NCBI RefSeq assembly: GCF_001485215.1 | Contig: NZ_BBWW01000001.1 | Span: forward strand, 1,240,001 to 1,304,000 | Source of the DNA: Leptolyngbya sp. NIES-2104 | Lineage (GTDB): Bacteria; Cyanobacteriota; Cyanobacteriia; Leptolyngbyales; Leptolyngbyaceae | DNA: 64,000 bases | Reading direction: 5' to 3' | In this document: positions 1 through 64,000 of the stretch, one piece after another | Layout: the number at the start of each line of letters is the position of its first letter | Numbering within the stretch: position 1 is the first letter of the stretch | The notes under the pieces: generated by a model | What the model was told of the DNA's origin: nothing | The model's database searches: none | What the model saw: only the letters and a program-made list of their open reading frames with translations | Translations under genes and position numbers: made by a program

Positions 1-1
1 T

Positions 2-160
2 GATATTGAGACGATTCGGGTACATGTCCGGCATTTGAGAACCAAGCTCGAACCCGATCCCCGACATCCCAAATACATCAAAACTGTGTACGGTGCGGGA
101 TACTGTCTAGAACTGCCAAGTGAAAGTGTCTCGATCGAAGAAGAGAAACTCGCAGGCTGA
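2..160 (+). CDS. OmpR-family response regulator, C-terminal fragment
   Basis: Open frame entering from the window edge, 52 residues then TGA. It reads as the end of an OmpR/PhoB winged-helix DNA-binding domain: a recognition-helix stretch ([16 protein letters not shown]), then the wing hairpin ([14 protein letters not shown]). The receiver domain and start lie outside the window. The stop codon abuts the stop of the convergent CRR7 gene with no gap. Which regulator this is cannot be told from the tail alone; the family is clear. Confidence 0.85.
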
Positions 161-418
161 TCATTTTTCGAGCCGAATCGCGTACCACTGTAGATACTCA
201 CCGGGAGCCATACTTAGCTCACAGGTGGTATCGATCAGGTAGCGAATTTGAGCTTCAATTTCACCTGCTTGTTTTACATCCGCAGGCAAATCATTCTGTC
301 TTGCTGCGAGAATCGATCGCAGTTTTTCATTTAGTTCCGCTGCCGTTAGGATGACTTCAGGTTGATTTGTTTCGAGCACTACGAAATGCTCTTCGTCGTA
401 TAGAGTTGCGGCAGACAT
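161..418 (-). CDS. crr7: Chlororespiratory reduction protein 7 (CRR7)
   Basis: 85-residue soluble protein matching the remembered CRR7 pattern: an early acidic/aromatic VVLE..QPE segment, a helix ending in DLPAD, then the signature LIDTTCEL...PGEYLQWYAIRLEK at the C-terminus. In plants CRR7 is needed to assemble or stabilise the chloroplast NDH complex around photosystem I; cyanobacterial homologues are assumed to assist NDH-1. Length is typical of the family. It is convergent with the upstream regulator and divergent from the lipid kinase, so it is probably monocistronic. Identification is from recalled family sequence, not a search. Confidence 0.8.
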   Translation of the reverse strand: MSAATLYDEEHFVVLETNQPEVILTAAELNEKLRSILAARQNDLPADVKQAGEIEAQIRYLIDTTCELSMAPGEYLQWYAIRLEK

Positions 419-556
419 GAGAATGCTAGAGGGAGGTCAGGGACATTCTCATTTTGGCATCTCTGTGAGGGATTCAAGAGCAAAATCATCCAGAAGTCAG
501 ACCTCGATCGCTCTGTGGGCGTGATATCCAGGAAATACTATATTTCTTGAATCCCT

Positions 557-1513
557 ATGCAAACGGCACATTTAATTTTTAATCCAGTGGCGGGTCAGGG
601 AGACGCAGACCAGGAACTTGAACTGATTCAACGCCTGTTAAGCGAAAAGTTTGATCTCAAAACGAAATTAACAACACCCGATCGCGATGCCGATGAATTG
701 GCGAAAGAGTCGGTGCAAGAAGGTGCAGAAGCAATCTTTGTTTCGGGTGGAGATGGAACCGTTTCGAGTGCTGCCGCTGCTGTGATTCGTACCGGGATTC
801 CTTTAGGCGTGATTGCACGAGGAACCGCGAATGCGTTTGCAAATGCGCTCTCGATTCCGACCACGATCGAAGCTGCTTGCGAAAATATTTTGAAGATGCA
901 AACGAAAACCGTCGATGTCGCCTTTTGTAATGGTCGCCCGATGGTGCTGTTAGCGGGGATCGGATTTGAAGCGGAAACCGTTCGGCTTGCCAACCGGGAA
1001 ACGAAAGATCGATTCGGGATTCTCGCTTATGTGATTGCAGGGTTACGTCAGCTTCGGAATCTCGATCATTTTGAAGCAGAAGTCGAAACCGATGATAAAG
1101 TGCTGTCTTTTACCGCTTCAGCGCTGACGGTCGCGAATGCGGCTCCAGCGACTTCTGTGCTCGCTCAAGGTCCCGCAGGTTTGGTTGTCGATGATGGGTT
1201 GCTTGACTTAACGATCGTGGCTCCCGCCAATCGAACAAGCGCGATCGCGGCAACTTATCACCTGCTTCAATCGGCTCTTAGTGGCAATCCCGCCGAACGC
1301 GATGACATCGGTTACATCAGATCTAAGCGATTCAGAATTAATACAAATCCACCGCAGCGCGTCGTTCTAGATGGCGAAATGGTCGGGACAACACCGATCG
1401 ATGTCGAATGTATTCCCGCTGGACTCACCATTTTTATGGACGACCCAGAAGCCAATATTCCCACGGAAAAGATCAACGGGTTGCCTGATCTAGTCGTCGA
1501 AACTAAAGATTAG
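557..1513 (+). CDS. YegS/DAGK-family lipid kinase
   Basis: 318 residues with the diacylglycerol-kinase catalytic fold. The N-terminus has the FNPVAGQG loop (residues 8-15) and the nucleotide-binding GGDGT motif is at residues 64-68; IARGTANAFA follows about 20 residues later. The C-terminal half is the beta-rich domain ending in VVLDGEMVGTTPIDVE, as in YegS/BmrU proteins. These enzymes phosphorylate diacylglycerol, sphingoid or related lipids with ATP; the substrate cannot be read here. The ATG start lies about 140 bp from the divergent CRR7 start. The length is usual for the family. Confidence 0.88.
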   Translation: MQTAHLIFNPVAGQGDADQELELIQRLLSEKFDLKTKLTTPDRDADELAKESVQEGAEAIFVSGGDGTVSSAAAAVIRTGIPLGVIARGTANAFANALSIPTTIEAACENILKMQTKTVDVAFCNGRPMVLLAGIGFEAETVRLANRETKDRFGILAYVIAGLRQLRNLDHFEAEVETDDKVLSFTASALTVANAAPATSVLAQGPAGLVVDDGLLDLTIVAPANRTSAIAATYHLLQSALSGNPAERDDIGYIRSKRFRINTNPPQRVVLDGEMVGTTPIDVECIPAGLTIFMDDPEANIPTEKINGLPDLVVETKD

Positions 1514-1652
1514 GGATCAGAACGATCAAGAAGCCAATCTAATCCTTTATAAAGAAGAAAGGGACTGCTCCGAAGCAATTCCGAAAAATTTGTAATTTTG
1601 GCTGTTTTTAGATGCCGAACTGCGAATTAGGTATTACGTATTGGCAAGTCAC

Positions 1653-4600
1653 ATGACGGTGAGTCTCGAATGGATTGTCGCGGGTACGGCGCTGATGGCA
1701 GCGATCGCGAACGGAGTTGCACTCTGGCAACGCTGGCGATCGTCGATCGTCATTGAATCCGAACAAGCGATGCAAGAAGCGCTCTGGCGACAATCGATCG
1801 CAGTCGAAGCGGCGTTAGACGGCATTGCAATTCTGAATGAAACTGGGAAACTGCTCTACCTCAACGATGCTCACTTGAAAATGTTTGGGTACAGCCGCAC
1901 CGAACTGATCGGGAAAAGTTGGGAAGTGCTGTACTATCCCGAAGAAATTGAGCGGATCGATCGAGAAATTCGCCCCGTTCTGAAAAAAATCGGACAGTGG
2001 CGCGGTCAAGTCGTCGCCAAACGTCGGGATGGCGGTACTTTTTTCGAGGAAGTCTCGCTCACCCGCACCGAAAAAGGCATCATTTCAGTTTGTCGTGATA
2101 TCACCGAAACAAAACAAACCGAAATTCGTCTCCGGATTTTGGAACGTGCGATTAGTGCGAGCAGCAACGGAATCATCATCACTGACCCCACTCAGTTAGA
2201 TAATCCGATGATCTTCGTCAATCCAGGATTTGAGCGCATGACCGGGTATAGCGCTACTGATGTGATCGGAAGAAATAGCCGACTCTTGCAAGGGGCAGAA
2301 ACCGAGCAGGACGCACTCGATCGCTTACGTCGCGCATTCAACGAGGGCGAAGACTGTACCGTTACGATTCGCAACTATCGTAAAGATGGCACTGTGTTTT
2401 GGAATGAACTCTCGATTTCGCCTGTGCTCGATGCCGAAGGACGCATCACTCACTATGTCGGAATTCAAACCGATGTCACCGAGCGAATTCGCACCGAGCA
2501 AGCTCTACAGCTTCAGATTCAACGCGCTTACCTTCTAAAGCAAATCACTCAAGACATTCGCCAAAGTTTAGACACGCAAGAAATCTTTCAAACGACGGTA
2601 ACGCAGATTGGGCGCACGTTTGGGGTGAATCGCTGTCTATTGCACACCTATCTAGAAAGTGCGGAAGATGCGCTTGTATCTAAATTCTCGCAACTCAGTC
2701 CAGAGTTTCCACAAATTCCGATCGTCGCAGAATTTCTAGAATTCGGTTGGGACTCAATGCAAGGTGCTCAAATCCCGATTCGGGGCAATCCTCATGTCGA
2801 AGAATTGCTGCAATCCGATCGTGCCATCTCCTCTCCCGATGTTTACGCTGATCCGCGACTTACGGCAGCGACTCCTCTCTGTGAACGCGCACAATTGAAA
2901 TCGATGTTAGCGGTTCGCACCTCGTATCAAGGAATTCCAAACGGCGTGATCGCGCTGCAACAATGTGACAGCTTTCGGAATTGGACGAGTGATGAAATTG
3001 AGCTACTCGAAGCGGTCGCGGATCAAGTGGGAATCGCGATCGCTCAAGCCCGTCTCCTGAGACAAGAACGGTTACAGCGTGAGCAACTGACCGAAAAAAA
3101 TATCGCCCTAGAGCAAGCCAAACACGCCGCTGAAACCGCAAACCGCGCTAAGAGTGAATTTCTCGCAACCGTGAGCCACGAGATTCGGACTCCGATGAAT
3201 GCGGTGATCGGTTTAACCGGGCTTTTACTCGATATGGATTTGACCGATCAGCAGCGCGATTTCGTCGAAACAATTCGGAGTAGCGGCGATTCGTTACTGA
3301 CGATCATTAACGACATTCTCGACTTCTCAAAAATTGAATCCGGCAAACTAAATCTAGAGCAGCAACCGTTTGATCTAAGAGCCTGTATCCGAGATGCGAT
3401 CGAACTGCTCAACGCTGAAGCGATCGAGAAAAAACTCGCGGTCACTTGCAAGATTGATCCCACGATTCCAGAAGCGATCGTCGGTGATGTGACTCGACTG
3501 CGGCAAATTCTCGTGAATCTCATCAGCAATGCGATCAAGTTCACGCCACAAGGTGAAATTTTCGTGTCTGTCAAACTTTCATACTCGAATTCAAGTCATT
3601 GCAAAACCGATGGACTCGCTCATTGCTCTGAACTCTCGAATCAAACTTTCACGCTTTTATTTACCGTGAGCGATACCGGAATCGGCATTCCTCCAGAACG
3701 AATGAATCGATTGTTTAAATCGTTTAGTCAGGTCGATTCTTCAACTAGTCGGCAGTATGGGGGCACTGGACTCGGACTCGCGATTAGTCGGCGCTTGAGT
3801 GAATTGATGGGCGGCTCGATGTGGGTTGAAAGTCAGGGCGCGATCGGCGGTTGTCCTCCGGTCGATTTCCAGCCCAAAGATTCGACAAAAGCCGGATCAA
3901 CGTTTTACTTCACGCTGTGTGCGAGTGCGGCTGAACTGAAATCTTCTGAGATCGCACAAGAACTCACCCCAGAAGAACCGCGATCGCAGTCCTTACGAAT
4001 TCTTCTTGCTGAAGATAACGTCGTCAATCAGAAAGTCGCGCTTCATCTGCTTTCGCGGTTGGGATATCGGGCGGATGTTGCTGGAAACGGTTTAGAAGTT
4101 CTAGCAGCGTTAGACCGTCAAACTTACGATGTCATTCTGATGGATGTGCAAATGCCAGATATGGACGGATTAGAGGCAACGAGAAAAATCGTTCAACAGT
4201 CTAATCCGCCGTACATTATTGCCATGACCGCGAACGCAATGGAAGGCGATCGCCAACTCTGCCTCGAAGCAGGCATGAACGATTATTTGAGCAAGCCCAT
4301 CCGGATCGATGCGCTAAAATCTGTTCTCAGTAAGTGTACCCCTGTTGTGCGAACACCGTTCCAACCCAGCAACGTCGATGCCATTGAGCCGCCCCCTGCT
4401 TTGATGCGATCGTCCGTTACCGTTGCTGCTGGCTATTCTCGCACTTCTACCGATCGTGACTTTACCTACGATCGAGAGGGTTCCGACTTGATTCACCGTT
4501 ACCTTAGCGAAACTCGTTTCTGGCTCGACCAGCTTCATGCCGCGATCGACCCACTCAATGAACAGGCTTTACACCAAACCCTGCATCGTCTGCGATCGAG

Positions 4601-4769
4601 TAGTCTGCAAATCGGCATCAGCGCGATCGCTTCGTCCTGTGATGCGTTGGAAACCTGCCTTCGCCTGGGAACGTTAGATCAAGTCGCTCATCAAGTCCGC
4701 CAACTCGAAGCCCAATACGATCGCGTCCAAGCTTCGTTACACCTGGAACTTCAGCAATGTCAGAGATAA
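1653..4769 (+). CDS. Hybrid sensor histidine kinase (PAS-PAS-GAF-HisKA-HATPase-REC-Hpt)
   Basis: About 1038 residues. Order: one N-terminal hydrophobic segment (about residues 5-25), two PAS domains (about 45-285, the second followed by a PAC-like IQTDVTERI), a GAF domain (about 300-470), a HisKA segment with phospho-accepting H509 in TVSHEIRTP, an HATPase with N ([10 protein letters not shown]), DTGIGIP and [10 protein letters not shown] boxes, a receiver with D831 in [12 protein letters not shown], and an Hpt-like end with H978 in LHRLRSSS. It therefore carries a full internal phosphorelay. ATG 1653 was chosen; an in-frame TTG lies 12 bp upstream. It overlaps the following REC-GGDEF gene, so the two are probably co-translated and work in one pathway. 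The signal is unknown. Confidence 0.9.
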
Positions 4770-5707
4770 TGCCCTCTTTCCATAATCCTCCATTGATCCT
4801 GGTCGCCGATGATGACAAGACGATGCGGCTCAGTGTGCGTCAAGCAATGGAGCAAGATGGCTATCAAGTAATCGAAGCGATCGACGGAGAAGCTTGTCTT
4901 GCCACATTTGAGCGATCGCGTCCGGATGTTGTGCTGCTTGATGCGATTATGCCTGCGATCGATGGCTTTACGTGCTGTGAACGCATCCAAGCCATGAGCG
5001 GCACAAGACGGACTCCAGTATTGATGATTACTGGACTGGAAGATCAAGATTCGGTCGATCAAGCCTTTGCAGTCGGAGCAGTTGATTACATTACGAAGCC
5101 GATTCACTGGGGCGTGTTGCGGCAGCGGGTGAAGCGGTTGATTCAGCAAGTGAGACTGTATCAGCAGCTTGAGACGGCGAATCATGAATTGCAGCGATTA
5201 GCCGCGATCGATGGATTGACGCAGTTAGCAAATCGTCGCCGTTTTGATGAATATCTCCAGCAAGAATGGCAGCGGATGTTGCGCGAACAGTTGCCGCTTT
5301 CGCTGATTCTGTGTGATATTGACTTTTTCAAGGCTTACAACGATACGTACGGGCATCAGGTCGGGGATGATTGCCTCAGACAAGCTGCACAAGTGATTCA
5401 GAGTTCGGCAAAACGGGCGATCGATTTAGCGGCGCGATATGGTGGTGAAGAATTCGCGATCGTTTTACCGAATACAGATCAAGAAGGTGCGGTTCTCGTT
5501 GCACAAGACATTCAAACGGGCGTGAAGCAGCTAGGAATTGCTCATGCTGGCTCTAAAGTGTGCAACACAGTGACGGTGAGTTTAGGCGTGTCGAATACGA
5601 TTCCGAGTATTTTAACTTCACCGGAAATGCTGATCAATGCGGCAGATAAAGCGCTTTATCAAGCGAAAGCGGAAGGACGCGATCGCTATTGTGTCTGTTT
5701 AAGTTAA
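4757..5707 (+). CDS. Response regulator with GGDEF (diguanylate cyclase) output
   Basis: 316 residues. Residues about 12-130 are a receiver domain with acidic pocket VADDDK, phospho-acceptor D62 ([12 protein letters not shown]) and conserved KP (ITKPIH). A short coiled linker leads to a GGDEF domain with the active-site signature GGEEF at 229-233. An RxxD inhibitory site (RAID) ends five residues before it, so product feedback by c-di-GMP is likely. It should make c-di-GMP when phosphorylated, most simply by the overlapping hybrid kinase. ATG 4757 overlaps the kinase by 13 bp; a second in-frame ATG at 4769 would give a TAATG stop-start overlap and is equally plausible. Confidence 0.92.
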
Positions 5708-6477
5708 CGATGCGCCTCAACTTCTAATCGCACCATCTGGACGTGAGCGAATCCGTTCGCGTCGAGTGGAAATTTAGCGAGGTAAGTTTGTGTGACTTCT
5801 GAGATAAAGCGATCTCGGTCTGATTCTGGAACTGCCTGAGTAAATGGTAGCCAAGTCGTCCGGAACCAACTCGCTAGACCGGACTCACCGGAGTGTGTCA
5901 TATCTTTTGGAACGAGTTCGAGGCGATCGATATTAAAGCCTGCTGCTTTTAACCAGGGTTCGTATTCGGTTGTGCCGTAGAAATGATAAGGGTTGCGAAA
6001 TTCTGGAAAGTATTTGTGCCAGGGATTTTGAGCAACGATTTGGGCAAACGTATCGAGAATGTCGATCGCGCCTCCGGCTCCACCGCAGGACGTGATTAAT
6101 CGACCATTTGAATTAAGAGCGCGATAAGCTCCCTGAAGAAAAGCGGGATGATTATCGACCCAGTGAAGCACTGCATTTGAGAAAATCAGATCGAATTGAT
6201 TCGCAAAGTTCAGCGATCTCGCATCGACACAAGCAAACGATAGATTCGATATCGAATACGTTTCCTGAGCATAAGCGATCATTTCTTGTGAGCTATCAAT
6301 CCCCATGACTTGCCCGTTTGGAAGTGCCTCAGCGAAATCTGCTGTGATTTTGCCATCCCCGCAACCGACATCGAGAATGGATTCTGAACCGTGGAGTGAT
6401 AAGCGCGATCGTAGTTCTCTTGCCCATTTCAACTGAGCGTTTGAATTCTGTGCGTAGTCACGAGGATTCCATTTCAT
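5704..6477 (-). CDS. Class I SAM-dependent methyltransferase (trans-aconitate methyltransferase-like)
   Basis: 257 residues. The SAM-binding glycine motif I is ILDVGCGDGKI (about residues 34-44), followed by the acidic residue in VMGIDSSQEMI and the motif-IV-like LIFSNAVLHWVD. The layout, including NPRDYAQNSNAQLKWARELRSRL at the start, resembles Tam-type trans-aconitate 2-methyltransferases, but substrate cannot be deduced from the Rossmann core. Its stop codon overlaps that of the convergent GGDEF gene. The gene is transcribed away from the GspE-N-like gene's 3' end with a 10-bp gap, so the two could share a transcript. Confidence 0.85.
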   Translation of the reverse strand: MKWNPRDYAQNSNAQLKWARELRSRLSLHGSESILDVGCGDGKITADFAEALPNGQVMGIDSSQEMIAYAQETYSISNLSFACVDARSLNFANQFDLIFSNAVLHWVDNHPAFLQGAYRALNSNGRLITSCGGAGGAIDILDTFAQIVAQNPWHKYFPEFRNPYHFYGTTEYEPWLKAAGFNIDRLELVPKDMTHSGESGLASWFRTTWLPFTQAVPESDRDRFISEVTQTYLAKFPLDANGFAHVQMVRLEVEAHR

Positions 6478-6487
6478 AGAGCGAATT

Positions 6488-7540
6488 TTAGTTTTCCTTA
6501 TTATAGGAATCGCGAATTTGCTTTAGTTCGGTTAGCTGCTGTTCAACAATTTGTAGAACTTGATTCAAGGCTGGCACCATATCAGGCTGTAGTTGATCGA
6601 CCGTTAATGGTGTTGCTGTTTGCGTATGGTTGTGAAGCTCGTCCATTTTTTGCCGGAGCTTCTGAGCAATACTCAAGGCATCGCGGCTGAGAGTGGTTAA
6701 CTGCTGTTTCTGGTAGAACTTCAAAGCCGCACCCCGAAGCACTTGTAAGGTCGCCTGTTCACCATTTGCAGAAGGCGTGATTCGCAGTCGAAGCAAAACA
6801 CGATCGCGCTGATACGATCGCTCAATTTCTACTTGCTGTACTTCGGTAACTGGAGTCAGCGGTAAATGCGTGAGTTGCTTGAGTTCGTCGAGCAGTGCCT
6901 GAAATTTTGACAGGGCAACACCTTCGATCACGGATTGCAGCACTCCATTTTGGCTCCAGAGAATGCGACCGTGTTTCTCTTGTCGATCGAAGAAGAGCCG
7001 ACCAATTCCGTTTCCAAGAACTCGTCCTAGAAGTTCTTGAATGAGGCGAGAAGGCGGAAGTTGGCTCAAGAGCGCGATCGGTTCTTCACTGTAACGGGTG
7101 CTGATTGCTAAAGCGGGAAGTGCATGATGCGGATCGGGGATGGTGTTTTGCAGCGATCGTGCTGCGGGTTTGTGGCATTCTTCCCACTCTAGTTCGTCTG
7201 GGCTTTCGACCACTAAGGTTTCTTTGCTGTGAAGGTCTGGTTTCTTGGGAGGCTCAGGGGGCTTAGGTGGTTTTGGAGGTGTGGGACGATTTTGGCTGTA
7301 ATTTAAGTAGGTTGTGAGAATAGTGTGATGAGATTCTGAAGAGAGGCTTTGAGGTGCAAGCAAATAGTTTTGATAGCCGACCATGCGGCGAGCATAATCG
7401 AGAGCAGCCACATCATCGAGCATCACCATACCCAAATGAAGGGTGTTTCCTTCGATCGACAATGGCAAAATTTGATGATACAAGCAAGCTTCAAACGGTA
7501 AAACGCGATCGATCAGTTGAAAGATTTTTTCTGTGTCCAT
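6488..7540 (-). CDS. GspE/PilB N-terminal-like protein without ATPase domain
   Basis: 350 residues. Residues 1-80 resemble the MshEN/T2SSE N-terminal domain of secretion and pilus ATPases (hydrophobic core, LGMVMLDDVAALDYARR). A proline-rich linker (PPKPPKPPEPPKKP, about 105-120) follows. Residues about 165-300 resemble the PAS-like N2 domain preceding the GspE/PilB motor (one-turn ILWSQNGVLQSV, then LRLRITPSANGEQATLQVLRG). No Walker A or B box exists, and the protein ends in a helical, Gln-rich tail. It may bind cyclic di-GMP or pilus-motor partners; this is inference from the fold. The domain assignment is by eye. Confidence 0.6.
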   Translation of the reverse strand: MDTEKIFQLIDRVLPFEACLYHQILPLSIEGNTLHLGMVMLDDVAALDYARRMVGYQNYLLAPQSLSSESHHTILTTYLNYSQNRPTPPKPPKPPEPPKKPDLHSKETLVVESPDELEWEECHKPAARSLQNTIPDPHHALPALAISTRYSEEPIALLSQLPPSRLIQELLGRVLGNGIGRLFFDRQEKHGRILWSQNGVLQSVIEGVALSKFQALLDELKQLTHLPLTPVTEVQQVEIERSYQRDRVLLRLRITPSANGEQATLQVLRGAALKFYQKQQLTTLSRDALSIAQKLRQKMDELHNHTQTATPLTVDQLQPDMVPALNQVLQIVEQQLTELKQIRDSYNKEN

Positions 7541-7634
7541 GAGCGGTGCTAACCTCTAGAATCAAGTCGTTTCGACTGATCCCCACTTCAGAGCGAGATG
7601 CTGCTAGTATTCCCATTGGATAAAGTCTCTGTGC

Positions 7635-8435
7635 ATGAAAAATCAACTTGCATTCAAACTCATTAATCGAAATGATTCGATGATCGTGATATTCCTACAT
7701 GGATTTCTAGGAAATGGTGCAGAGTTTGATGCGATCGCAAACCGATTACCGTTTTCCTGTCTTACTCTGGATCTTCCGGGTCATGGTGAAACTCGATTTT
7801 CGGCTCAGTACACAATGGAAAATACAGCAAATGCGATCGTTCATTTGCTGAACGAATTAGGCATCGATCGAGCGAATTTAGTCGGCTACTCGATGGGAGG
7901 ACGGTTAGCGCTTTATCTTGCGTTGAATTACCCAGAGCGATTTTCAAAGACAGTAATCGAATCAGGTTCACCAGGATTAAAGACAGCACAAGAACGATTA
8001 GAAAGGATTGAGCGCGATCGCACTTTAGCGACTCAAATCGAGACAGATTTCGATCAGTTTTTAATCAATTGGTACAATCAGCCATTATTTCAATCGATCA
8101 AACCGCATCCGAATTTCAATCAAATGCTAAAAGAACGCTCGCGAAATCATCCGGGTGAAATAGCGCGATCGCTGCTCGAAATGGGAACAGGAATGCAGCC
8201 GAGTTTATGGGAGAAATTACGAACACATCAGAATCCGCTTTTGTTAATGGTGGGAGAATACGATCGAAAATTTGTCGCGCTGAATCAAGAAATGGTATCG
8301 ATATGTGAAACGGCAGAGTTAGCGATCGTGCCTGATGCGGGGCATAACATTCACTTTGAGAAACCGGATTTGTTTGTCGATCGGCTTAAAAGTTTTTTGA
8401 GGTACGTTACAACTGACATCTTGCACCAATGGTAA
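7635..8435 (+). CDS. menH: 2-succinyl-6-hydroxy-2,4-cyclohexadiene-1-carboxylate synthase
   Basis: 266-residue alpha/beta hydrolase. Oxyanion-loop HGFLGNGAEF is typical of MenH, the nucleophile elbow is GYSMGGR, and the catalytic His sits in DAGHNIHFEKP near the C-terminus; LDLPGHGETRF also fits the family. MenH eliminates pyruvate from SEPHCHC in the menaquinone-type pathway; in cyanobacteria the same men genes make the naphthoquinone head of phylloquinone for photosystem I. No other men gene is adjacent. Cytosolic. ATG 7635 gives the normal family length. Confidence 0.85.
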   Translation: MKNQLAFKLINRNDSMIVIFLHGFLGNGAEFDAIANRLPFSCLTLDLPGHGETRFSAQYTMENTANAIVHLLNELGIDRANLVGYSMGGRLALYLALNYPERFSKTVIESGSPGLKTAQERLERIERDRTLATQIETDFDQFLINWYNQPLFQSIKPHPNFNQMLKERSRNHPGEIARSLLEMGTGMQPSLWEKLRTHQNPLLLMVGEYDRKFVALNQEMVSICETAELAIVPDAGHNIHFEKPDLFVDRLKSFLRYVTTDILHQW

Positions 8436-8473
8436 CAAGCAATGTTGAGCATCTCGTTCATCGCGTTCACCTG

Positions 8474-8597
8474 CCCCGGAATGGAATTCGGGGCTAATCG
8501 AATGAAGTCCACTGAAGGGGACTGAAGAGACTAGATTGAACATCTTGAGTCCTTTTCAAAGGACTTCGCACCGTTAGCCCCGAATTTCATTCCGGGG
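8474..8597. repeat. Clover-leaf inverted-repeat element, copy A
   Basis: Outer arms 8474-8497 and 8574-8597 are complementary at 23 of 24 positions and begin with CCCCGGAATG. Inside lie two smaller hairpins with AGTC...GACT ends, one of them a perfect 8-bp stem (AGTCCTTT/AAAGGACT). The same architecture recurs at 35.5 kb with different arms. No protein is encoded. It looks like a non-autonomous palindromic element of the REP/MITE kind; the mobilising enzyme is not in the window. Confidence 0.75.
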
Positions 8598-8785
8598 CGG
8601 GGCAGTGCAATGAGCGAAACGCCCAAAATTCTTTCTGTTGCTATTAGATTGCTCGATCGCTTTAACCGTGTTGATGTCCGCAGAAATCATCTGGATTCAC
8701 ACTAAATCACACGCTGATTTTAACCACAAAAAAGCAGCCCCATCGCTGAGACTGCCATCAGACCACACAGTAAACTTTTCGCGCT

Positions 8786-8998
8786 CTAACTCCACGCTTC
8801 CTCCAAATCGGTTTCCGGCAGCAGAATCATCGTCTCAAAGCCGATTCTGCCCATTTCTGGCTCTTCTCCCATTTCCATCTCAACCAGATACGACCAGCGA
8901 CCTGAATCCGCGTGCGACTTGCGCACTTTTCCCTCACCCCCAATGAAGCGAACAAACTGATCGGGGCTAAATCTGGGCATCGTCATTACAGCAACCAT
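8786..8998 (-). CDS. Conserved cyanobacterial hypothetical protein
   Basis: 70 residues starting MVAVMTMPRFSPDQ; an internal ATG (MPRFSP) is an alternative start. The core FVRFIGGEGKVRK, then GRWSYLVEMEMG and EPEMGRIGFETMILL, is a compact beta-rich pattern seen in short uncharacterised cyanobacterial proteins. There is no signal peptide, membrane segment or cysteine motif. It probably forms a small SH3-like barrel (inference from alternating hydrophobics). An opposing 102-residue frame on the plus strand has low-complexity composition and is taken as the shadow. Function unknown. Confidence 0.65.
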   Translation of the reverse strand: MVAVMTMPRFSPDQFVRFIGGEGKVRKSHADSGRWSYLVEMEMGEEPEMGRIGFETMILLPETDLEEAWS

Positions 8999-9206
8999 AA
9001 TCCTGAATTCCTTGCACTTGCGTTCTGTTCCTTACTTCAACGATCGCCGCTCTCATTGCAGACAGAATAGCTAAAGCTTTGATAAAGATGTCTCCTCCGT
9101 TTGGGTAAGTCTTGGGGTGAAATTTATTATTCTTGAGAATTAGCGCAATCGGTTGTTTAATGATGAAGTGATCGCGCAGTTTACAGAAATAGAAACGCTA
9201 CAGGCA

Positions 9207-9983
9207 ATGCTGACATCGTTATTTTGGCTGATTCATCCTGCAACGCTAAATCTATGGGATAAAACCAGTGGCACTTGGATTAATGTGGCGACGGTCTTAA
9301 TCGGAAGCATTTTAGGGCTAATGCTGAAAGGTAGTTTACCGAGCCGAATGCAGCGCATTATTACCCAGGGCTTGGGACTGTTGACGTTATTTCTAGGTGT
9401 CACGATGGCATCGAGCTTGCTTAAGGTCAAAATCGGCGTAGTGGATGGCGTGATTATTGGACTGTTCGCGATCGTGATCGGCGGTTTGCTCGGTGAATGG
9501 TGGCAACTCGAAACACGATTGCATTCGATCGGCGATCGCATTAAACGTATGGTGAAAGGGGGCGGCAGTTTTACCGAAGGATTTGTGGCGGCAAGTTTAT
9601 TGTTTTGTGTCGGACCGCTGACGATCGTGGGAAGTTTGAACAATGGACTTGCTGGAGATAATACGCTGTTATCGATTAAATCAGCGATGGATGGACTGGC
9701 TTCGATCGCGTTAAGTAGCAGTTACGGGATCGGGGTGATGTTTTCTGCGGTGGCGATCGTAATTTATCAAGGTGGATTGTCGATCGCGTCGGGATTACTG
9801 GCGCAGTCATTGCCTGATCCAGCGACGGCTCCAGCGGTTTTGTTGACTTCTGGAGTGGGTGGATTAATGGTGATGGGACTGGGCTTAAACCTGTTGGAGA
9901 TTGGAAAATTGAGCGTTGCTGCATTTCTACCCGGATTGGTTCTTGCACCGTTGTTTTGTGCAATCATCGAGCGATTGACGTAA
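9207..9983 (+). CDS. DUF554 family membrane protein
   Basis: 258 residues from ATG 9207; a TTG at 9153 would add 18 residues without a good ribosome site. Seven or so hydrophobic segments span the protein. Family-like features are GTWINVATVLIGSILGL near the start, TQGLGLLTLFLGVTMA, VIGGLLGEWW and FVAASLLFCVGPLTIVGSLNNGL in the middle. DUF554 (YdfK/YqgA-type) proteins are inner-membrane proteins of unknown transport or signalling role. It is flanked by unrelated genes and is likely monocistronic. Confidence 0.85.
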   Translation: MLTSLFWLIHPATLNLWDKTSGTWINVATVLIGSILGLMLKGSLPSRMQRIITQGLGLLTLFLGVTMASSLLKVKIGVVDGVIIGLFAIVIGGLLGEWWQLETRLHSIGDRIKRMVKGGGSFTEGFVAASLLFCVGPLTIVGSLNNGLAGDNTLLSIKSAMDGLASIALSSSYGIGVMFSAVAIVIYQGGLSIASGLLAQSLPDPATAPAVLLTSGVGGLMVMGLGLNLLEIGKLSVAAFLPGLVLAPLFCAIIERLT

Positions 9984-10075
9984 CCAGATGCGGTAATATA
10001 TCCGTTCATATAAAAGATTCATGATCGATGACTTAATCGTTACATTTTTAGAATTTGATCTAAAATTTTTAAGAT

Positions 10076-10106
10076 TTGCTACCAAATTCAAAAATGTCTC
10101 TATAAT
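10076..10106 (+). promoter_or_regulatory. Candidate sigma-70-type promoter for the HTH/basic-tail gene
   Basis: TTGCTA (10076-10081) and TATAAT (10101-10106) are separated by 19 bp in an A+T-rich stretch about 170 bp before the gene's ATG. The -10 is a perfect consensus; spacing is 1-2 bp long. A frame of 80 codons (from 10021) crosses this region but looks non-coding. Confidence 0.35.
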
Positions 10107-10277
10107 TGACGACGATAGTGATAACAGAAACGATATCACTACTATCGAGTTGCAACGAGCATCAGATCGATCACGGTTGAACGTCGATCGATATCGCCAA
10201 AAGGTTTTGTTTCAAATCCCAGAATTGGGAACGCATCAACAAAGTCAATATCCTGTAATTTGATTAGGAGGAACAAC

Positions 10278-10760
10278 ATGGCAGGAACGAAAAGAAGATC
10301 ACCCACGTCAACGCTAGTGTCCAAAGATTCGATCAGCAGTGCATCGAGCGCACTTCAAGATTTGCCGGAAAAACCCAAAGAAATCTGGTCATTAAGAGAA
10401 GCAATTCATCTGCTCAAAGATCAGATTACTCAAGCGCTCGATCGCGGTTACGGCTACAGCGAAGTTTCCCAAATGTTGTCGTCGAAAGGGGTTGAAATTA
10501 GCCCTTCAACGCTGAAATACTATCTGTCTTCGGCTCGTAAAGAAGATGGAACGACAAAGCGCCGCCGCCGTCGAACAATGACGATGACTGCTGAGGCACT
10601 TCAGAACGGTTCGGAAGCACTAGAAACCGAAACGCCAGAAAAAGAAGACAAACCGAAGCGCACTCGATCGACAGCGAAAACAGATACAAAATCGCCTGGA
10701 AAATCCGCTGCAAAATCCAAAACGAAAGCAACCACTAGCCAGAAAAAGGCAGCCAGCTAG
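10278..10760 (+). CDS. Small DNA-binding protein with HTH core and lysine-rich tail
   Basis: 160 residues. ATG 10278 is fixed by a strong AGGAGG at 10266-10271; an upstream TTG frame start is ignored. Residues about 35-85 form a helix-turn-helix-like unit (SLREAIHLLKDQI..ALDRGYGYSEVSQMLSSKGVEISPSTLKYYLSSARK) of the type in which a short regulator scores SPSTLKxYL as recognition helix. The last 70 residues are Lys/Ser/Thr/Ala-rich, like histone-H1 tails, and should bind DNA nonspecifically. It may act as a nucleoid-associated or plasmid-type regulator; the target is unknown. It stands alone between divergent/tandem unrelated genes. Confidence 0.7.
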   Translation: MAGTKRRSPTSTLVSKDSISSASSALQDLPEKPKEIWSLREAIHLLKDQITQALDRGYGYSEVSQMLSSKGVEISPSTLKYYLSSARKEDGTTKRRRRRTMTMTAEALQNGSEALETETPEKEDKPKRTRSTAKTDTKSPGKSAAKSKTKATTSQKKAAS

Positions 10761-10861
10761 AATTCGGTTGATCCGATCGACATTTGCGCTCCTGTTAAAT
10801 CGAGTGTCGATCGCGCTTTTACTGCGATAATGAGTCGCAGGTTTTTTGCTGTGTTGACCCT

Positions 10862-12187
10862 ATGGTTTTAGATTTCTCCCTGCCGGAAAGCCTTGATGCC
10901 TTCTGGATGCCGTTTACTGCGAATCGTCAATTCAAATCGAAACCGCGCCTGATGGCATCTGCTAAAGATATGCACTACACGACGGTTGACGGTCGAGAAG
11001 TGTTGGATGGAACGGCGGGTTTGTGGTGCGTGAATGCGGGACATTGCCGCGATCGTATTGTTGAGGCAATCCACCAACAGGCGGCAACGCTGGATTTTTC
11101 GCCCACGTTTCAGATGGGACATCCTGCACCGTTTGCGTTAGCCGATCGCTTAGCAAAGATGCTTCCTGGCGACCTTGATCATGTCTTCTTTGCCAATTCT
11201 GGCTCTGAGGCGGTCGATACAGCGTTGAAGATTGCGCTCTCTTACCATCGGGTGCGAGGTGAGGCGAGTCGAACACGGTTGATCGGGCGAGAGCGGGGAT
11301 ATCACGGCGTTGGATTTGGCGGTATCTCAGTCGGTGGAATTGCACCGAATCGGAAGTTTTTCGGGAGTTTGTTGCCGGGAGTGGATCATCTACCGCACAC
11401 GCACAATTTAGAGCAGAATGCGTTTAGTCGGGGTCAGCCGCAGTGGGGCGCACATCTGGCAGATGAGTTAGAGCGAATCGTTACTTTACACGATCCTTCG
11501 ACGATCGCTGCTGTGATTGTCGAACCTGTTGCGGGTTCAACTGGAGTGCTGATTCCGCCTGTGGGATATTTGGAGAAACTTCGATCGATTTGCGACAAGT
11601 ACGGCATTCTGCTGATCTTCGATGAAGTGATCACAGGCTTTGGAAGATTAGGACGCGGATTTGGGGCGGAATATTTTGGCGTAATGCCGGATCTGATCTG
11701 TGTAGCGAAAGGGATTACCAATGCTGCGGTTCCGATGGGTGCGGTGTTCGCGCGATCGTACATCTACGATGCGTTTATGCACGGGCAGGAAAACGCGATC
11801 GAGCTATTTCACGGTTATACCTATTCGGGGCATCCGTTAGCGTGTGCGGCAGCGATGGCAACATTGGATATTTACGAAGAGGAACAGTTATTCGATCGTG
11901 CTCGTGATCTTTCACCGTATTGGGAAGAAGCGATGCACTCGTTGAAAGGATTGCCGCATGTGATTGATGTGCGGAATTTGGGAATTGTTGCGGGGATTGA
12001 ACTCGCTTCGATTCCAGGACAGCCAGGAGTTCGGGCTTACAATGCAATGGTGAACTGTTTTGAACAAGGATTGTTAGTTAGAACGACTGGAGACATTATC
12101 GCGTTATCGCCACCGTTAATTCTTGAGAAACAGCATATCGATCAGATGGTCGATCGATTGGGTAGCGTTTTAAAGGAATTGGCATGA
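10862..12187 (+). CDS. Class III omega-amino acid:pyruvate aminotransferase
   Basis: 441-residue PLP enzyme of fold type I, class III. Near the start FWMPFTANRQFK and LWCVNAGHCRDRI match omega-amino-acid/beta-alanine:pyruvate transaminases. PLP phosphate contacts are in FFANSGSEAVDTALK, the Asp of IFDEVITGFGRLG holds the pyridine nitrogen, and the Schiff-base lysine is in CVAKGITNAAVPMGAV. It moves the amino group of beta-alanine or another omega-amino acid to pyruvate, or possibly glyoxylate; the exact donor is undetermined. Full length for the family. No pathway partners are adjacent. Confidence 0.88.
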   Translation: MVLDFSLPESLDAFWMPFTANRQFKSKPRLMASAKDMHYTTVDGREVLDGTAGLWCVNAGHCRDRIVEAIHQQAATLDFSPTFQMGHPAPFALADRLAKMLPGDLDHVFFANSGSEAVDTALKIALSYHRVRGEASRTRLIGRERGYHGVGFGGISVGGIAPNRKFFGSLLPGVDHLPHTHNLEQNAFSRGQPQWGAHLADELERIVTLHDPSTIAAVIVEPVAGSTGVLIPPVGYLEKLRSICDKYGILLIFDEVITGFGRLGRGFGAEYFGVMPDLICVAKGITNAAVPMGAVFARSYIYDAFMHGQENAIELFHGYTYSGHPLACAAAMATLDIYEEEQLFDRARDLSPYWEEAMHSLKGLPHVIDVRNLGIVAGIELASIPGQPGVRAYNAMVNCFEQGLLVRTTGDIIALSPPLILEKQHIDQMVDRLGSVLKELA

Positions 12188-12235
12188 TATCGATTTAAAA
12201 ACAATGCGACAAATTCTGCGTTTACCCGACGATTT

Positions 12236-12263
12236 GTAGAGACGCGATTAATCGCGTCTCTAC
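12236..12263. repeat. 28-bp perfect palindrome, copy 1
   Basis: Arms GTAGAGACGCGATT and its exact complement meet without a loop. An identical 28-mer sits at 16563-16590. Both copies are next to a GCGTTTACCCGACGAT module. It lies just after the aminotransferase gene, where the hairpin could also end transcription, although no T-tract follows. Short palindromes of the same GTAGAGACG... type are dispersed in many filamentous cyanobacterial genomes. Confidence 0.85.
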
Positions 12264-12315
12264 GGGGATTCCGCATTGGGATGACGATCGTTCGGTTTGT
12301 CAATTCGCATGGAAA

Positions 12316-14445
12316 TCACACAACCTGATACGTAAATCGGAATGTTGCCCACGTCGTCATATCTAATGCAAACAGATCGGGCGCGTTCATCAAAGACGGA
12401 TCACCCGGTCGATGCAAATCTTGTAAAACAGCTTGAGCAACATCGAGAAAATTCGGCAGCGATCGCACAAATTCCGCTCCAGTTCCCAACAAAGCTTGAG
12501 TTTGCTGGAATGGGGCGCGACTGCAAATCAAATAGAGTTCAAACAATCCAGACGGTGCTTGAAGAGTCCAATCGGTGAGCGATCGCGGAATTGTCACCGT
12601 TTCATTTGATGCGATCGAGGTTTGCGATCGCTCGTTTTGCATTAGATTAAGCACGATTCCTAAGCCGCGATTATCAAGTCCTAAAATTACAAAATGAATT
12701 GGAGCAACATCACGATTTTCAACACGAAGCCGAATCGGAGTGCCAACCGGAAACGATAAGATTTTTCCATCAGATGGAATCACACTAACCGAATCAGAAG
12801 AAACGGTTTCGGTTTGTTGAACTGCAACACTAGAATCCGCAGTTTCAAGCGAAGCCCGAATCGACAACTGAGAGGTCATCGCATTGCTCGTTAGATTTAA
12901 TAATTTTGCACCTAAGAGCGTTTGTAAGCGAGGAGCTAACCGCCGAACTGCCAACTTCACCGCTTCACCTGATTCACCCGTCGTCTGTGGGATTGCATCT
13001 CGTCCTTGTGAAAAGAGTCCATATCCAGCAGGCGAAATCGTGCCTTTCATCGCATCCGGATTGAGTGCCGCAACTTGAGTCGTTTCTTCCACTTTGCTAA
13101 ACAGATAGTCTGCGGGTTGCTCACCTGCGATCGCTGCCGAAATTTTTGGCAATCCCGATAATGCACTCACCGCATCGACTCGCTCGACTCGATTTAAGTT
13201 TGCATCAATGGCGATCGCTAACCGCACATCTTTTGGAAGTGCCCGAATTCGTTCTCGCACTCGTTGACCGATCTGTAAATTTGGCGATTCAGTTAGCGAT
13301 CGCGCTTTTGCAACTAATCCATTGCGCTCAAAGACTTGAAGCAGTTGATCAGAATTCTCAATTTTTAGGACGGTACCAGAACTATAAGCCTCTAGAATTT
13401 CGGGTGATAAACCTCCAAGCCAGAGTTGAGCGATTTTGCCACTGTCTTCGATCGCAGTAATTACGCCATCCGCAGCCGACTCGATTAATGAAATTTGATA
13501 CGGTTTTAACGGTCGATCGCGGCTTTTCTGTCCCATCAAAATCGGCTGTTGTTTCGGATCAACTCGCTTCGCGATCAGTTCAGAAGCTTGGCGTAGATTC
13601 ACTCGCAGCGTTGTTGATGGAATCGCTTGCCACAGTTGTTGAGTTAATCCATATGTAAACAATCCTGCACTAAATCCATTCCACGGGGATTCCGTCGCGA
13701 ATTGTTGATCGTTTGCAGCCGAGAGAACGACTCCCGGAAATTGTCCCGATCGCCATTTCACGCGGGTCTGAACGCGATCGAGTCCTGTGTTTACCAATAG
13801 CTTTTCCTGGAATTCAAGTTCAGCTGGAATTAATTGAGAGATTGGATCACTGGGACGCGTTGCCTCTGGCACACGTTCACGTGACCGCAATCTTAGATTT
13901 CCGCGCTGTGAATAGCCTGGATAAAAGTAACCTGCATCGAGAACAGTTGTCACCTGCGAGGTTGAGAGCGATCGCAGTAACAGCAGTAATGTGTCTTGAG
14001 AAATCACATTCGCGATCGCGTCTTCTCTGGGATCGTCTGCGGTGAGTAAAACAGGTTGAACATCTTCTGCGGTCGTTCCTAACTTTTGTAAACTCCCAAA
14101 GCCGCTAAAGTGAAACACAACAACATCATTCGGTTTCGCTTGCTGGATCAAATGTTCTGTAAAAACGGTTTCGATTTGTGATCGTGTTGCTTGCTGATTC
14201 GTGAGCACGACGATATCACTCGGCTGAAATCCAAATCGATAAATCAGCAATTCTTTTTGTAGTTCGATATCGGTTACGCAACCATTTAAACCAGCATTGC
14301 GATATTGATTGATTCCGATTAAGAGCGCAAGTTTGCGGGAAGTCGGTTCTGCTAAAACTTGAGACGCACGAGACAGCAGGAGTTGATTCGCTCCCCAGGC
14401 TCCGCAAAACATTCCGGCTGCTTGCAATAGCGATCGACGTTTCAT
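12316..14445 (-). CDS. Tat-exported caspase-fold protein, predicted inactive, with DUF4384
   Basis: 709 residues. The N-terminus MKRRSLLQAAG plus hydrophobic stretch is a twin-arginine signal ending around residue 32 (VLAEP). Residues about 37-250 have the C14 caspase/orthocaspase fold: KLALLIGINQYRNAGLNGCVTD and VVVFHFSGFG. The catalytic His of the canonical HxSGHG is Phe116, and the Cys of the canonical DCCHSG is replaced within TVLDAGYFYPG (Gly172), so both catalytic residues are gone. Residues about 555-650 (FPVGTPIRLRVENRD...ELYLICSRAPF) resemble DUF4384. The protein is probably a periplasmic non-proteolytic scaffold or sensor. It is divergent from an unknown membrane protein. Confidence 0.82.
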   Translation of the reverse strand: MKRRSLLQAAGMFCGAWGANQLLLSRASQVLAEPTSRKLALLIGINQYRNAGLNGCVTDIELQKELLIYRFGFQPSDIVVLTNQQATRSQIETVFTEHLIQQAKPNDVVVFHFSGFGSLQKLGTTAEDVQPVLLTADDPREDAIANVISQDTLLLLLRSLSTSQVTTVLDAGYFYPGYSQRGNLRLRSRERVPEATRPSDPISQLIPAELEFQEKLLVNTGLDRVQTRVKWRSGQFPGVVLSAANDQQFATESPWNGFSAGLFTYGLTQQLWQAIPSTTLRVNLRQASELIAKRVDPKQQPILMGQKSRDRPLKPYQISLIESAADGVITAIEDSGKIAQLWLGGLSPEILEAYSSGTVLKIENSDQLLQVFERNGLVAKARSLTESPNLQIGQRVRERIRALPKDVRLAIAIDANLNRVERVDAVSALSGLPKISAAIAGEQPADYLFSKVEETTQVAALNPDAMKGTISPAGYGLFSQGRDAIPQTTGESGEAVKLAVRRLAPRLQTLLGAKLLNLTSNAMTSQLSIRASLETADSSVAVQQTETVSSDSVSVIPSDGKILSFPVGTPIRLRVENRDVAPIHFVILGLDNRGLGIVLNLMQNERSQTSIASNETVTIPRSLTDWTLQAPSGLFELYLICSRAPFQQTQALLGTGAEFVRSLPNFLDVAQAVLQDLHRPGDPSLMNAPDLFALDMTTWATFRFTYQVV

Positions 14446-14540
14446 ATCCCGATCCCGCGTCTCCTGTGTTCAGAGTAGCAGGTCAAGAATCCCGCCGTAT
14501 AGTCAAACTCGACACTTATATTTTGTTTAATTTTCTGGAG

Positions 14541-14558
14541 TCGAGGGAATTCCCTCGA
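14541..14558. promoter_or_regulatory. 18-bp palindrome between divergent genes
   Basis: TCGAGGGAATTCCCTCGA is a perfect palindrome 96 bp before the caspase-like gene start and 60 bp before the membrane protein start. A second short dyad ACACATGTGT lies 15 bp further on. It could be an operator for one or both genes; no matching copy was noticed elsewhere in the window. Confidence 0.35.
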
Positions 14559-14617
14559 TACACTTCCGATCACATGTGTATCATGTTAGTCGCTGATGGG
14601 TGTCACGGAGAGCGTTA

Positions 14618-16504
14618 ATGAATTTGCCTTTTGTTTTAGATGTTGCGATCGGTTTAATTTTTACTTATCTAATTCTCAGTTTATTGGCTTCTGAATTGCA
14701 GGAACTCACGGCAACGGTGCTGCAATGGAGAGCGAAACATTTAAGAGACTCGATCGAGGTCTTACTAGGTGGCGGCATCAACACACCCGAACAACAGCGC
14801 GTACAAGATTTAGTAGCGCGATTGTATGATGATCCACTGCTTAGAAATGTGAACCAGGAAGCTAAAGGAGTGATAGCGCAAGGATTTCGCCGGATCACTC
14901 GCATCCTGTTTCCTGGAAACCGTCCGGGAGCTTTTGGCAATCAAGCGTCAGGACCTTCATACATTGCTCCTGAAACATTCGCGACTTCTTTGATCGAGCA
15001 GTTGGGCATTACTTCGATGGTCGATAAATTGTCGCAAGTGCGATTCGAGAGATTTGTGAAGCGAATCGTCGGTCACTATTGGGTGAATGAGTTTGGGGAA
15101 GTGGGATTGTCTGCGGATGATATGTTTGAGAGCGGCTGGGAACGCGGCGCGATTCGAGAAATTGCCGCAAAGTCGAATCAAGTCAGTCTGAGTGCCGATC
15201 TGAATTTTCGGGTGTTGGTCGAGGATTATCACGATGTACTCAAAGCCTATCAGACTGGACAAGCAAACTTAGAAACGAGCGTGGAGCGACTCGGAGAAGG
15301 GCTAGATGCTTACATTTCTGCTTGTGCAAACTTGGATCAAAGTTCACCCGATACGGTGCTGTATGTGCGGCGATTGCGGGCTTACAAATCGAGCGTGTTT
15401 GGACAGAACAACGATCGAGTTGTGATTTCTGGGGGTCTAAAACCGAGTATTGCTGAAATTGCTGAACTGGTGAATCAAGGAACGAACACCCATCAGGAAG
15501 TCGCGGGAGCATACGATCGCGTTGCCAATCAAGCCCGTCCGATCGATGCTCAAGTGAATGCTTCGATTCAATCCCAGATCGAAGATTACCGCATGGGACT
15601 TGATCCAAATGCTCTGGATCAGCCGACAAAATTCGAGGATTTAGACTATGATTTGCAGCAAATTTTTCTGGCGAATGCGCTCAAAGATCTGACTTCTGAA
15701 GAGCGGCAAATGTACGAAGAGTATCAATCGTACAAAAAGATTCGGAGTGGATTGAGCCGACTGCCGGACGCTGTGAAAGATAGTATGTCGATTCTGGCAA
15801 GACGAGCACAGACACGAGTTGAACAAGGTGAAAACCAAGTCAATCAGTTCCGGGATGAAGTTGCGGTCTGGTTTGATCGATCGATGTCTCGCGCTTCTGG
15901 AGTGTACAAGCGCAATGCGAAAGGGGTCGCGCTCTTGGTGGGATTGTTCCTTGCAGCCACGACGAATTCCGACACGTTCCATATTTTCAATCGGCTTTCT
16001 AGCGATGATAGTTTGCGTCAGCTTGTGACCGATCGCGCTGCTCAGTTGAATTTGAATGCGGAACGTTCCCCTAGATTTTCGGCACAGCTTGAGGAATTGA
16101 AAAACGAAACCGATGCCGTCCTGCGCGAAATTGCATTCCCGATTAGCTGGAATTCGAGCAATCTGGGACGACAGTTAGGCTGTCCGAGCAGTGGAATTTC
16201 TGCAACAGCGCAAAATCAATCTCTAACTGAAGCAAATCAACTCAAGGCGCAGTGGGAAAATCTCTACAAAGAGTGCCTCAATACGAATCAAGCGTCTACG
16301 GCTCCCGTTCCCTTACAGGTGGCAGAAATTATGTTCAATCGTCCACTGGGCGTGTTGCAAATGCTGTTCGGTTGGATTGTGAGTGGAATTGCGATCGCGA
16401 TGGGTGCACCGTTCTGGTTTGATTTGCTTGGTAAGGTGGTGAATGTGCGTAATGCGGGTGGTAAACCGAGACTTGCGGCAGGGGAAGAACAAAAAACGAA
16501 TTGA
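14618..16504 (+). CDS. Membrane protein of unknown function
   Basis: 628 residues from ATG 14618, chosen because GGAG (14607-14610) precedes it at normal spacing; a GTG 18 bp upstream has none. A hydrophobic segment starts at residue 6 (LDVAIGLIFTYLILSLLASELQ), a second weaker one is in the middle-late part (GVALLVGLFLAATT) and a third near the end (GWIVSGIAIAMGAPFWFDLLGKVV). Between them is a long, charged, largely helical region (about 40-440) with coiled-coil potential. The end FWFDLLGKVVNVR is seen in uncharacterised cyanobacterial membrane proteins. It is divergent from the caspase-like gene. No function is assigned. Confidence 0.75.
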   Translation: MNLPFVLDVAIGLIFTYLILSLLASELQELTATVLQWRAKHLRDSIEVLLGGGINTPEQQRVQDLVARLYDDPLLRNVNQEAKGVIAQGFRRITRILFPGNRPGAFGNQASGPSYIAPETFATSLIEQLGITSMVDKLSQVRFERFVKRIVGHYWVNEFGEVGLSADDMFESGWERGAIREIAAKSNQVSLSADLNFRVLVEDYHDVLKAYQTGQANLETSVERLGEGLDAYISACANLDQSSPDTVLYVRRLRAYKSSVFGQNNDRVVISGGLKPSIAEIAELVNQGTNTHQEVAGAYDRVANQARPIDAQVNASIQSQIEDYRMGLDPNALDQPTKFEDLDYDLQQIFLANALKDLTSEERQMYEEYQSYKKIRSGLSRLPDAVKDSMSILARRAQTRVEQGENQVNQFRDEVAVWFDRSMSRASGVYKRNAKGVALLVGLFLAATTNSDTFHIFNRLSSDDSLRQLVTDRAAQLNLNAERSPRFSAQLEELKNETDAVLREIAFPISWNSSNLGRQLGCPSSGISATAQNQSLTEANQLKAQWENLYKECLNTNQASTAPVPLQVAEIMFNRPLGVLQMLFGWIVSGIAIAMGAPFWFDLLGKVVNVRNAGGKPRLAAGEEQKTN

Positions 16505-16562
16505 ATGCGGTTGATCATGAGTTGTGCCCGTTTGTCGATCGTCGGGTAAACGCAAAATTCTC

Positions 16563-16590
16563 GTAGAGACGCGATTAATCGCGTCTCTAC
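16563..16590. repeat. 28-bp perfect palindrome, copy 2
   Basis: Identical to the palindrome at 12236-12263. In this copy, ACGCAAAATTCTC and TCGTCGGGTAAACGC precede it and AAATCGTCGGGG follows, so the GCGTTTACCCGACGAT module lies on the opposite side relative to copy 1 and a second CCCCGACGATTT is present. It sits between convergent genes and could act as a bidirectional terminator stem. Confidence 0.85.
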
Positions 16591-16631
16591 AAATCGTCGG
16601 GGTGGGTTACAAAATCAATTTGGAAATTCAA

Positions 16632-17981
16632 TTACAAAATCATTTTTTCCATTGCCATTTGCAATTCTTGGGTCAAATCAGTGACCGCTTGTTTTGCAGC
16701 GCGACGATTACCCTGATAAATGGAAAAGCGATCGCTAACCGAAATCGGATTACCAACCGTAATCAAAACCGATTGCTTTCCTAATTTCGGACGTTTGAAC
16801 GCATCGCCGCCTTTGATTCGGGTAATCATATCCCAGAGAAGAAGCGTCGTTTCAGAAAAGCGATCGATAGACGGTTTCTCAATCACATACTTTCCAGTGA
16901 CAGCGACAAAACTTTCAACGAGTCGCATATGCCAAATTCTAAGGCTGGCTTCTTCAGCGACGCGATCGGCAAGTCCTCGATCGACTGGAGAAAGTTCATC
17001 GAGTTTGAGATCTTCCCGGAAAATCAAATCCCATGCAGCCTGTTCCAATCGACGACAGCGATCGATGACAGTTCCTTTCGGTTGTAGATTGAAATATTGT
17101 TCTGTAACTGTCAGCGCTGAATCAAGAAGATTTTGCAGCCGTAATGCTAATCTGGCATTCGGTTCAGCGTTCTCTACGGACGGTAAATTCTGATGATAAA
17201 ACTTTGTGTAAAATAATTCCATGACCGTTAGCATATGTTCTGCGATCGCATAGAGTCGCGCATAACGATCTGGATTCTGGGGTTTAATTCCTGCATCAAC
17301 TTCGAGTGAATGTAAAAGCTGATCAACTTGATTCCAAGTCTGTTTTACGTAGCGGTACTGAATTCCAATTGGGACAATCACAACCTTTTCATCTCGATTC
17401 TCTTTTCGCAAATCTTCCGCACACCAAAATCCCATTTGTGCGATTCCTGGTTCTAATGGACTCACGATCTCATTGTGTCCATTCGTTGCGCCTTCCGGTG
17501 CTGCCATGAGTGGAAATTGTCCATTCGCTAAAAGATTTCGAGCCGATCGCAATCCGACTCGATCGAGCTTGCCCCGATGAATTGGAGTACCCCCTAGTTT
17601 TGAGTACATCCAACCAATTGAAGAACCTGCCCAAAGCGGAATTCCACGATCGTACATAAAGTGGGCGTGAGTCGGAGCTTTTAACCGAATTCCCATCCGT
17701 CGAGCCGTTCTTGGTAAAAGATAGTGCATCAGATACATCATGCAAAACGGATCGTCAGCACTGGGATGACGAAACGCCAGCAGCAACCGGACTTTTCCTG
17801 CTTGGAATTGCTGATACAGTTCTACAAGCTGCTCGACATTGACCGCTTCAATATTGGCGATCGAGGTTTTGCGCCGCATCCACACAGGCAAGATCGATCG
17901 GGCAATCCGCAAAACGTTGAAATTCAAATCAGGCGGGATGAACTCTAGCGGCGGTTGAACGAATTGAGTGGGGCGCGGCAC
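16632..17981 (-). CDS. PlsC-like 1-acyl-sn-glycerol-3-phosphate acyltransferase family protein
   Basis: 449 residues. The acyltransferase box H-x4-D is in FRHPSADDP, the substrate-binding region in MYDRGIPLWAGSSIGWMYSKLGGTPIHRGK, and the EG(T) box in MAAPEGATNG, all spaced as in PlsC/LPLAT proteins. The C-terminal 200 residues are helical and extra relative to minimal PlsC (about 240 residues). It probably acylates a lysophospholipid or similar at the membrane; no membrane segment is obvious. Downstream gene order gives no pathway clue. Start ATG 17981 fits the homologue-like MPRPTQFVQPPLEFIPP opening. Confidence 0.8.
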   Translation of the reverse strand: MPRPTQFVQPPLEFIPPDLNFNVLRIARSILPVWMRRKTSIANIEAVNVEQLVELYQQFQAGKVRLLLAFRHPSADDPFCMMYLMHYLLPRTARRMGIRLKAPTHAHFMYDRGIPLWAGSSIGWMYSKLGGTPIHRGKLDRVGLRSARNLLANGQFPLMAAPEGATNGHNEIVSPLEPGIAQMGFWCAEDLRKENRDEKVVIVPIGIQYRYVKQTWNQVDQLLHSLEVDAGIKPQNPDRYARLYAIAEHMLTVMELFYTKFYHQNLPSVENAEPNARLALRLQNLLDSALTVTEQYFNLQPKGTVIDRCRRLEQAAWDLIFREDLKLDELSPVDRGLADRVAEEASLRIWHMRLVESFVAVTGKYVIEKPSIDRFSETTLLLWDMITRIKGGDAFKRPKLGKQSVLITVGNPISVSDRFSIYQGNRRAAKQAVTDLTQELQMAMEKMIL

Positions 17982-18071
17982 AGTGAAAAGCTCCAGAAAC
18001 GTGAGGGATGTCAGTATCTTAGAGGCGAAATTTTCACTTGATCACGATCGCGTTACAGATTGAAAAGCGGA

Positions 18072-19331
18072 TCAGAAAATAAAGTTCAATTTCAATTCCC
18101 ATCCGGTTTCGGTGTGAATTAGCTCGATTTGGCGAATAAATTCTCGAAAGTAGAATCGGCGTTCTGCTTCGGATAAATCGAGCCAAAATTGCGGAATCGA
18201 AACGGTTTGAGCGATCGCTTTCAGATTGACGGGCGGCAGTTGAGATAATTTGGTTTGCAGTTCTGCTATTTCACTCCGGAGTCTGTACGATCGCAGATCT
18301 GCCGTTTCTGTGTCTAGAATTCCAGATTCGATCAATGGTGGAATTTGTTCTAAGACGGATTGTTTTTGTGCGATCGCGTTTTGCAAATTTGATTTAATCG
18401 CGTCAATATCCGGCGTTCCAACTTCTGAAACGGCACGCGGTAAGTCTTCGCAAATTTTATCGATCGTGCCTTGTAAAATCTCTTCGTAAGCGATCGATTT
18501 ACATTGTTTCCGGCATTGCATCGGACGTAGGTACAAGTATTCTTTTTTGCCTTTCTTTCGGGATGTCACTCGTGTAATCGTCATGCCCGACTGACATTCA
18601 CCACAGGCAACTAAACCCGCAAGCGATCGAGGAGCGCTCGCCGTTCGAGCAGGTAAGCGACGATTGCGACGCAGTAATCGATCGATTTGAGCGGCTTCGT
18701 CCCGCGACAAAATCGCTGGATGCGTATCAGGAATTGTTTCGCCTGTTTGATAGTCCAAATCGCCCCGATACACGGAACTAGTGAGCCAGCGTTGACCCGT
18801 TGAAACAGAGATTTTTTTGGCGTATTTCTTCTCTAAAAATCGAACTGCACCCCGTAGAGAACCGTACAGCAGAAAATGATCGAAGAATTCTTTGACAACA
18901 GGAGCGGTTGAGCGATCGAGAATATATCGATTTCGACTGCGCCGGTATCCGTAGGGAGCTTTTCCCGGTGGAGCCAGCGTTTTAATTCGATTTCGAGCGT
19001 GACCTTGACGAATTTTTTTACTTTTCTGATTGTGTTGTAATTCTTGTAATTGCTGTAGTGTGTTTGCTGATAATTCTCCTGATTCAGTTGTAATCACTTC
19101 AATGTTGAGAGATTCTAATTGAAATAAGCGATCGTGAATTTCTGCGATCGAATCTCCTAACTCTTCCAATCGTCGAATCTGCAATTGAACTGATTCATTT
19201 TCGCTGATTAATTGCCGTAATTGAATGCGATCGCTTGAGAAATCCTGATAAACGCAATCGACTTCCAAATGTGTTATATCTAGCGTTTCTTCTAGCAATG
19301 GATCGCTGTAGAGATAAGCAATCACTTTCAT
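18072..19331 (-). CDS. Large serine recombinase relative with degenerate catalytic domain
   Basis: 419 residues. From about residue 110 it is a normal large serine recombinase: a Recombinase domain (PPGKAPYGYRR...LTSSVYRGDLDY), a zinc ribbon (CGEC...CRKQC) and a C-terminal coiled region. The N-terminal resolvase part is only vestigial: MKVIAYLYSDP replaces the usual RVS catalytic motif, and the canonical DRLGR arginine pair is LEELGDS (residues 55-61), with both arginines acidic. It should therefore bind DNA without cutting it. Relatives of XisF-type proteins are common in cyanobacteria. No att sites or cargo are apparent. It lies 6 bp downstream of the VOC gene and may be cotranscribed. Confidence 0.78.
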   Translation of the reverse strand: MKVIAYLYSDPLLEETLDITHLEVDCVYQDFSSDRIQLRQLISENESVQLQIRRLEELGDSIAEIHDRLFQLESLNIEVITTESGELSANTLQQLQELQHNQKSKKIRQGHARNRIKTLAPPGKAPYGYRRSRNRYILDRSTAPVVKEFFDHFLLYGSLRGAVRFLEKKYAKKISVSTGQRWLTSSVYRGDLDYQTGETIPDTHPAILSRDEAAQIDRLLRRNRRLPARTASAPRSLAGLVACGECQSGMTITRVTSRKKGKKEYLYLRPMQCRKQCKSIAYEEILQGTIDKICEDLPRAVSEVGTPDIDAIKSNLQNAIAQKQSVLEQIPPLIESGILDTETADLRSYRLRSEIAELQTKLSQLPPVNLKAIAQTVSIPQFWLDLSEAERRFYFREFIRQIELIHTETGWELKLNFIF

Positions 19332-19337
19332 ATGTGA

Positions 19338-19703
19338 TTAAGCTTCTCCTAGCTCGATAATATTGCTATCTGGATCTCTCACAAATAACGCTGCCCGACC
19401 CGATGCGCTCAGTTGAAATTCACAGTTGTGTGTGATTAATTGCTGTTTTGCGTCCTCCAAACTGGCGACAGAAAAAGCGAGATGGCGATTTCTTCCCCAT
19501 TTTTGTTCATTCTGAATGTCCGAAGATTGAGCAGAATCAGCGATTAAATGAATCTGAAATGATCCAACTTCGTACCAAGCACCAGGAAATTTCAAAATGC
19601 GATCGATCTTTTGCAATCCTAATACTGTTCCATAAAAATGCTCGGATTTCTCCAGATCAGAAACCACGATCGCGACGTGTAAAAACTGCGTAAGTTGCAT
19701 CAT
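19338..19703 (-). CDS. VOC family (glyoxalase/dioxygenase fold) protein
   Basis: 121 residues from ATG 19703 (an adjacent ATG at 19700 is an alternative; a longer upstream frame start is unlikely). The single betaalphabetabetabeta pair opens with LHVAIVVSDLEKSEHFYGTVLGL and closes with FVRDPDSNIIELGE, which contains the conserved metal-ligand Glu; the His of LHVA is the first ligand. Such proteins bind a divalent metal and act as lyases, isomerases, dioxygenases or resistance proteins; the substrate is unknown. It is followed closely by the recombinase-like gene. Confidence 0.82.
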   Translation of the reverse strand: MMQLTQFLHVAIVVSDLEKSEHFYGTVLGLQKIDRILKFPGAWYEVGSFQIHLIADSAQSSDIQNEQKWGRNRHLAFSVASLEDAKQQLITHNCEFQLSASGRAALFVRDPDSNIIELGEA

Positions 19704-19807
19704 TGCACTGGTTTTAATGTTTCGTTTCAGTCTAGCGCACACCTTCGGACGGAAGATCTCGATCGCACCAAAGCGGTATATTGAACTTGCTGATATTCGA
19801 TCGCGCT

Positions 19808-20257
19808 ATGAATCCTCTCAAACACAAAGAACTTTTACGGGGCTTTCTTGCTGCTGCACTGATTATTGTTGGAACCACTCACTTTCTCGTTCCCCAAGAA
19901 TACGCAAAAATTGTTCCGCCTATCTTTCCAGCGTACACTTCGGTATACGTCAGCGGATTCTTTGAAATTTTAGGCGGTATTGGCTTATGTGTTCCTTATC
20001 TTAGTGTTGTAGCAGCGCGGGGATTGATTTCGCTATTTATCGCCGTATTTCCTGCCAATATCTATTTAGCATTGCACAGCGACATTACCCTTACTAATAT
20101 TCCTCACAGTCCATTGTTTTACTGGCTGCGATTACCATTCCAGCCTATATTGATTGCTTGGGCGTATTGGTATACTCGCAATCCTCAAGACCAAAAAGGA
20201 GCTACAAGGATCGCGAAGCAATGGCAAGAACTCGATCGCTTAGTTGAAAAGAAATAA
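19808..20257 (+). CDS. DoxX-like membrane protein
   Basis: 149 residues with four hydrophobic segments (about 10-28, 42-62, 66-90, 112-132). The order GFLAAALIIVGTTHFLVPQEYAKIVPP, SGFFEILGGIGLCVP, LFIAVFPANIYLAL and PFQPILIAWAYWYTRN is that of small DoxX/DUF-type cyanobacterial membrane proteins. ATG 19808 is preferred to the upstream TTG at 19781. The role of this family is unclear (oxidoreductase-associated membrane subunits in other organisms). Convergent with dapB, 1 bp apart. Confidence 0.78.
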   Translation: MNPLKHKELLRGFLAAALIIVGTTHFLVPQEYAKIVPPIFPAYTSVYVSGFFEILGGIGLCVPYLSVVAARGLISLFIAVFPANIYLALHSDITLTNIPHSPLFYWLRLPFQPILIAWAYWYTRNPQDQKGATRIAKQWQELDRLVEKK

Positions 20258-20258
20258 C

Positions 20259-21080
20259 TTAGAGAATCTTTTCCAACCCGTACACCAGCGATTTTAACGG
20301 AATCACCTTCCGAATCGAGAGCAACACTCCGGGCATATAACAAGTGCGATCGGTCGCATCATGCCGCAACGTGTAAATTTGTCCTTGTGCCCCGAAAATA
20401 ATCTCTTGATGCGCGACGAGTCCCGGCAGTCGAACGCTGTGAATCCGAATTCCTTCTTCAGCCAGTGCGCCTCTCGCTCCCGTAATTTTCTCGGTTTCAG
20501 AGACGATCGCGTCGTTGTACGTCTTACCCATTTCCGCTAACATCTGCGCCGTTTGTACCGCTGTCCCACTCGGTGCGTCCGCTTTCTGATTGTGATGCAG
20601 TTCAATAATTTCAACGTGATCAAAATATTGTGAAGCTTGAATCGCGGCTTGCTGCATCAGCACAACCCCGATCGAGAAATTTGGCACAATCAAACATCCG
20701 GTACTGGCTTTATCCGCAAACTCGGCTAAATCTCGAATTTGTCCTGCACTTAATCCGGTTGTGCCCACGACTGGACGAACCCCGTATGCGATCGCAGAAC
20801 GAACATTGCCATAAACCGCGTCCGGGTGCGTCACATCCACCACTACACCCAATTCTTTTTCCTGAGACAGCATTGCCATCATCGGCTCATACTCATTTGT
20901 CACAGGCACTTCGAGCGCACCGCAGCCGATAATTTCGCCAATGTCCTGTCCCTGATAATCGGGATTTCTCGCAAGCGCTCCGATCAGATTCATATCCGGC
21001 GACTGGGACACGGCTTTAATAATTTCGCGCCCCATTTTGCCCGTCGCACCATTGACCACGACTGGAATTTTCCCTGCCAT
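20259..21080 (-). CDS. dapB: 4-hydroxy-tetrahydrodipicolinate reductase
   Basis: 273 residues. N-terminal NAD(P)-binding [13 protein letters not shown], the GTTG loop (VVGTTGLS) and the family signature [15 protein letters not shown], with the catalytic His pair and Lys/Asp, are all present; the C-terminal domain ends [17 protein letters not shown]. It reduces 4-hydroxy-tetrahydrodipicolinate to tetrahydrodipicolinate in lysine and meso-diaminopimelate synthesis. Typical length and cytosolic. It is divergent from chlI with 98 bp between starts. Confidence 0.95.
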
Positions 21081-21178
21081 CGATCGCTCCCAAATTCAGC
21101 TTCTTCATTCTGCCACTCCCGCTTCATGTCACAATAAGAAACGCGAATTAAAACAGCTTTACAGTTTCAGGACAAGCC

Positions 21179-22273
21179 GTGACCTTTACGACACAACCCA
21201 CATCACAAAACGGACGATCGACCGCCGCACCCGCTCGGCGACGTGCAGTCTTTCCTTTTACTGCGATCGTTGGACAAGAAGAAATGAAATTGGCGCTTTT
21301 GCTCAATATCATCGACCCCAAAATCGGCGGCGTGATGATCATGGGCGATCGCGGAACTGGAAAATCAACCACGATTCGAGCTTTAGCAGATTTGCTGCCA
21401 GAAATCGATGTCGTTGCTGATGATCCGTTTAACAGTCATCCGAATGATCCTGAATTGATGGGCGATTCAGTCCGCCAACTGATCGAGCAAAATGCAGATG
21501 TGCCCGTCGTGAAGAAAAAGGTGATGATGGTCGATTTGCCGTTGGGTGCGACCGAAGATCGGGTGTGCGGCACGATCGATATTGAAAAAGCCTTGTCCGA
21601 AGGGGTGAAAGCGTTTGAACCCGGACTGTTGGCAAAAGCGAATCGCGGCATCCTCTACGTCGATGAAGTGAACCTGCTCGATGATCACTTAGTCGATGTC
21701 CTGCTTGATTCTGCGGCTTCTGGTTGGAATACAGTCGAGCGTGAAGGCATTTCGATTCGACATCCGGCAAGATTCGTGTTAGTTGGATCAGGCAACCCAG
21801 AAGAAGGTGAACTTCGACCGCAATTGCTCGATCGATTCGGCATGCACGCTGAAATTCGCACCGTGAAAGAGCCTGTCCTGCGGGTTCAAATCGTGGAACA
21901 GCGTACCGAATTCGATCAAGATCCAGTGCCGTTCTTAGAGAAATATGAACCGCAGCAGAACGATTTGCAGCGTCAGATTGTAGAGGCTCAAGAGCGATTG
22001 AAGGGAATTGCGATCGACTATGATCTGCGCGTCAAAATCTCGCAAATGTGTTCTGAACTCGATGTCGATGGCTTGCGCGGCGACATTGTGACGAATCGAG
22101 CGGCGAAAGCGTTAGCAGCTCTAGAAGGTCGTACGGAAGTAACAGTGGATGAGATTCGGCGAATTGCTCCCCTGTGCTTACGTCACCGATTGCGGAAAGA
22201 TCCGATGGAATCGATCGATTCAGGCTACAAGGTGGAAAAGGTCTTCGATCAAGTGTTTGGAATCGCTGAATAA
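21179..22273 (+). CDS. chlI: Magnesium chelatase ATPase subunit I
   Basis: 364-residue AAA+ protein starting with GTG. Walker A is GDRGTGKST (about residues 59-67) and Walker B is [30 protein letters not shown] is the sensor-1/arginine region typical of BchI/ChlI. With ChlD and ChlH it inserts Mg2+ into protoporphyrin IX, the first committed step of chlorophyll synthesis. ChlD and ChlH are not in the window, as usual in cyanobacteria. A strong intrinsic terminator follows directly. Confidence 0.96.
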
Positions 22274-22277
22274 GAGG

Positions 22278-22308
22278 AAAACCGGGTGCTATTGACCCGG
22301 TTTTTTTT
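22278..22308 (+). terminator. Intrinsic terminator of chlI
   Basis: A 10-bp stem (AAAACCGGGT and ACCCGGTTTT) with a 7-nt loop runs into T8, starting 4 bp after the chlI stop. On the other strand the A-rich left side could also serve the convergent carotenoid-protein gene. Confidence 0.9.
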
Positions 22309-22314
22309 CGAGAA

Positions 22315-22851
22315 TTATAAGCTTGCAGTCTTACCCGTTTCTGCTTGAGACGGAACCGCTTGAACCTCGGTGTATCCCATTTCGCTTGCCAACTCGCGCA
22401 ACAGCGAAATTTGTTGCTCAAACTCAAACGCTTCGATCCGTTTCAAGAAATTACCGATCGCATCCGATTGTTGATATTCCGCAGGCATTCCGACCACTGT
22501 TTCACCCATTCCGACCGCCCACGCATACCAAACCAATAATTGATTGTTTTCTTTCAAAGCACCATAATCGCGAGAGTACTCAGTATCTGCCCGATTTACA
22601 ATATCGCGCATCACTTGAAGCTGGTCTTGATGCGACAAGTTATAGAAATTGCCCAACAAAATCGGTGCTAGTTCCGGTTCTGCCGCTTGAGGAGCCGCAG
22701 GCGTGATCGAGTCGCCCATTTTTTCATAAACGTAGTACAGTAGTGCCAACTTATCATCAGCAGACAACTGATTAAAATCTTCGACCGCGCTTGTAAGACC
22801 TTCGCCCAAATAATCGGACGGATCGACGTTCTGACTTGCAGACTGAGGCAT
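22315..22851 (-). CDS. Helical carotenoid protein (OCP N-terminal-domain homologue)
   Basis: 178 residues from ATG 22851, supported by GGAGA seven bases upstream. The whole protein matches the carotenoid-binding all-helical domain of orange carotenoid protein: FNQLSADDKLALLYYVYEKMG, then LSHQDQLQVMRDIVNRADTEYSRDYG, then NQLLVWYAWAVGMGE and LLRELASEMGY. The C-terminal NTF2-like domain of OCP is absent, so it is a standalone HCP. HCPs bind ketocarotenoids and quench singlet oxygen or, in some clades, phycobilisomes. The clade cannot be fixed by eye. It is not next to an OCP C-domain homologue here. Confidence 0.85.
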   Translation of the reverse strand: MPQSASQNVDPSDYLGEGLTSAVEDFNQLSADDKLALLYYVYEKMGDSITPAAPQAAEPELAPILLGNFYNLSHQDQLQVMRDIVNRADTEYSRDYGALKENNQLLVWYAWAVGMGETVVGMPAEYQQSDAIGNFLKRIEAFEFEQQISLLRELASEMGYTEVQAVPSQAETGKTASL

Positions 22852-23006
22852 TGAACTTTCTCCATTAAAAACGTCATTCAAGACGTATCAGGCTTTACAG
22901 AAGAAAATCGCCCTTCTCTAGACCGACTTGCAAATCTATCTTGCGATCGCTGATCCCCACTCGAAAATCCAGTAAGGTATCAGCACGAAAGATAGGAGAA
23001 TTTACT

Positions 23007-23384
23007 ATGTCTGAAATTAATACTGAAGCTCAAACACATGACGCTGAACTGGTTGCTGAAGAAATCGCAGCAGGCGATCGACCCGCTCCGAAAGTAGATG
23101 TTTCTGCCGATTACGAAGCCGCTCAAGAATTTAGCCAAAGCAACGTTGATAAAGCTGGAAAAGGTCAAGAAGCCGCCGAAGCCGCAACTGCTCCTCACTT
23201 TGAAGCGCATTCGGCTGAAGAAACTGAGCTTCCGACTGATCATCTTGCATCAGAACCGACTGGCGACCCAGACTTGTACCGCGACATGGCGAAAGAGGTG
23301 AGTCATGGTTCGAGTGCAACCGGAAATGTCGATGATGACTTGGTGAAAAAAGCACTGGAACTAGGAAAACCGGGTGAGCATTAA
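23007..23384 (+). CDS. Acidic conserved hypothetical protein
   Basis: 125 residues from ATG 23007 with AGGAGA at 22994-22999. Very acidic, with Ala/Glu-rich low-complexity stretches (ELVAEEIAAGDRPAP) and no hydrophobic core until the end (DLYRDMAKEVSHG..VDDDLVKKALELGKPGEH). It is probably largely disordered. Its 3' end overlaps the convergent NB-ARC-like gene by 24 bp. I do not recognise a family; the good ribosome site and codon pattern support it as a real gene. Confidence 0.7.
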   Translation: MSEINTEAQTHDAELVAEEIAAGDRPAPKVDVSADYEAAQEFSQSNVDKAGKGQEAAEAATAPHFEAHSAEETELPTDHLASEPTGDPDLYRDMAKEVSHGSSATGNVDDDLVKKALELGKPGEH

Positions 23385-24737
23385 TTTGATCTGCGATCGA
23401 CGAGAACGATTTTCCCGATCGTCACTCCGCTGTTGAGCATAAATGATGCCGATCGAGAGGGTGACGACGATCGCCAAAACTACCCCAACAATCCAATAAA
23501 AGCGGCGCTGATGTTTCGAGGATTTAGAATTCGCTGGAACAATCAGCGCTTTGATTTGATTGATATTGTGTGTGGTAAATGCAATTGCGGTTTGCTCTTC
23601 TCGCTCAGTTCTCAGTGCTAAAGCATCTCTCAAAGTGTCGTATCCAGTCGTTACTTCCTGCTGACAAAAAGCGAGTGTCCCTAATTGATGTAACGCCCAC
23701 GATTCGGTGACTTCATCTTCAAGTGCCCACGATGCAGACAAACTCCAGCGCAAGAGTTTCGACCAACTTCCCCAAAGTTTCGCGATCGCAAACGCTCCTT
23801 CAATCGATCGAACAATTTCAATTACTTCTGTAAACCGTCGTTGATTCGCTGCCCATTGCACTGTAACCATGAGCAATTCGCGCTCTTGAATCAGGTTTTG
23901 CGGTCGGCTCCGAACCCAATTCAGTACATAAGCGAGAACCTTTTCCATCCAGCTTTCTGAGATTCGATACTGTCTCCAAAGTTTGTATCGTCCTTGATCA
24001 GCCTGAATAACGCGATTGAACTCTGAAACATTCGTAATTGCTGTAATTTGTTCTGCTGTTAGTGAGATTCCAACAGTCGCTAATAATTCAAGCACTGCTT
24101 GTTCTGGTTCAGTCACGGGTTCCAAATTGACCTCTGGATCAGAAAGCTCGATCGCAGTATTCGCTTGAAAAAATCGTCGGACAACAGACGCGATCGCAAA
24201 TCGACTTTCCGGTAAAACTTGCTGAAGCTGCTCTAATTCTGCTGCCGTTAGGGTTGAATGACTGAGCAGAATCAATGATTGTCGATCGCTTAATCCCGAT
24301 CGAATCTCTGCTCTCGACGGCTTTACATCCGAGGGCACGCGATACAACTGCTCAAAAATGATTTGGAGAAGATCTTCGAGCGGATCACTCAGATCCAGAT
24401 AGAAAATTCCGTGTGGGTAAACCGCTTGAAGTTCAGACTTTTGGGAAAGCGATCGTAACAATTCAATCTTGGCGAATCCCAGTCCATGAACCTCGATCGA
24501 TCGTCGCACTTTCAAAGCAGAGAACGCTTCAGGAATTGAAACTTCTGGATTTGAGAATGACAGGCTTGGAGTCATCGGCTCAAACGATCTCGTCTCTACT
24601 GAAATTTCTTGTAAGATCGCGCCATACTCAGAACCGATCAGTAACTCACATTCCTCAAGAATCAATCGATTCACAACAACGTGTCCTAGTGCAGTCTCAA
24701 TTGTGCTGAAAAGGTCAGAATGAGACATAACTCGCAC
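23361..24737 (-). CDS. Degenerate NB-ARC-like protein with C-terminal membrane anchor
   Basis: 458 residues; a second ATG three codons in (MSHSDLF) is an alternative start. Residues about 78-180 follow the NB-ARC order but without a working P-loop: VHGLGFAKIELLRSL where GxGGxGKT would lie, then GIFYLDLSDPLEDLLQIIFEQL, then LILLSHSTLTAAELEQLQQVLPESRFAIAS in place of Walker B and sensor 1. A helical, TPR-like part (about 270-395) follows, then one membrane segment (about 420-440, IVGVVLAIVVTLSIGIIY) and a basic tail. It should be a membrane-anchored signalling or scaffold protein that does not hydrolyse ATP. Family assignment is by eye. Confidence 0.6.
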   Translation of the reverse strand: MRVMSHSDLFSTIETALGHVVVNRLILEECELLIGSEYGAILQEISVETRSFEPMTPSLSFSNPEVSIPEAFSALKVRRSIEVHGLGFAKIELLRSLSQKSELQAVYPHGIFYLDLSDPLEDLLQIIFEQLYRVPSDVKPSRAEIRSGLSDRQSLILLSHSTLTAAELEQLQQVLPESRFAIASVVRRFFQANTAIELSDPEVNLEPVTEPEQAVLELLATVGISLTAEQITAITNVSEFNRVIQADQGRYKLWRQYRISESWMEKVLAYVLNWVRSRPQNLIQERELLMVTVQWAANQRRFTEVIEIVRSIEGAFAIAKLWGSWSKLLRWSLSASWALEDEVTESWALHQLGTLAFCQQEVTTGYDTLRDALALRTEREEQTAIAFTTHNINQIKALIVPANSKSSKHQRRFYWIVGVVLAIVVTLSIGIIYAQQRSDDRENRSRRSQIKLMLTRFS

Positions 24738-24826
24738 CAGTCAACTCTGCACTCGAACGTTTAATTTTGCTTCAAGGCGAAATCATGATAAGCCAATCAG
24801 CAAGAACTGTCTAGCCTCAGAGTAAT

Positions 24827-25336
24827 CTAGTTTAGCGATCGCAATTGTGCCACGGCAAACTCGATCGAATTTGAGGGATCTGCCGGATCAGAACTCACTC
24901 GCGCTAACGTCGCCAAAAATTCCGTAATATTCTCAAATTCACAATACGCTGAAGCATACCGAATACAAGCCGCTTCACTCAACGGCTGCAACTCCCGCAG
25001 TACCAATTCACTAATTTCGCTGCTCGAAACCTCTCGATTCGTTCGCTGTTGCAGAATTGCCTCGATCGCGCTCACCACCGTCTCAACCTGAACTGTCCCG
25101 ATCGCAGTTCGTTCGCAAATTCGGGTCAGTGATCGTACGAGTTTTTCTCGATCGAATCCTTCTCGGTTGCCATTTTCCTTCACCACCACAAGCGGCGCAA
25201 ATTCCACCCGCTCATAGGTCGTAAACCGATGATTACACTTGAGACATTCTCGCCGTCGCCGCACACTTTGACCGCCCTCAGCAGCCCGCGACTCTAGCAC
25301 TCGGTTTTCCAGATTATGACAAGCAGGACAACGCAT
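24827..25336 (-). CDS. nrdR: Transcriptional repressor NrdR
   Basis: 169 residues. The N-terminal zinc ribbon has CPAC (3-6) and CLKCNHRF (31-38), followed by the ATP-cone (ENGNREGFDREKLVRSLTRICER) and IRYASAYCEFENITEF. NrdR binds ATP/dATP and represses ribonucleotide reductase genes by binding NrdR boxes. Typical length. psbT, which precedes nrdR in some cyanobacteria, is not seen upstream. The promoter region up to 25671 shows no obvious NrdR box. Confidence 0.95.
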   Translation of the reverse strand: MRCPACHNLENRVLESRAAEGGQSVRRRRECLKCNHRFTTYERVEFAPLVVVKENGNREGFDREKLVRSLTRICERTAIGTVQVETVVSAIEAILQQRTNREVSSSEISELVLRELQPLSEAACIRYASAYCEFENITEFLATLARVSSDPADPSNSIEFAVAQLRSLN

Positions 25337-25671
25337 AGATTTTGTCAGTGATGATCAGACACATCATACCGCTAGTGTAGCAACTCTGATAATTTTTTTG
25401 CTTTGCGCTATGGACAGCGGAAAGCTGGGTATTCTTCATCTAGACTTCATCTTTTGCCGTGAGATTGATCTTTCGCACCTCTCGATCTGATCACGATCGT
25501 ACACTTGGGCGATTTAAATCACACGAATTCAGGGCATTGCCGTTAGAAATTCAGTGATTCAGGGCAACTTTACTAAAGCGAACCTCGTTAGTCATTCCCT
25601 GCACTAGCGAGTTCCAGCCCAAACGTAAGTCTTTGTCTGGGCGCATTTCACAATAGCTTGGCAACTGGCGC
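25337..25671. other. Intergenic region with a spaced direct repeat
   Basis: 335 bp between nrdR and the cyclase gene, which are divergent. ATTCAGGGCA occurs twice, at 25527-25536 and 25557-25566, exactly 30 bp apart, about 110-145 bp before the cyclase ATG. It could be an activator site or chance. No ORF or RNA gene is evident. Confidence 0.35.
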
Positions 25672-28600
25672 ATGAAATCTCGTGATACTCAGAAGCAAAA
25701 ATTGCTGGTCGTCGATGATGAACCGGATAATCTCGACCTCCTCTATCGCACGTTCTATCGAGAATTTAAAGTGCTAAGGGCAGAAAATGGTCCCTCTGCA
25801 CTCGATATCCTCGCCAAAGAAGGCGATGTGGCAGTGATCATCTCTGACCAGAGAATGCCCATGATGAGCGGCACCGAGTTTCTCAGCCTGACTGCCTCCA
25901 AATATCCCGATATTATTCGCATTATTTTGACGGGCTATACCGATGTTGAAGATCTTGTCGAAGCGATCAACGCCGGAAAAGTCTTCAAATATGTGACAAA
26001 ACCTTGGAGTGATACCGAATTGCGCGATGTGGTGAAAAGCGCGATCGATACTCACACGCTCTTAAGAACTCGCACCGAGGAACTTCGTCGCACCCTACAA
26101 CGCGAATCGCTTCTAAATGCGATCACGAGTACAATTCGCAGCGCTCTGAGTTACGACGAAATCCTACAAACGATCGTCGAAACGATCGGGAAAAATTTCG
26201 AGGTTAGTGGCGCGATCGTTTGCCCTTTCCGCGATGGAGAAATCCAAGATCAAACCTTCACTTATTGGAATGCGGCAATGCCTCAGCCGGATTTGGCTCG
26301 GACGATTTGGGAAACGTACCAACTCGAAGCCATTCCCGATGTCGAACAGTGCGATCGCATTCAGCAATTGATTGATCGACAAGCAGCATACACAGCGGCA
26401 GATATCCGATCAACCTTAATCGTGCCGCTGATTTGCCAGCAGGAACTCATCGCCATTCTCGCCCTGCACGAATCTGGAAGAAATCGCGCTTGGCAACCCG
26501 AAGAAATCGATCTAATTCACACCGTCGCGGATCAAGCTGCACTTGCACTTTCGCAAGCACACAACTATGAGCAGGTTCGCGCTCTGGCAAAACGAGAAGC
26601 CTTGATCAATACAATTACAACTGCAATTCGATCGAGCCTTGATCCCCAAGAAATTTTCGCGGCAATCACTCAGCAACTCGGACAAGGCTTACAGGTGGAT
26701 GGCTGTGCGCTTTCCCTCTGGACAGAAGATGATGAATTTGTTCAATGTGTGGGTTTGCACGATTCGAGTTGGGGTGATCAAAAACCTGCTGAAGCGTTTC
26801 TCCCACAATCGAGTGTGCCGATCGAAGGAAATCCAGTTCTGAAACAATTGGTCGCGACTCAACAGCCGATTATTCTAAACGATTTATCGCAGCACACAGA
26901 ATTCAATGTCTCCGAGTTTCGCACTCCCGCCCGCGCACTCCTTGTCGTTCCGTTGATGGCAGACGGCAAGATTATCGGTAGCATTTCACTAAGACAGAAT
27001 CATCAAGTGCGAAACTGGCAAGCTTCAGAGATTCAATTAGCACAGTCAGTCGCATCTCAAGCCGCGATCGCGGTTCAACAATCGCGTCTCTATCAAACGA
27101 CTCGCCAGCAAGCCGAAAAGCTGCTACAACTCGATCGTCAAAAAACCGAGTTTTTCCAAAACATTTCTCACGAGTTCCGCACCCCGTTAACTTTAATGGT
27201 GGGACCGCTAGAAGGAGCCGTTTCTTCAGGTCAAGGACTTTCACCCGAACAATCCACGATCGCGCTTCGCAATTCCCGCCGTTTGCTCCGATTGGTCAAT
27301 CAACTGCTCGATCTTCAGCGCTTAGATGCTGGAAGAATGCAGCCAAAATTCCAGCCCTGCAATTTAGCAGAATTCGTCAGTCAAATTGTCGAAACCTTCC
27401 GCCCGTACTGCGAGAAGAAAGGACTCATGCTAGTCACTCAGTTGGAACCCTGCCCAGATGTTTACCTTGATTTAGAAAAGTTTGACAAGGTTCTCTATAA
27501 CTTGCTCTCGAATGCGATGAAGTTTACGCCTGCGGGTAAAACGATCAGTGTTGCACTCGAAGCGATCGACGATCGGTGCTGTCTAAAAGTTCGAGATACT
27601 GGAATTGGCATTCGTGCGGATCAATTGCCGCATTTGTTTGAGCGATTCCGTCAAGCTGAAGGCTCAGAAAACCGAAGCTTTGAAGGAACAGGTCTAGGAC
27701 TCGCACTGGTGAAAGAACTGGTGGAAATGCACAACGGACAGATCAACGTCGAATCGGTTTACGGACAAGGAACGACGTTCACGATCGACCTAAAATTCGG
27801 TGCAAATCATTTACCCGCCGATCAGGTGATCAATGTTCAGACCGAAGTTCAGACCCATCGTGCAGCGGTTGAACTTGCAGATTTAGAAGTCGAACTCCAA
27901 GACGATCGCGATTCCGAACCTGCTCCGATGGTCGAACTATCGATTAATGAGCACCAACCGAGAATTCTCGTCGTCGATGACAATCCCGATTTGCGATCGT
28001 ACGTTTCCGGTGTTCTCAGACAACAAGGCTATCTCGTCTGGACGGCTCGAAACGGTGCAGAAGGATTTGAGCAAGCGAAAGCGCATCATCCATCATTGAT
28101 CGTGACCGATTTGATGATGCCGATCGTGTCGGGCTTAGACATGATCCGCATGATTCGCGCTCAAGACGATCTGAAAGGAACACCGATCGTTTTACTCACA
28201 GCAAAAGCCGATGAAGACACCCGCCTTGAGGGAGTCGAACGGGGTGCAGACGCTTACTTAGCAAAACCGTTTAACGATCGAGAACTACTGGCTGAAGTTC
28301 GCAACCTTCTTGCACTCAAAGAAAACGAACAGCGGGTTTCTCGAATCAATACTTATCTCACTGAATCGGTTCTACGGCGATTCCTACCGCCTTCAATGGT
28401 AAAACGCGCGGCTCAAGGTGATTTGACACTTGATCTGCGTCCTGAACCTCGAATGATTACAGTACTGTTTAGCGATATTGTCGGATTCACTCAGCTTTCT
28501 AATACTTTGCGATCGCGTCGAGTTGCCGAACTTCTAAATGAATATCTTAATGCGATGACTCGCTGTGTGTTCGATAACGGTGGCACTGTCGATAAATTCA

Positions 28601-29028
28601 TGGGCGATGCAATTTTGGCACTGTTTGGTGCGCCAGAGGAACTCACCCCAAATGAGCAAGTCAGACGTGCGATCGCAACGGCTCGTCATATGTATCAGAC
28701 GCTCGATCAACTGAATGCTCACTGGGAAGCGCAAGGAATCGATCGCGTTTCATTCCGTTGTGGGATTCATCAAGGAACCGCAGTCGTCGGAATGTTTGGT
28801 GGACAAGAGCGATCGGACTACACGGCAATTGGTCCAAGTGTGAACATTGCAGCCCGATTACAAGAAGCAGCGGCTCCGGGTGCGATTCTCATTTCGGCAG
28901 CAGTCGCGGATTATGTTGATGAAGACAACATCACTAAGGAAAGCCCGCTCAAGCTGAAGGGAGTCGATGAAACGGTGCTGACTTTCTCGGTGAGTCCGTA
29001 TCTCGATCGAGTTCCGTTGCGGCATTGA
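25672..29028 (+). CDS. CyaC-like hybrid: REC-GAF-GAF-HisKA-HATPase-REC-adenylate cyclase
   Basis: 1118 residues. REC1 has D in VIISDQRMPMMSG; two GAF domains follow (about 155-300 and 320-470). HisKA has its His in FFQNISHEFRTPLTL, HATPase has DTGIGIR and GTGLGLALVKEL, REC2 has D in IVTDLMMPIVSG. The C-terminal class III cyclase has both metal aspartates (LFSDIVGFT, DKFMGDAIL) and a GPSVNIAAR segment with Thr-type cyanobacterial purine specificity. The DKFMGD Lys favours ATP, so cAMP is the likely product. The order resembles CyaC of Anabaena, in which the second receiver controls the cyclase. It is probably a single-gene operon. Confidence 0.9.
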   Translation: MKSRDTQKQKLLVVDDEPDNLDLLYRTFYREFKVLRAENGPSALDILAKEGDVAVIISDQRMPMMSGTEFLSLTASKYPDIIRIILTGYTDVEDLVEAINAGKVFKYVTKPWSDTELRDVVKSAIDTHTLLRTRTEELRRTLQRESLLNAITSTIRSALSYDEILQTIVETIGKNFEVSGAIVCPFRDGEIQDQTFTYWNAAMPQPDLARTIWETYQLEAIPDVEQCDRIQQLIDRQAAYTAADIRSTLIVPLICQQELIAILALHESGRNRAWQPEEIDLIHTVADQAALALSQAHNYEQVRALAKREALINTITTAIRSSLDPQEIFAAITQQLGQGLQVDGCALSLWTEDDEFVQCVGLHDSSWGDQKPAEAFLPQSSVPIEGNPVLKQLVATQQPIILNDLSQHTEFNVSEFRTPARALLVVPLMADGKIIGSISLRQNHQVRNWQASEIQLAQSVASQAAIAVQQSRLYQTTRQQAEKLLQLDRQKTEFFQNISHEFRTPLTLMVGPLEGAVSSGQGLSPEQSTIALRNSRRLLRLVNQLLDLQRLDAGRMQPKFQPCNLAEFVSQIVETFRPYCEKKGLMLVTQLEPCPDVYLDLEKFDKVLYNLLSNAMKFTPAGKTISVALEAIDDRCCLKVRDTGIGIRADQLPHLFERFRQAEGSENRSFEGTGLGLALVKELVEMHNGQINVESVYGQGTTFTIDLKFGANHLPADQVINVQTEVQTHRAAVELADLEVELQDDRDSEPAPMVELSINEHQPRILVVDDNPDLRSYVSGVLRQQGYLVWTARNGAEGFEQAKAHHPSLIVTDLMMPIVSGLDMIRMIRAQDDLKGTPIVLLTAKADEDTRLEGVERGADAYLAKPFNDRELLAEVRNLLALKENEQRVSRINTYLTESVLRRFLPPSMVKRAAQGDLTLDLRPEPRMITVLFSDIVGFTQLSNTLRSRRVAELLNEYLNAMTRCVFDNGGTVDKFMGDAILALFGAPEELTPNEQVRRAIATARHMYQTLDQLNAHWEAQGIDRVSFRCGIHQGTAVVGMFGGQERSDYTAIGPSVNIAARLQEAAAPGAILISAAVADYVDEDNITKESPLKLKGVDETVLTFSVSPYLDRVPLRH

Positions 29029-29113
29029 TTGCTGTGGAACAAAACAAGTGCGATCGCAGACCAGAGGTATAGGATAGAGTCGTTCCTGTTGCTTTTCTGG
29101 GTGAGATTTCAGC

Positions 29114-30238
29114 ATGGCGTTTTCTGTTTCAACAAAGCGATCGAAAACTCAAGATTCTCCGACGTTTTGGCTATCACTGATTGCCGGATCGCTCGCTTTG
29201 CATCTTGTGCTGCTTTTGGTCGGTCGCTGGTATTTTTCACAAGCAGCAAGCGCTCCATCGGGAACAGGTCAAGCGCCGCTCGATTTTGTTGAAATTGATC
29301 CGACTGTGCCACCTTTGAAAGGGGCAAAGCCGATCGCGCCTTCTAACACGCAAACGGAATTACCCAAAGCAGCACCGCCCCAAGATTCGGTTACAGAACC
29401 AACGCAGGCTCCGAATACGATCGCGAATCTTCCGCGTCAGGCTGCACCAGAGCGATCGCTGCAACCTCGCATCACGCCTTCTCCAAGTCCCACACCCACG
29501 ACTCCAAGCAATTCACAAACTGGACAGCTTCCAACTGAGCAACCAAAACCAACTCGTTCTCCTGCGCCTCGTCCGACAACTCCTTCAGCCCCGCCTACAG
29601 GGGGTACAAATTCAGGAACCTCGTCACCTGGTTCTTCTGGCTCATCACAGCCCAATGGTGGATCATCTGGAGGTTCAACGACACAACCTTCTGACAGTCC
29701 GAATTCTGGCTCATCACAGCCCAATGGTGGATCATCTGGAGGTTCAACGACACAACCTTCTGATAGCCCGAATTCTGGAACAACGCAACCCGGTGGATCA
29801 TCTTCAAGCGGTGGAAATTCAGGCACATCGCTTTCTGAAGAGTCAACCTTTCAAGGCAAAATCGCTCAAACGTTGGAGCGAGATCCGAATGAACGGCAGA
29901 AGGATGGTGCACTCTCCATTACTGTGAAAAACGAGGCGATTCCTCCGATCACGCTTACGTTTCCTTCTCAACTTCCGGTTCAAGTATTGGATTTGAAAGT
30001 GTTTGTGGTGATGGATAAGGAGGGGCGCGTCTTCAAAACTGATGTGCGAGATGATAGTCCTTCGTTCCTAACGAATCCTGAATTGAAAGACCCTGAAGTC
30101 CGTGGAAATATTCAAGCAACTGTCGATCAATTGCTTGCCAATACAGACAACTTATTCGAGGTGAAACCGGAAGCGAATACGAGTCCTGACCAGTTATTTT
30201 CTCGAATTGCACAGATTCAACTGAAAGTATCTCGATAA
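29114..30238 (+). CDS. TonB-like membrane-anchored Pro/Ser/Gly-rich protein
   Basis: 374 residues. One N-terminal membrane segment (about residues 18-39, FWLSLIAGSLALHLVLLLVGR) precedes a 190-residue low-complexity Pro/Ser/Gly/Thr spacer. That spacer contains a 23-residue sequence repeated twice. A folded C-terminal domain (about 235-374; FQGKIAQTLERDPNERQK...LPVQVLDLKVFVVMDKEGRVFKTDVRDD) completes it. TonB-type topology suggests a periplasm-spanning link, but the C-terminal domain does not show a clear TonB fold and no ExbBD lies nearby. Function unassigned. Confidence 0.7.
   Translation: MAFSVSTKRSKTQDSPTFWLSLIAGSLALHLVLLLVGRWYFSQAASAPSGTGQAPLDFVEIDPTVPPLKGAKPIAPSNTQTELPKAAPPQDSVTEPTQAPNTIANLPRQAAPERSLQPRITPSPSPTPTTPSNSQTGQLPTEQPKPTRSPAPRPTTPSAPPTGGTNSGTSSPGSSGSSQPNGGSSGGSTTQPSDSPNSGSSQPNGGSSGGSTTQPSDSPNSGTTQPGGSSSSGGNSGTSLSEESTFQGKIAQTLERDPNERQKDGALSITVKNEAIPPITLTFPSQLPVQVLDLKVFVVMDKEGRVFKTDVRDDSPSFLTNPELKDPEVRGNIQATVDQLLANTDNLFEVKPEANTSPDQLFSRIAQIQLKVSR
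29636..29773 (+). repeat. Two tandem 69-bp units in the TonB-like gene
   Basis: Units 29636-29704 and 29705-29773 differ only at silent positions (GACAGT versus GATAGC), then a third copy begins and breaks off. The period is 23 codons and in frame, so the copy number can vary without a frameshift. Confidence 0.85.
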
Positions 30239-30244
30239 AAATGA

Positions 30245-30268
30245 GGAGAGCAAATTCGATCGCTCTCC
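30245..30268. terminator. Short hairpin between convergent genes
   Basis: GGAGAGC and GCTCTCC pair across a 10-nt loop in the 39 bp between two convergent genes. There is no T-tract, so only a weak or factor-dependent role is likely. Confidence 0.35.
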
Positions 30269-30277
30269 CGCAATTCA

Positions 30278-32842
30278 TTACCCTTTCGTTTTCGCCTCTA
30301 GATTCTCAAGTCGGCTCTTCAGGTCTTGATTTTCCTTCTTGAGTTGATCGAGTTCTTCGCGCAGTTGTTTCACAGCTTTGTCTGAACCTGCATTTTTCTG
30401 AACTTTTTGGACAGATTCTTCAGCGATGCGGCGAACTCGACCATCAGGAGTTTGATCGGCAAGCGATTGCAGAATCCCGATCGCTTTTGTCGTTTCCATT
30501 TGTCCAAGCGAAACCGCCACCGCGACTTGAGTTAAAAAGAACGTTTCGCGTGACAAGGTTTTCAGCCGTTCCAAAATTCGCTCTACGTTGATCTTGTCTT
30601 GTCCAGTTGAAATCGGACCCAAAGCGCGAATTGCTGAAAGTCGAAGCGGTTGGGGCACTCCAGGCTGCGTATATTCCAAAATCAGATTGAGTGCCGCCTC
30701 CGAAGTTTTGAGTTGACTTAAAGCCCCGATCGCACCTGCTCTCACGACTTCATTCCAGCCCTGACGCTCTTTCAAAACTCTCTCAATCAGTTTCAGTGTT
30801 TCCTCTTCCGAAGATTCGCTCAGACCCGATGCCGCAACTTTTCCAAAGCTTCGGAGTGCAGTCGCTTCGACGTAGTAACTCGCATCGCCTTTTTCCACGA
30901 TCGAGCCTAATGCCGCGTAACTTTCTGGAGTTGCAATTTGAGCCAGACATCCCGCGATCGTGCGTCTCACGCGTGCTTCTGGATCATTCAATCCTGCGAT
31001 CACCGCTTCAACGGCTTGATCGAGTTTGATCGTCGCCAAGCTTTCTGCAATCTCAGCCCGGACACCCCAGAAATGATCGCGTTTCAATGCTTCAGACAGC
31101 ACTCTCACCGCTTCGAGTCCGCCTTTTTTCGCGATCGCTTGTGCCGCATATAGTCGTGATACCGGATCAGAATCGTATTGCAATTGCGCTTTGAGTTCGG
31201 GCATTGGATACTCTAGCTCAACTGTTTTCAGGTGATAGTTATCGACATCAAAGCTAATAAAATCCGGTTTCTTTTCTAATGGAAAATAGAAGCTTTGTTC
31301 TTTCTCGTGAATGCGAACGGTGAACGTTTTTTGATCGACTTTGCCCGCATTCACGAAATTAATTCCGATCGGAATTCTCAGATCAAATAACTCTGATTGC
31401 GATTGTGATACCGTCACTTTTGCCAAGTTACTATCAGAATCCCAAGCATAATTTACTTTGAAATCAGGATGTCCACCGCGATAAACATATTGATCAAACA
31501 AGAATGTAAGATTGCGTCCGGTGGATTTTTCAATTGCTCTTAACAAGTCAATCGTTTCCACAGTTCGATGAGCATTGTCATTGAGAAAAGTCGCGATCGC
31601 GCTATAAAACAATTCGTCGCCCAACTCAGCGCGAATCATGTGATAAACACAAGAGCCTTTCTCATAAATGTGTCTGTCGTAAAGCTCGATCGCTTCTCGA
31701 TACACATGAGTTACCAGCGATCGACGATACCGAGACGCATCTTCATCTAAATACTGTCGCGCTTGACCGAGTAAGTAATACAGCGCTTCTTCGCGTCCGT
31801 ATTCCTCCTCGAACCACATCACCTCAGCATAAGAAGCCATTCCTTCTTTGACCCAAGCGTGTGACCAATGTTTGATCACGATCAAATCACCGAACCATTG
31901 ATGAGCCAGTTCGTGAGCGACTAAACTTTCAGTACTGCGATTGTCGATCGCGGCTCGCCCGTCGAGCAAACAGCGATCGGTGAGCAAGGTCGTTGAAGTA
32001 TTTTCCATACCGCCGAAAATGAAATCATCGACGCAAACTTGAGCATATTTCGGAAACGCATAGGGATAGCCGTATTTCTGACTGAAAAACTCAATCATCT
32101 GCGGCGTTTTACCCATACTCAGACGCGCTTGCTCTTCGCGCCCTTTCTCGACGTAGTAAGTGACAGGTTTACCCTGCCATTCGTCGCGCAGTTCAGCAAA
32201 ATCTCCGATCGCTAACGTCATCAAATATGCCGGATGAATTTCTCGCTGATACCAATGAAAAATTCGAGCATCGCCTCGATCTTCAGTCGCAATCAATTCA
32301 CCATTTGAAACGGCAATCATCTGCTTAGGAACCGCAACGCGAATTTCTGAAGTCGTTAACTGTCCCGGATAGTCAAAGCAGGGAAACCAGAAGCGCGAAT
32401 CTTCATCCTCGCCCTGTGTCCAAACTTGAGTCGGCTTATTTGGATAGTCCTGAGTTGGTGCAATAAAGTAGAGTCCGCGCTGGGGCTTCTCGACGTGATA
32501 CGCGATCGCTAGTTCAATCTTTTCACCAATCCGAGTCGGTTGCTTTAGTTGAATCTGTAGCTGTTCACCGTCGTAATCAAACTGCTGAGATATGTCATCG
32601 ATTTTAACGGATTCAATATTCAGATTCACCGCATCGAGCGTTAAGCGATCGATTCCGTTACGAATCGGATTCAATCGAATCGTGCAAGTCCCTTGATAAC
32701 TTTGATTCGGGATATCGAGGATCAGATCTAGGAAAATATGCTCGACTTGACCCGGACGATCGGGATTGTAGTGAGGACGTGCGCCCGGAAGCTCGAACGA
32801 TCGATGTCCATTATCCGTGTCTAGCGAAAATTGATGAAGCAT
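30278..32842 (-). CDS. M1 family metallo-aminopeptidase with HEAT repeats
   Basis: 854 residues. The M1 catalytic core (1-460) has GGMENTSTT in the place of GAMEN and the zinc motif HELAH at 310-314, with the second-ligand Glu about 20 residues further. HEAT-type repeats run from about 545 to 800 (SRLYAAQAIAKKGG...VRAEIAESLA...VRRTIAGCLAQ) and a charged coiled coil ends the protein. It removes N-terminal residues from peptides; HEAT repeats may recruit partners or substrates, unlike E. coli PepN. No signal peptide, so cytosolic. Divergent from hetZ. Confidence 0.88.
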   Translation of the reverse strand: MLHQFSLDTDNGHRSFELPGARPHYNPDRPGQVEHIFLDLILDIPNQSYQGTCTIRLNPIRNGIDRLTLDAVNLNIESVKIDDISQQFDYDGEQLQIQLKQPTRIGEKIELAIAYHVEKPQRGLYFIAPTQDYPNKPTQVWTQGEDEDSRFWFPCFDYPGQLTTSEIRVAVPKQMIAVSNGELIATEDRGDARIFHWYQREIHPAYLMTLAIGDFAELRDEWQGKPVTYYVEKGREEQARLSMGKTPQMIEFFSQKYGYPYAFPKYAQVCVDDFIFGGMENTSTTLLTDRCLLDGRAAIDNRSTESLVAHELAHQWFGDLIVIKHWSHAWVKEGMASYAEVMWFEEEYGREEALYYLLGQARQYLDEDASRYRRSLVTHVYREAIELYDRHIYEKGSCVYHMIRAELGDELFYSAIATFLNDNAHRTVETIDLLRAIEKSTGRNLTFLFDQYVYRGGHPDFKVNYAWDSDSNLAKVTVSQSQSELFDLRIPIGINFVNAGKVDQKTFTVRIHEKEQSFYFPLEKKPDFISFDVDNYHLKTVELEYPMPELKAQLQYDSDPVSRLYAAQAIAKKGGLEAVRVLSEALKRDHFWGVRAEIAESLATIKLDQAVEAVIAGLNDPEARVRRTIAGCLAQIATPESYAALGSIVEKGDASYYVEATALRSFGKVAASGLSESSEEETLKLIERVLKERQGWNEVVRAGAIGALSQLKTSEAALNLILEYTQPGVPQPLRLSAIRALGPISTGQDKINVERILERLKTLSRETFFLTQVAVAVSLGQMETTKAIGILQSLADQTPDGRVRRIAEESVQKVQKNAGSDKAVKQLREELDQLKKENQDLKSRLENLEAKTKG

Positions 32843-33156
32843 GGTCTATCTCTGATCCTACGATTTTCAAGTTTAGCGACAGTTCGATCGTTTGAACTCT
32901 CTGAGCCGCAAATTTAACGAGTGATTCGACCGCCGCAAACCGAGCCAGCATGGTAACTGGCACTCTCATCAGGGTACACTCGATCACAACCTTGAGCGAT
33001 CCCAACTGCCTTGAATCACGAACATTTGGAACTTTGCTGCACTCAAACGGGACAAAAGCTTCAATGCTGTTTTCTTTAGCGCTCAGCCAACCGAGAAACT
33101 GACACACGCTTCGCGAAAATTTCCCGAAGCCTCGTCGATGCAGCGTGTAGCGACTG
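32843..33156. other. Divergent intergenic region of the peptidase and hetZ
   Basis: 314 bp shared by both promoters. A 144-codon frame on the minus strand crosses it but has no ribosome site and no recognisable protein. I see no clear -10/-35 pair or palindrome. Confidence 0.4.
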
Positions 33157-34383
33157 ATGTATCTACCAAGACCGAACCCCATGAAAGCAAAGTCTACCAA
33201 AGTACCCCAGCCAGATTCCGCTCTGCTCACGGCACCAGATACCACAGATTCCCAAGTGAATCGTACTGAAGAACTGGCAAATCAACTGGCTTCCGAACTG
33301 GCGATCGAATTAAAGACTTCCGGAAATACGATCGCTTGTGTCGCACTCCGAATCGCCACCGAAGTCGATCGCATTTGTGCGAAAAGCGATCGGATTCAAT
33401 CTTCAGGTCAAATTAGTTCATGGCGGCTCACACTCGCACGATATCGCTTGCAGAAATGTGTGCATTTCTATCAGCTTGGATCTCAACGGGGTCGAGTCGA
33501 ATTACATAGCAATCTCAGCACGATGGTCTATCGCCCGATCGCGCCTGCTCATTTGCAATTAACGTTTCAAGCCCGCTACACACTGATTGAAGACTTTCTA
33601 CAAGGGTTCTACACTGAATCACTCAGAGCTTTCCGCCGCGAAAATGAGCTTGCCGATAACTATCAGCCGCGTACCCGATTAGAACTCGCGGAATACATGG
33701 CATTCACTGAACAATATGCAAAACGGCGAATTACTTTACCCACTCAGCACAATCAGCAGTTAATTATTCTACGTGCTCAACGGTTTGCCAGTCGCCAACC
33801 TCAAGAAATTGCTGTGGACATCGAAACAGCAATGGAAACGGCAAAAAGCGATGAAACTGAAGCTTATGGACGTTCTGGAATCATGCAGATGATTCGCGAA
33901 CAGATGGTATCAGAAAAAGCTGATCCCTCAGAATCGGTCTTGCGCGATCGCGTTGTGGTCGAACTGATTCACTACCTCGAATCTCAAGATCAAAAAGACT
34001 GTGTAGACTATCTCACACTGAAGCTTCAAGATCTCTCAGTCCCAGAGATTGACGAAATCTTAGGTTTAACGCCGCGCAAACGGGACTATCTACAACAGCG
34101 GTTCAAATACCATGTGGATAAGTTCATCACCTCTGGAAATTGGAAATTGGTGCATGAATGGTTAGGAGCCGACCTCGATCAAAACCTAGGATTGTCTCCG
34201 AATCAGTGGGAAGCCTTCACGGATACACTCTCTGAGGAACAACATCACCTGCTGGAATTAAAGCGATCGGGAGTCAGCGATCAGGAAATTGTGCAGATTC
34301 TCAAATGCACCGCAAAACAGCTACAAAAACGCTGGGGAACTTTGCTCGATTCAGCCAAACAGCATCGAAATCAAGCAAAGTAA
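33157..34383 (+). CDS. hetZ: Heterocyst differentiation protein HetZ homologue
   Basis: 408 residues (ATG 33181, 8 codons in, is an alternative start). The central block matches HetZ as I know it: LARYRLQKCVHFYQLGSQRGRVELHS, then YTLIEDFLQGFYTESLRAFRREN and RTRLELAEYMAFTEQYAKRRI, and QQLIILRAQRFA. In Anabaena HetZ is an early heterocyst regulator, usually followed by patU. Here patU is absent and the gene stands alone before a terminator. In non-heterocystous filamentous species the protein is retained with unknown targets; it probably binds DNA. Confidence 0.85.
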   Translation: MYLPRPNPMKAKSTKVPQPDSALLTAPDTTDSQVNRTEELANQLASELAIELKTSGNTIACVALRIATEVDRICAKSDRIQSSGQISSWRLTLARYRLQKCVHFYQLGSQRGRVELHSNLSTMVYRPIAPAHLQLTFQARYTLIEDFLQGFYTESLRAFRRENELADNYQPRTRLELAEYMAFTEQYAKRRITLPTQHNQQLIILRAQRFASRQPQEIAVDIETAMETAKSDETEAYGRSGIMQMIREQMVSEKADPSESVLRDRVVVELIHYLESQDQKDCVDYLTLKLQDLSVPEIDEILGLTPRKRDYLQQRFKYHVDKFITSGNWKLVHEWLGADLDQNLGLSPNQWEAFTDTLSEEQHHLLELKRSGVSDQEIVQILKCTAKQLQKRWGTLLDSAKQHRNQAK

Positions 34384-34405
34384 GCGTTTAATTCTTGGTA
34401 GTGCG

Positions 34406-34435
34406 AATGGGATGGAATGATCCATCCCATTTTTT
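34406..34435 (+). terminator. Intrinsic terminator after hetZ
   Basis: AATGGGATGGA and TCCATCCCATT form an 11-bp stem with a 4-nt loop followed by T-rich TTTTT. It lies 22 bp after the hetZ stop and abuts the end of the convergent gene. Confidence 0.85.
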
Positions 34436-35239
34436 CTAGCGGCACAGCGTCGGAGCTTTCCGAGAACCAATATTGATGCGATTGAAGCTGGAGAGATTCA
34501 ACGTCGAGGGACTATATGATCCTAAATTGCCTCGATCGCTCCATGCAGCAAGCTTTAGATATCCAGCCGGATCAAATGCTCGATTCTGTCTAGCAGCAGG
34601 ATTCGCAAATCGAGCGGGAGGATTCACAACCCCAGTGACTGTATTACCTTGAACGGTTCCTGTGATGCACATTGAATCATCACTTGGACGCGCAAAGAAC
34701 CCAACAATCTTATTTCCAGTTTTGGTAAACAGGAAAGTATAAGCTCCTTTCTCAAGCAATTGTTGATCAGTCACATTGAAAGAAGGTGCACCATTCCAGA
34801 CTCGATAAGAACCATCTGCGAGTTCAGCGATCGACGCTCTCGCCTGAGATCCTTCCTGGCGACACACCAACAGATCATTGATCGGTTTGAAGCCTTGAGG
34901 ATCGCTAAATCCGCGAAGTTCAGTCAAGTACTTCGGATCTTTCAGCATTCGATCGCGGGCGGCTGCCAATGTGGTCCTGTAGAAAATCATCGTGCGTTCT
35001 TGCTCGATCGTCACCGGAGGCTGATCCGCGCTGACCGGACTGGGCAAATTCACATATCTGAATGTGACATCTCCGCCTTTTTCTTCGACATCGAGCAGAT
35101 TACGCATCCCCAAAGGACTGGGCTGATTTTCACGCGGCTGAATTTGGCAGCGGGTCACGACTTCAGCTTTTGCGGGAGACGATACAGCAAGAAAACTAAC
35201 GCTTGCAAGTAAAACACCGAGATTGAGAAACTTGGACAT
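34436..35239 (-). CDS. Secreted hypothetical protein
   Basis: 267 residues from ATG 35239, where a Sec signal peptide begins (MSKFLNLGVLLASVSFLAVSSPAKA, cleavage after about residue 25). An upstream in-frame extension would bury this signal and is rejected. The mature part has four or so cysteines (CQI, LVCR, SMCIT, TLCR) that could form disulfides, and a repeating beta-rich pattern (SYRVWNGAPS, YTFLFTKTGNKIVGFF). No enzyme motif is visible. Likely periplasmic. Not recognised further. Confidence 0.75.
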   Translation of the reverse strand: MSKFLNLGVLLASVSFLAVSSPAKAEVVTRCQIQPRENQPSPLGMRNLLDVEEKGGDVTFRYVNLPSPVSADQPPVTIEQERTMIFYRTTLAAARDRMLKDPKYLTELRGFSDPQGFKPINDLLVCRQEGSQARASIAELADGSYRVWNGAPSFNVTDQQLLEKGAYTFLFTKTGNKIVGFFARPSDDSMCITGTVQGNTVTGVVNPPARFANPAARQNRAFDPAGYLKLAAWSDRGNLGSYSPSTLNLSSFNRINIGSRKAPTLCR

Positions 35240-35476
35240 AAGAAGCAATGAAAAAAACCTTTGAGATATTACGCGATTTTCAGCACATTGATGCAATTCG
35301 CGTCATAGAAACTTATGATTTTTCTGGTATTCACAATTAAAAAAGCTAGATCTCTCTGATTCTCGGAGACAGATCTAGCTTTTTAAGTCGAAGAAAAGCT
35401 CGGCGGCGTGAACTTTATCGATCGAGAATTATTCAGCCGCTAAGAAGATGTTTGAGAAAGTTATCGTTCGTTGCCA

Positions 35477-35609
35477 CATCCCGCCCTGAAATGAATTTCG
35501 GGCTAATCGGTGCAAGTCCTTTAAAAAGGACTAAGAATTTGAAAATAACTCTTAGTCTACTGAAGTAGACTTTCCACCATTATCCCGAAATTCATTTCAG
35601 GGCGGGATG
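35477..35609. repeat. Clover-leaf inverted-repeat element, copy B
   Basis: Outer arms 35477-35507 and 35579-35609 are complementary at 30 of 31 positions. Two perfect 8-bp inner hairpins follow: 35515-35532 (AGTCCTTT/AAAGGACT) and 35554-35571 (AGTCTACT/AGTAGACT). The AGTCCTTT hairpin is shared exactly with copy A, whose arms are otherwise related but not identical (both have GAATTTC/GAAATTC cores). It lies in a 430-bp gene-free interval. Non-coding, possibly mobilised in trans. Confidence 0.78.
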
Positions 35610-35668
35610 CAATCGAAGCGGAAAGGCTTTTTATACTTCTCAAATACCCTCTAACATCTAAATCCCAC

Positions 35669-36229
35669 CTATGCAGAAGTTGCAGGATTCTGGGGTTGAG
35701 ATTGAGGATTCAGAGAAAACATCACCCGTGACAAACCACTCGCAAAGATGCTCGCACCGACCAACGTTCCAAGCAACCAAGGTGCATTAAACGGATATTG
35801 AAACCAGATATAAGCTCCTAAACCTGCGGTCACGATCGCATTTCCAAGCAGCCACAGCCAGTTGTTCGCCTTGTCACGTAGACGAAGTGCTAGAACAAGC
35901 TCAAATCCACCTTCTGCCAGCAAGAAGCTACCTAGCAACAAGGTCAGCGTCAAGACTCCAGTCAAAGGAGCAACCAACAGCATCACGCCAGTCGCAATAT
36001 AGAGCGCACTTAACAAAATCTTCCAGAGAAATCCACCTTGCTCACGAGTTTGTACCGCGTAAACGAGCTTTGTGAAACCTGCGGATAAGACGATTAGTGC
36101 AATCCAGGTCTCGCTCACCAAAGTTGAGAACACAGGCGCAACCGCACATCCCACTCCTAATGCAATCAATAAAATCCCTGTCCAAAGCGCACCATTTTTG
36201 CTCTTGGGTTGTTCAATACTGGTTGTCAT
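35669..36229 (-). CDS. HdeD/DUF308 family membrane protein
   Basis: 186 residues from ATG 36229, preceded by GGAGA. Six hydrophobic helices in three pairs (about 22-42, 48-66, 77-98, 100-120, 132-152, 158-176) fit the DUF308 triplication; SLYIATGVMLLVAPLTGVLTLTLLLGSFLLAEG is typical. HdeD proteins are stress-related inner-membrane proteins of unknown mechanism (acid resistance in E. coli). Monocistronic. Confidence 0.85.
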   Translation of the reverse strand: MTTSIEQPKSKNGALWTGILLIALGVGCAVAPVFSTLVSETWIALIVLSAGFTKLVYAVQTREQGGFLWKILLSALYIATGVMLLVAPLTGVLTLTLLLGSFLLAEGGFELVLALRLRDKANNWLWLLGNAIVTAGLGAYIWFQYPFNAPWLLGTLVGASIFASGLSRVMFSLNPQSQPQNPATSA

Positions 36230-36448
36230 AAAATTTTCTCCACTGCATGGATTAGTAACATTCATTAGAGTAGAAAAATGTTTATCGATCGATAAGTCCC
36301 GAAAGAAAGAGATTAGGATCAGTACAGCGAATCAGCACAAAATCTTTCTAGGGTATGACTGGTTTTCACTAAAGAAAAGCAACTATTAAAGGTAATCAGA
36401 ATAACAATTCTGTAACGACTGTTTAATCTTATGTGAAGGGTTAAAGCT

Positions 36449-36817
36449 GTGTTAGAGCGAAAAGGGCGTAAAATACTGGCAGTTGATGATACCGCAGATA
36501 ACTTATTATTGTTGCAAGTTTTCCTAGAGGCAGAAGGTTTCGAGGTCGAGGTTGCAAATAGTGGCAGCATTGCCCTTGATCGACTTCAGTGCTCATTACC
36601 TGATCTAGTTTTGCTAGATGTCATGATGCCAGGAATGAACGGGCTGGAAGTCACGCAAGAGATTCGATCGAACAATCGCACTCTGCCGATCTTGCTCATC
36701 TCTGCTCACGACAGGATGCAGGTACAGCCTGGATTAGATGCAGGTGCGAACGGATATATTCAAAAGCCGATCGACTTTACTCAATTGCTGTCTCGCATTG
36801 AAGCGTTAACCGCTTAA
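36449..36817 (+). CDS. Single-domain response regulator
   Basis: 122 residues with GTG start and AAGGG upstream. Only a receiver domain: acidic pair in LAVDDTAD, phospho-acceptor Asp in LVLLDVMMPGMNG, Thr/Ser in LLISAHDR and Lys in YIQKPIDF. No output domain, so it probably relays phosphate or interacts with a partner protein, perhaps the adjacent convergent NarL-type regulator's kinase. Confidence 0.88.
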   Translation: MLERKGRKILAVDDTADNLLLLQVFLEAEGFEVEVANSGSIALDRLQCSLPDLVLLDVMMPGMNGLEVTQEIRSNNRTLPILLISAHDRMQVQPGLDAGANGYIQKPIDFTQLLSRIEALTA

Positions 36818-36818
36818 T

Positions 36819-36859
36819 CCAGGGCGAATCGGATGAAATTCATCCGTGATGCACCCTGG
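36819..36859. terminator. Bidirectional hairpin between two response regulators
   Basis: Nested stems CCAGGG/CCCTGG and CGGATGAA/TTCATCCG in the 48-bp gap between convergent genes. No long T-tract in either direction. Confidence 0.5.
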
Positions 36860-36865
36860 CTTAAA

Positions 36866-37573
36866 CTACTGGACTAATCCCGTTCTCAACGCACGAACCG
36901 CAACTTGGGTTCGATCATCAGCACAGAGCTTGTTCAGAATGTTCCGAACGTGAGTTTTCACGGTTCCAACAGTGATATATAGCTTTTCTGCGATTTGAGC
37001 ATTACTGCAACCATCGACAATCAGCTTCAAGACTTCTAATTCGCGCTCTGTCAGTGGGTAAGCTGGAATAAAATCTTCGTCCGACAGTCGATTAATCGAA
37101 ATCGTTGCTGCTTCGGGCGATTGTTGATTAGAAGTGTAAGCTTTTTGGGTTTGATGGAGAACCACTCGTGCGATCGCGGGATCGATCCAAGCATTTCCGC
37201 CTGCGGTTGTCTGAATTGCTTGAGCTAATTTATCAATGCTGGCATCTTTCATGCAGTAAGAATCCGCCCCCGCAGCAAACGCTGCTAGAACGGTATCTTC
37301 GCTATCCTGCATGGTCATAATCAGGATTCTCGTATTGGGAGATTCTCCCGCTGCTTGAGCTTGTTTAAACTGTTGCGTGAGATCAATTCCAGTGGAATCT
37401 GGAAGCCCGATATCCACGATCGCCACGTCGGGCTGAGAAGTTCTGAGCAATCTTAGCCCTGACTTAGCATCACGAGCATCTCCGATGACTTCAAACCCTT
37501 CTCTTTGCTGTAGAGCCGCTCGAATCCCCACACGGGTCAAATCGTGGTCTTCAATTAAAATGACTCGAATCAT
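36866..37573 (-). CDS. NarL/FixJ-family response regulator
   Basis: 235 residues from ATG 37573 (a TTG 12 bp upstream is less likely). The receiver has DHD acidic residues (LIEDHDLTRVGIRA), D in VDIGLPDSTGIDL, and K in YCMKDAS. The C-terminal LuxR-type HTH has PLTERELEVLKLIVDGCSNAQIAEKLYITVGTVKTHVRNILNKL. It is a phosphorylation-activated transcription factor. No kinase is beside it. Confidence 0.92.
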   Translation of the reverse strand: MIRVILIEDHDLTRVGIRAALQQREGFEVIGDARDAKSGLRLLRTSQPDVAIVDIGLPDSTGIDLTQQFKQAQAAGESPNTRILIMTMQDSEDTVLAAFAAGADSYCMKDASIDKLAQAIQTTAGGNAWIDPAIARVVLHQTQKAYTSNQQSPEAATISINRLSDEDFIPAYPLTERELEVLKLIVDGCSNAQIAEKLYITVGTVKTHVRNILNKLCADDRTQVAVRALRTGLVQ

Positions 37574-37786
37574 GCCTCTTGCCAAGCCTCAATATTATGA
37601 TCAATGTCCGTTGTGGCTTTGTGATGCTACGACGGGTTTTATTAGTAGGAAGATTCTAGGTTGAATCTTGAAGTAGAGGGATCTATCTTGAGTGGTCACT
37701 ATTTAGAGAGAGACTCTGCCTCCGGAGAGAGACATTTGATTGTTCTCAAGTTCAATTAGAGAGATTCATTAGGCTGGCAAGGAGTA

Positions 37787-37826
37787 CGGGGTGCGACGGG
37801 TAGAACGGTTTGCCCGTCGCACCCCG
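37787..37826 (-). terminator. Strong hairpin after the subtilisin-like gene
   Basis: A perfect 14-bp stem (CGGGGTGCGACGGG and its complement) with a 12-nt loop, 19 bp beyond the protease stop. GC-rich without a T-tract, so it may stabilise the 3' end rather than terminate. Confidence 0.5.
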
Positions 37827-37844
37827 AAAGGTTCAGTGATCCGA

Positions 37845-39725
37845 TCAAGCAAATCCGCGATTGAGTGCCATTGCTCGACGGACGGCTGCATCCGCATTTA
37901 CCATTCCGTTCCCAGTGAAGCGATCGTATCCCGTTGTTCCTAAATCGATCGCGCTCTGAGATAGAATCTGCTTGATTTGAGCGGCAGTCAGATTACGATT
38001 GGCGCTCCAGACCAGAGAAGCGACACCCGATGCATTTGGCGCTGCGGCAGATGTGCCATTAAAGCGATCGCCTTCTCCCATAAAGTAATCACTGACAGTC
38101 AACCCGTTTCCTCTCGCTGCTACTACTTCCGTCGGTGCCATCAGCGTCAGTCCATTGCCATACTGTGATCCCCACCAGTCATATTCAAGTCGCTGACCTG
38201 GATCACGCGGAATACCATCTCGATCGACGGTTCCCCAAGACGCTCCGACAGCAATCACATTGCCGTACAGTGATGCCAACGTCGCAGGATAAGCAAGCCC
38301 TTCTCGCCCTACATTCCCAGTATTACCAGCAGCAATCACAAACAACACATTTGGATTGTTCGCTACCATTTCGTTCAGAGCAGGATACAAGTCAGTAATG
38401 CCAAAGGTAGACCAGCCCAAACTCATGTTGATCACCAAACGCTGATTTGTGCGATTTGCTTCAGTGATCAGCGTCTGGGTTGCTTGAACCAGTGAGTGAT
38501 CGGTCGCATCCCCACCCAGGACATCGACTTGAAAAACTTGAGAATTCCAGTTGATCCCACTCATGCCGATGCCATTATTGGTCGCTGCCGCGATTACCGA
38601 TTGAACAGCCGTTCCATGTGAGTCATCGCCGCGATCGATGTCCTCGTCATAGTAGTTGTTTGCTGGATTGCCCGTCAGCCTCAAATCTGCGTGAATTCTG
38701 CCATTGCGATCAGTTGCGAGTCCAGTGTCTTGCACACCGATTGAGACTCCTGTAGAACCAGTTGTAAAACGCCACGCATTGTGAACGCCCATCATGAATA
38801 AGTTCCACTGCTGATTGAACAAGGGATCATTCGTGGTGACAGAAAGATTGATTGTGCGATCGGCAAATTGAATCGCGTCAATTCCTTCAAATAAAATCTG
38901 CCGTCCATCGCTGAAGTTAATCGCATCAAAAATACGGCTTCCTGTTCCCGAATTGTAAGCAACTCCGCCCGAACCAGAATTGGCAAAATTGAGGCTTACG
39001 CTAGTGGATGCGATCGATGAAAGATCTAATCGATCGCGAGAACCGCTCCCAAAATCGACGTTTCCAAAACCAGAAATGACCGTTCGAGTAGCAGTGGGGC
39101 GAACGGTAAAGCGATCGGCTCTGAATGTTCCAGTGATGGTATCAGTAGTGCCGTCTCCTGCCCCACCTGCATTAATCGATAAGGTGTAAGGCGTACTGTT
39201 CGCGCCGTTGAACGAGTAGACCCGGATAAAGTACGTTCCAGCGCTCAACATTCGCACGATCGGTTCATTGCTTGTGCCCGATCGATTCGAGGTTGCGATC
39301 GTGGTTCCTGAACTGTCTAACAGTTGCAAATCGGCATCTGCACTGAGATTGTTCAGCGATAGATTGAGATTGCCAGCACTCACAAGATTGAATCGGAAAA
39401 AGTCGTTGGTGTCTGTGCGGCTGATACTGTCTGACCAGTTGCGAACTCCCCAGGTTAAGGTACCGAGATCATGCGCGGTCGATCGCGTATTGCCGGGATC
39501 AGTTGTGCTAGTAGTTGCTTGCACTCTGGGGCTAGAAGCCGTATTGCTACTGATGGAGAAAGGACTAAATCGAGCCATTCGAGGTGTGAGAAAATTGCTC
39601 GATCGAGGATGTAACCCGCCTTGCCCCCGGTTGTAAAAGATTTCATCACTGCTTTGAGCGAAAGACATCGAGAAATTCCGGTAGTCGTTCAGCCCGACTC
39701 CGTTCTGCAAACTGTTTTTAAACAT
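37845..39725 (-). CDS. S8 (subtilisin-like) peptidase with PPC domain
   Basis: 626 residues. A pre-peptidase C-terminal (PPC) beta-sandwich at about 80-185 (DTNDFFRFNL...LSAGTYFIRVYSFNG) comes before a beta-rich segment (200-305) with an RTX-like SGFGNVDFGSGSRDRLDL. The S8 domain has D in GVQDTGLATD, H in GDDSHGTAV and the nucleophile Ser in FNGTSAAAPNASGV. There is no N-terminal Sec signal; it may be secreted by a C-terminal or unconventional route. Likely extracellular protease. Monocistronic. Confidence 0.85.
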   Translation of the reverse strand: MFKNSLQNGVGLNDYRNFSMSFAQSSDEIFYNRGQGGLHPRSSNFLTPRMARFSPFSISSNTASSPRVQATTSTTDPGNTRSTAHDLGTLTWGVRNWSDSISRTDTNDFFRFNLVSAGNLNLSLNNLSADADLQLLDSSGTTIATSNRSGTSNEPIVRMLSAGTYFIRVYSFNGANSTPYTLSINAGGAGDGTTDTITGTFRADRFTVRPTATRTVISGFGNVDFGSGSRDRLDLSSIASTSVSLNFANSGSGGVAYNSGTGSRIFDAINFSDGRQILFEGIDAIQFADRTINLSVTTNDPLFNQQWNLFMMGVHNAWRFTTGSTGVSIGVQDTGLATDRNGRIHADLRLTGNPANNYYDEDIDRGDDSHGTAVQSVIAAATNNGIGMSGINWNSQVFQVDVLGGDATDHSLVQATQTLITEANRTNQRLVINMSLGWSTFGITDLYPALNEMVANNPNVLFVIAAGNTGNVGREGLAYPATLASLYGNVIAVGASWGTVDRDGIPRDPGQRLEYDWWGSQYGNGLTLMAPTEVVAARGNGLTVSDYFMGEGDRFNGTSAAAPNASGVASLVWSANRNLTAAQIKQILSQSAIDLGTTGYDRFTGNGMVNADAAVRRAMALNRGFA

Positions 39726-40125
39726 GAAACGCTTGACCGATTTACCTAAAAATGGAGGGCGGTTTCTGATTTCTCAGCAAGAACTTTGAAGTTACTTGCG
39801 ATACACTGGGCGGCAAAGCGCGGTTCCAAACAGGTTTAATCGATGGGAGGGGACTTCCCGGAACTCTTGTTGCATCTATAACATGGGCATTTAGAAGGAT
39901 TGCGTAGATGCTCAACGGGGAACTTCATGAGAAGTTAATCTTCGATCAGTATCGACGGCTAAAGCGCGAAGTCTTACAGGCAATAGCAGGTATCACGATC
40001 GTAAAAGTCTTTTAACCTTCAAAATCGACTTGAGTAAATATAAATTGAGAAATCGATCAAAAGTGGCGATTGCTTGTTTACTTAAATTGGCTGATACAGC
40101 GTTTTGGCGTACTGAGGAGAGGATT
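39726..40125. other. Gene-poor interval upstream of the SGNH hydrolase
   Basis: 400 bp. It holds one candidate micro-ORF (39908-40015) and the hydrolase leader. A dyad AACTTC-ATGA-GAAGTT lies inside the micro-ORF. No RNA gene or repeat was noticed. Confidence 0.35.
39908..40015 (+). CDS. Candidate 35-residue micro-ORF
   Basis: ATG with AAGGA eight bases upstream; the peptide begins MLNGELHEKLIFDQYRR and has a helical, amphipathic look. There is no family to compare. It could equally be chance or a leader peptide of the hydrolase gene 110 bp downstream. Confidence 0.2.
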   Translation: MLNGELHEKLIFDQYRRLKREVLQAIAGITIVKVF

Positions 40126-41706
40126 ATGGCAAAAACCGTAAATTCAGCGATGATTGATGATAAGACTCCACCCGATGTCATCATTCGAGCAGAGCCGCGT
40201 CAACCTGAATCTGATCCGACCTTGGGCATTCCAGTGCAAGTCGATCGACAAAGTACCCCGAAACATCGATTAGTGACGATCGGAGATTCGCTCACGCATG
40301 GGTTTCAAAGTGGTGCAATTTTTCACACGGATCTTTCCTATGCGGCGATGATTGCTCATGAACTGGGTTGGAAAGAGTTTCGCTATCCCACCTACAACAG
40401 TCCAGGAGATGGCTTACCGCTCAATCTAGAAGCGTTAGCTCGAAATTTAGAAAAGCAAGTAGGCGATGAGCTAACCTGGTGGAAAATTCCCTCTGCACTG
40501 CTGGAAACACGAAAGTTTCTAGACCAAAGTGAGGACTTCTGGGAGCGTGGAGCCGGATCTCAATTCTCAGCTAGAGGTGAAATCAATCATAATCTAGCTG
40601 TCTATGGTTGGGATTTGCGGAATACTTTGTCTCGCAATGCTGATATTTGTCTGGATATCTTACGCAGCAGTCCACTAAAAGATAACTTCATTAGACAAGT
40701 GGTGGATCATCACAATGAACGTTCGGCAGTTCGTGTCTTGAACACAGCACGCGATGCAAATGGAAAAGCACTATCACCGCTTCAAGCTGCACAAGCTTTG
40801 TCGGATGAAGAAATTGAGACGCTGATTATTTTTATCGGTGCAAACAATGCTTTAGGAAGTATTCTGACGTTCAATGTGCAATGGTCGGATGTGGGTTACG
40901 ATGACATGGATATTAACGATCGCTACACGGTTTGGCGACCGATTCACTTTCAGGCAGAGCTTGATCAAATTGTCGAACAAGTGAAGCAAATTCGCGCCCG
41001 TCACGTCATTTGGTGTACAGTCCCGCACGTCACGATCGTTCCTTTTGCCCGTGGAGTCGGTGAGAAAGTGACTCCCCAATCCCGCTATTTTCCCTATTAC
41101 ACGTTGTTCTGGATCAAAGATGAACCTTTCAAACCTTCTAAGCATCCTCATTTAACTGCAAATGAAGCAAGAGCGATCGATAGTGCGATCGATCAATACA
41201 ATGATTCAATTGCGAACGCAGTTCGAGAAGGTCGCAAGCAAGGAAAAGATTGGTACTTATTTGAAATGGTAGAAGTGCTCGATCGATTAGCATCACGCCG
41301 CTTTTTTAATCAACCTCAAGTACAGCCAGAGTGGTGGTCTCCGTATGAACTACCGCCTGCACTTCAAGCTTTGAACCCTGTTCCTGATTCACGCTTTTTC
41401 CGCTCGAATGCACGCGGACGGATTGAAGGTGGATTGTTCTCGCTCGATGGTATTCACGCAACGACAGTCGGCTATGGCGTGATTGCACAGGAATTGATTA
41501 AAGTGATGCAGACTGCTGGAATTGATTTTTATGATGCGCAAGGACAAAAGCGATCGGGAGAAGTGCAGATTGATTTCGATCGATTAACTGCGATCGATAC
41601 CTTAGTCTCCCGACCGCCTCGACTGATTCAAGATGTGATCAATCTACTGAGTTGGTTCGATAGTACCTTTGGCGTAATGAACAATGTTCTGAAATCTAAT
41701 TACTAG
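40126..41706 (+). CDS. SGNH/GDSL-family hydrolase
   Basis: 526 residues from ATG 40126, which follows GAGGAGA; a 32-residue upstream TTG extension lacks one. Block I is VTIGDSLTHGFQSG, the Asn block is LIIFIGANNALG and the catalytic Asp/His are in LDGIHATTVGYG at the end. The family acts on esters, polysaccharide acetyl groups or lipids. At twice the usual length, it has long inserts between blocks (RYTVWRPIHF...). No signal peptide. Substrate unknown. Confidence 0.82.
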   Translation: MAKTVNSAMIDDKTPPDVIIRAEPRQPESDPTLGIPVQVDRQSTPKHRLVTIGDSLTHGFQSGAIFHTDLSYAAMIAHELGWKEFRYPTYNSPGDGLPLNLEALARNLEKQVGDELTWWKIPSALLETRKFLDQSEDFWERGAGSQFSARGEINHNLAVYGWDLRNTLSRNADICLDILRSSPLKDNFIRQVVDHHNERSAVRVLNTARDANGKALSPLQAAQALSDEEIETLIIFIGANNALGSILTFNVQWSDVGYDDMDINDRYTVWRPIHFQAELDQIVEQVKQIRARHVIWCTVPHVTIVPFARGVGEKVTPQSRYFPYYTLFWIKDEPFKPSKHPHLTANEARAIDSAIDQYNDSIANAVREGRKQGKDWYLFEMVEVLDRLASRRFFNQPQVQPEWWSPYELPPALQALNPVPDSRFFRSNARGRIEGGLFSLDGIHATTVGYGVIAQELIKVMQTAGIDFYDAQGQKRSGEVQIDFDRLTAIDTLVSRPPRLIQDVINLLSWFDSTFGVMNNVLKSNY

Positions 41707-41750
41707 AAGTGTGACCTGTCTCTCACATTGTTCTGTTTCAGGAGCTGGTC

Positions 41751-42212
41751 ATGATTGCTCGTTCACCGATCTTGCTGTCGTTTGGAATATTCGGATTGCT
41801 CAACTCGTCAGATTCGATGCTGAGTACGTCAATTGCAGTGAGTTTGGGAGCGATTCCCGGTGCATTAAGCCGCTACTATCTAACGGTTCTATTAAGTCGA
41901 TGGCTCGGAGACGATTTTCCCTATGGAACATTTTCTATCAATCTCACTGGGTCACTGTTGATGGGCTTCTTTGCGACTCTTGCGATCGAGCACTTTATCA
42001 CGTCGCTAGAATTGCAGCTCCTGATCACGACAGGATTTCTCGGTTCCTACACTACGTTTTCGACCTATGCACTTGATACTTCAGTGTTGCTCCGAGGACG
42101 TAATCGCGCCAAAGCTTTGTTCTACTGGCTAGGTAGTTCGATCTTGGGTGGCATTTGTCTTGGAATCGGGGTTGCATTTGCCAAATTGCTTTTATGGAGA
42201 ACCGTATCGTGA
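41751..42212 (+). CDS. crcB: CrcB/Fluc fluoride channel subunit 1
   Basis: 153 residues, AGGAG before ATG. Four membrane helices; conserved PGALSRYYL, the Fluc motif GTFSINLTGSLLMGFF with channel Asn, and GFLGSYTTFSTYALD with the paired Phe/Thr lining residues. Fluc channels export fluoride as dual-topology dimers. An N-terminal extra 20 residues (MIARSPILLSFGIF...) are longer than usual. The paralogue follows with a 19-bp overlap, so both subunits are cotranslated, as in the heterodimeric arrangement. Confidence 0.9.
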   Translation: MIARSPILLSFGIFGLLNSSDSMLSTSIAVSLGAIPGALSRYYLTVLLSRWLGDDFPYGTFSINLTGSLLMGFFATLAIEHFITSLELQLLITTGFLGSYTTFSTYALDTSVLLRGRNRAKALFYWLGSSILGGICLGIGVAFAKLLLWRTVS

Positions 42213-42637
42213 ATGGGTCGCAAAAAGGCGGGTCAATCTTACGTTCCCCGAATGGCAATATTAGAGTGCCGATCGCCATTAGCTTCGGTGCGGTTCCAGG
42301 AGCCTTGAGCCGTTACTTTCTTTCGGCGATCGTGAATCACTGGCTTGGAACTGCTTTTCCGTTCGCCACGTTTTTCATCAATCTTTCTGGTGCATTGATC
42401 ATGGGCTTTTTCACCAGCCTTGCTGTCGATCGAAGGATTACTTCTCCAGAGGTGCGGTTGATTGTTGCAGTCGGGTTTCTAGGATCATACACAACGTTTT
42501 CTACTTACACTTTGGATCTTGGAAGACTACTAGAAACCGGGAATTGGCAGTTGATTGCTTTGTATTGGACAGGGAGTACGGTGCTGGGCTTATTGTGTTT
42601 GGAACTTGGGAGCTATGTTGCGCAGAGGTTGCCATGA
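42194..42637 (+). CDS. crcB: CrcB/Fluc fluoride channel subunit 2
   Basis: 147 residues from ATG 42194. Similar to the preceding protein throughout: PGALSRYFLSAIV, ATFFINLSGALIMGFFTS and GFLGSYTTFSTYTLDLG, so the pair arose by duplication and may form a heterodimer of opposite orientation. A 20-residue N-terminal extension precedes the first helix. No fluoride riboswitch was recognised upstream of the pair. Confidence 0.9.
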   Translation: MENRIVNGSQKGGSILRSPNGNIRVPIAISFGAVPGALSRYFLSAIVNHWLGTAFPFATFFINLSGALIMGFFTSLAVDRRITSPEVRLIVAVGFLGSYTTFSTYTLDLGRLLETGNWQLIALYWTGSTVLGLLCLELGSYVAQRLP

Positions 42638-42827
42638 GCAGGTGGAAACGTTTCTAAGATCAAAGTCAGAGTACGTCCATAAAGAACCTGACTCATACCA
42701 GATTGATTTGGTATCACTTGCTCCAGAAGATAGATGAATGATTATCAGAGGACAGCGATGATTTGCAGTCGCGACCCGCAACAACATCCTCTGCCTACAC
42801 AAGCATCAACGACAGGAGCCTGAATTT

Positions 42828-43883
42828 ATGTACAACTCAAAAGCTTACTCTGCTGCCAGTGCAACTGCATCGCTCGCTGCCGACACGATCGAGCGTCGTG
42901 ACCTGACCGAAACCGATGTCCAGATTGAAATCCTTTTTTGCGGCATCTGTCATTCTGACCTGCATATGGTGCGAAACGAGTGGAGCGGTGTGCCTACGGT
43001 TTACCCGATCGTTCCTGGTCATGAAATTGTGGGTCGCGTTACGCAAGTTGGCTCAGCCGTGTCTCAGTTTAAGTCTGGCGATCTGGTTGGAGTTGGCTGC
43101 ATGGTCGATTCGGATGGTACCTGTCGCCAGTGCAAAGAAGGGTTTGAGCAGTTCTGCCCAAGTCTGACTCTGACCTACAACTCCCCAGACAAACATCTAG
43201 GAGGAGTAACCTACGGAGGCTACTCGGATGGCATCGTCGTTGATCAACGCTTTGTGCTGCGTGTGCCCCCAAATCTCGATTTGGCTAGTGTTGCGCCGCT
43301 TTTGTGTGCAGGCATCACGACTTATTCACCACTGCGTCATTGGGGAGTCACTGAGGGTAAAAAAGTAGGCGTAGTGGGTCTTGGCGGATTGGGGCATATG
43401 GGGGTGAAGTTTGCTCGTGCGATGGAAGCGCATGTTGTCGTCTTTACTACGTCTCCCAACAAAAAAGAAGACGCGCTGCGACTGGGTGCGGATGAAGTCG
43501 TAGTTTCCCGTAACGCCGATGAGATGCAGCAGCACGCAGGCAGTTTTGACTTCATTCTTGATACAGTCGCTGCCGATCATGACATTAACGCTTATCTTAA
43601 CTTGCTGACTCGCGATGGCAATATCACGCTCGTGGGTGCACCTCCAAAGCCTCTGGAAATTGCAGCGTTCAGCTTGATCATGGGGCGGCGCAATCTCTCT
43701 GGCTCTAACATCGGCGGCATTGCTGAGACTCAAGAGATGCTTGATTTTTGCGGCGAACATAATATTACTTCTGATGTTGAAGTGATCCCAATTCAGCAAG
43801 TCAACGAAGCTTACGATCGCTTACTCAAGTCCGATGTGAAGTACCGCTTCTCGATCGACATGGCATCTCTGAAATCTGCATAA
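42828..43883 (+). CDS. Zinc-dependent NAD(P)-alcohol dehydrogenase (YahK-like)
   Basis: 351 residues, CAGGAG before ATG. Catalytic-zinc Cys is in FCGICHSDLH, His in VPGHEIVG; Rossmann GLGGLGHMG is at about 185-193. The structural-zinc cluster is unusual: the canonical VDSCxxC is VDSDGTCRQC...QFC, leaving an Asp for the first Cys. Such enzymes (cinnamyl/YahK-type) reduce a wide range of aldehydes with NADPH; no specific substrate is implied. It ends in a hairpin shared with the ABC operon. Confidence 0.9.
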   Translation: MYNSKAYSAASATASLAADTIERRDLTETDVQIEILFCGICHSDLHMVRNEWSGVPTVYPIVPGHEIVGRVTQVGSAVSQFKSGDLVGVGCMVDSDGTCRQCKEGFEQFCPSLTLTYNSPDKHLGGVTYGGYSDGIVVDQRFVLRVPPNLDLASVAPLLCAGITTYSPLRHWGVTEGKKVGVVGLGGLGHMGVKFARAMEAHVVVFTTSPNKKEDALRLGADEVVVSRNADEMQQHAGSFDFILDTVAADHDINAYLNLLTRDGNITLVGAPPKPLEIAAFSLIMGRRNLSGSNIGGIAETQEMLDFCGEHNITSDVEVIPIQQVNEAYDRLLKSDVKYRFSIDMASLKSA

Positions 43884-43889
43884 CCAAAG

Positions 43890-43926
43890 AAGCTGTGAAA
43901 GTTCGAGTATGGCACTTTCACAGCTT
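43890..43926. terminator. Terminator hairpin between adh and the ABC operon
   Basis: AAGCTGTGAAAGT and ACTTTCACAGCTT form a perfect 13-bp stem with an 11-nt loop in the 61 bp between two convergent genes. Only short T-runs follow in both directions, so it is a bidirectional candidate. Confidence 0.7.
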
Positions 43927-43944
43927 TCTCCAACCGATCTAGAT

Positions 43945-44715
43945 TTAGACGGCAACTGCTTCTTGCCCATGCTTGCGTAACAGTTCCATCAGTTCATCAC
44001 GATAGTCGTGAAACAGAGAATTTCGCTTTACTGAAGTCGCCCGTTCCGGTAGGTCAATCTGCATAATTTTGCGAACCGTGCCCGGACGCGCTCCTAAAGC
44101 GAAGATGCGATTCGAGAGAAACACCGCTTCTTCAACATCGTGCGTAATCATGAAAATGGTAATGCCAGTGCGCCGCCACAAATCGATCATGAAGTCGTGC
44201 ATCGATTCTTTCGTATGAATATCGAGAGCGCCAAAGGGTTCATCCATCAGCAGCATCTTCGGTTCTGACGCGAGAGCGCGGGCGATCGCGACTCGTTGTT
44301 TCATCCCGCCAGATAGCTCTTTTGGTAAAGCTTTGCCGAACTTTGAGAGTCCCACAATGTTCAGATAGTAGCTTGCCTGTTCGCGGCGTTCCTTTTTCGG
44401 GACACCTTGCAGTTTTAGCCCAAACTCGGTATTTTCCTGAACACTCATCCACGGGTACAGCGTGTAATGTTGAAACACCATTCCGCGATCGGGACCCGGA
44501 CCTGTGATGCGTCTGCCTTCGATCCGAACTTCTCCGGTCGTCGGCATATCCAGTCCAGCAATTTGACGCAGCAGCGTTGATTTTCCTGAGCCAGATGCAC
44601 CCACCGCACAAACAAATTCACCTTGCTCGATATCCATGTCGATATCCTTCAGAACGACGAGTGTTCCGTTTTTGGTCTGAAACTGCTTGTTGAGATTGCT
44701 AATTTGCAAAAACAT
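43945..44715 (-). CDS. ABC transporter ATP-binding protein (guanidine importer)
   Basis: 256 residues. Walker A GASGSGKST, signature LSGGMKQRV, Walker B LLMDEPFGALD and the H-loop ITHDVEEA place it with NitT/TauT (nitrate/sulfonate-type) importers. GGAGAA precedes ATG 44715. Third gene of the minus-strand operon after the binding protein and permease (gap 24 bp). The guanidine-I riboswitch at its head says the substrate is guanidine; that is inferred from the switch, not the protein. It powers import at the plasma membrane. Confidence 0.88.
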   Translation of the reverse strand: MFLQISNLNKQFQTKNGTLVVLKDIDMDIEQGEFVCAVGASGSGKSTLLRQIAGLDMPTTGEVRIEGRRITGPGPDRGMVFQHYTLYPWMSVQENTEFGLKLQGVPKKERREQASYYLNIVGLSKFGKALPKELSGGMKQRVAIARALASEPKMLLMDEPFGALDIHTKESMHDFMIDLWRRTGITIFMITHDVEEAVFLSNRIFALGARPGTVRKIMQIDLPERATSVKRNSLFHDYRDELMELLRKHGQEAVAV

Positions 44716-44739
44716 CGATTCATTCTCCTTTAGTGAAGG

Positions 44740-45591
44740 TTATCGTTTCTGACTTGCCCAACTACAAGTGACGCGCAATAGATACTGAAACAGTAGGTCG
44801 AATGCCAAACCAATCACACCGATGACAATCAGACCGACAAAAATTTCATCGGTTCTAAGAAAGCGACCTGCAACACTGATACGCCGTCCCAATCCTTCGG
44901 TTGCAGCAATCAATTCTGAAACAATCACAAGCTGCCAAGCGGCGGCTAAATTGATTCGACAAGCATCAAGAATTCCTGGAAGAACGTGTGGCAAAATTAC
45001 CTGTGTGAGCGCCTCGCGACGATTGCCACCCAGCATATAAGTTGCTTCGATCAAATCCTTGGGCACAAACTTCACAGTGTCCATCACCATCAGCGAATTG
45101 AAGAAAAACACCCCGATAAAAATCAGCGTAATTTTCGGTGCTTCATCGATGCCCTGATACAGAATTAACAGCGGAATGAATGCTGGTGCAGGCATATACC
45201 GCATCAATCCAAACAATGGCTCTAAGAGCGCCCGAATGCTGGGAAAGCTTCCCATCAGCACCCCGATCGGAATCGATAGCAGTGCAGCCAGCAAGAACCC
45301 AACGCCAACGCGCCACAAACTTGCAACCGTATCTTTTAACAGTTCGCGAGTACTCCACAATCGCCCGAATGCTTCTAGCACATTTGCAGGGGAAGGTAAG
45401 AACTTCGGATCAATGTTGCCAAACGTTGTCACTGCCCACCAAAGTATCAGGGGCAGAACGATCGATAACACCGTCAAGGTCGTATACAGCGATCGAGGAA
45501 TATCTTCCGCTAAGCGCCAAAACACAGTAGGTTTCATGGTTTTGGGCTTGATCAGCGATTGAATCGATCGAGGTGAGGAATTTTGCATCAT
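44740..45591 (-). CDS. ABC transporter permease (guanidine importer)
   Basis: 283 residues with about six membrane helices. The EAA loop (DLIEATYMLGGNRREALTQVILPHVLPG) contacts the ATPase; the layout is that of SsuC/NrtB/TauC permeases. N-terminal leader MMQNSSPRSIQSLIKPK is charged and cytosolic. Four bases separate it from the binding-protein gene, so the two are tightly coupled. Same riboswitch as the operon. Confidence 0.88.
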   Translation of the reverse strand: MMQNSSPRSIQSLIKPKTMKPTVFWRLAEDIPRSLYTTLTVLSIVLPLILWWAVTTFGNIDPKFLPSPANVLEAFGRLWSTRELLKDTVASLWRVGVGFLLAALLSIPIGVLMGSFPSIRALLEPLFGLMRYMPAPAFIPLLILYQGIDEAPKITLIFIGVFFFNSLMVMDTVKFVPKDLIEATYMLGGNRREALTQVILPHVLPGILDACRINLAAAWQLVIVSELIAATEGLGRRISVAGRFLRTDEIFVGLIVIGVIGLAFDLLFQYLLRVTCSWASQKR

Positions 45592-45595
45592 AGGA

Positions 45596-46657
45596 TCAGG
45601 CAGCTTTGGCGAGTTTTTTGTTCTGAGCGTGGGCTTTCACGAAGCGATCGTCGAACAATAAGCGGGTATTCGGCTTGGTTTTCGCCAGTCCAACATCCAT
45701 TAGAAACTGGCTCATTTCGTCAGCGGCATACAGCAGTGATGTCATATCACTTCCTGGCTGAAAGGCTTTGAGGTTTTCTTCGAGCGTGAAGAGTCGGGTG
45801 CCATCCGCGTATTGTTTGTATTCCTCGATCGACACGCCTGCTCGTCTTGCCATAATTTCGTAAGCTTGCGCCTGATTCGTTTTGATAAAATCGAGCGTGG
45901 CAAACCAAGCATCGATCAAGGCTTGAACTTGCTCTGGCTTTTCGTACAGGAACTTGCGATTTACCACTAAGTGATCTGAAATCGCACCCGGAAACTCTTT
46001 AGAGCTAAAGAGTTCTTTACTGTTTGGTCGTTTAAGTGCTTGAGTGGTAAAGGGTGCAAACACCGCGCACGCATCAACTTGACCTGCCACAAACGCGGCG
46101 GCAGCTCTCCCAGTTTCTAGTGGCACAAATTGAATATCTTGAGGCGAAAGTCCTGCCTTTCTCATGCCTAACAACAATAGAAAATGATCAACGGTTCCTT
46201 CTTCGGCTGCAACTTTTTTGCCTTTGAGATCTGCGATCGTATTGATGCCTTCACGCACAATAATCTTGTCATTTCCGGTAGAGTTATCATTGACCAAGAC
46301 AATAACTTGATCTGCACCACCAGAGATCGAATTGACTGTATCTCCGAGCGTTTGGCTATTGGCATCAATTTGTCCTGCGGTCAGTGTATTAATCGATTCC
46401 AAATATCCGTCAAACCAGCGCAGTTCAGCATTGGCTGATTTCGTTTTGAAAATGCCTCGCTCTTGAGCAATCTGCCAGGGAAACCAACCGGGCCAAGCAC
46501 TAAAACCCAGTCGAACAGTATCCGCAGTGGTCGCGGCAGAAGCGGCTTCGGTTTGAGTTGTGGTCTGAATATAAACAGCGGGATTTGTACAGCCAACTAC
46601 CAGAAAAGCAGCGGCTAGAAACAGCAGGCAGGACGTTACGATCGTTTTCGCTTTCAT
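45596..46657 (-). CDS. ABC transporter substrate-binding lipoprotein (guanidine importer)
   Basis: 353 residues. Lipoprotein signal: MKAKTIVTSCLLFLAAAFLVVGC with lipidated C23. The mature protein has the type II binding-protein fold of NMT1/TauA/SsuA (RLGFSAWPGWFPWQIAQERG..., LKGKKVAAEEGTVDHFLLL..., VDACAVFAPF). It captures the substrate outside the membrane. As the first gene after the minus-strand guanidine-I riboswitch and NtcA promoter it is the most regulated part. Substrate by context: guanidine. Confidence 0.88.
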   Translation of the reverse strand: MKAKTIVTSCLLFLAAAFLVVGCTNPAVYIQTTTQTEAASAATTADTVRLGFSAWPGWFPWQIAQERGIFKTKSANAELRWFDGYLESINTLTAGQIDANSQTLGDTVNSISGGADQVIVLVNDNSTGNDKIIVREGINTIADLKGKKVAAEEGTVDHFLLLLGMRKAGLSPQDIQFVPLETGRAAAAFVAGQVDACAVFAPFTTQALKRPNSKELFSSKEFPGAISDHLVVNRKFLYEKPEQVQALIDAWFATLDFIKTNQAQAYEIMARRAGVSIEEYKQYADGTRLFTLEENLKAFQPGSDMTSLLYAADEMSQFLMDVGLAKTKPNTRLLFDDRFVKAHAQNKKLAKAA

Positions 46658-46730
46658 AAGGCGATTTTCGTTTCAAAGATCTTGAACAACGGAGCGGGCA
46701 GTTAGCGACAAACGATCGAGTTACGAATAG

Positions 46731-46790
46731 AAAAACCCAGGTGAAACCTGTCAGTCTTTTGTATCGACTGAAAGTTTCTCCCGGGCTTTT
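46731..46790 (-). terminator. Riboswitch terminator (importer arm)
   Basis: On the minus strand the 3' part of the aptamer (AAAAGCCCGGGAGAAAC) can pair with GTTTCACCTGGGTTTTT, enclosing an inner TCAGTC/GACTGA stem, and ends in T5. It shares bases with the aptamer's conserved 3' strand, so guanidine binding should prevent it. Confidence 0.85.
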
Positions 46791-46863
46791 CTCCCGCCGT
46801 GTAGCTAACATTCGGGTTAGCTTGCTTCTCTCGGACCAGACGTTCAAAGAACCGGAACCCTAG
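46777..46863 (-). ncRNA. Guanidine-I (ykkC) riboswitch, importer arm
   Basis: On the minus strand: CTAGGGTTCCGG, then CTGGTCCGAGAGAAGC, then ACACGGCGGG followed by GCCCGGGAGA, in the order and spacing of the guanidine-I aptamer. Variable stem GCTAAC...GTTAGC lies between. It is followed by a terminator that overlaps its 3' strand. It sits about 120 bp before the binding-protein start. Confidence 0.95.
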
Positions 46864-46930
46864 AAGCAAATTAAGTTTTGAAACCGCGATCGCACTTGAA
46901 TTCTGTCGCGCTAAGCGGCTTGATTCGATT

Positions 46931-46972
46931 ACAGTAGCAAGCGATTTTCAACGGGTTTGTATCGATTACTAC
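46931..46972 (-). promoter_or_regulatory. NtcA-activated-type promoter of the importer operon
   Basis: On the minus strand GTAGTAATCGATAC (46972-46959) fits GTA-N8-TAC exactly, and after 22 bp comes TACTGT (46936-46931), which fits the -10 form TAN3T. This is the class II NtcA layout known from cyanobacterial nitrogen genes. Transcription would start about 60 bp before the riboswitch. Confidence 0.75.
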
Positions 46973-47034
46973 TTTGTAGAGAATTGTTAGTTTGTAGCCA
47001 TATTAATGCGACTCAAGAAAATATTCTCGATCGC

Positions 47035-47062
47035 TTGACTTCCCGATTTAGAGTGCTAGACT
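47035..47062 (+). promoter_or_regulatory. Candidate sigma-70 promoter of the carboxylase operon
   Basis: TTGACT (47035-47040), 16 bp, TAGACT (47057-47062), about 58 bp before the riboswitch. The NtcA-like site lies 63 bp upstream of the -35 and could affect both arms. Confidence 0.5.
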
Positions 47063-47119
47063 AACGAGGAGTTAAGCAGATTAACGATTAAGAATTGCAA
47101 GCTAAATAGGGGTAAGCTT

Positions 47120-47210
47120 CTAGGGTTCCGATTCGATCCGAATGACTGGACCGAGAGAAGCAGCCGGATCTAAAGATTCGGTCACACGGCGGGATAAAAG
47201 CCCGGGAGAG
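47120..47210 (+). ncRNA. Guanidine-I (ykkC) riboswitch, carboxylase arm
   Basis: CTAGGGTTCCG, then ACTGGACCGAGAGAAGC, then ACACGGCGGGATAAAAG and CCCGGGAGAG follow the guanidine-I consensus; the variable stem between is CCGGATC/GATTCGG-like. It heads the two DUF1989 genes and the carboxylase. It is one of two copies in the 0.6-kb divergent region. Confidence 0.95.
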
Positions 47211-47254
47211 CCATACAGTCGTCTGTCGTGGTATCTCCTGGGCTTCGCTGTTTT
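47198..47254 (+). terminator. Riboswitch terminator (carboxylase arm)
   Basis: AAGCCCGGGAGAGCCATA pairs with TGGTATCTCCTGGGCTT, followed by GCTGTTTT. The left side is the conserved 3' part of the aptamer, so terminator and ligand-bound aptamer exclude each other. Confidence 0.75.
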
Positions 47255-47286
47255 GAGTCGGAACCGTTCAGATTCTGGAGAATGCT

Positions 47287-48018
47287 ATGGTGCAAACTGT
47301 TTCTACACCGATGACGACGATCGATCCAAGCCTGATTTTGCTCGATGAAAAGCTACCCGGTGGCGCGTACTGGCATTCGGTGATTCAGCGAGGCAACACG
47401 CTGCGGATCACTGATTTAGAAGGATCTCAGGGAGTCTCGATCGTGTGCTACAACGCGGATAATGCGATCGAGCGATTAAACGTGGCAGATACCTCGAAGA
47501 TTCAGTTCAATGCGTTTCTACAAAAAGGAAAGCTGCTTTATTCAGACATGGGACGAGTGTTGTTTTCCATCACCGAAGACACATCTGGCTATCATGACTT
47601 GATTTGTGGCTGTAGCAATGCAGCAAGCAACACCGCAAAGTATGGAGAAGGTGACTTTAACAATTCGCGCAATAACTTTCTGAAAGCACTCGGCAAACGA
47701 GGGTTGACCCGCAAAGATTTGATGCCGAACGTGAATTTGTTCAGTCGTGTTGCGATCGCTCCGAATGGTGATTTGAAGTACGTTGAAGGAGTCGAGCAGC
47801 CTGGAAGCTTTGTCGATTTGCGGGCAGAAATGAATGTATTAGTGATCGTGTCGAACTGTCCACATGTCTTGTATCCGAGCAATGAGTACAAGCCAAAATC
47901 AATTCAATTAACCGTTTGGAAGTCTCCGGCTCCGAGCGAGGATGATTTGTGTCGAACCTCTTGCCCAGAAGCGATTCGCGCTTTTCAGAACACTGATGCT
48001 TTGTTTGCTCAAGTCTAG
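47287..48018 (+). CDS. DUF1989 protein UAAP1 (carboxyguanidine deiminase subunit)
   Basis: 243 residues with TGGAG before ATG. DUF1989 (urea-carboxylase-associated) signatures: RGNTLRITDLEGSQGVSIVCYNA, GCSNAASNTAKYGEG with the metal-binding Cys, DLRAEMNVLVIVSNCPH. It and the next protein are paralogues; together they are known as the CgdAB-type deiminase that hydrolyses carboxyguanidine to allophanate and ammonia. First gene after the riboswitch. Confidence 0.9.
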   Translation: MVQTVSTPMTTIDPSLILLDEKLPGGAYWHSVIQRGNTLRITDLEGSQGVSIVCYNADNAIERLNVADTSKIQFNAFLQKGKLLYSDMGRVLFSITEDTSGYHDLICGCSNAASNTAKYGEGDFNNSRNNFLKALGKRGLTRKDLMPNVNLFSRVAIAPNGDLKYVEGVEQPGSFVDLRAEMNVLVIVSNCPHVLYPSNEYKPKSIQLTVWKSPAPSEDDLCRTSCPEAIRAFQNTDALFAQV

Positions 48019-48038
48019 ATTAATGGGAGAACATCACA

Positions 48039-48680
48039 ATGGTTGCGACACTTCAAACAAAACTTGATCCGGCTTCTGCAATTTATGATGAGGTTGTTCC
48101 TGCCCGTCAGCCTTGGTCGCGGATTCTGAAAAAAGGTCAAACGCTGCGGATTATTGATCTGATGGGCAATCAGGCAGTAGATACCCTGTTTTACAATGCT
48201 CATGATTCATCTGAGCGGTATAGCGCTCCTGATACGGTGGTTCGTCAAGGCAACATTTTTATCACCACGGGGACGCAGTTGATCTCGAACGAAGGAAACG
48301 TGATGGCGACGATTACCGATGATGAGTGTGGCAAGCACGACACGATCGGGGGAGCTTGCAGTATGGAAAGTAACTCGGTGCGGTACGGGTTACATAAAAA
48401 GCATCTTCATGCTTGTGTTGAGAACTATTTGCTGGAACTGAGCAAGTATGAAATGAACAAGCGCGATTTAGTTAGCAACATCAATTTCTACATGAACGTT
48501 CCGGTGAACGAGGACGGACGCTTAGAGATTGTAGATGGCATTTCTGAAGCGGGCAAGATTGTAGAACTGCGGGCAGAAATGGATTTGATGGTGTTGATTT
48601 CTAACTGTCCTCAAGTTAACAATCCTTGTAATGCTTATAATCCGACTCCGATTCGGTTGATCATTTGGGATGCAGCATAG
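48039..48680 (+). CDS. DUF1989 protein UAAP2 (carboxyguanidine deiminase subunit)
   Basis: 213 residues. Shares with the upstream paralogue RILKKGQTLRIIDLMGNQAVDTLFYNA, GACSMESNSVRYG and ELRAEMDLMVLISNCPQ; the Cys of GACSMESN is a likely metal ligand. It begins 20 bp after the previous stop (GGGAGA upstream) and forms the heteromeric deiminase with it. Known from guanidine-degradation operons under ykkC control. Confidence 0.9.
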   Translation: MVATLQTKLDPASAIYDEVVPARQPWSRILKKGQTLRIIDLMGNQAVDTLFYNAHDSSERYSAPDTVVRQGNIFITTGTQLISNEGNVMATITDDECGKHDTIGGACSMESNSVRYGLHKKHLHACVENYLLELSKYEMNKRDLVSNINFYMNVPVNEDGRLEIVDGISEAGKIVELRAEMDLMVLISNCPQVNNPCNAYNPTPIRLIIWDAA

Positions 48681-48703
48681 TCAAACAAACAAGGACTTTC
48701 AAA

Positions 48704-48729
48704 GGGAGTAGAATTACTGTTCTACTCCC
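48704..48729 (+). other. Intercistronic hairpin in the carboxylase operon
   Basis: GGGAGTAGAA and TTCTACTCCC pair around a 6-nt loop in the 77-bp gap before the carboxylase. Without a T-tract it probably sets mRNA processing or stoichiometry rather than termination. Confidence 0.55.
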
Positions 48730-48757
48730 TGCATTGTTGTGATTGAGCAGGAAAAGT

Positions 48758-51700
48758 ATGTTCAGCAAAGTTCTCGTTGCTAATCGGGGTGAGATTGCGT
48801 GTCGAGTGATTCGCACTCTCGATCGATTAAACATTGCTTCGGTTGCGGTTTACTCGGATGCCGATGTTCACGCTCAACACGTAGCAATGGCAACAGAAGC
48901 TGTCAACATCGGGACGGCTCCGGTAGCAGAGAGCTACTTGAAGTACGATCGCATTCTTCAAGTAGCCAAGCAAACGGGCGCAGAAGCGATTCATCCTGGC
49001 TATGGATTTTTGAGCGAGAATGCTGAATTTGCCGAGGCGTGTGAGGCAGCAGGAATTGTATTCATTGGTCCGACTCCTGAACAACTGCGCTGCTTTGGAC
49101 TGAAGCACACGGCGCGAGAAATTGCTCAACAGAATCAAGTGCCGATGTTGTCGGGTAGTTCGCTGCTAGAGAGCTTAGAGCAGGCGCAAACGGTGGCAAA
49201 CACGATCGCATATCCGGTGATGCTCAAGAGTACCGCAGGCGGTGGTGGAATCGGGATGCAGGTGTGTATGAACGACGCTGAACTATCCGATGCGTATGAA
49301 AAAGTACAGCGCTTAAGTCGATCGAACTTTCAGCAAAGCGGCATTTTTCTAGAAAAGTATATTGAGACAGCAAGACACCTTGAAGTTCAAATCTTCGGAG
49401 ATGGAACCGGAACCGTGATTGCACTCGGTGAGCGAGATTGTTCGACCCAGCGCCGCAATCAGAAAGTAATCGAAGAAACACCCGCACCCGGAATCACCGA
49501 TGAACTCAGACGAGAATTGCTCGAAGCAGCGGTTCGATTGGGAAAAGCAGTCAACTATCGATCGGCAGGAACAGTCGAATATGTGTTTGATGTCGAGACG
49601 CAACAGTTTTATTTTCTTGAAGTCAACACCCGTTTGCAGGTTGAACACGGAGTCACTGAAGAAGTTAATAGAATCGATTTGGTTGAATGGATGATTCGAG
49701 TCGCAGCGGGTGAAACTGAATTTCTCAAAACTTATCAACATCGCCCCCAAGGTCATTCGATTCAAGTGCGAATCTATGCGGAAGATGCCAACAAGAACTT
49801 TCAGCCGAGTTCTGGATTGCTCAATGCTGTGAATTTTCCTGATTTGATTCGGATCGATTCATGGATCGAAGCGGGAACAGAAGTCACACCCTTCTATGAT
49901 CCGCTGCTGGCAAAAGTGATTGTTCATGGAGATTATCGACCTTGCGCGATCGCACAACTGCAAACCGTGTTAGAGCATTCCACGATCGCAGGTATCGAAA
50001 CGAATTTAGACTATCTGCGCCAAGTCATCACGTCTGCACAATTTCAAGCAGGAACCGTAAGCACGAAGTTTCTTCAGTCGTTTGCATATCAGCCGACGAC
50101 GATCGACCTTCTAGAGCCTGGAACCTACACGACTGTCCAAGACTATCCAGGACGAGTCGGCTACTGGAATATTGGCGTACCTCCATCGGGACCGCTCGAT
50201 CATTTTGCCTTTCGAGTCGCCAATCAAATTGTTGGTAATCCTGAATCTGCGGCGGGTTTGGAATGTACAGCCACAGGTCCGACGTTGCGATTTAACTGTG
50301 ATACAACGATCGCACTCACAGGCGCGGTGATGCAAGCGACGCTCAACGGGCAGCCTGTCGAGTATTGGACAGCAATTCCAGTGCCCGCAGGCAGCACGCT
50401 CAAGCTTAAAGGCATTCAAGGGGCTGGCTATCGAACTTACATCGCTTTTCAGAACGGGTTAGATGTGCCGGAATATTTAGGAAGTCGATCGACGTTTACG
50501 CTAGGAAAATTTGGCGGACATGCCGGACGAACTCTAAGAACCGGGGATGTGCTGCATATCGAGAAAAGTGATGTTCAAATTCAATCTCAGCACTGTTCAC
50601 CGGAACTGATTTCACAGTACAAAGAACAATGTTCTGATCGATGGCAAATTGGTGTTCTCTACGGACCGCATGGCGCACCGGATTTCTTCACGCCCGAAGA
50701 CATTGAGACGTTTTTCTCAACCGATTGGATCATCCATCACAACTCTGCTCGAACAGGAATTCGACTGATCGGACCCAAACCCAACTGGGCACGAACTGAC
50801 GGCGGAGAAGCAGGCTTACATCCGTCTAATATTCACGATAATGCTTATGCGATCGGGACAATCGATTTTACCGGAGATATGCCGATTATTCTCGCGCACG
50901 ATGGTCCCAGTCTCGGTGGTTTTGTGTGTCCTGCTACGATCGTCCAGTCTGAACTGTGGAAAATCGGACAGTTAAAACCGGGTGATACGGTGCGATTTTA
51001 TCAGTTCACTGCGGATGCAGCCCGCGATCAAGAACTCGCTCAAGATCAAGCGATCGCAACCCTCACACCGCTGCCAAAATCGGCTCCACTTCAAGTCACA
51101 CAACAGTCTCCGATTCTTCAGCAGAGTCTTGATGCTGATCAAATTCCCGTCACTTATCGTCAAGCGGGAGATAAATATCTTCTGGTCGAATACGGCGATC
51201 TGGTGCTTGATCTAAATTTACGATTCTGTGTTCATGCACTGATTGAATGGCTCACAGCGAATCACATTCCAGGAATTATCGACCTCACACCGGGAATCCG
51301 ATCGCTTCAAATTCACTACGATAGCCGGATCATTCCCGTTCAAGAACTGATTGCCCTTTTAACTCAAGCAGAATCAGAACTTCCAAACATCGATCGTATC
51401 GAAGTTCCGACGCGCATTGTTCATCTGCCGCTATCTTGGGATGATGAATCGACTCAGTTAGCGATTCAGAAGTACATACAATCGGTACGCTCCGATGCGC
51501 CTTGGTGTCCGAGCAATATTGAATTTATTCGACGGATCAATGGCTTAGAGAACATCGAGCAAGTCAAAGAAATTGTATTTAATGCGAGTTACCTTGTCTT
51601 AGGCTTAGGAGATGTCTATCTTGGTGCACCTGTGGCAACCCCGCTTGATCCACGTCATCGCTTAGTCACCACAAAATACAATCCTGCCCGAACTTGGACA

Positions 51701-52375
51701 CCAGAAAACGCGGTCGGGATCGGTGGTGCGTATCTGTGTATCTATGGCATGGAAGGTCCGGGTGGCTATCAGTTTGTGGGGCGGACGGTGCCGATTTGGA
51801 ATCGATACAAGCAAACTGAAGACTTTACGCAACCGTGGTTATTGCGCTTTTTTGATCAAATTCGGTACTATCCGGTTTCAGCAGAGCAACTCTTACACGA
51901 TCGAGAAGCGCTGATTCAAGGCAAGCTCAAACTCAGAATCGAAGAAGAAACCTTTAGTCTGAGAAACTACAATGAATTTCTGCGATCGAATGCCGATGAC
52001 ATTGCAGCGTTTAGAACCAAACAACGCGCAGCATTCCAAGCAGAACGAGATCGATGGGCGGCAGCGGGAGAATTCACTCGCCAAGAAACCCTAGAAGCCG
52101 CACAAACCGATCAAATTGCAGCGCCTGAAATTCAATTGCCTGCCGATAGTGAGGCAGTGGTTGCTCATGTCTCGGCGAATGTCTGGCAAATTTTAGTCAA
52201 GCCGGGGGATACTGTGGCAGAGGGCGATCGATTAGTGATTCTTGAAGCGATGAAAATGGAGATTGCTATCACAGCAGACGCATCTGGAAGAATCGCTGAT
52301 CTTTACTGCACCCAGGGGCAAACGGTTTCAGCGGGTCAAACTTTGTTAGCGATCGTATTCGATTGCTCCGAATAA
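48758..52375 (+). CDS. Biotin-dependent guanidine/urea carboxylase
   Basis: 1205 residues from ATG 48758 (TTG 15 bp upstream is rejected; AGGA precedes the ATG). Biotin carboxylase with ATP-grasp (1-445: [44 protein letters not shown]), two KipA/KipI-type carboxyltransferase parts (about 450-1010) and a BCCP with biotinylated K1166 in LEAMKMEI. Proteins of this length were long called urea carboxylase; those under guanidine riboswitches carboxylate guanidine to carboxyguanidine. With the deiminase pair it yields allophanate. The allophanate hydrolase domain or gene is not here. Confidence 0.92.
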
Positions 52376-52391
52376 GACTCAAGAAATTTCG

Positions 52392-53744
52392 CTATTCCGT
52401 TGTACAGCGATCCAGCATCTCCCGAAAATATTGCTGATATAGCTGACAACTCACGATCGCTTCGTTGCCTGATTGATGAATCAATCCCATGCTGGTCAAC
52501 TTGTGAGCAAGCGTGGATTCTGTGTGAATTGGCTCAGTCGCACCTAAGAGTCTCCCGAACGCATGAGCTAAGGCAGGCTGTTCCTGAAGCGTGACCCAGT
52601 GACGCTGTAAATGGTGTTGATAGATGCCCGTCGAAGTCGGCGCAACTTCGAGCAATCGATCGAGCGTCAACTCGCCTCGACTGAGATAGTAAAGTGCAAC
52701 GTGAATCAGGGCAGGATGTCCGCCGACTAAATTCATCAGTTGGTGAGCTGCGTTGTTACTCTCCCAGTCGAGATGATAGCGCTGCGCGAGTTGTTGAACT
52801 TGCTCTAGCGTGAAGCTGGTTAACTGAGCCGCAAACCCAACGTTAAAGGGTGACTGATTCAGTTGAAGCGGCACGTACACCTCGGTTGAATGCACCATAA
52901 TCAGACGGAAATTCTGCCAGATTGGGAGCCGTTTTGCTTCTTCATACCAAGACCGCAACAAGGGTAGGACATCTTGGGCAACCAGCGGATGCTCAAAAAG
53001 CTGGTTGACTTCATCCAACGCTAAAACGAGCGGAACCTTGAGTTGAGATAAGAGATAGTTGCGAAAGTAAAGGGTGCAACTGACTTTGCTACCAATATCA
53101 TCGTCCCAGTATTCGTCGAGTTTAGGTTCGAGTTGTAACTGATGTGACACACTCACACAGAGCCAGCGCAAAAAGCGATTCAGGTCATCGCAAATCGCAC
53201 GATCGATCTGTTCTAAACTCAGGTAAACCGTGCGATATTCCCGTTGATCAAGCTGATGCAATACCTGTAAAAGCAAAGAAGTTTTTCCCATTTCTTTGGG
53301 CGCTTTTACTCGCACCAAGGCTCCAGGTTTTTGGAGTTCTTCAAAGACTTGGGTTTCGATCGGCGGGCGGGCGATGTAGAAAGGAGAGTTGACCGCGATC
53401 GGACCACTGGGAAACGACGGTAACGCGCTTGGGGCAACCGGAGGCGTATAGGACTTCGGTGGACGAGTTTCTGAGGTGGACTGAGCCACAAGGGATTCTA
53501 GAATGATGCGACAGTTTTTCTTCGTGAGGCGTTGACCTGCCAGTTGAGACAGCCGATGAAGCAATTCTGGAGCCACGACATTGGTGAGATAACCAGGACT
53601 ATAGCCGATTTCGTCGGCAATCTGGCTATAGGTCTGATACTGCCAAATTCCTTGAAGCAGCAGCGTTTCTGTAGAATTTAATGGGCGATTGTTGCCAGAA
53701 ACGAGTTCGCGATTGAGAATCTCAAAAAGATGATCCAGCTTCAT
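52392..53744 (-). CDS. HTH-AAA-like ATPase (vMAP-type)
   Basis: 450 residues from ATG 53744; a longer frame start at 53885 runs through the repeat leader and is rejected. The N-terminus (MKLDHLFEILNRELV...YSQIADEIGYSPGYL) is an HTH-like unit of the type at the start of cyanobacterial AAA-like/WD or vWA-MoxR-associated proteins. The AAA-like domain has a variant Walker A (KAPKEMGKTSLL) and Walker B LVLALDEVNQLF. C-terminal winged/helical region completes a STAND-like architecture. Convergent with the carboxylase. It is divergent from the AAA-CHASE2 gene and shares its leader. Likely a signalling switch; partner unknown. Confidence 0.72.
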   Translation of the reverse strand: MKLDHLFEILNRELVSGNNRPLNSTETLLLQGIWQYQTYSQIADEIGYSPGYLTNVVAPELLHRLSQLAGQRLTKKNCRIILESLVAQSTSETRPPKSYTPPVAPSALPSFPSGPIAVNSPFYIARPPIETQVFEELQKPGALVRVKAPKEMGKTSLLLQVLHQLDQREYRTVYLSLEQIDRAICDDLNRFLRWLCVSVSHQLQLEPKLDEYWDDDIGSKVSCTLYFRNYLLSQLKVPLVLALDEVNQLFEHPLVAQDVLPLLRSWYEEAKRLPIWQNFRLIMVHSTEVYVPLQLNQSPFNVGFAAQLTSFTLEQVQQLAQRYHLDWESNNAAHQLMNLVGGHPALIHVALYYLSRGELTLDRLLEVAPTSTGIYQHHLQRHWVTLQEQPALAHAFGRLLGATEPIHTESTLAHKLTSMGLIHQSGNEAIVSCQLYQQYFREMLDRCTTE

Positions 53745-53762
53745 AGAGAACCGCCCCCATAG

Positions 53763-53963
53763 ATGAATGTGACAAGTCTTGAACCAGCGATGACCACAAC
53801 TTATCTCGCTTATCCTCCGCAATTCAATCACACTGAAAAGCAATTTATGAGTTTTTTCATGAGTTTTTTTATGAGGTTTCAGCATTTAATTATTAAGCAT
53901 AAGGGATTAAATGAGGAAAGGGTTCCTAAAGTCATAGAGAACGGAGAAAGCTGTGTGATATGA
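53763..53963 (+). CDS. Possible leader ORF before the CHASE2 gene
   Basis: 66 codons containing the ATGAG repeat; the stop overlaps the CHASE2 ATG in an ATGA junction, which would allow coupled translation. The peptide is short of a hydrophobic core and no ribosome site is evident, so it may only be a leader. Confidence 0.25.
   Translation: MNVTSLEPAMTTTYLAYPPQFNHTEKQFMSFFMSFFMRFQHLIIKHKGLNEERVPKVIENGESCVI
53846..53881. repeat. ATGAG 12-bp-phased repeat, copy 1
   Basis: ATGAGTTTTTTC, ATGAGTTTTTTT, ATGAGGTTTCAG: three units in perfect 12-bp phase in the divergent leader of the HTH-AAA and AAA-CHASE2 genes, 114 bp before the CHASE2 ATG. Confidence 0.65.
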
Positions 53964-56638
53964 ATAACTACCAGATTGGGGGCAGCCTCCGTTGGAATGA
54001 TCCGAACTATGTGAGGCGACAGGCAGATCTCGATCTCGATCGCGCTTTAAGTACGGGGCAGTTTTGCTACATTTTTAATGCTCGGCAAATGGGCAAATCT
54101 AGCCTGATGGTGCGTGCCTTTCATCAACTTCAGGATCTAGGGGTTGCTTGTGCTGCGATCGATCTGTCCCGGATTGGCAGTCAAAATGTGACGCTAGAGC
54201 AGTGGTACAAGGGATTAGCGGTTGAGCTTTGGCAAGCGTTTGATTTGGTGCAGTCGGTCAATCTGAAAACCTGGTGGCAGGAACGGCAGGATCTGTCTCC
54301 GGTGCAACGATTGGGACAATGGATCGAAACCGTTCTTTTAGTTGAAGTGAAGACTGCGGATCGATCGCGTCCAAATTTAGTGATTTTTCTCGATGAGGTC
54401 GATAGTGTTTGTAGTTTAGAATTCTCGATGCAGGATTTTTTCGCCCTGATTCGCGCTTGCTATAATCGCCGCAGTCTTGATCCAGAGTATCAACGACTTA
54501 CATTCGCTTTGTTGGGGGTAGCAAGACCTTCAGATCTAATCACGGATTCCCAGCGAACACCGTTTAATATTGGAACCGCGATCGCGCTCGATGGCTTTCA
54601 GTTGTCCGAAGCTCAACCATTAGCGCAAGGTTTAACGGATGCGGTCAACAATCCTCAACTCGCACTTGAAGAAATTCTGACTTGGACGGGTGGACAGCCT
54701 TTTCTAACACAGAAATTATGTCGATTCGTTGTAGAACAATCGCGGTCAACTTCAGACGATCGTTCTCACATCACGGAGATCGTACAGCAGTTCATTCTGC
54801 AATCTTGGGAATTCCAGGATGAGCCGGAACACTTGAGAACGATTCGCGATCGCTTGCTCAGCAACCCGGAGCGATCAATCAAGCGACTTGGACTGTATCA
54901 ACAAGTGCTAGATACAGTTGTTCCTTTTGATGGCAGCGATGAACAGATTGAACTTTTGTTATCGGGGTTAGTGTCAAATCAGCGAGGGCAACTGGTGGTC
55001 AAAAACCCGATTTATCGCGCCATTTTTCATCGAGATTGGGTAAGCCAACAACTAAGCTATCTTCGCCCTTACGCGCCGCTCTGCGAGACCTGGATTGCTA
55101 GTGGAAAACAAGAGACTGCTTGCTTATTACGGGGTGAATCGTTGCAAGATGCACTCGCTTGGGCATTGGGAAAAAGTCTCGCGGATCAAGACTATCAGTT
55201 TTTAGGAGCTAGTCAGGAGCTTGCCAAGCGAGAAGCTCAACTCGCATTAGAAGCCGTTGAGCAGGCAAATCACATTTTGGCAGGAGCAAGACAGAAAGCC
55301 AATCAGGAGGTTCCTAAACAGCGGATTCGCTTTCGCTGCATTCCGAAAGTTGCGATCGCAGTGACAGCGCCCGTTCTGCTACTCCGGATCTTAGGATTTC
55401 TGCAAGGCTGGGAATTGAATCTGTTTGATCAGTTTCTGCGGTGGCGACCTGTAGAATCGCGTGATGAACGAATTGCAATTGTGACGATCGAGGAGTCCGA
55501 TTTAAAGCAATTTGGCTATCCGATTCCCGATCGTGTCTTAGCTCAAACAATTAACATTATCAAAGCACAAAAACCACGAGCGATCGGCTTAGATAACTAT
55601 CGAGATTTGCCTGTAGAGCCAGGACATCAAGATCTTGTGCAAGTCTTTCAATCGACACCAAATCTGTTTGGAATTGAGAAAGTTGTCGGGAGCCGAGTCG
55701 CAGCACCTCCTACATTGCGCCGATTGCAGCAGGTTGGTTTTTCTGATCAAGTAGAGGATAGCGATGGAACAGTGCGACGAGCCTTGTTGTCGATTTTGTC
55801 TGACAATAATGCTCAGTACAGTTTAGCGACCCAACTGGCACTACGCTATCTAGAATCTGACAAGATTACGCCTGAGTCGTTAGATTCAGAGGATCAACGC
55901 TTACGGCTGGGTAAAGTGATCTTCGATCGACTAAAGCACAACTCTGGTGGCTATGTCGGTGCGGAAACTGGAGGGTATCAAATTCTTCTGAACTATCGCG
56001 GGACAGAGGCAAATTTTGCCACGTTCTCTTTGCAGCAAGTTCTAAAGCGTCAAATTCCGTCAGAAAGTTTGCGTGGTCGCGTTGTTTTGATTGGAACCAC
56101 CGCAGAAAGTGTCAAAGATGTGTTTCAAACGCCTTACAGCGATCGCTGGATGGGTGCATCTCAGCCAATGCCCGGAGTTGTGCTACACGCTAACATTGTC
56201 AGCCAGCTTTTAAGTGCGGCTTTAGAGGGACGACCGCTGATTCGCCCTTGGTCTGAACCTTTAGAAAGTGCCTGGATTTTAGTCTGGGCAGGAATTGGAG
56301 CCTTGATCAGTTGGCAATTCAAATCTTCAATTCGGTTGATTGTAGGAATTGTGTTCGTGAGTGGTGGACTCGTGGTCGGTTGCTATGGGGCGTTGCTACT
56401 AGGATGGTGGCTACCTGTTGCGCCTGCATTGCTGGGATTGTGGGGAAGTGCGATCGCGCTCTGGCTAGTCACAAACAAACAATTGGATCATCTGCGATTT
56501 CAGCACACTTTGATATTACTATTACAAGCTAAACAAGACTATCCCACGGCTGGACGGATTGCGATCGAGTATTTGAAGCAATCGGAAACCAAGGAAAATC
56601 AAACCGCGATCGAGCAGCAATTAAAACAGCATTTATGA
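53960..56638 (+). CDS. AAA-like ATPase fused to CHASE2 membrane sensor
   Basis: 892 residues. N-terminal AAA-like domain (about 1-370) with Walker A-like IFNARQMGKSSL and Walker B VIFLDEVDSV. A coiled linker and first membrane segment (about 455-475) follow, then CHASE2 (about 480-750: AIVTIEESDLKQFGYPIPDRV, RAIGLDNYRDLPVE, VVLIGTTAESVKDVF) outside the membrane and two more hydrophobic helices (about 770-830). CHASE2 senses unknown extracellular signals. In this fusion the output is the AAA-like ATPase rather than a kinase or cyclase. DUF928 gene follows with an ATGA-type junction. Confidence 0.85.
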   Translation: MNNYQIGGSLRWNDPNYVRRQADLDLDRALSTGQFCYIFNARQMGKSSLMVRAFHQLQDLGVACAAIDLSRIGSQNVTLEQWYKGLAVELWQAFDLVQSVNLKTWWQERQDLSPVQRLGQWIETVLLVEVKTADRSRPNLVIFLDEVDSVCSLEFSMQDFFALIRACYNRRSLDPEYQRLTFALLGVARPSDLITDSQRTPFNIGTAIALDGFQLSEAQPLAQGLTDAVNNPQLALEEILTWTGGQPFLTQKLCRFVVEQSRSTSDDRSHITEIVQQFILQSWEFQDEPEHLRTIRDRLLSNPERSIKRLGLYQQVLDTVVPFDGSDEQIELLLSGLVSNQRGQLVVKNPIYRAIFHRDWVSQQLSYLRPYAPLCETWIASGKQETACLLRGESLQDALAWALGKSLADQDYQFLGASQELAKREAQLALEAVEQANHILAGARQKANQEVPKQRIRFRCIPKVAIAVTAPVLLLRILGFLQGWELNLFDQFLRWRPVESRDERIAIVTIEESDLKQFGYPIPDRVLAQTINIIKAQKPRAIGLDNYRDLPVEPGHQDLVQVFQSTPNLFGIEKVVGSRVAAPPTLRRLQQVGFSDQVEDSDGTVRRALLSILSDNNAQYSLATQLALRYLESDKITPESLDSEDQRLRLGKVIFDRLKHNSGGYVGAETGGYQILLNYRGTEANFATFSLQQVLKRQIPSESLRGRVVLIGTTAESVKDVFQTPYSDRWMGASQPMPGVVLHANIVSQLLSAALEGRPLIRPWSEPLESAWILVWAGIGALISWQFKSSIRLIVGIVFVSGGLVVGCYGALLLGWWLPVAPALLGLWGSAIALWLVTNKQLDHLRFQHTLILLLQAKQDYPTAGRIAIEYLKQSETKENQTAIEQQLKQHL

Positions 56639-56696
56639 GATTTTGTATGAGATTAACAGATATCAACCTTGTCAATTCAATTTTAGGATGGTTGAG
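56635..56696. repeat. ATGAG 12-bp-phased repeat, copy 2 (with 62-bp extended similarity)
   Basis: ATGAGATTTTGT and ATGAGATTAACA in phase, then TCAATTC..TT.TAGGAT.GTTG. The first ATGAG overlaps the CHASE2 stop. About 44 of 62 positions match copy 4 at the same spacing. It ends 25 bp before the DUF928 ATG. Confidence 0.65.
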
Positions 56697-56721
56697 TAGC
56701 TTACTAATTGGGAGAAAGGCG

Positions 56722-57495
56722 ATGAAGGTCAAAGCATTGTTGACGCTTATAGTGACATGGCTCTTACTCACAGGAATTGGAGCAGCGCGACCTGCGGTTC
56801 AGGAGATTGCTCAATCCTCAAATCAGCCGTTAGAACGCTCCAACGGTCTAAATGCCCCGATTCTATTTAAACCGCCGCCAGAAGACGGAACACCCGGTAC
56901 CACTAGAGGAGCAGGATCACGAGACGATCGACGATGTTCCCAAGATAATTCAGCGATCGCGCTCAACCAAGCCACTGAGAAGCTATCCCTCACGGCTCTT
57001 GTTCCCGGTAATCATTCCGGCTTAACCCAGTCAGCCCGCCCCACATTTTGGGTGTATGTGCCTCAAACTTCTGCTCGTCAAATCGTTCTCAGCATCAGAC
57101 AGGGCACTCAGTCTCATTCTCAACGCTTCGTTCCGATTACCGGACAACCGGGCATCATCGGCATTCAAGCGACTGAGGATTCGCCGCCTCTCGAAGTTGG
57201 CAAAACCTATCAATGGGCGATCGTGCTCGTATGCGGCGCTCGACCTAGCCCCAATGATCCGGTTGTGACTGCCTTGGTTCGTCGGGAGCCATCGACTGAG
57301 TTACCGAATTCACAGAATGCGTTGCAACAGGCATCTCGATACGGTGAACAAGGGATTTGGTATGATGCCCTGACTATACTTGCGGAAGCTAAGCGATCGC
57401 AGCCGAACAATGCAGATTTAGACAAGACTTGGACAAGTTTTCTCACACAACCTTCTGTTGGATTGGGCGCGATCGCCACAGAGCCATTGCGGTAG
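56722..57495 (+). CDS. Exported DUF928 protein
   Basis: 257 residues from ATG 56722, after GGGAGAAAGG; a longer frame beginning ATGAG at 56635 joins the previous stop. Signal peptide MKVKALLTLIVTWLLLTGIGAA, then Pro-rich PPPEDGTPGTTRGAGSR, and the DUF928 core (LSLTALVPGN, ARPTFWVYVPQT, YQWAIVLVCGARPSPND). DUF928 proteins occur next to CHASE2 and haemagglutinin-type genes in cyanobacteria; role unknown. Periplasmic. Confidence 0.8.
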   Translation: MKVKALLTLIVTWLLLTGIGAARPAVQEIAQSSNQPLERSNGLNAPILFKPPPEDGTPGTTRGAGSRDDRRCSQDNSAIALNQATEKLSLTALVPGNHSGLTQSARPTFWVYVPQTSARQIVLSIRQGTQSHSQRFVPITGQPGIIGIQATEDSPPLEVGKTYQWAIVLVCGARPSPNDPVVTALVRREPSTELPNSQNALQQASRYGEQGIWYDALTILAEAKRSQPNNADLDKTWTSFLTQPSVGLGAIATEPLR

Positions 57496-57500
57496 TTTCT

Positions 57501-57536
57501 ATGAGATTTTCTATGAGCTTTATGGATTTCAAAACT
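57501..57536. repeat. ATGAG 12-bp-phased repeat, copy 3
   Basis: ATGAGATTTTCT, ATGAGCTTTATG and GATTTCAAAACT. The second and third units resemble copy 4 (ATGAGATTTATG GATTTGAGAATC). It lies 114 bp before the Coq4-like ATG, the same distance as copy 1 from the CHASE2 ATG. Confidence 0.65.
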
Positions 57537-57614
57537 TCGAGGTAATCGCCAAGATGATCAGCAAGCAAACGAAAGAGCAAATCCTATTCGCTTTCGTTCA
57601 GCGCTATCGAAACC

Positions 57615-58184
57615 ATGAACTTAACAATGGACATTCAATTCCATCTGGCTTTTCAACCGAAGCAAGTACCGATTGATCACCTAGAATCAGACTTTTATAT
57701 CGACCCGAATCGCTGTACTTTGCATAACGCAGTGCAACAGTTAGCGATCGATAGTGCAGCCGACATCCCATTCATGAACTGGTTGCTTGAACATCCGCAT
57801 AGCCCGATCGCGCTTCCTGGAAAAATTAACCTCTACGGGCATGATTGCCTTCATGTGATTCTCAATCGAGGACATTCTCTACCAGATGAAGCCTTTATTC
57901 GAGGCTTCACAATGGGAAATGACTTGCAAACCACTTGGCTACACAAACAGTTGTATAAGTTTGCTTCATCCACTGTGTATCCCAGAAAATACCGCTTTTC
58001 GTGGAAAGACTTTCAGTGCTTTGATGCGGGATTTGAGTATGGTCGATCGATACAGCCTAGAAATCTAAATCAACTCGACTTTAGCACTTATCAACACTGC
58101 ACCGTTTCACAAGTGAGACAACAGCTTGCCCTCTCCAAAGCAACCGAAATAGATAGCCCTCCGATGCGCGATCGAGGCTGTTAA
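57615..58184 (+). CDS. Coq4-like metal-binding protein
   Basis: 189 residues. The only clear motif is H76-D77-x2-H80-x11-E92, exactly the metal-binding spacing of COQ4, in NLYGHDCLHVILNRGHSLPDEAFIRG. The region around it is helical, as in Coq4, but the rest is divergent and there are only about 190 residues. COQ4 decarboxylates/hydroxylates a quinone ring in ubiquinone synthesis; cyanobacteria make plastoquinone instead, so a different ring or lipid substrate is likely. A second ATG four codons in is possible. Confidence 0.55.
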   Translation: MNLTMDIQFHLAFQPKQVPIDHLESDFYIDPNRCTLHNAVQQLAIDSAADIPFMNWLLEHPHSPIALPGKINLYGHDCLHVILNRGHSLPDEAFIRGFTMGNDLQTTWLHKQLYKFASSTVYPRKYRFSWKDFQCFDAGFEYGRSIQPRNLNQLDFSTYQHCTVSQVRQQLALSKATEIDSPPMRDRGC

Positions 58185-58227
58185 GCAAAGCTCCGCTTCT
58201 ATTCCATTGTCATTCTTTGTACTCCTC

Positions 58228-59631
58228 ATGAATAAATCAAAAATTGCGCTCATGTTGCCTATGTCTGAGCGAATCAGTTGTTTTTTCCGCTTTGAACAGT
58301 TAGGAACGTGCTATCGAACTGAATTGCTTGCTAGCTTCACAACATTTATGGCTACCGCTCCAGTCCTGGTGGTCAATGCTCATATTCTAGGAAACGCGAT
58401 ATTTTTAAATCAGCCCGGAGATTTGTTTGAGCAAGTTTTGGTAGCGCTGGTTCTGTGTTCTGCGATCGCAACAAGTCTCATCGGACTCCTGGCAAATTAT
58501 CCATTTGCATTAGCACCGGGTACAGGAACTGCGGCTTTGTTTACGTTCTCGATCGTGCTCAACATGGGCATGAATTGGCGGCTTGCCCTAACTGCCACCT
58601 TTGTTGAAGGAATTCTGTTTACAGCACTGGTACTCAGTCCATTTCGTCGTCATCTCATTGATGCCATTCCCAACTCGCTCAAGCAGGCAATGATCGTAGG
58701 TTTGGGATTGTTCCTTTCTTACATTGCGCTTTCTGGCAAGGTTGCACCTCCAAGTTTGGGAGCAGGTATCATTGTAAGCAGCACTGCAACGACGACTGCT
58801 TTAGGCTCTCTAAAGCAGCCCGCGACCTTGATTGCGATCACTGGAATCTTGCTGACGGCAATTCTAACGGTTCGGCGGGTCAAAGGAGCAATGTTAATCG
58901 GAATTCTTGGTACAGCAAGTCTCGGCTGGCTCTCTGGTGTTGCTCCTTTGCCGAACAAGATTCTGACGATCCCAGAGTTGCCGATCGATCTAGTTGGGCA
59001 AGCGATCGCGGGAAGTCAGTATCTTACCGGGTCACAACTCGGAAATTTCGTTGCTGCTGTATTTATGCTGCTGTTTGTTTGTTTCGCAGATACGATTAGC
59101 TCACTGAACTTTTTAGGACAACAGGTAAACCGTGTGAAGCCTGATGGAGAATTGCATCGATCGAAGCAAGCTCTACTGGCGAATTCTCTCGGCACAATCT
59201 CTGGAGCGCTTTTTGGCAGTGTGCCCGTGATTCCTTATCTTGACTCTGCTTCTGGAATCTTTGAAGGTGGGCGCAGTGGTTTTGTGGCGATCGTGGTTGC
59301 AATGTTATTTCTGGTTTCAGCAGTGTTCGCGCCACTCTTTGCTGCGATTCCGGCATTTGCGACTGCACCGATTCTGCTTATGATTGGAGTCTTGATGATG
59401 AGTTGTGTTAAAGCGATCGACTGGAATAACTTAGCTGAAGCGATTCCTGCTTTTCTGGTGATCTTGATTATGCCGCTGACGTTCTCGGTTGCGGATGGGA
59501 TGGCAGTGGGTTTTATTGCGGATGCTGCGATTAAGATGACTCAAGGCAAGAAACAACCTGTTTCCAAATCGAGTTTAATCCTTGCTGGAATTGCAGTTGC
59601 TTATTTTCTGCTCATTGCTTCGCAGTCCTGA
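58228..59631 (+). CDS. NCS2/AzgA-like purine permease
   Basis: 467 residues from ATG 58228; ATG 58261 (MSERISCFF) is equally plausible and the TTG at 58207 is not. About 12-14 membrane helices; ELLASFTTFMATAPVLVVNAHIL is the AzgA-type opening, with ALAPGTGTAALFTFSIVLNMGM in place of the usual GPGMG...FF motif and PVIPYLDSASGIFEGGRSGF near TM10. AzgA proteins import adenine, guanine or hypoxanthine. Changed key positions leave the exact purine open. It follows the Coq4-like gene by 43 bp. Confidence 0.8.
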   Translation: MNKSKIALMLPMSERISCFFRFEQLGTCYRTELLASFTTFMATAPVLVVNAHILGNAIFLNQPGDLFEQVLVALVLCSAIATSLIGLLANYPFALAPGTGTAALFTFSIVLNMGMNWRLALTATFVEGILFTALVLSPFRRHLIDAIPNSLKQAMIVGLGLFLSYIALSGKVAPPSLGAGIIVSSTATTTALGSLKQPATLIAITGILLTAILTVRRVKGAMLIGILGTASLGWLSGVAPLPNKILTIPELPIDLVGQAIAGSQYLTGSQLGNFVAAVFMLLFVCFADTISSLNFLGQQVNRVKPDGELHRSKQALLANSLGTISGALFGSVPVIPYLDSASGIFEGGRSGFVAIVVAMLFLVSAVFAPLFAAIPAFATAPILLMIGVLMMSCVKAIDWNNLAEAIPAFLVILIMPLTFSVADGMAVGFIADAAIKMTQGKKQPVSKSSLILAGIAVAYFLLIASQS

Positions 59632-59726
59632 AAGACTAGCAGGTCTGTTCAATCAGTGCATCAGTCGCTCTACGTTTCAACGAATACGGCTTGTCAATTG
59701 CGATCGCTATCTAGAGAAGTAAACGA

Positions 59727-60314
59727 TTAAAGCTGCGCGGCTAGAATTTGTGCTGCGGTTAATTGTAGCGCTGGAAATTGCGGCGACACGATCGGATCAT
59801 CACCGCCAAACGGACAGGATTGATAAGCTCCGTTCACCAGTTCCAGCACATTCACCACGGCTCGACTCGGATCAATCTGCCACAACTCAGGAATGCCTCG
59901 TGCTGCATATTCTCTCGGCTTTTCCACGTAATCGCGCTGATAGTTCTTGCTGCTCGGACTGCCAGGTGATACAACTTCTATCACGATCAGGGGAGCAGGC
60001 ATTTCGAGCCGGATGAGCCGTTCTCCGGCGAGGAGAGCGCGGATCGATTCTTCGGTGTGAATGATCAGATCAGGCTGTCGGGCTGAGACTTCATTCGATT
60101 GAACTTGAATTTGATGTCCGATCGCTAATCGGTAGGGTGAAATGCCGAGTTGCAGAAAACAACTGACCAACACCATCGCGATCGTCGGATTAATCGGCTC
60201 TTCATTTGGCAAAGCAATCAACTCTCCGTTCACCAGTTCGTATCGAGTATCGGTGCCATCGTCATAATCGAGATATTCGTCGATTGTGTTAAATCTGAGC
60301 TTGGCTTGAGTCAT
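59727..60314 (-). CDS. Uma2 family endonuclease
   Basis: 195 residues from ATG 60314; the frame can be extended six codons. PDDEXK-type core of Uma2: YELVNGELIA, ARQPDLIIH, PLIVIEVVSPGSPS(K)NYQRDYVEKPREYAARGIPELWQIDP with the conserved D, ExV and K. This family is amplified in cyanobacteria with an unknown, possibly toxin- or repair-related, nuclease role. Monocistronic. Confidence 0.88.
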   Translation of the reverse strand: MTQAKLRFNTIDEYLDYDDGTDTRYELVNGELIALPNEEPINPTIAMVLVSCFLQLGISPYRLAIGHQIQVQSNEVSARQPDLIIHTEESIRALLAGERLIRLEMPAPLIVIEVVSPGSPSSKNYQRDYVEKPREYAARGIPELWQIDPSRAVVNVLELVNGAYQSCPFGGDDPIVSPQFPALQLTAAQILAAQL

Positions 60315-60411
60315 GATACAGTCACGTTTCAATTGAGTTTATCCACCTCTAACATCGATTATGCGATGATTTCGCTAGTTTGAGCAAAGAAGAAACTGTA
60401 GACCCAAACTT

Positions 60412-63303
60412 CTAGCGATCGTGCTTGAGCAAGGAACAGAGAATCGATTGGGAAGGTTGGGTCATGCCACCTGGATGAGCAGCGACTAAAGTTACTTGTC
60501 CATTACGATCGCGAATCCATCCTTGTGCTTCGACAATCTGAGGAGTCGGATTTGGGATGATGGATTGCGGTTGTGCTGTAGCTCGATCGTCTAACCAAAC
60601 ACTGTCGCCCATCAAGGGCTGTCTCGGATCTTCAGGTATCCCACCGCGCCCCGTAATCGCAAACGAATTGCCCTCATCCGCTGGACAAGTACTCGCAATC
60701 AAGCCGCTCGTATCCTGTAGCTCCGTGGGCAATTGCACGAGTCCTCGGTTTGGATCAACATCGGGTTGGTTCAAAGTAATCGTGCCACTGATACCAAACT
60801 GCGAACTGGCGGTAATGCTGCTTAGTCCGGTGGTGGTACTCGATCGAGGTTCAATCCCGAACAGTCCTCGCGTGGTGATGCGAATATTGCCACCCCGACC
60901 CGTAAAAGCATTTGCACTAATATTACTGTTTTCTTCGGGTACTGCCACAATGAAGTTACCGTTAATGCTGATATTCCCTCCGTTACCGCCTGCTTCAGCC
61001 GTTCCTGCATTGGTTGAGATGCGTCCGCCGTTTCGCAATAGCAAGATATTCTGGACACCGAGACCAATGTTGCCGCCATCAGTGTTAGCAGTTTCGGCAG
61101 AGATCACACCGCGATCGACCTTCAGCGAGTTGCTTTGAATGTCGATATTGCCAACAGATTCGGTTCTTTGACGAGCTACAGTGCTTCGGTCTTCGACGGT
61201 GAGACTGGCATTGTTTCCCACAAACAGCGAGTCTGCTGTGATGCGAATATTTCCGACACTTCCAGTTGCCCTTGAGATCGTTTGTTGACCTGTAACCGTT
61301 CCCCCATCACCGATTATGAGTTGCCTGGTGTTCAGCGTAATATCTCCAGCACTGCCACTAGCGTTTGCTTGTGCGGTCAATAGACTGGGGAGGGATAGAC
61401 CATCTGCTGGGACTCCAATGACTTGTATCGAGTCTGCGGCATTTATGGTTAAATCTCCGCCCGCCCCTGCACCCACGGTACCCGATGACACGACTCCCCC
61501 ATCGCGGACGATTAAATTTCTTGTGGCAATGCTTATATTCCCTGCATTGCCACGATTTCCAGCCCCAGCAAGCAAGGCGCTAGGAAATTGCCCACCTGCT
61601 GGTACTCCAAGAATAGGAGCCTCCGCACCTGTCGATGTTCCAATGAGCTGTACCGAGTCAGTGACTTTCACGGTCAAATTTCCGCCTGCTCCTTCACCCG
61701 TAGTACTAGATGATGCTCGTGCCCCATTGAGGATGATAAGATTTTTTGTGTCAATATCTATATTCCCCGCACTGCCACGACCGCCAGTTGAAGAAAACAA
61801 GCCGCTAGGCACTTCACCATCCGAGGTCGTTCCAACAAGTTGTATTGAATCCGTGGCTTTCACGGTCAAATTTCCGCTTGCTCCTTCACCTACAGTAGTA
61901 GATGATGCTCGTGCCCCATTGCGAAAGATGAGCGTACCTGTTGTGATGCTGACATTGCCGCCCTGACCAATCGCTCCAGATTCCACCTGGCTAGTAGCCC
62001 TGCTGGGGACTCTATTGCTGCTCTCGCCATCGAAGGACATCCGATCTCTTGCCGTAATCGCGATAGTTCCAGCATTGCCTTGTCCAAACGTGACAGCAGC
62101 CACTTGCGCCCCATTGGTGAGAGAAAGTGTGCCTGTGGTGATACTGATGTTGCCGCCCTGACCGATCGCTCCAGGTGCCACCTGATTGAAAGCACCGCTG
62201 GGGACTCCATCGCTGTCCTCGCCATCGAAGGACACCCGATCTCTTGCCGTAATCGTGATATTCCCGGCATTGCCTTGTCCCACGGTGACAGCAAACACTT
62301 GCACCCCGTTGGTGAGAGAAAGGGTGCCGGTGGTGATATTGATGTTACCTGCATTGCCTGTGCCGCCTTCTGCAACTTGATTGGTGAGCTGCATTTCATC
62401 GAGATTTATAACTTCCGTAGCATTAATGTCAATGTCTCCTGCTTGAGCCTCGACAGTTCCTAACCCTGCTGCGATGCCTGCGAATATTCCTGTGCCGAGT
62501 CCATTGCCTGTGAAGTTGCGGACGGTAATCGCAATGCTGCCACCGCCGCCAGAACTAACATCGACGATCGCATCACCACCGATCGAGACATCCGCCCTCG
62601 TCAATCCATCCGGGACACTCAACCGCCAGTCCTGCCCCTGCTGCCTCAGTCCCACCTCACCTGTTGCAATCCCTGCTAATTCCACCCGTCCTCCAGGTGC
62701 GAATAATTCTCCACCCTCAATGGCAACATTGCCACCCACTAGGGCTAAGGTTTGACCAGTCGGAACTTGTAGAATGGCTCCTTGCGATCGCATTTCCCCC
62801 GCTCTGCCTCCATACTGCAACCCAATCGGCGCACTAATCGTCAGCAAGGGTGGAGCCTGGGGATCGCCAGCACTGTACCCAAATTCGTTGTCAAACATCA
62901 AGCGATCGGCGGTACTCGCAAGAAATGATCCCCCAAGTTCTAATCGAGCATTGGCACCAAACACGATTCCGTTGGGATTGATTAAGAATAGATTGGCTGT
63001 TCCATTTGCTCGAATTAGTCCATCAATGTTAGAGCCACTACTTCCAGTGACGCGAGTAATAATGTTCGTAATGTTCGGAGCATTGTTAAACGAAGCACTG
63101 CCACCTGTGGGAATCGAGAACTGCTGAAAGCTATGAAATAAGTTGCTGCCTCGGATTGCACCGCCGTCGATTTGAGTATCAGCAGTGCCGGAAATGCGCG
63201 ATCGCTCTCCCACCGGCAAGGTCAAATCCGGTACAACCTGAGCGAAAGCGCGATCGCTTAATCCAGCCATTAGCCCTAATACGAGCATCCAAAATCGAAC
63301 CAT
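60412..63303 (-). CDS. Two-partner-secretion exoprotein (filamentous haemagglutinin N-domain)
   Basis: 963 residues. A signal peptide ends at RAFAQ (about residue 22). TPS domain (about 25-175) has RGSNLFHSFQQFSIPTGGSASF, ANLFLINPNGIVFGANARLELGG. From about 300 it is beta-helical with imperfect 65-residue repeats (GNxxITTGTLSLTNG...ITARDRxSFDGE). The C-terminal 180 residues (PDVDPNRGLVQLPTEL...CPADEGNSFAITGRGGIPEDPRQP) end the passenger. It should be carried across the outer membrane by a TpsB/ShlB partner, which is not in the window. Divergent from a Nif11 gene, sharing its leader. Confidence 0.85.
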   Translation of the reverse strand: MVRFWMLVLGLMAGLSDRAFAQVVPDLTLPVGERSRISGTADTQIDGGAIRGSNLFHSFQQFSIPTGGSASFNNAPNITNIITRVTGSSGSNIDGLIRANGTANLFLINPNGIVFGANARLELGGSFLASTADRLMFDNEFGYSAGDPQAPPLLTISAPIGLQYGGRAGEMRSQGAILQVPTGQTLALVGGNVAIEGGELFAPGGRVELAGIATGEVGLRQQGQDWRLSVPDGLTRADVSIGGDAIVDVSSGGGGSIAITVRNFTGNGLGTGIFAGIAAGLGTVEAQAGDIDINATEVINLDEMQLTNQVAEGGTGNAGNINITTGTLSLTNGVQVFAVTVGQGNAGNITITARDRVSFDGEDSDGVPSGAFNQVAPGAIGQGGNISITTGTLSLTNGAQVAAVTFGQGNAGTIAITARDRMSFDGESSNRVPSRATSQVESGAIGQGGNVSITTGTLIFRNGARASSTTVGEGASGNLTVKATDSIQLVGTTSDGEVPSGLFSSTGGRGSAGNIDIDTKNLIILNGARASSSTTGEGAGGNLTVKVTDSVQLIGTSTGAEAPILGVPAGGQFPSALLAGAGNRGNAGNISIATRNLIVRDGGVVSSGTVGAGAGGDLTINAADSIQVIGVPADGLSLPSLLTAQANASGSAGDITLNTRQLIIGDGGTVTGQQTISRATGSVGNIRITADSLFVGNNASLTVEDRSTVARQRTESVGNIDIQSNSLKVDRGVISAETANTDGGNIGLGVQNILLLRNGGRISTNAGTAEAGGNGGNISINGNFIVAVPEENSNISANAFTGRGGNIRITTRGLFGIEPRSSTTTGLSSITASSQFGISGTITLNQPDVDPNRGLVQLPTELQDTSGLIASTCPADEGNSFAITGRGGIPEDPRQPLMGDSVWLDDRATAQPQSIIPNPTPQIVEAQGWIRDRNGQVTLVAAHPGGMTQPSQSILCSLLKHDR
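61845..62400 (-). repeat. Imperfect 195-bp (65-aa) tandem repeats in the exoprotein gene
   Basis: Landmarks such as GCCATCGAAGGACA recur exactly 195 bp apart (62026 and 62221); at least three diverged units follow. They encode turns of the beta-helix. Divergence points to age rather than recent expansion. Confidence 0.7.
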
Positions 63304-63413
63304 AGTACATTCTCAATGGTGTGCATTAGCGGGACTCTAGCACGATCAATGTTCTACCTGTGGTGATTCAACCAGATTCGATCGAGATTGACAACACGAG
63401 TAATTTTTACAAC

Positions 63414-63475
63414 ATGAGAATTGATATGAGATTTATGGATTTGAGAATCATCAATTCGTTTCTAGGATAGTTGGT
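63414..63475. repeat. ATGAG 12-bp-phased repeat, copy 4 (with 62-bp extended similarity)
   Basis: ATGAGAATTGAT, ATGAGATTTATG, GATTTGAGAATC, then ATCAATTCGTTT and CTAGGATAGTTG at the same positions as in copy 2. It lies in the divergent leader of the exoprotein and Nif11 genes. Confidence 0.65.
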
Positions 63476-63510
63476 GTGGATCAAACAACAATCTAGTATT
63501 TGCACCAAGC

Positions 63511-63541
63511 TCAACTGATACTGACATTGTGCATCAGTTGA
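63511..63541 (+). promoter_or_regulatory. Hairpin in the Nif11 leader
   Basis: TCAACTGAT and ATCAGTTGA form a perfect 9-bp stem with a 13-nt loop about 70 bp before the ATG. No T-tract; possible attenuator, operator or RNA stability element. Confidence 0.35.
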
Positions 63542-63609
63542 AGAGTTCAACCACAAATACCATTTAAGTTGCTTGGTACCTACGCAACACAACATTAAGG
63601 AGAAAGGAC

Positions 63610-63867
63610 ATGACGACAAATCCCATCAAACCGACAACGGATCTCGAACAGTTCTACGCCCAGTATTTGAAAGACCCGATGCTGCAAGAGCGACTCAAAG
63701 CAGCAACCACTCCAGACAACCTGTGTGAGTTAGCGGTTGAGTTAGGCAAAGAACAAGGCTACTGTTTCACCAAGGAAGAGGCAATGGCTACCTTGGAGTC
63801 CGGTAGAGTCGGGGAACCTTGCGATCCATCTGATGTAGAGCCTCCCATCCGAATTGCGACCAAATAA
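63610..63867 (+). CDS. Nif11-type small protein (leader-like)
   Basis: 85 residues, AAGGAGAAAGG before ATG. LEQFYAQYLKDPMLQERLKAATTPDNLCELAVELGKEQGYCFTKEEA is the Nif11/NHLP leader fold (PF07862-like): FY..l..dp.Lq..l..A and A.e.Gy.fT.ee. The C-terminal 25 residues (GRVGEPCDPSDVEPPIRIATK) follow without the usual double-glycine cleavage site. It could be a natural-product precursor with an atypical core or a stand-alone Nif11 protein. No modification enzyme or transporter is nearby within the window. Confidence 0.75.
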   Translation: MTTNPIKPTTDLEQFYAQYLKDPMLQERLKAATTPDNLCELAVELGKEQGYCFTKEEAMATLESGRVGEPCDPSDVEPPIRIATK

Positions 63868-63881
63868 CAGGACACCTTCTA

Positions 63882-63893
63882 GCTCTTAAGAGC
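63882..63893. other. 12-bp palindrome after the Nif11 gene
   Basis: GCTCTTAAGAGC is a perfect palindrome 14 bp after the stop, followed by more A+T-rich sequence with a second CTCTTAAG. Possible terminator stem without a T-tract. Confidence 0.3.
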
Positions 63894-64000
63894 GTTAGAT
63901 GCAAGTCCACTAACTCTTAAGGCAGCACTCACTGTCCTAAGCAGCCTTCCTCGATCGTTGTTTCAATACCCACGAGGTTGATTCAGCCACCTTTGTCGCT

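Follow-up and report, generated by a model that had tools for sequence, protein, structure and literature searches.

The window, i.e., the whole stretch of 64,000 nucleotides that was analysed, carries two guanidine-I (ykkC) riboswitches in a single intergenic region, one reading into the genes of an ABC importer and the other into those of two carboxyguanidine deiminase subunits and a biotin-dependent guanidine carboxylase (Table 1). A search of the window with cmscan against Rfam returned two matches above the gathering score, both to the guanidine-I family RF00442; each exceeds the gathering score of that family (63 bits) and spans the full length of the model (positions 1-107), and the scores and E-values rule out a chance match as their source. 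No further RF00442 copies beyond these two were found in the organism's own genome, which is 99.96% complete. The central claim of the first-pass annotation, two guanidine-I riboswitches with terminator platforms, is thereby upheld, each full-length aptamer being accompanied by a terminator fold. Its description of the pair as back to back is to be read as a divergent arrangement, with 234 bp between the 5' ends of the aptamers. The start given for the interval (46777) was in turn misplaced, as it omits the importer terminator (46731-46788).

Table 1. Features of the guanidine locus. Coordinates are positions within the 64,000-nt window and strands are as marked, except for the last row, which gives loci outside it.
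Feature	Position	Strand	Evidence
ABC importer ATPase	43945..44715	-	PF00005; sulfonate/nitrate/taurine importer type
ABC importer permease	44740..45591	-	PF00528; best NCBIfam match TauC-type, below cut-off
Substrate-binding protein, ABC importer (SsuA/NMT1 family)	45596..46657	-	TIGR01728, 227 bits, above cut-off; PF13379/PF09084
Terminator, importer arm	46731..46788	-	Fold -36.7 kcal/mol, z -7.1; 5' arm AAGCCCGGGAGA overlaps aptamer 3' end
Guanidine-I (ykkC) aptamer, importer arm	46776..46874	-	RF00442, 89.9 bits, E 7.8e-15, model 1-107
Predicted NtcA-type promoter, importer arm	46931..46972	-	GTAGTAATCGATAC-N22-TACTGT; pattern search
Candidate sigma-70-like promoter, carboxylase arm	47035..47062	+	TTGACT-16-TAGACT, extended -10; consensus scan
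Guanidine-I (ykkC) aptamer, carboxylase arm	47109..47210	+	RF00442, 82.1 bits, E 4.3e-13, model 1-107
Terminator, carboxylase arm	47199..47254	+	Fold of 47190-47258, -35.9 kcal/mol, z -6.1; 5' arm AGCCCGGGAGA overlaps aptamer 3' end; interrupted U-tract CUUCGCUGUUUU
CgdA-type carboxyguanidine deiminase subunit (UAAP1, DUF1989)	47287..48018	+	TIGR03425, 305.6 bits, above cut-off; PF09347
CgdB-type carboxyguanidine deiminase subunit (UAAP2, DUF1989)	48039..48680	+	TIGR03424, 348.7 bits, above cut-off; PF09347
Biotin-dependent guanidine carboxylase (annotated urea carboxylase), 1210 residues	48743..52375	+	TIGR02712, 1906.8 bits; two signature Asp
Loci for the AtzE/AtzG/AH_C observation	L037:5286-7220 (own genome C1:3491285-3493219); L085:2439-2876; G008:C198:1648-2007		

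When compared with the guanidine-I core motifs (CUAGGGUUCCG, CUGGUCCGAGAG and ACACGG.GGGA.AAAAGCCCGGGAGA), the importer-arm aptamer on the minus strand matches all three exactly, and the full conserved core that had been ascribed to both copies is indeed present in this one. It is not complete in the plus-strand aptamer, where CUGGUCC is changed to CUGGACC (CUGGACCGAGAG, A for U). This single core substitution is rare, 118 of 121 cyanobacterial guanidine-I aptamers having U there, and the Rfam consensus leaves the position unpaired. The relative G019 likewise has a change in this core motif, but a common one (22/121). Overall, the aptamers and riboswitch parts are of a known kind and form an ordinary, well-supported pair.

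On the importer arm, guanidine is the putative substrate of the transporter, judging from context, i.e., from the SsuA/NMT1 family membership of its binding protein together with the riboswitch control. On the same side of the window, two adjoining small membrane-protein frames of 153 and 160 aa (41751-42637) look by eye like a CrcB/Fluc-type fluoride channel pair. On the carboxylase arm, the two DUF1989 subunits are of the UAAP1 and UAAP2 types, corresponding to CgdA and CgdB. Guanidine carboxylases are distinguished from urea carboxylases by an Asp at K. lactis position 1584 and by Asp, not Asn, at position 1330 (PMC11410670). In an alignment to the K. lactis enzyme (3va7), the carboxylase of the window has Asp708 in the place of Asn1330 (IGTIDFTGD versus LGAINFTGD) and retains the second signature Asp (K. 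lactis 1584), which rules out a urea carboxylase; both signature aspartates being present, the plus arm can be assigned to the guanidine carboxylase route. The earlier proposal of separate guanidine-I switches for uptake and breakdown is supported by gene content, by these residues and by the recurrence of the two-arm design described below.

At the end of the pathway, a full-length allophanate hydrolase was not found in the own genome, and among the 42 genomes of the order only two have an allophanate hydrolase match above the family cut-off, the carboxylase passing its cut-off in 21. Elsewhere in the own genome, AtzE, a possible AtzG (a small open frame) and an allophanate-hydrolase C-terminal domain that stands alone (AH_C) are clustered together, and a urease is also encoded. 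In G006 (78% identical) and G008, a stand-alone AH_C gene directly follows the carboxylase; AtzE above cut-off was found in neither (G008 is only 69% complete). Allophanate decays to urea unaided (PMC6219798), so urease could complete the route; the allophanate step may possibly be carried out by a split allophanate hydrolase, or allophanate may be lost to urea, with urease acting on it. In the g18 genomes (L053, L062, L065, L074, L078 and L086) the switch locus contains cgdA and mostly cgdB without a nearby carboxylase, which lies on another contig; the L078 and L086 loci reach contig ends.

On both arms the expression platform is a terminator in competition with the aptamer. In each aptamer, the conserved 3' strand, (A)AGCCCGGGAGA, pairs with a downstream strand, giving terminators of similar folding energy, and of the last 13 aptamer bases 12 on the importer arm and all 13 on the carboxylase arm pair into the terminator, in agreement with the initial reading that the aptamer 3' strand is also the left side of the hairpin. 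Sequestration of a ribosome-binding site by one of the switches is disfavoured, the plus-strand hairpin ending at about position 47245 and the start codon lying at 47287. The tails of the two terminators differ, as had likewise been noticed in the first-pass annotation, and this difference is a systematic trait in relatives: the importer arm ends in CUGGGUUUUUC, with a U5 tract (T5) at 46731-46735, and the carboxylase arm in CUGGGCUUCGCUGUUUUG, with a U4 run some bases further on. The longest near-stem U-run of the carboxylase arm is 2, the shortest among 23 carboxylase arms. Because this arm combines the rare core substitution with the poorest U-tract of its class, its termination control may be weak or absent.

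RF00442 is present in 34 of the 42 genomes of the order, in most of them with two copies. Judging from the gene neighbourhoods, one copy typically precedes importer genes and the second either cgdA-cgdB-carboxylase or a guanidinase, and the divergent importer/cgdA pair itself is found in G000, G019, G020, G006 and G008. Eight genomes of a distant second family likewise have a divergent pair of switches, spaced by a few hundred bases, and in all seven of them in which both first genes are readable these are importer and cgdA genes. Since it recurs both within the order and in a second family, the divergent pair is a recurrent module and not a peculiarity of the window.

Other genes are also found behind guanidine-I switches in the sampled genomes. 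In three (L147:2981-7644, L148 and L117), the switch precedes a type III glutamine-synthetase-like gene, which is unexpected in a guanidine operon; in L147, genes that resemble the importer of the window (substrate-binding protein, permease and ATPase) come next. In nine loci (L103, L107, L116, L119, L128, L131, L137, L138 and L139), the switch lies before genes that by eye resemble sodium/solute symporters, with a GTAN8TAC box upstream in eight of the nine and mostly short U-runs. In L115 (3012 onward), the first frame after the switch is insertion-sequence transposase-like, while the box and tail resemble those of the guanidinase copy L113.

The U-tract asymmetry of the window extends to its relatives. 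The longest near-stem U-run never exceeds 4 in carboxylase arms (n = 23), whereas it ranges from 4 to 7 in the scored ABC importer arms (mean about 5.1, n = 33). The importer U-run is the longer one in 22 of 22 within-genome comparisons of the order, which shared descent reduces to at most about eleven genera as independent cases, and a graded U-tract score gives the same direction in all 22. As the U-tract measure had been picked after the first data set was seen, it was retested in the second family on pairs that were previously unused, except for the importer arm of G214; here again, the importer U-run is longer in all eight genomes. Hairpin energies do not differ between importer and carboxylase arms (p 0.13), i.e., stronger hairpins offsetting the weak U-tracts were not seen. 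A long U-tract is not a rule for importers generally: U-runs are short (mean 3.8) in the Na+/solute symporter-like arms, which belong to another family, and the contrast is therefore limited to ABC importers. In an aptamer tree, which with about 100 columns is a rough guide, most carboxylase arms cluster together and the importer arms are spread over several groups; because of this spread, one event in an ancestor does not fully account for the contrast.

The two arms also appear to differ in promoter type. The canonical NtcA-activated promoter of cyanobacteria has the form GTAN8TAC, 22-23 nt, TAN3T. A sequence match to this pattern on the importer arm ends about 57 bp upstream of the aptamer and is kept in G019 and G020, and NtcA is encoded in the own genome, suggesting that NtcA may bind at this box. 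The GTAN8TAC box is found upstream of cyanobacterial guanidine-I switches in 55 of 121 regions, as compared to a mean of 4.6 and a maximum of 10 in dinucleotide-preserving shuffles, and in 13 cases, versus 0.1 expected, TAN3T follows it at a distance of 22 or 23 bases, 22 being the distinct maximum. The candidate sigma-70-like promoter of the carboxylase arm is likewise kept in G019 and G020; the consensus scan that yielded it found one against 0.6 expected and is weak on its own. The GTAN8TAC box is nearly palindromic and readable on both strands, so that a single box located between divergent arms can act on either, and some relatives have a canonical NtcA promoter before the carboxylase arm; the split in promoter type is therefore a statement on this genus only.

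Guanidine-I riboswitches are ON switches that act through antitermination (PMC12186494). Most probably, the locus is a module for guanidine assimilation whose two divergent arms each have a transcriptional ON riboswitch and are differently tuned. Without guanidine, the nascent leader of each arm would pair its 3' strand AAGCCCGGGAGA downstream and transcription would stop; guanidine, which would be bound at both arms, would keep this strand within the aptamer and allow readthrough, by antitermination, of the importer operon and of the carboxyguanidine operon. With its NtcA-type promoter and full U-tract, the importer arm would be near-silent unless nitrogen is short and guanidine present, and import would thus be gated twice, through nitrogen status at the promoter, as suggested by a site match backed by strong enrichment across the class, and through guanidine at a tight terminator. 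The sigma-70-like promoter and broken U-tract of the carboxylase arm would make it leakier and provide a basal breakdown capacity, a leak predicted from the quality of the U-tract. We give an even chance to the generalization that, in cyanobacteria with split operons, evolution has tuned the arms, importer switches retaining strong terminators and carboxylase switches weak ones, with an NtcA input of nitrogen status, such that import would behave as an AND gate and breakdown would always be partly on.

Against this stands the reading that the two arms carry simple guanidine-I ON switches and that their different terminators mean nothing for regulation, arising from U-tract drift and inherited tails. 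Such a reading, which fits the alike hairpin energies and draws on the grouping of most carboxylase arms in an unsupported tree, where the pattern can in part be put down to shared descent, is nevertheless rather unlikely: carboxylase tails vary in sequence and yet show no U-run above 4 in 23 arms, importer arms occur in several tree groups and all scored ones have U-runs of at least 4, and the second family gives the same sign in eight of eight genomes. The aptamers could also differ in guanidine affinity, the arms then switching at different concentrations, in line with the different sensitivity put forward in the first-pass annotation. They are unlike in stems, in loops and at one rare core position, but the changed U is one that the consensus leaves unpaired, and we regard this as improbable.

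It is very doubtful, moreover, that the carboxylase-arm switch of the own genome is decaying, with its operon near constitutive and only the importer arm still regulated. The replacement of a U so widely kept, together with the shortest U-run of all carboxylase arms, would agree with decay, as would the change in the same motif of G019, though that one is common; however, the remaining core is intact, the aptamer scores 19 bits over the gathering score, the 13 terminator-stem pairs with the switching strand are kept, and a U4 run follows some bases on. Taken as a whole, the sequence supports arms that differ in terminator strength and, in this genus, in promoter type, features that would alter how high basal expression is and how far it depends on nitrogen, not the affinity.

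With the guanidine-I class RF00442 in general, the locus shares the full-length aptamer, the core, the terminator platform formed with the 3' strand, and guanidine carboxylase and importer genes downstream; it differs in having two divergent copies in one intergenic region, a core substitution in the plus-strand copy and asymmetric U-tracts. The guanidine operons of Raoultella, Erwinia and Klebsiella likewise encode an importer, a carboxyguanidine deaminase and a guanidine carboxylase under two riboswitches per locus, with guanidine-I on the importer and deaminase and guanidine-II on the carboxylase and allophanate hydrolase (PMC12186494), whereas in the window both switches are of class I and divergent, and no allophanate hydrolase is linked. 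In Synechocystis sp. PCC 6803 (sll1077-sll1082), guanidine-I control also covers breakdown and a related ABC importer, but with one switch, one operon and a Ni guanidinase (PMC8390497, PMC12186494); here, a carboxylase route is split from the importer and there are two switches. A tandem riboswitch logic gate also combines two nearby aptamers, one of a ykkC-related class; its aptamers lie in tandem and jointly form one gate (PMC5912903), while those of the window each have their own transcript and platform.

The comparative addition beyond these known parts, consisting of the U-tract asymmetry and the NtcA-box enrichment, is modest. The usual description of guanidine switches is that of simple ON switches. 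The NtcA link and the divergent pair may already have been described, the likeliest overlap being with Itzenhauser et al. 2025 (PNAS), which reportedly deals with guanidine assimilation and riboswitches in cyanobacteria. If true, the terminator contrast and the NtcA boxes upstream of nearly half of the sampled switches would mean that a toxic nitrogen source is imported only as needed, with its breakdown held ready, and would be of relevance to users of the guanidine-I switch as an inducible tool in cyanobacteria.
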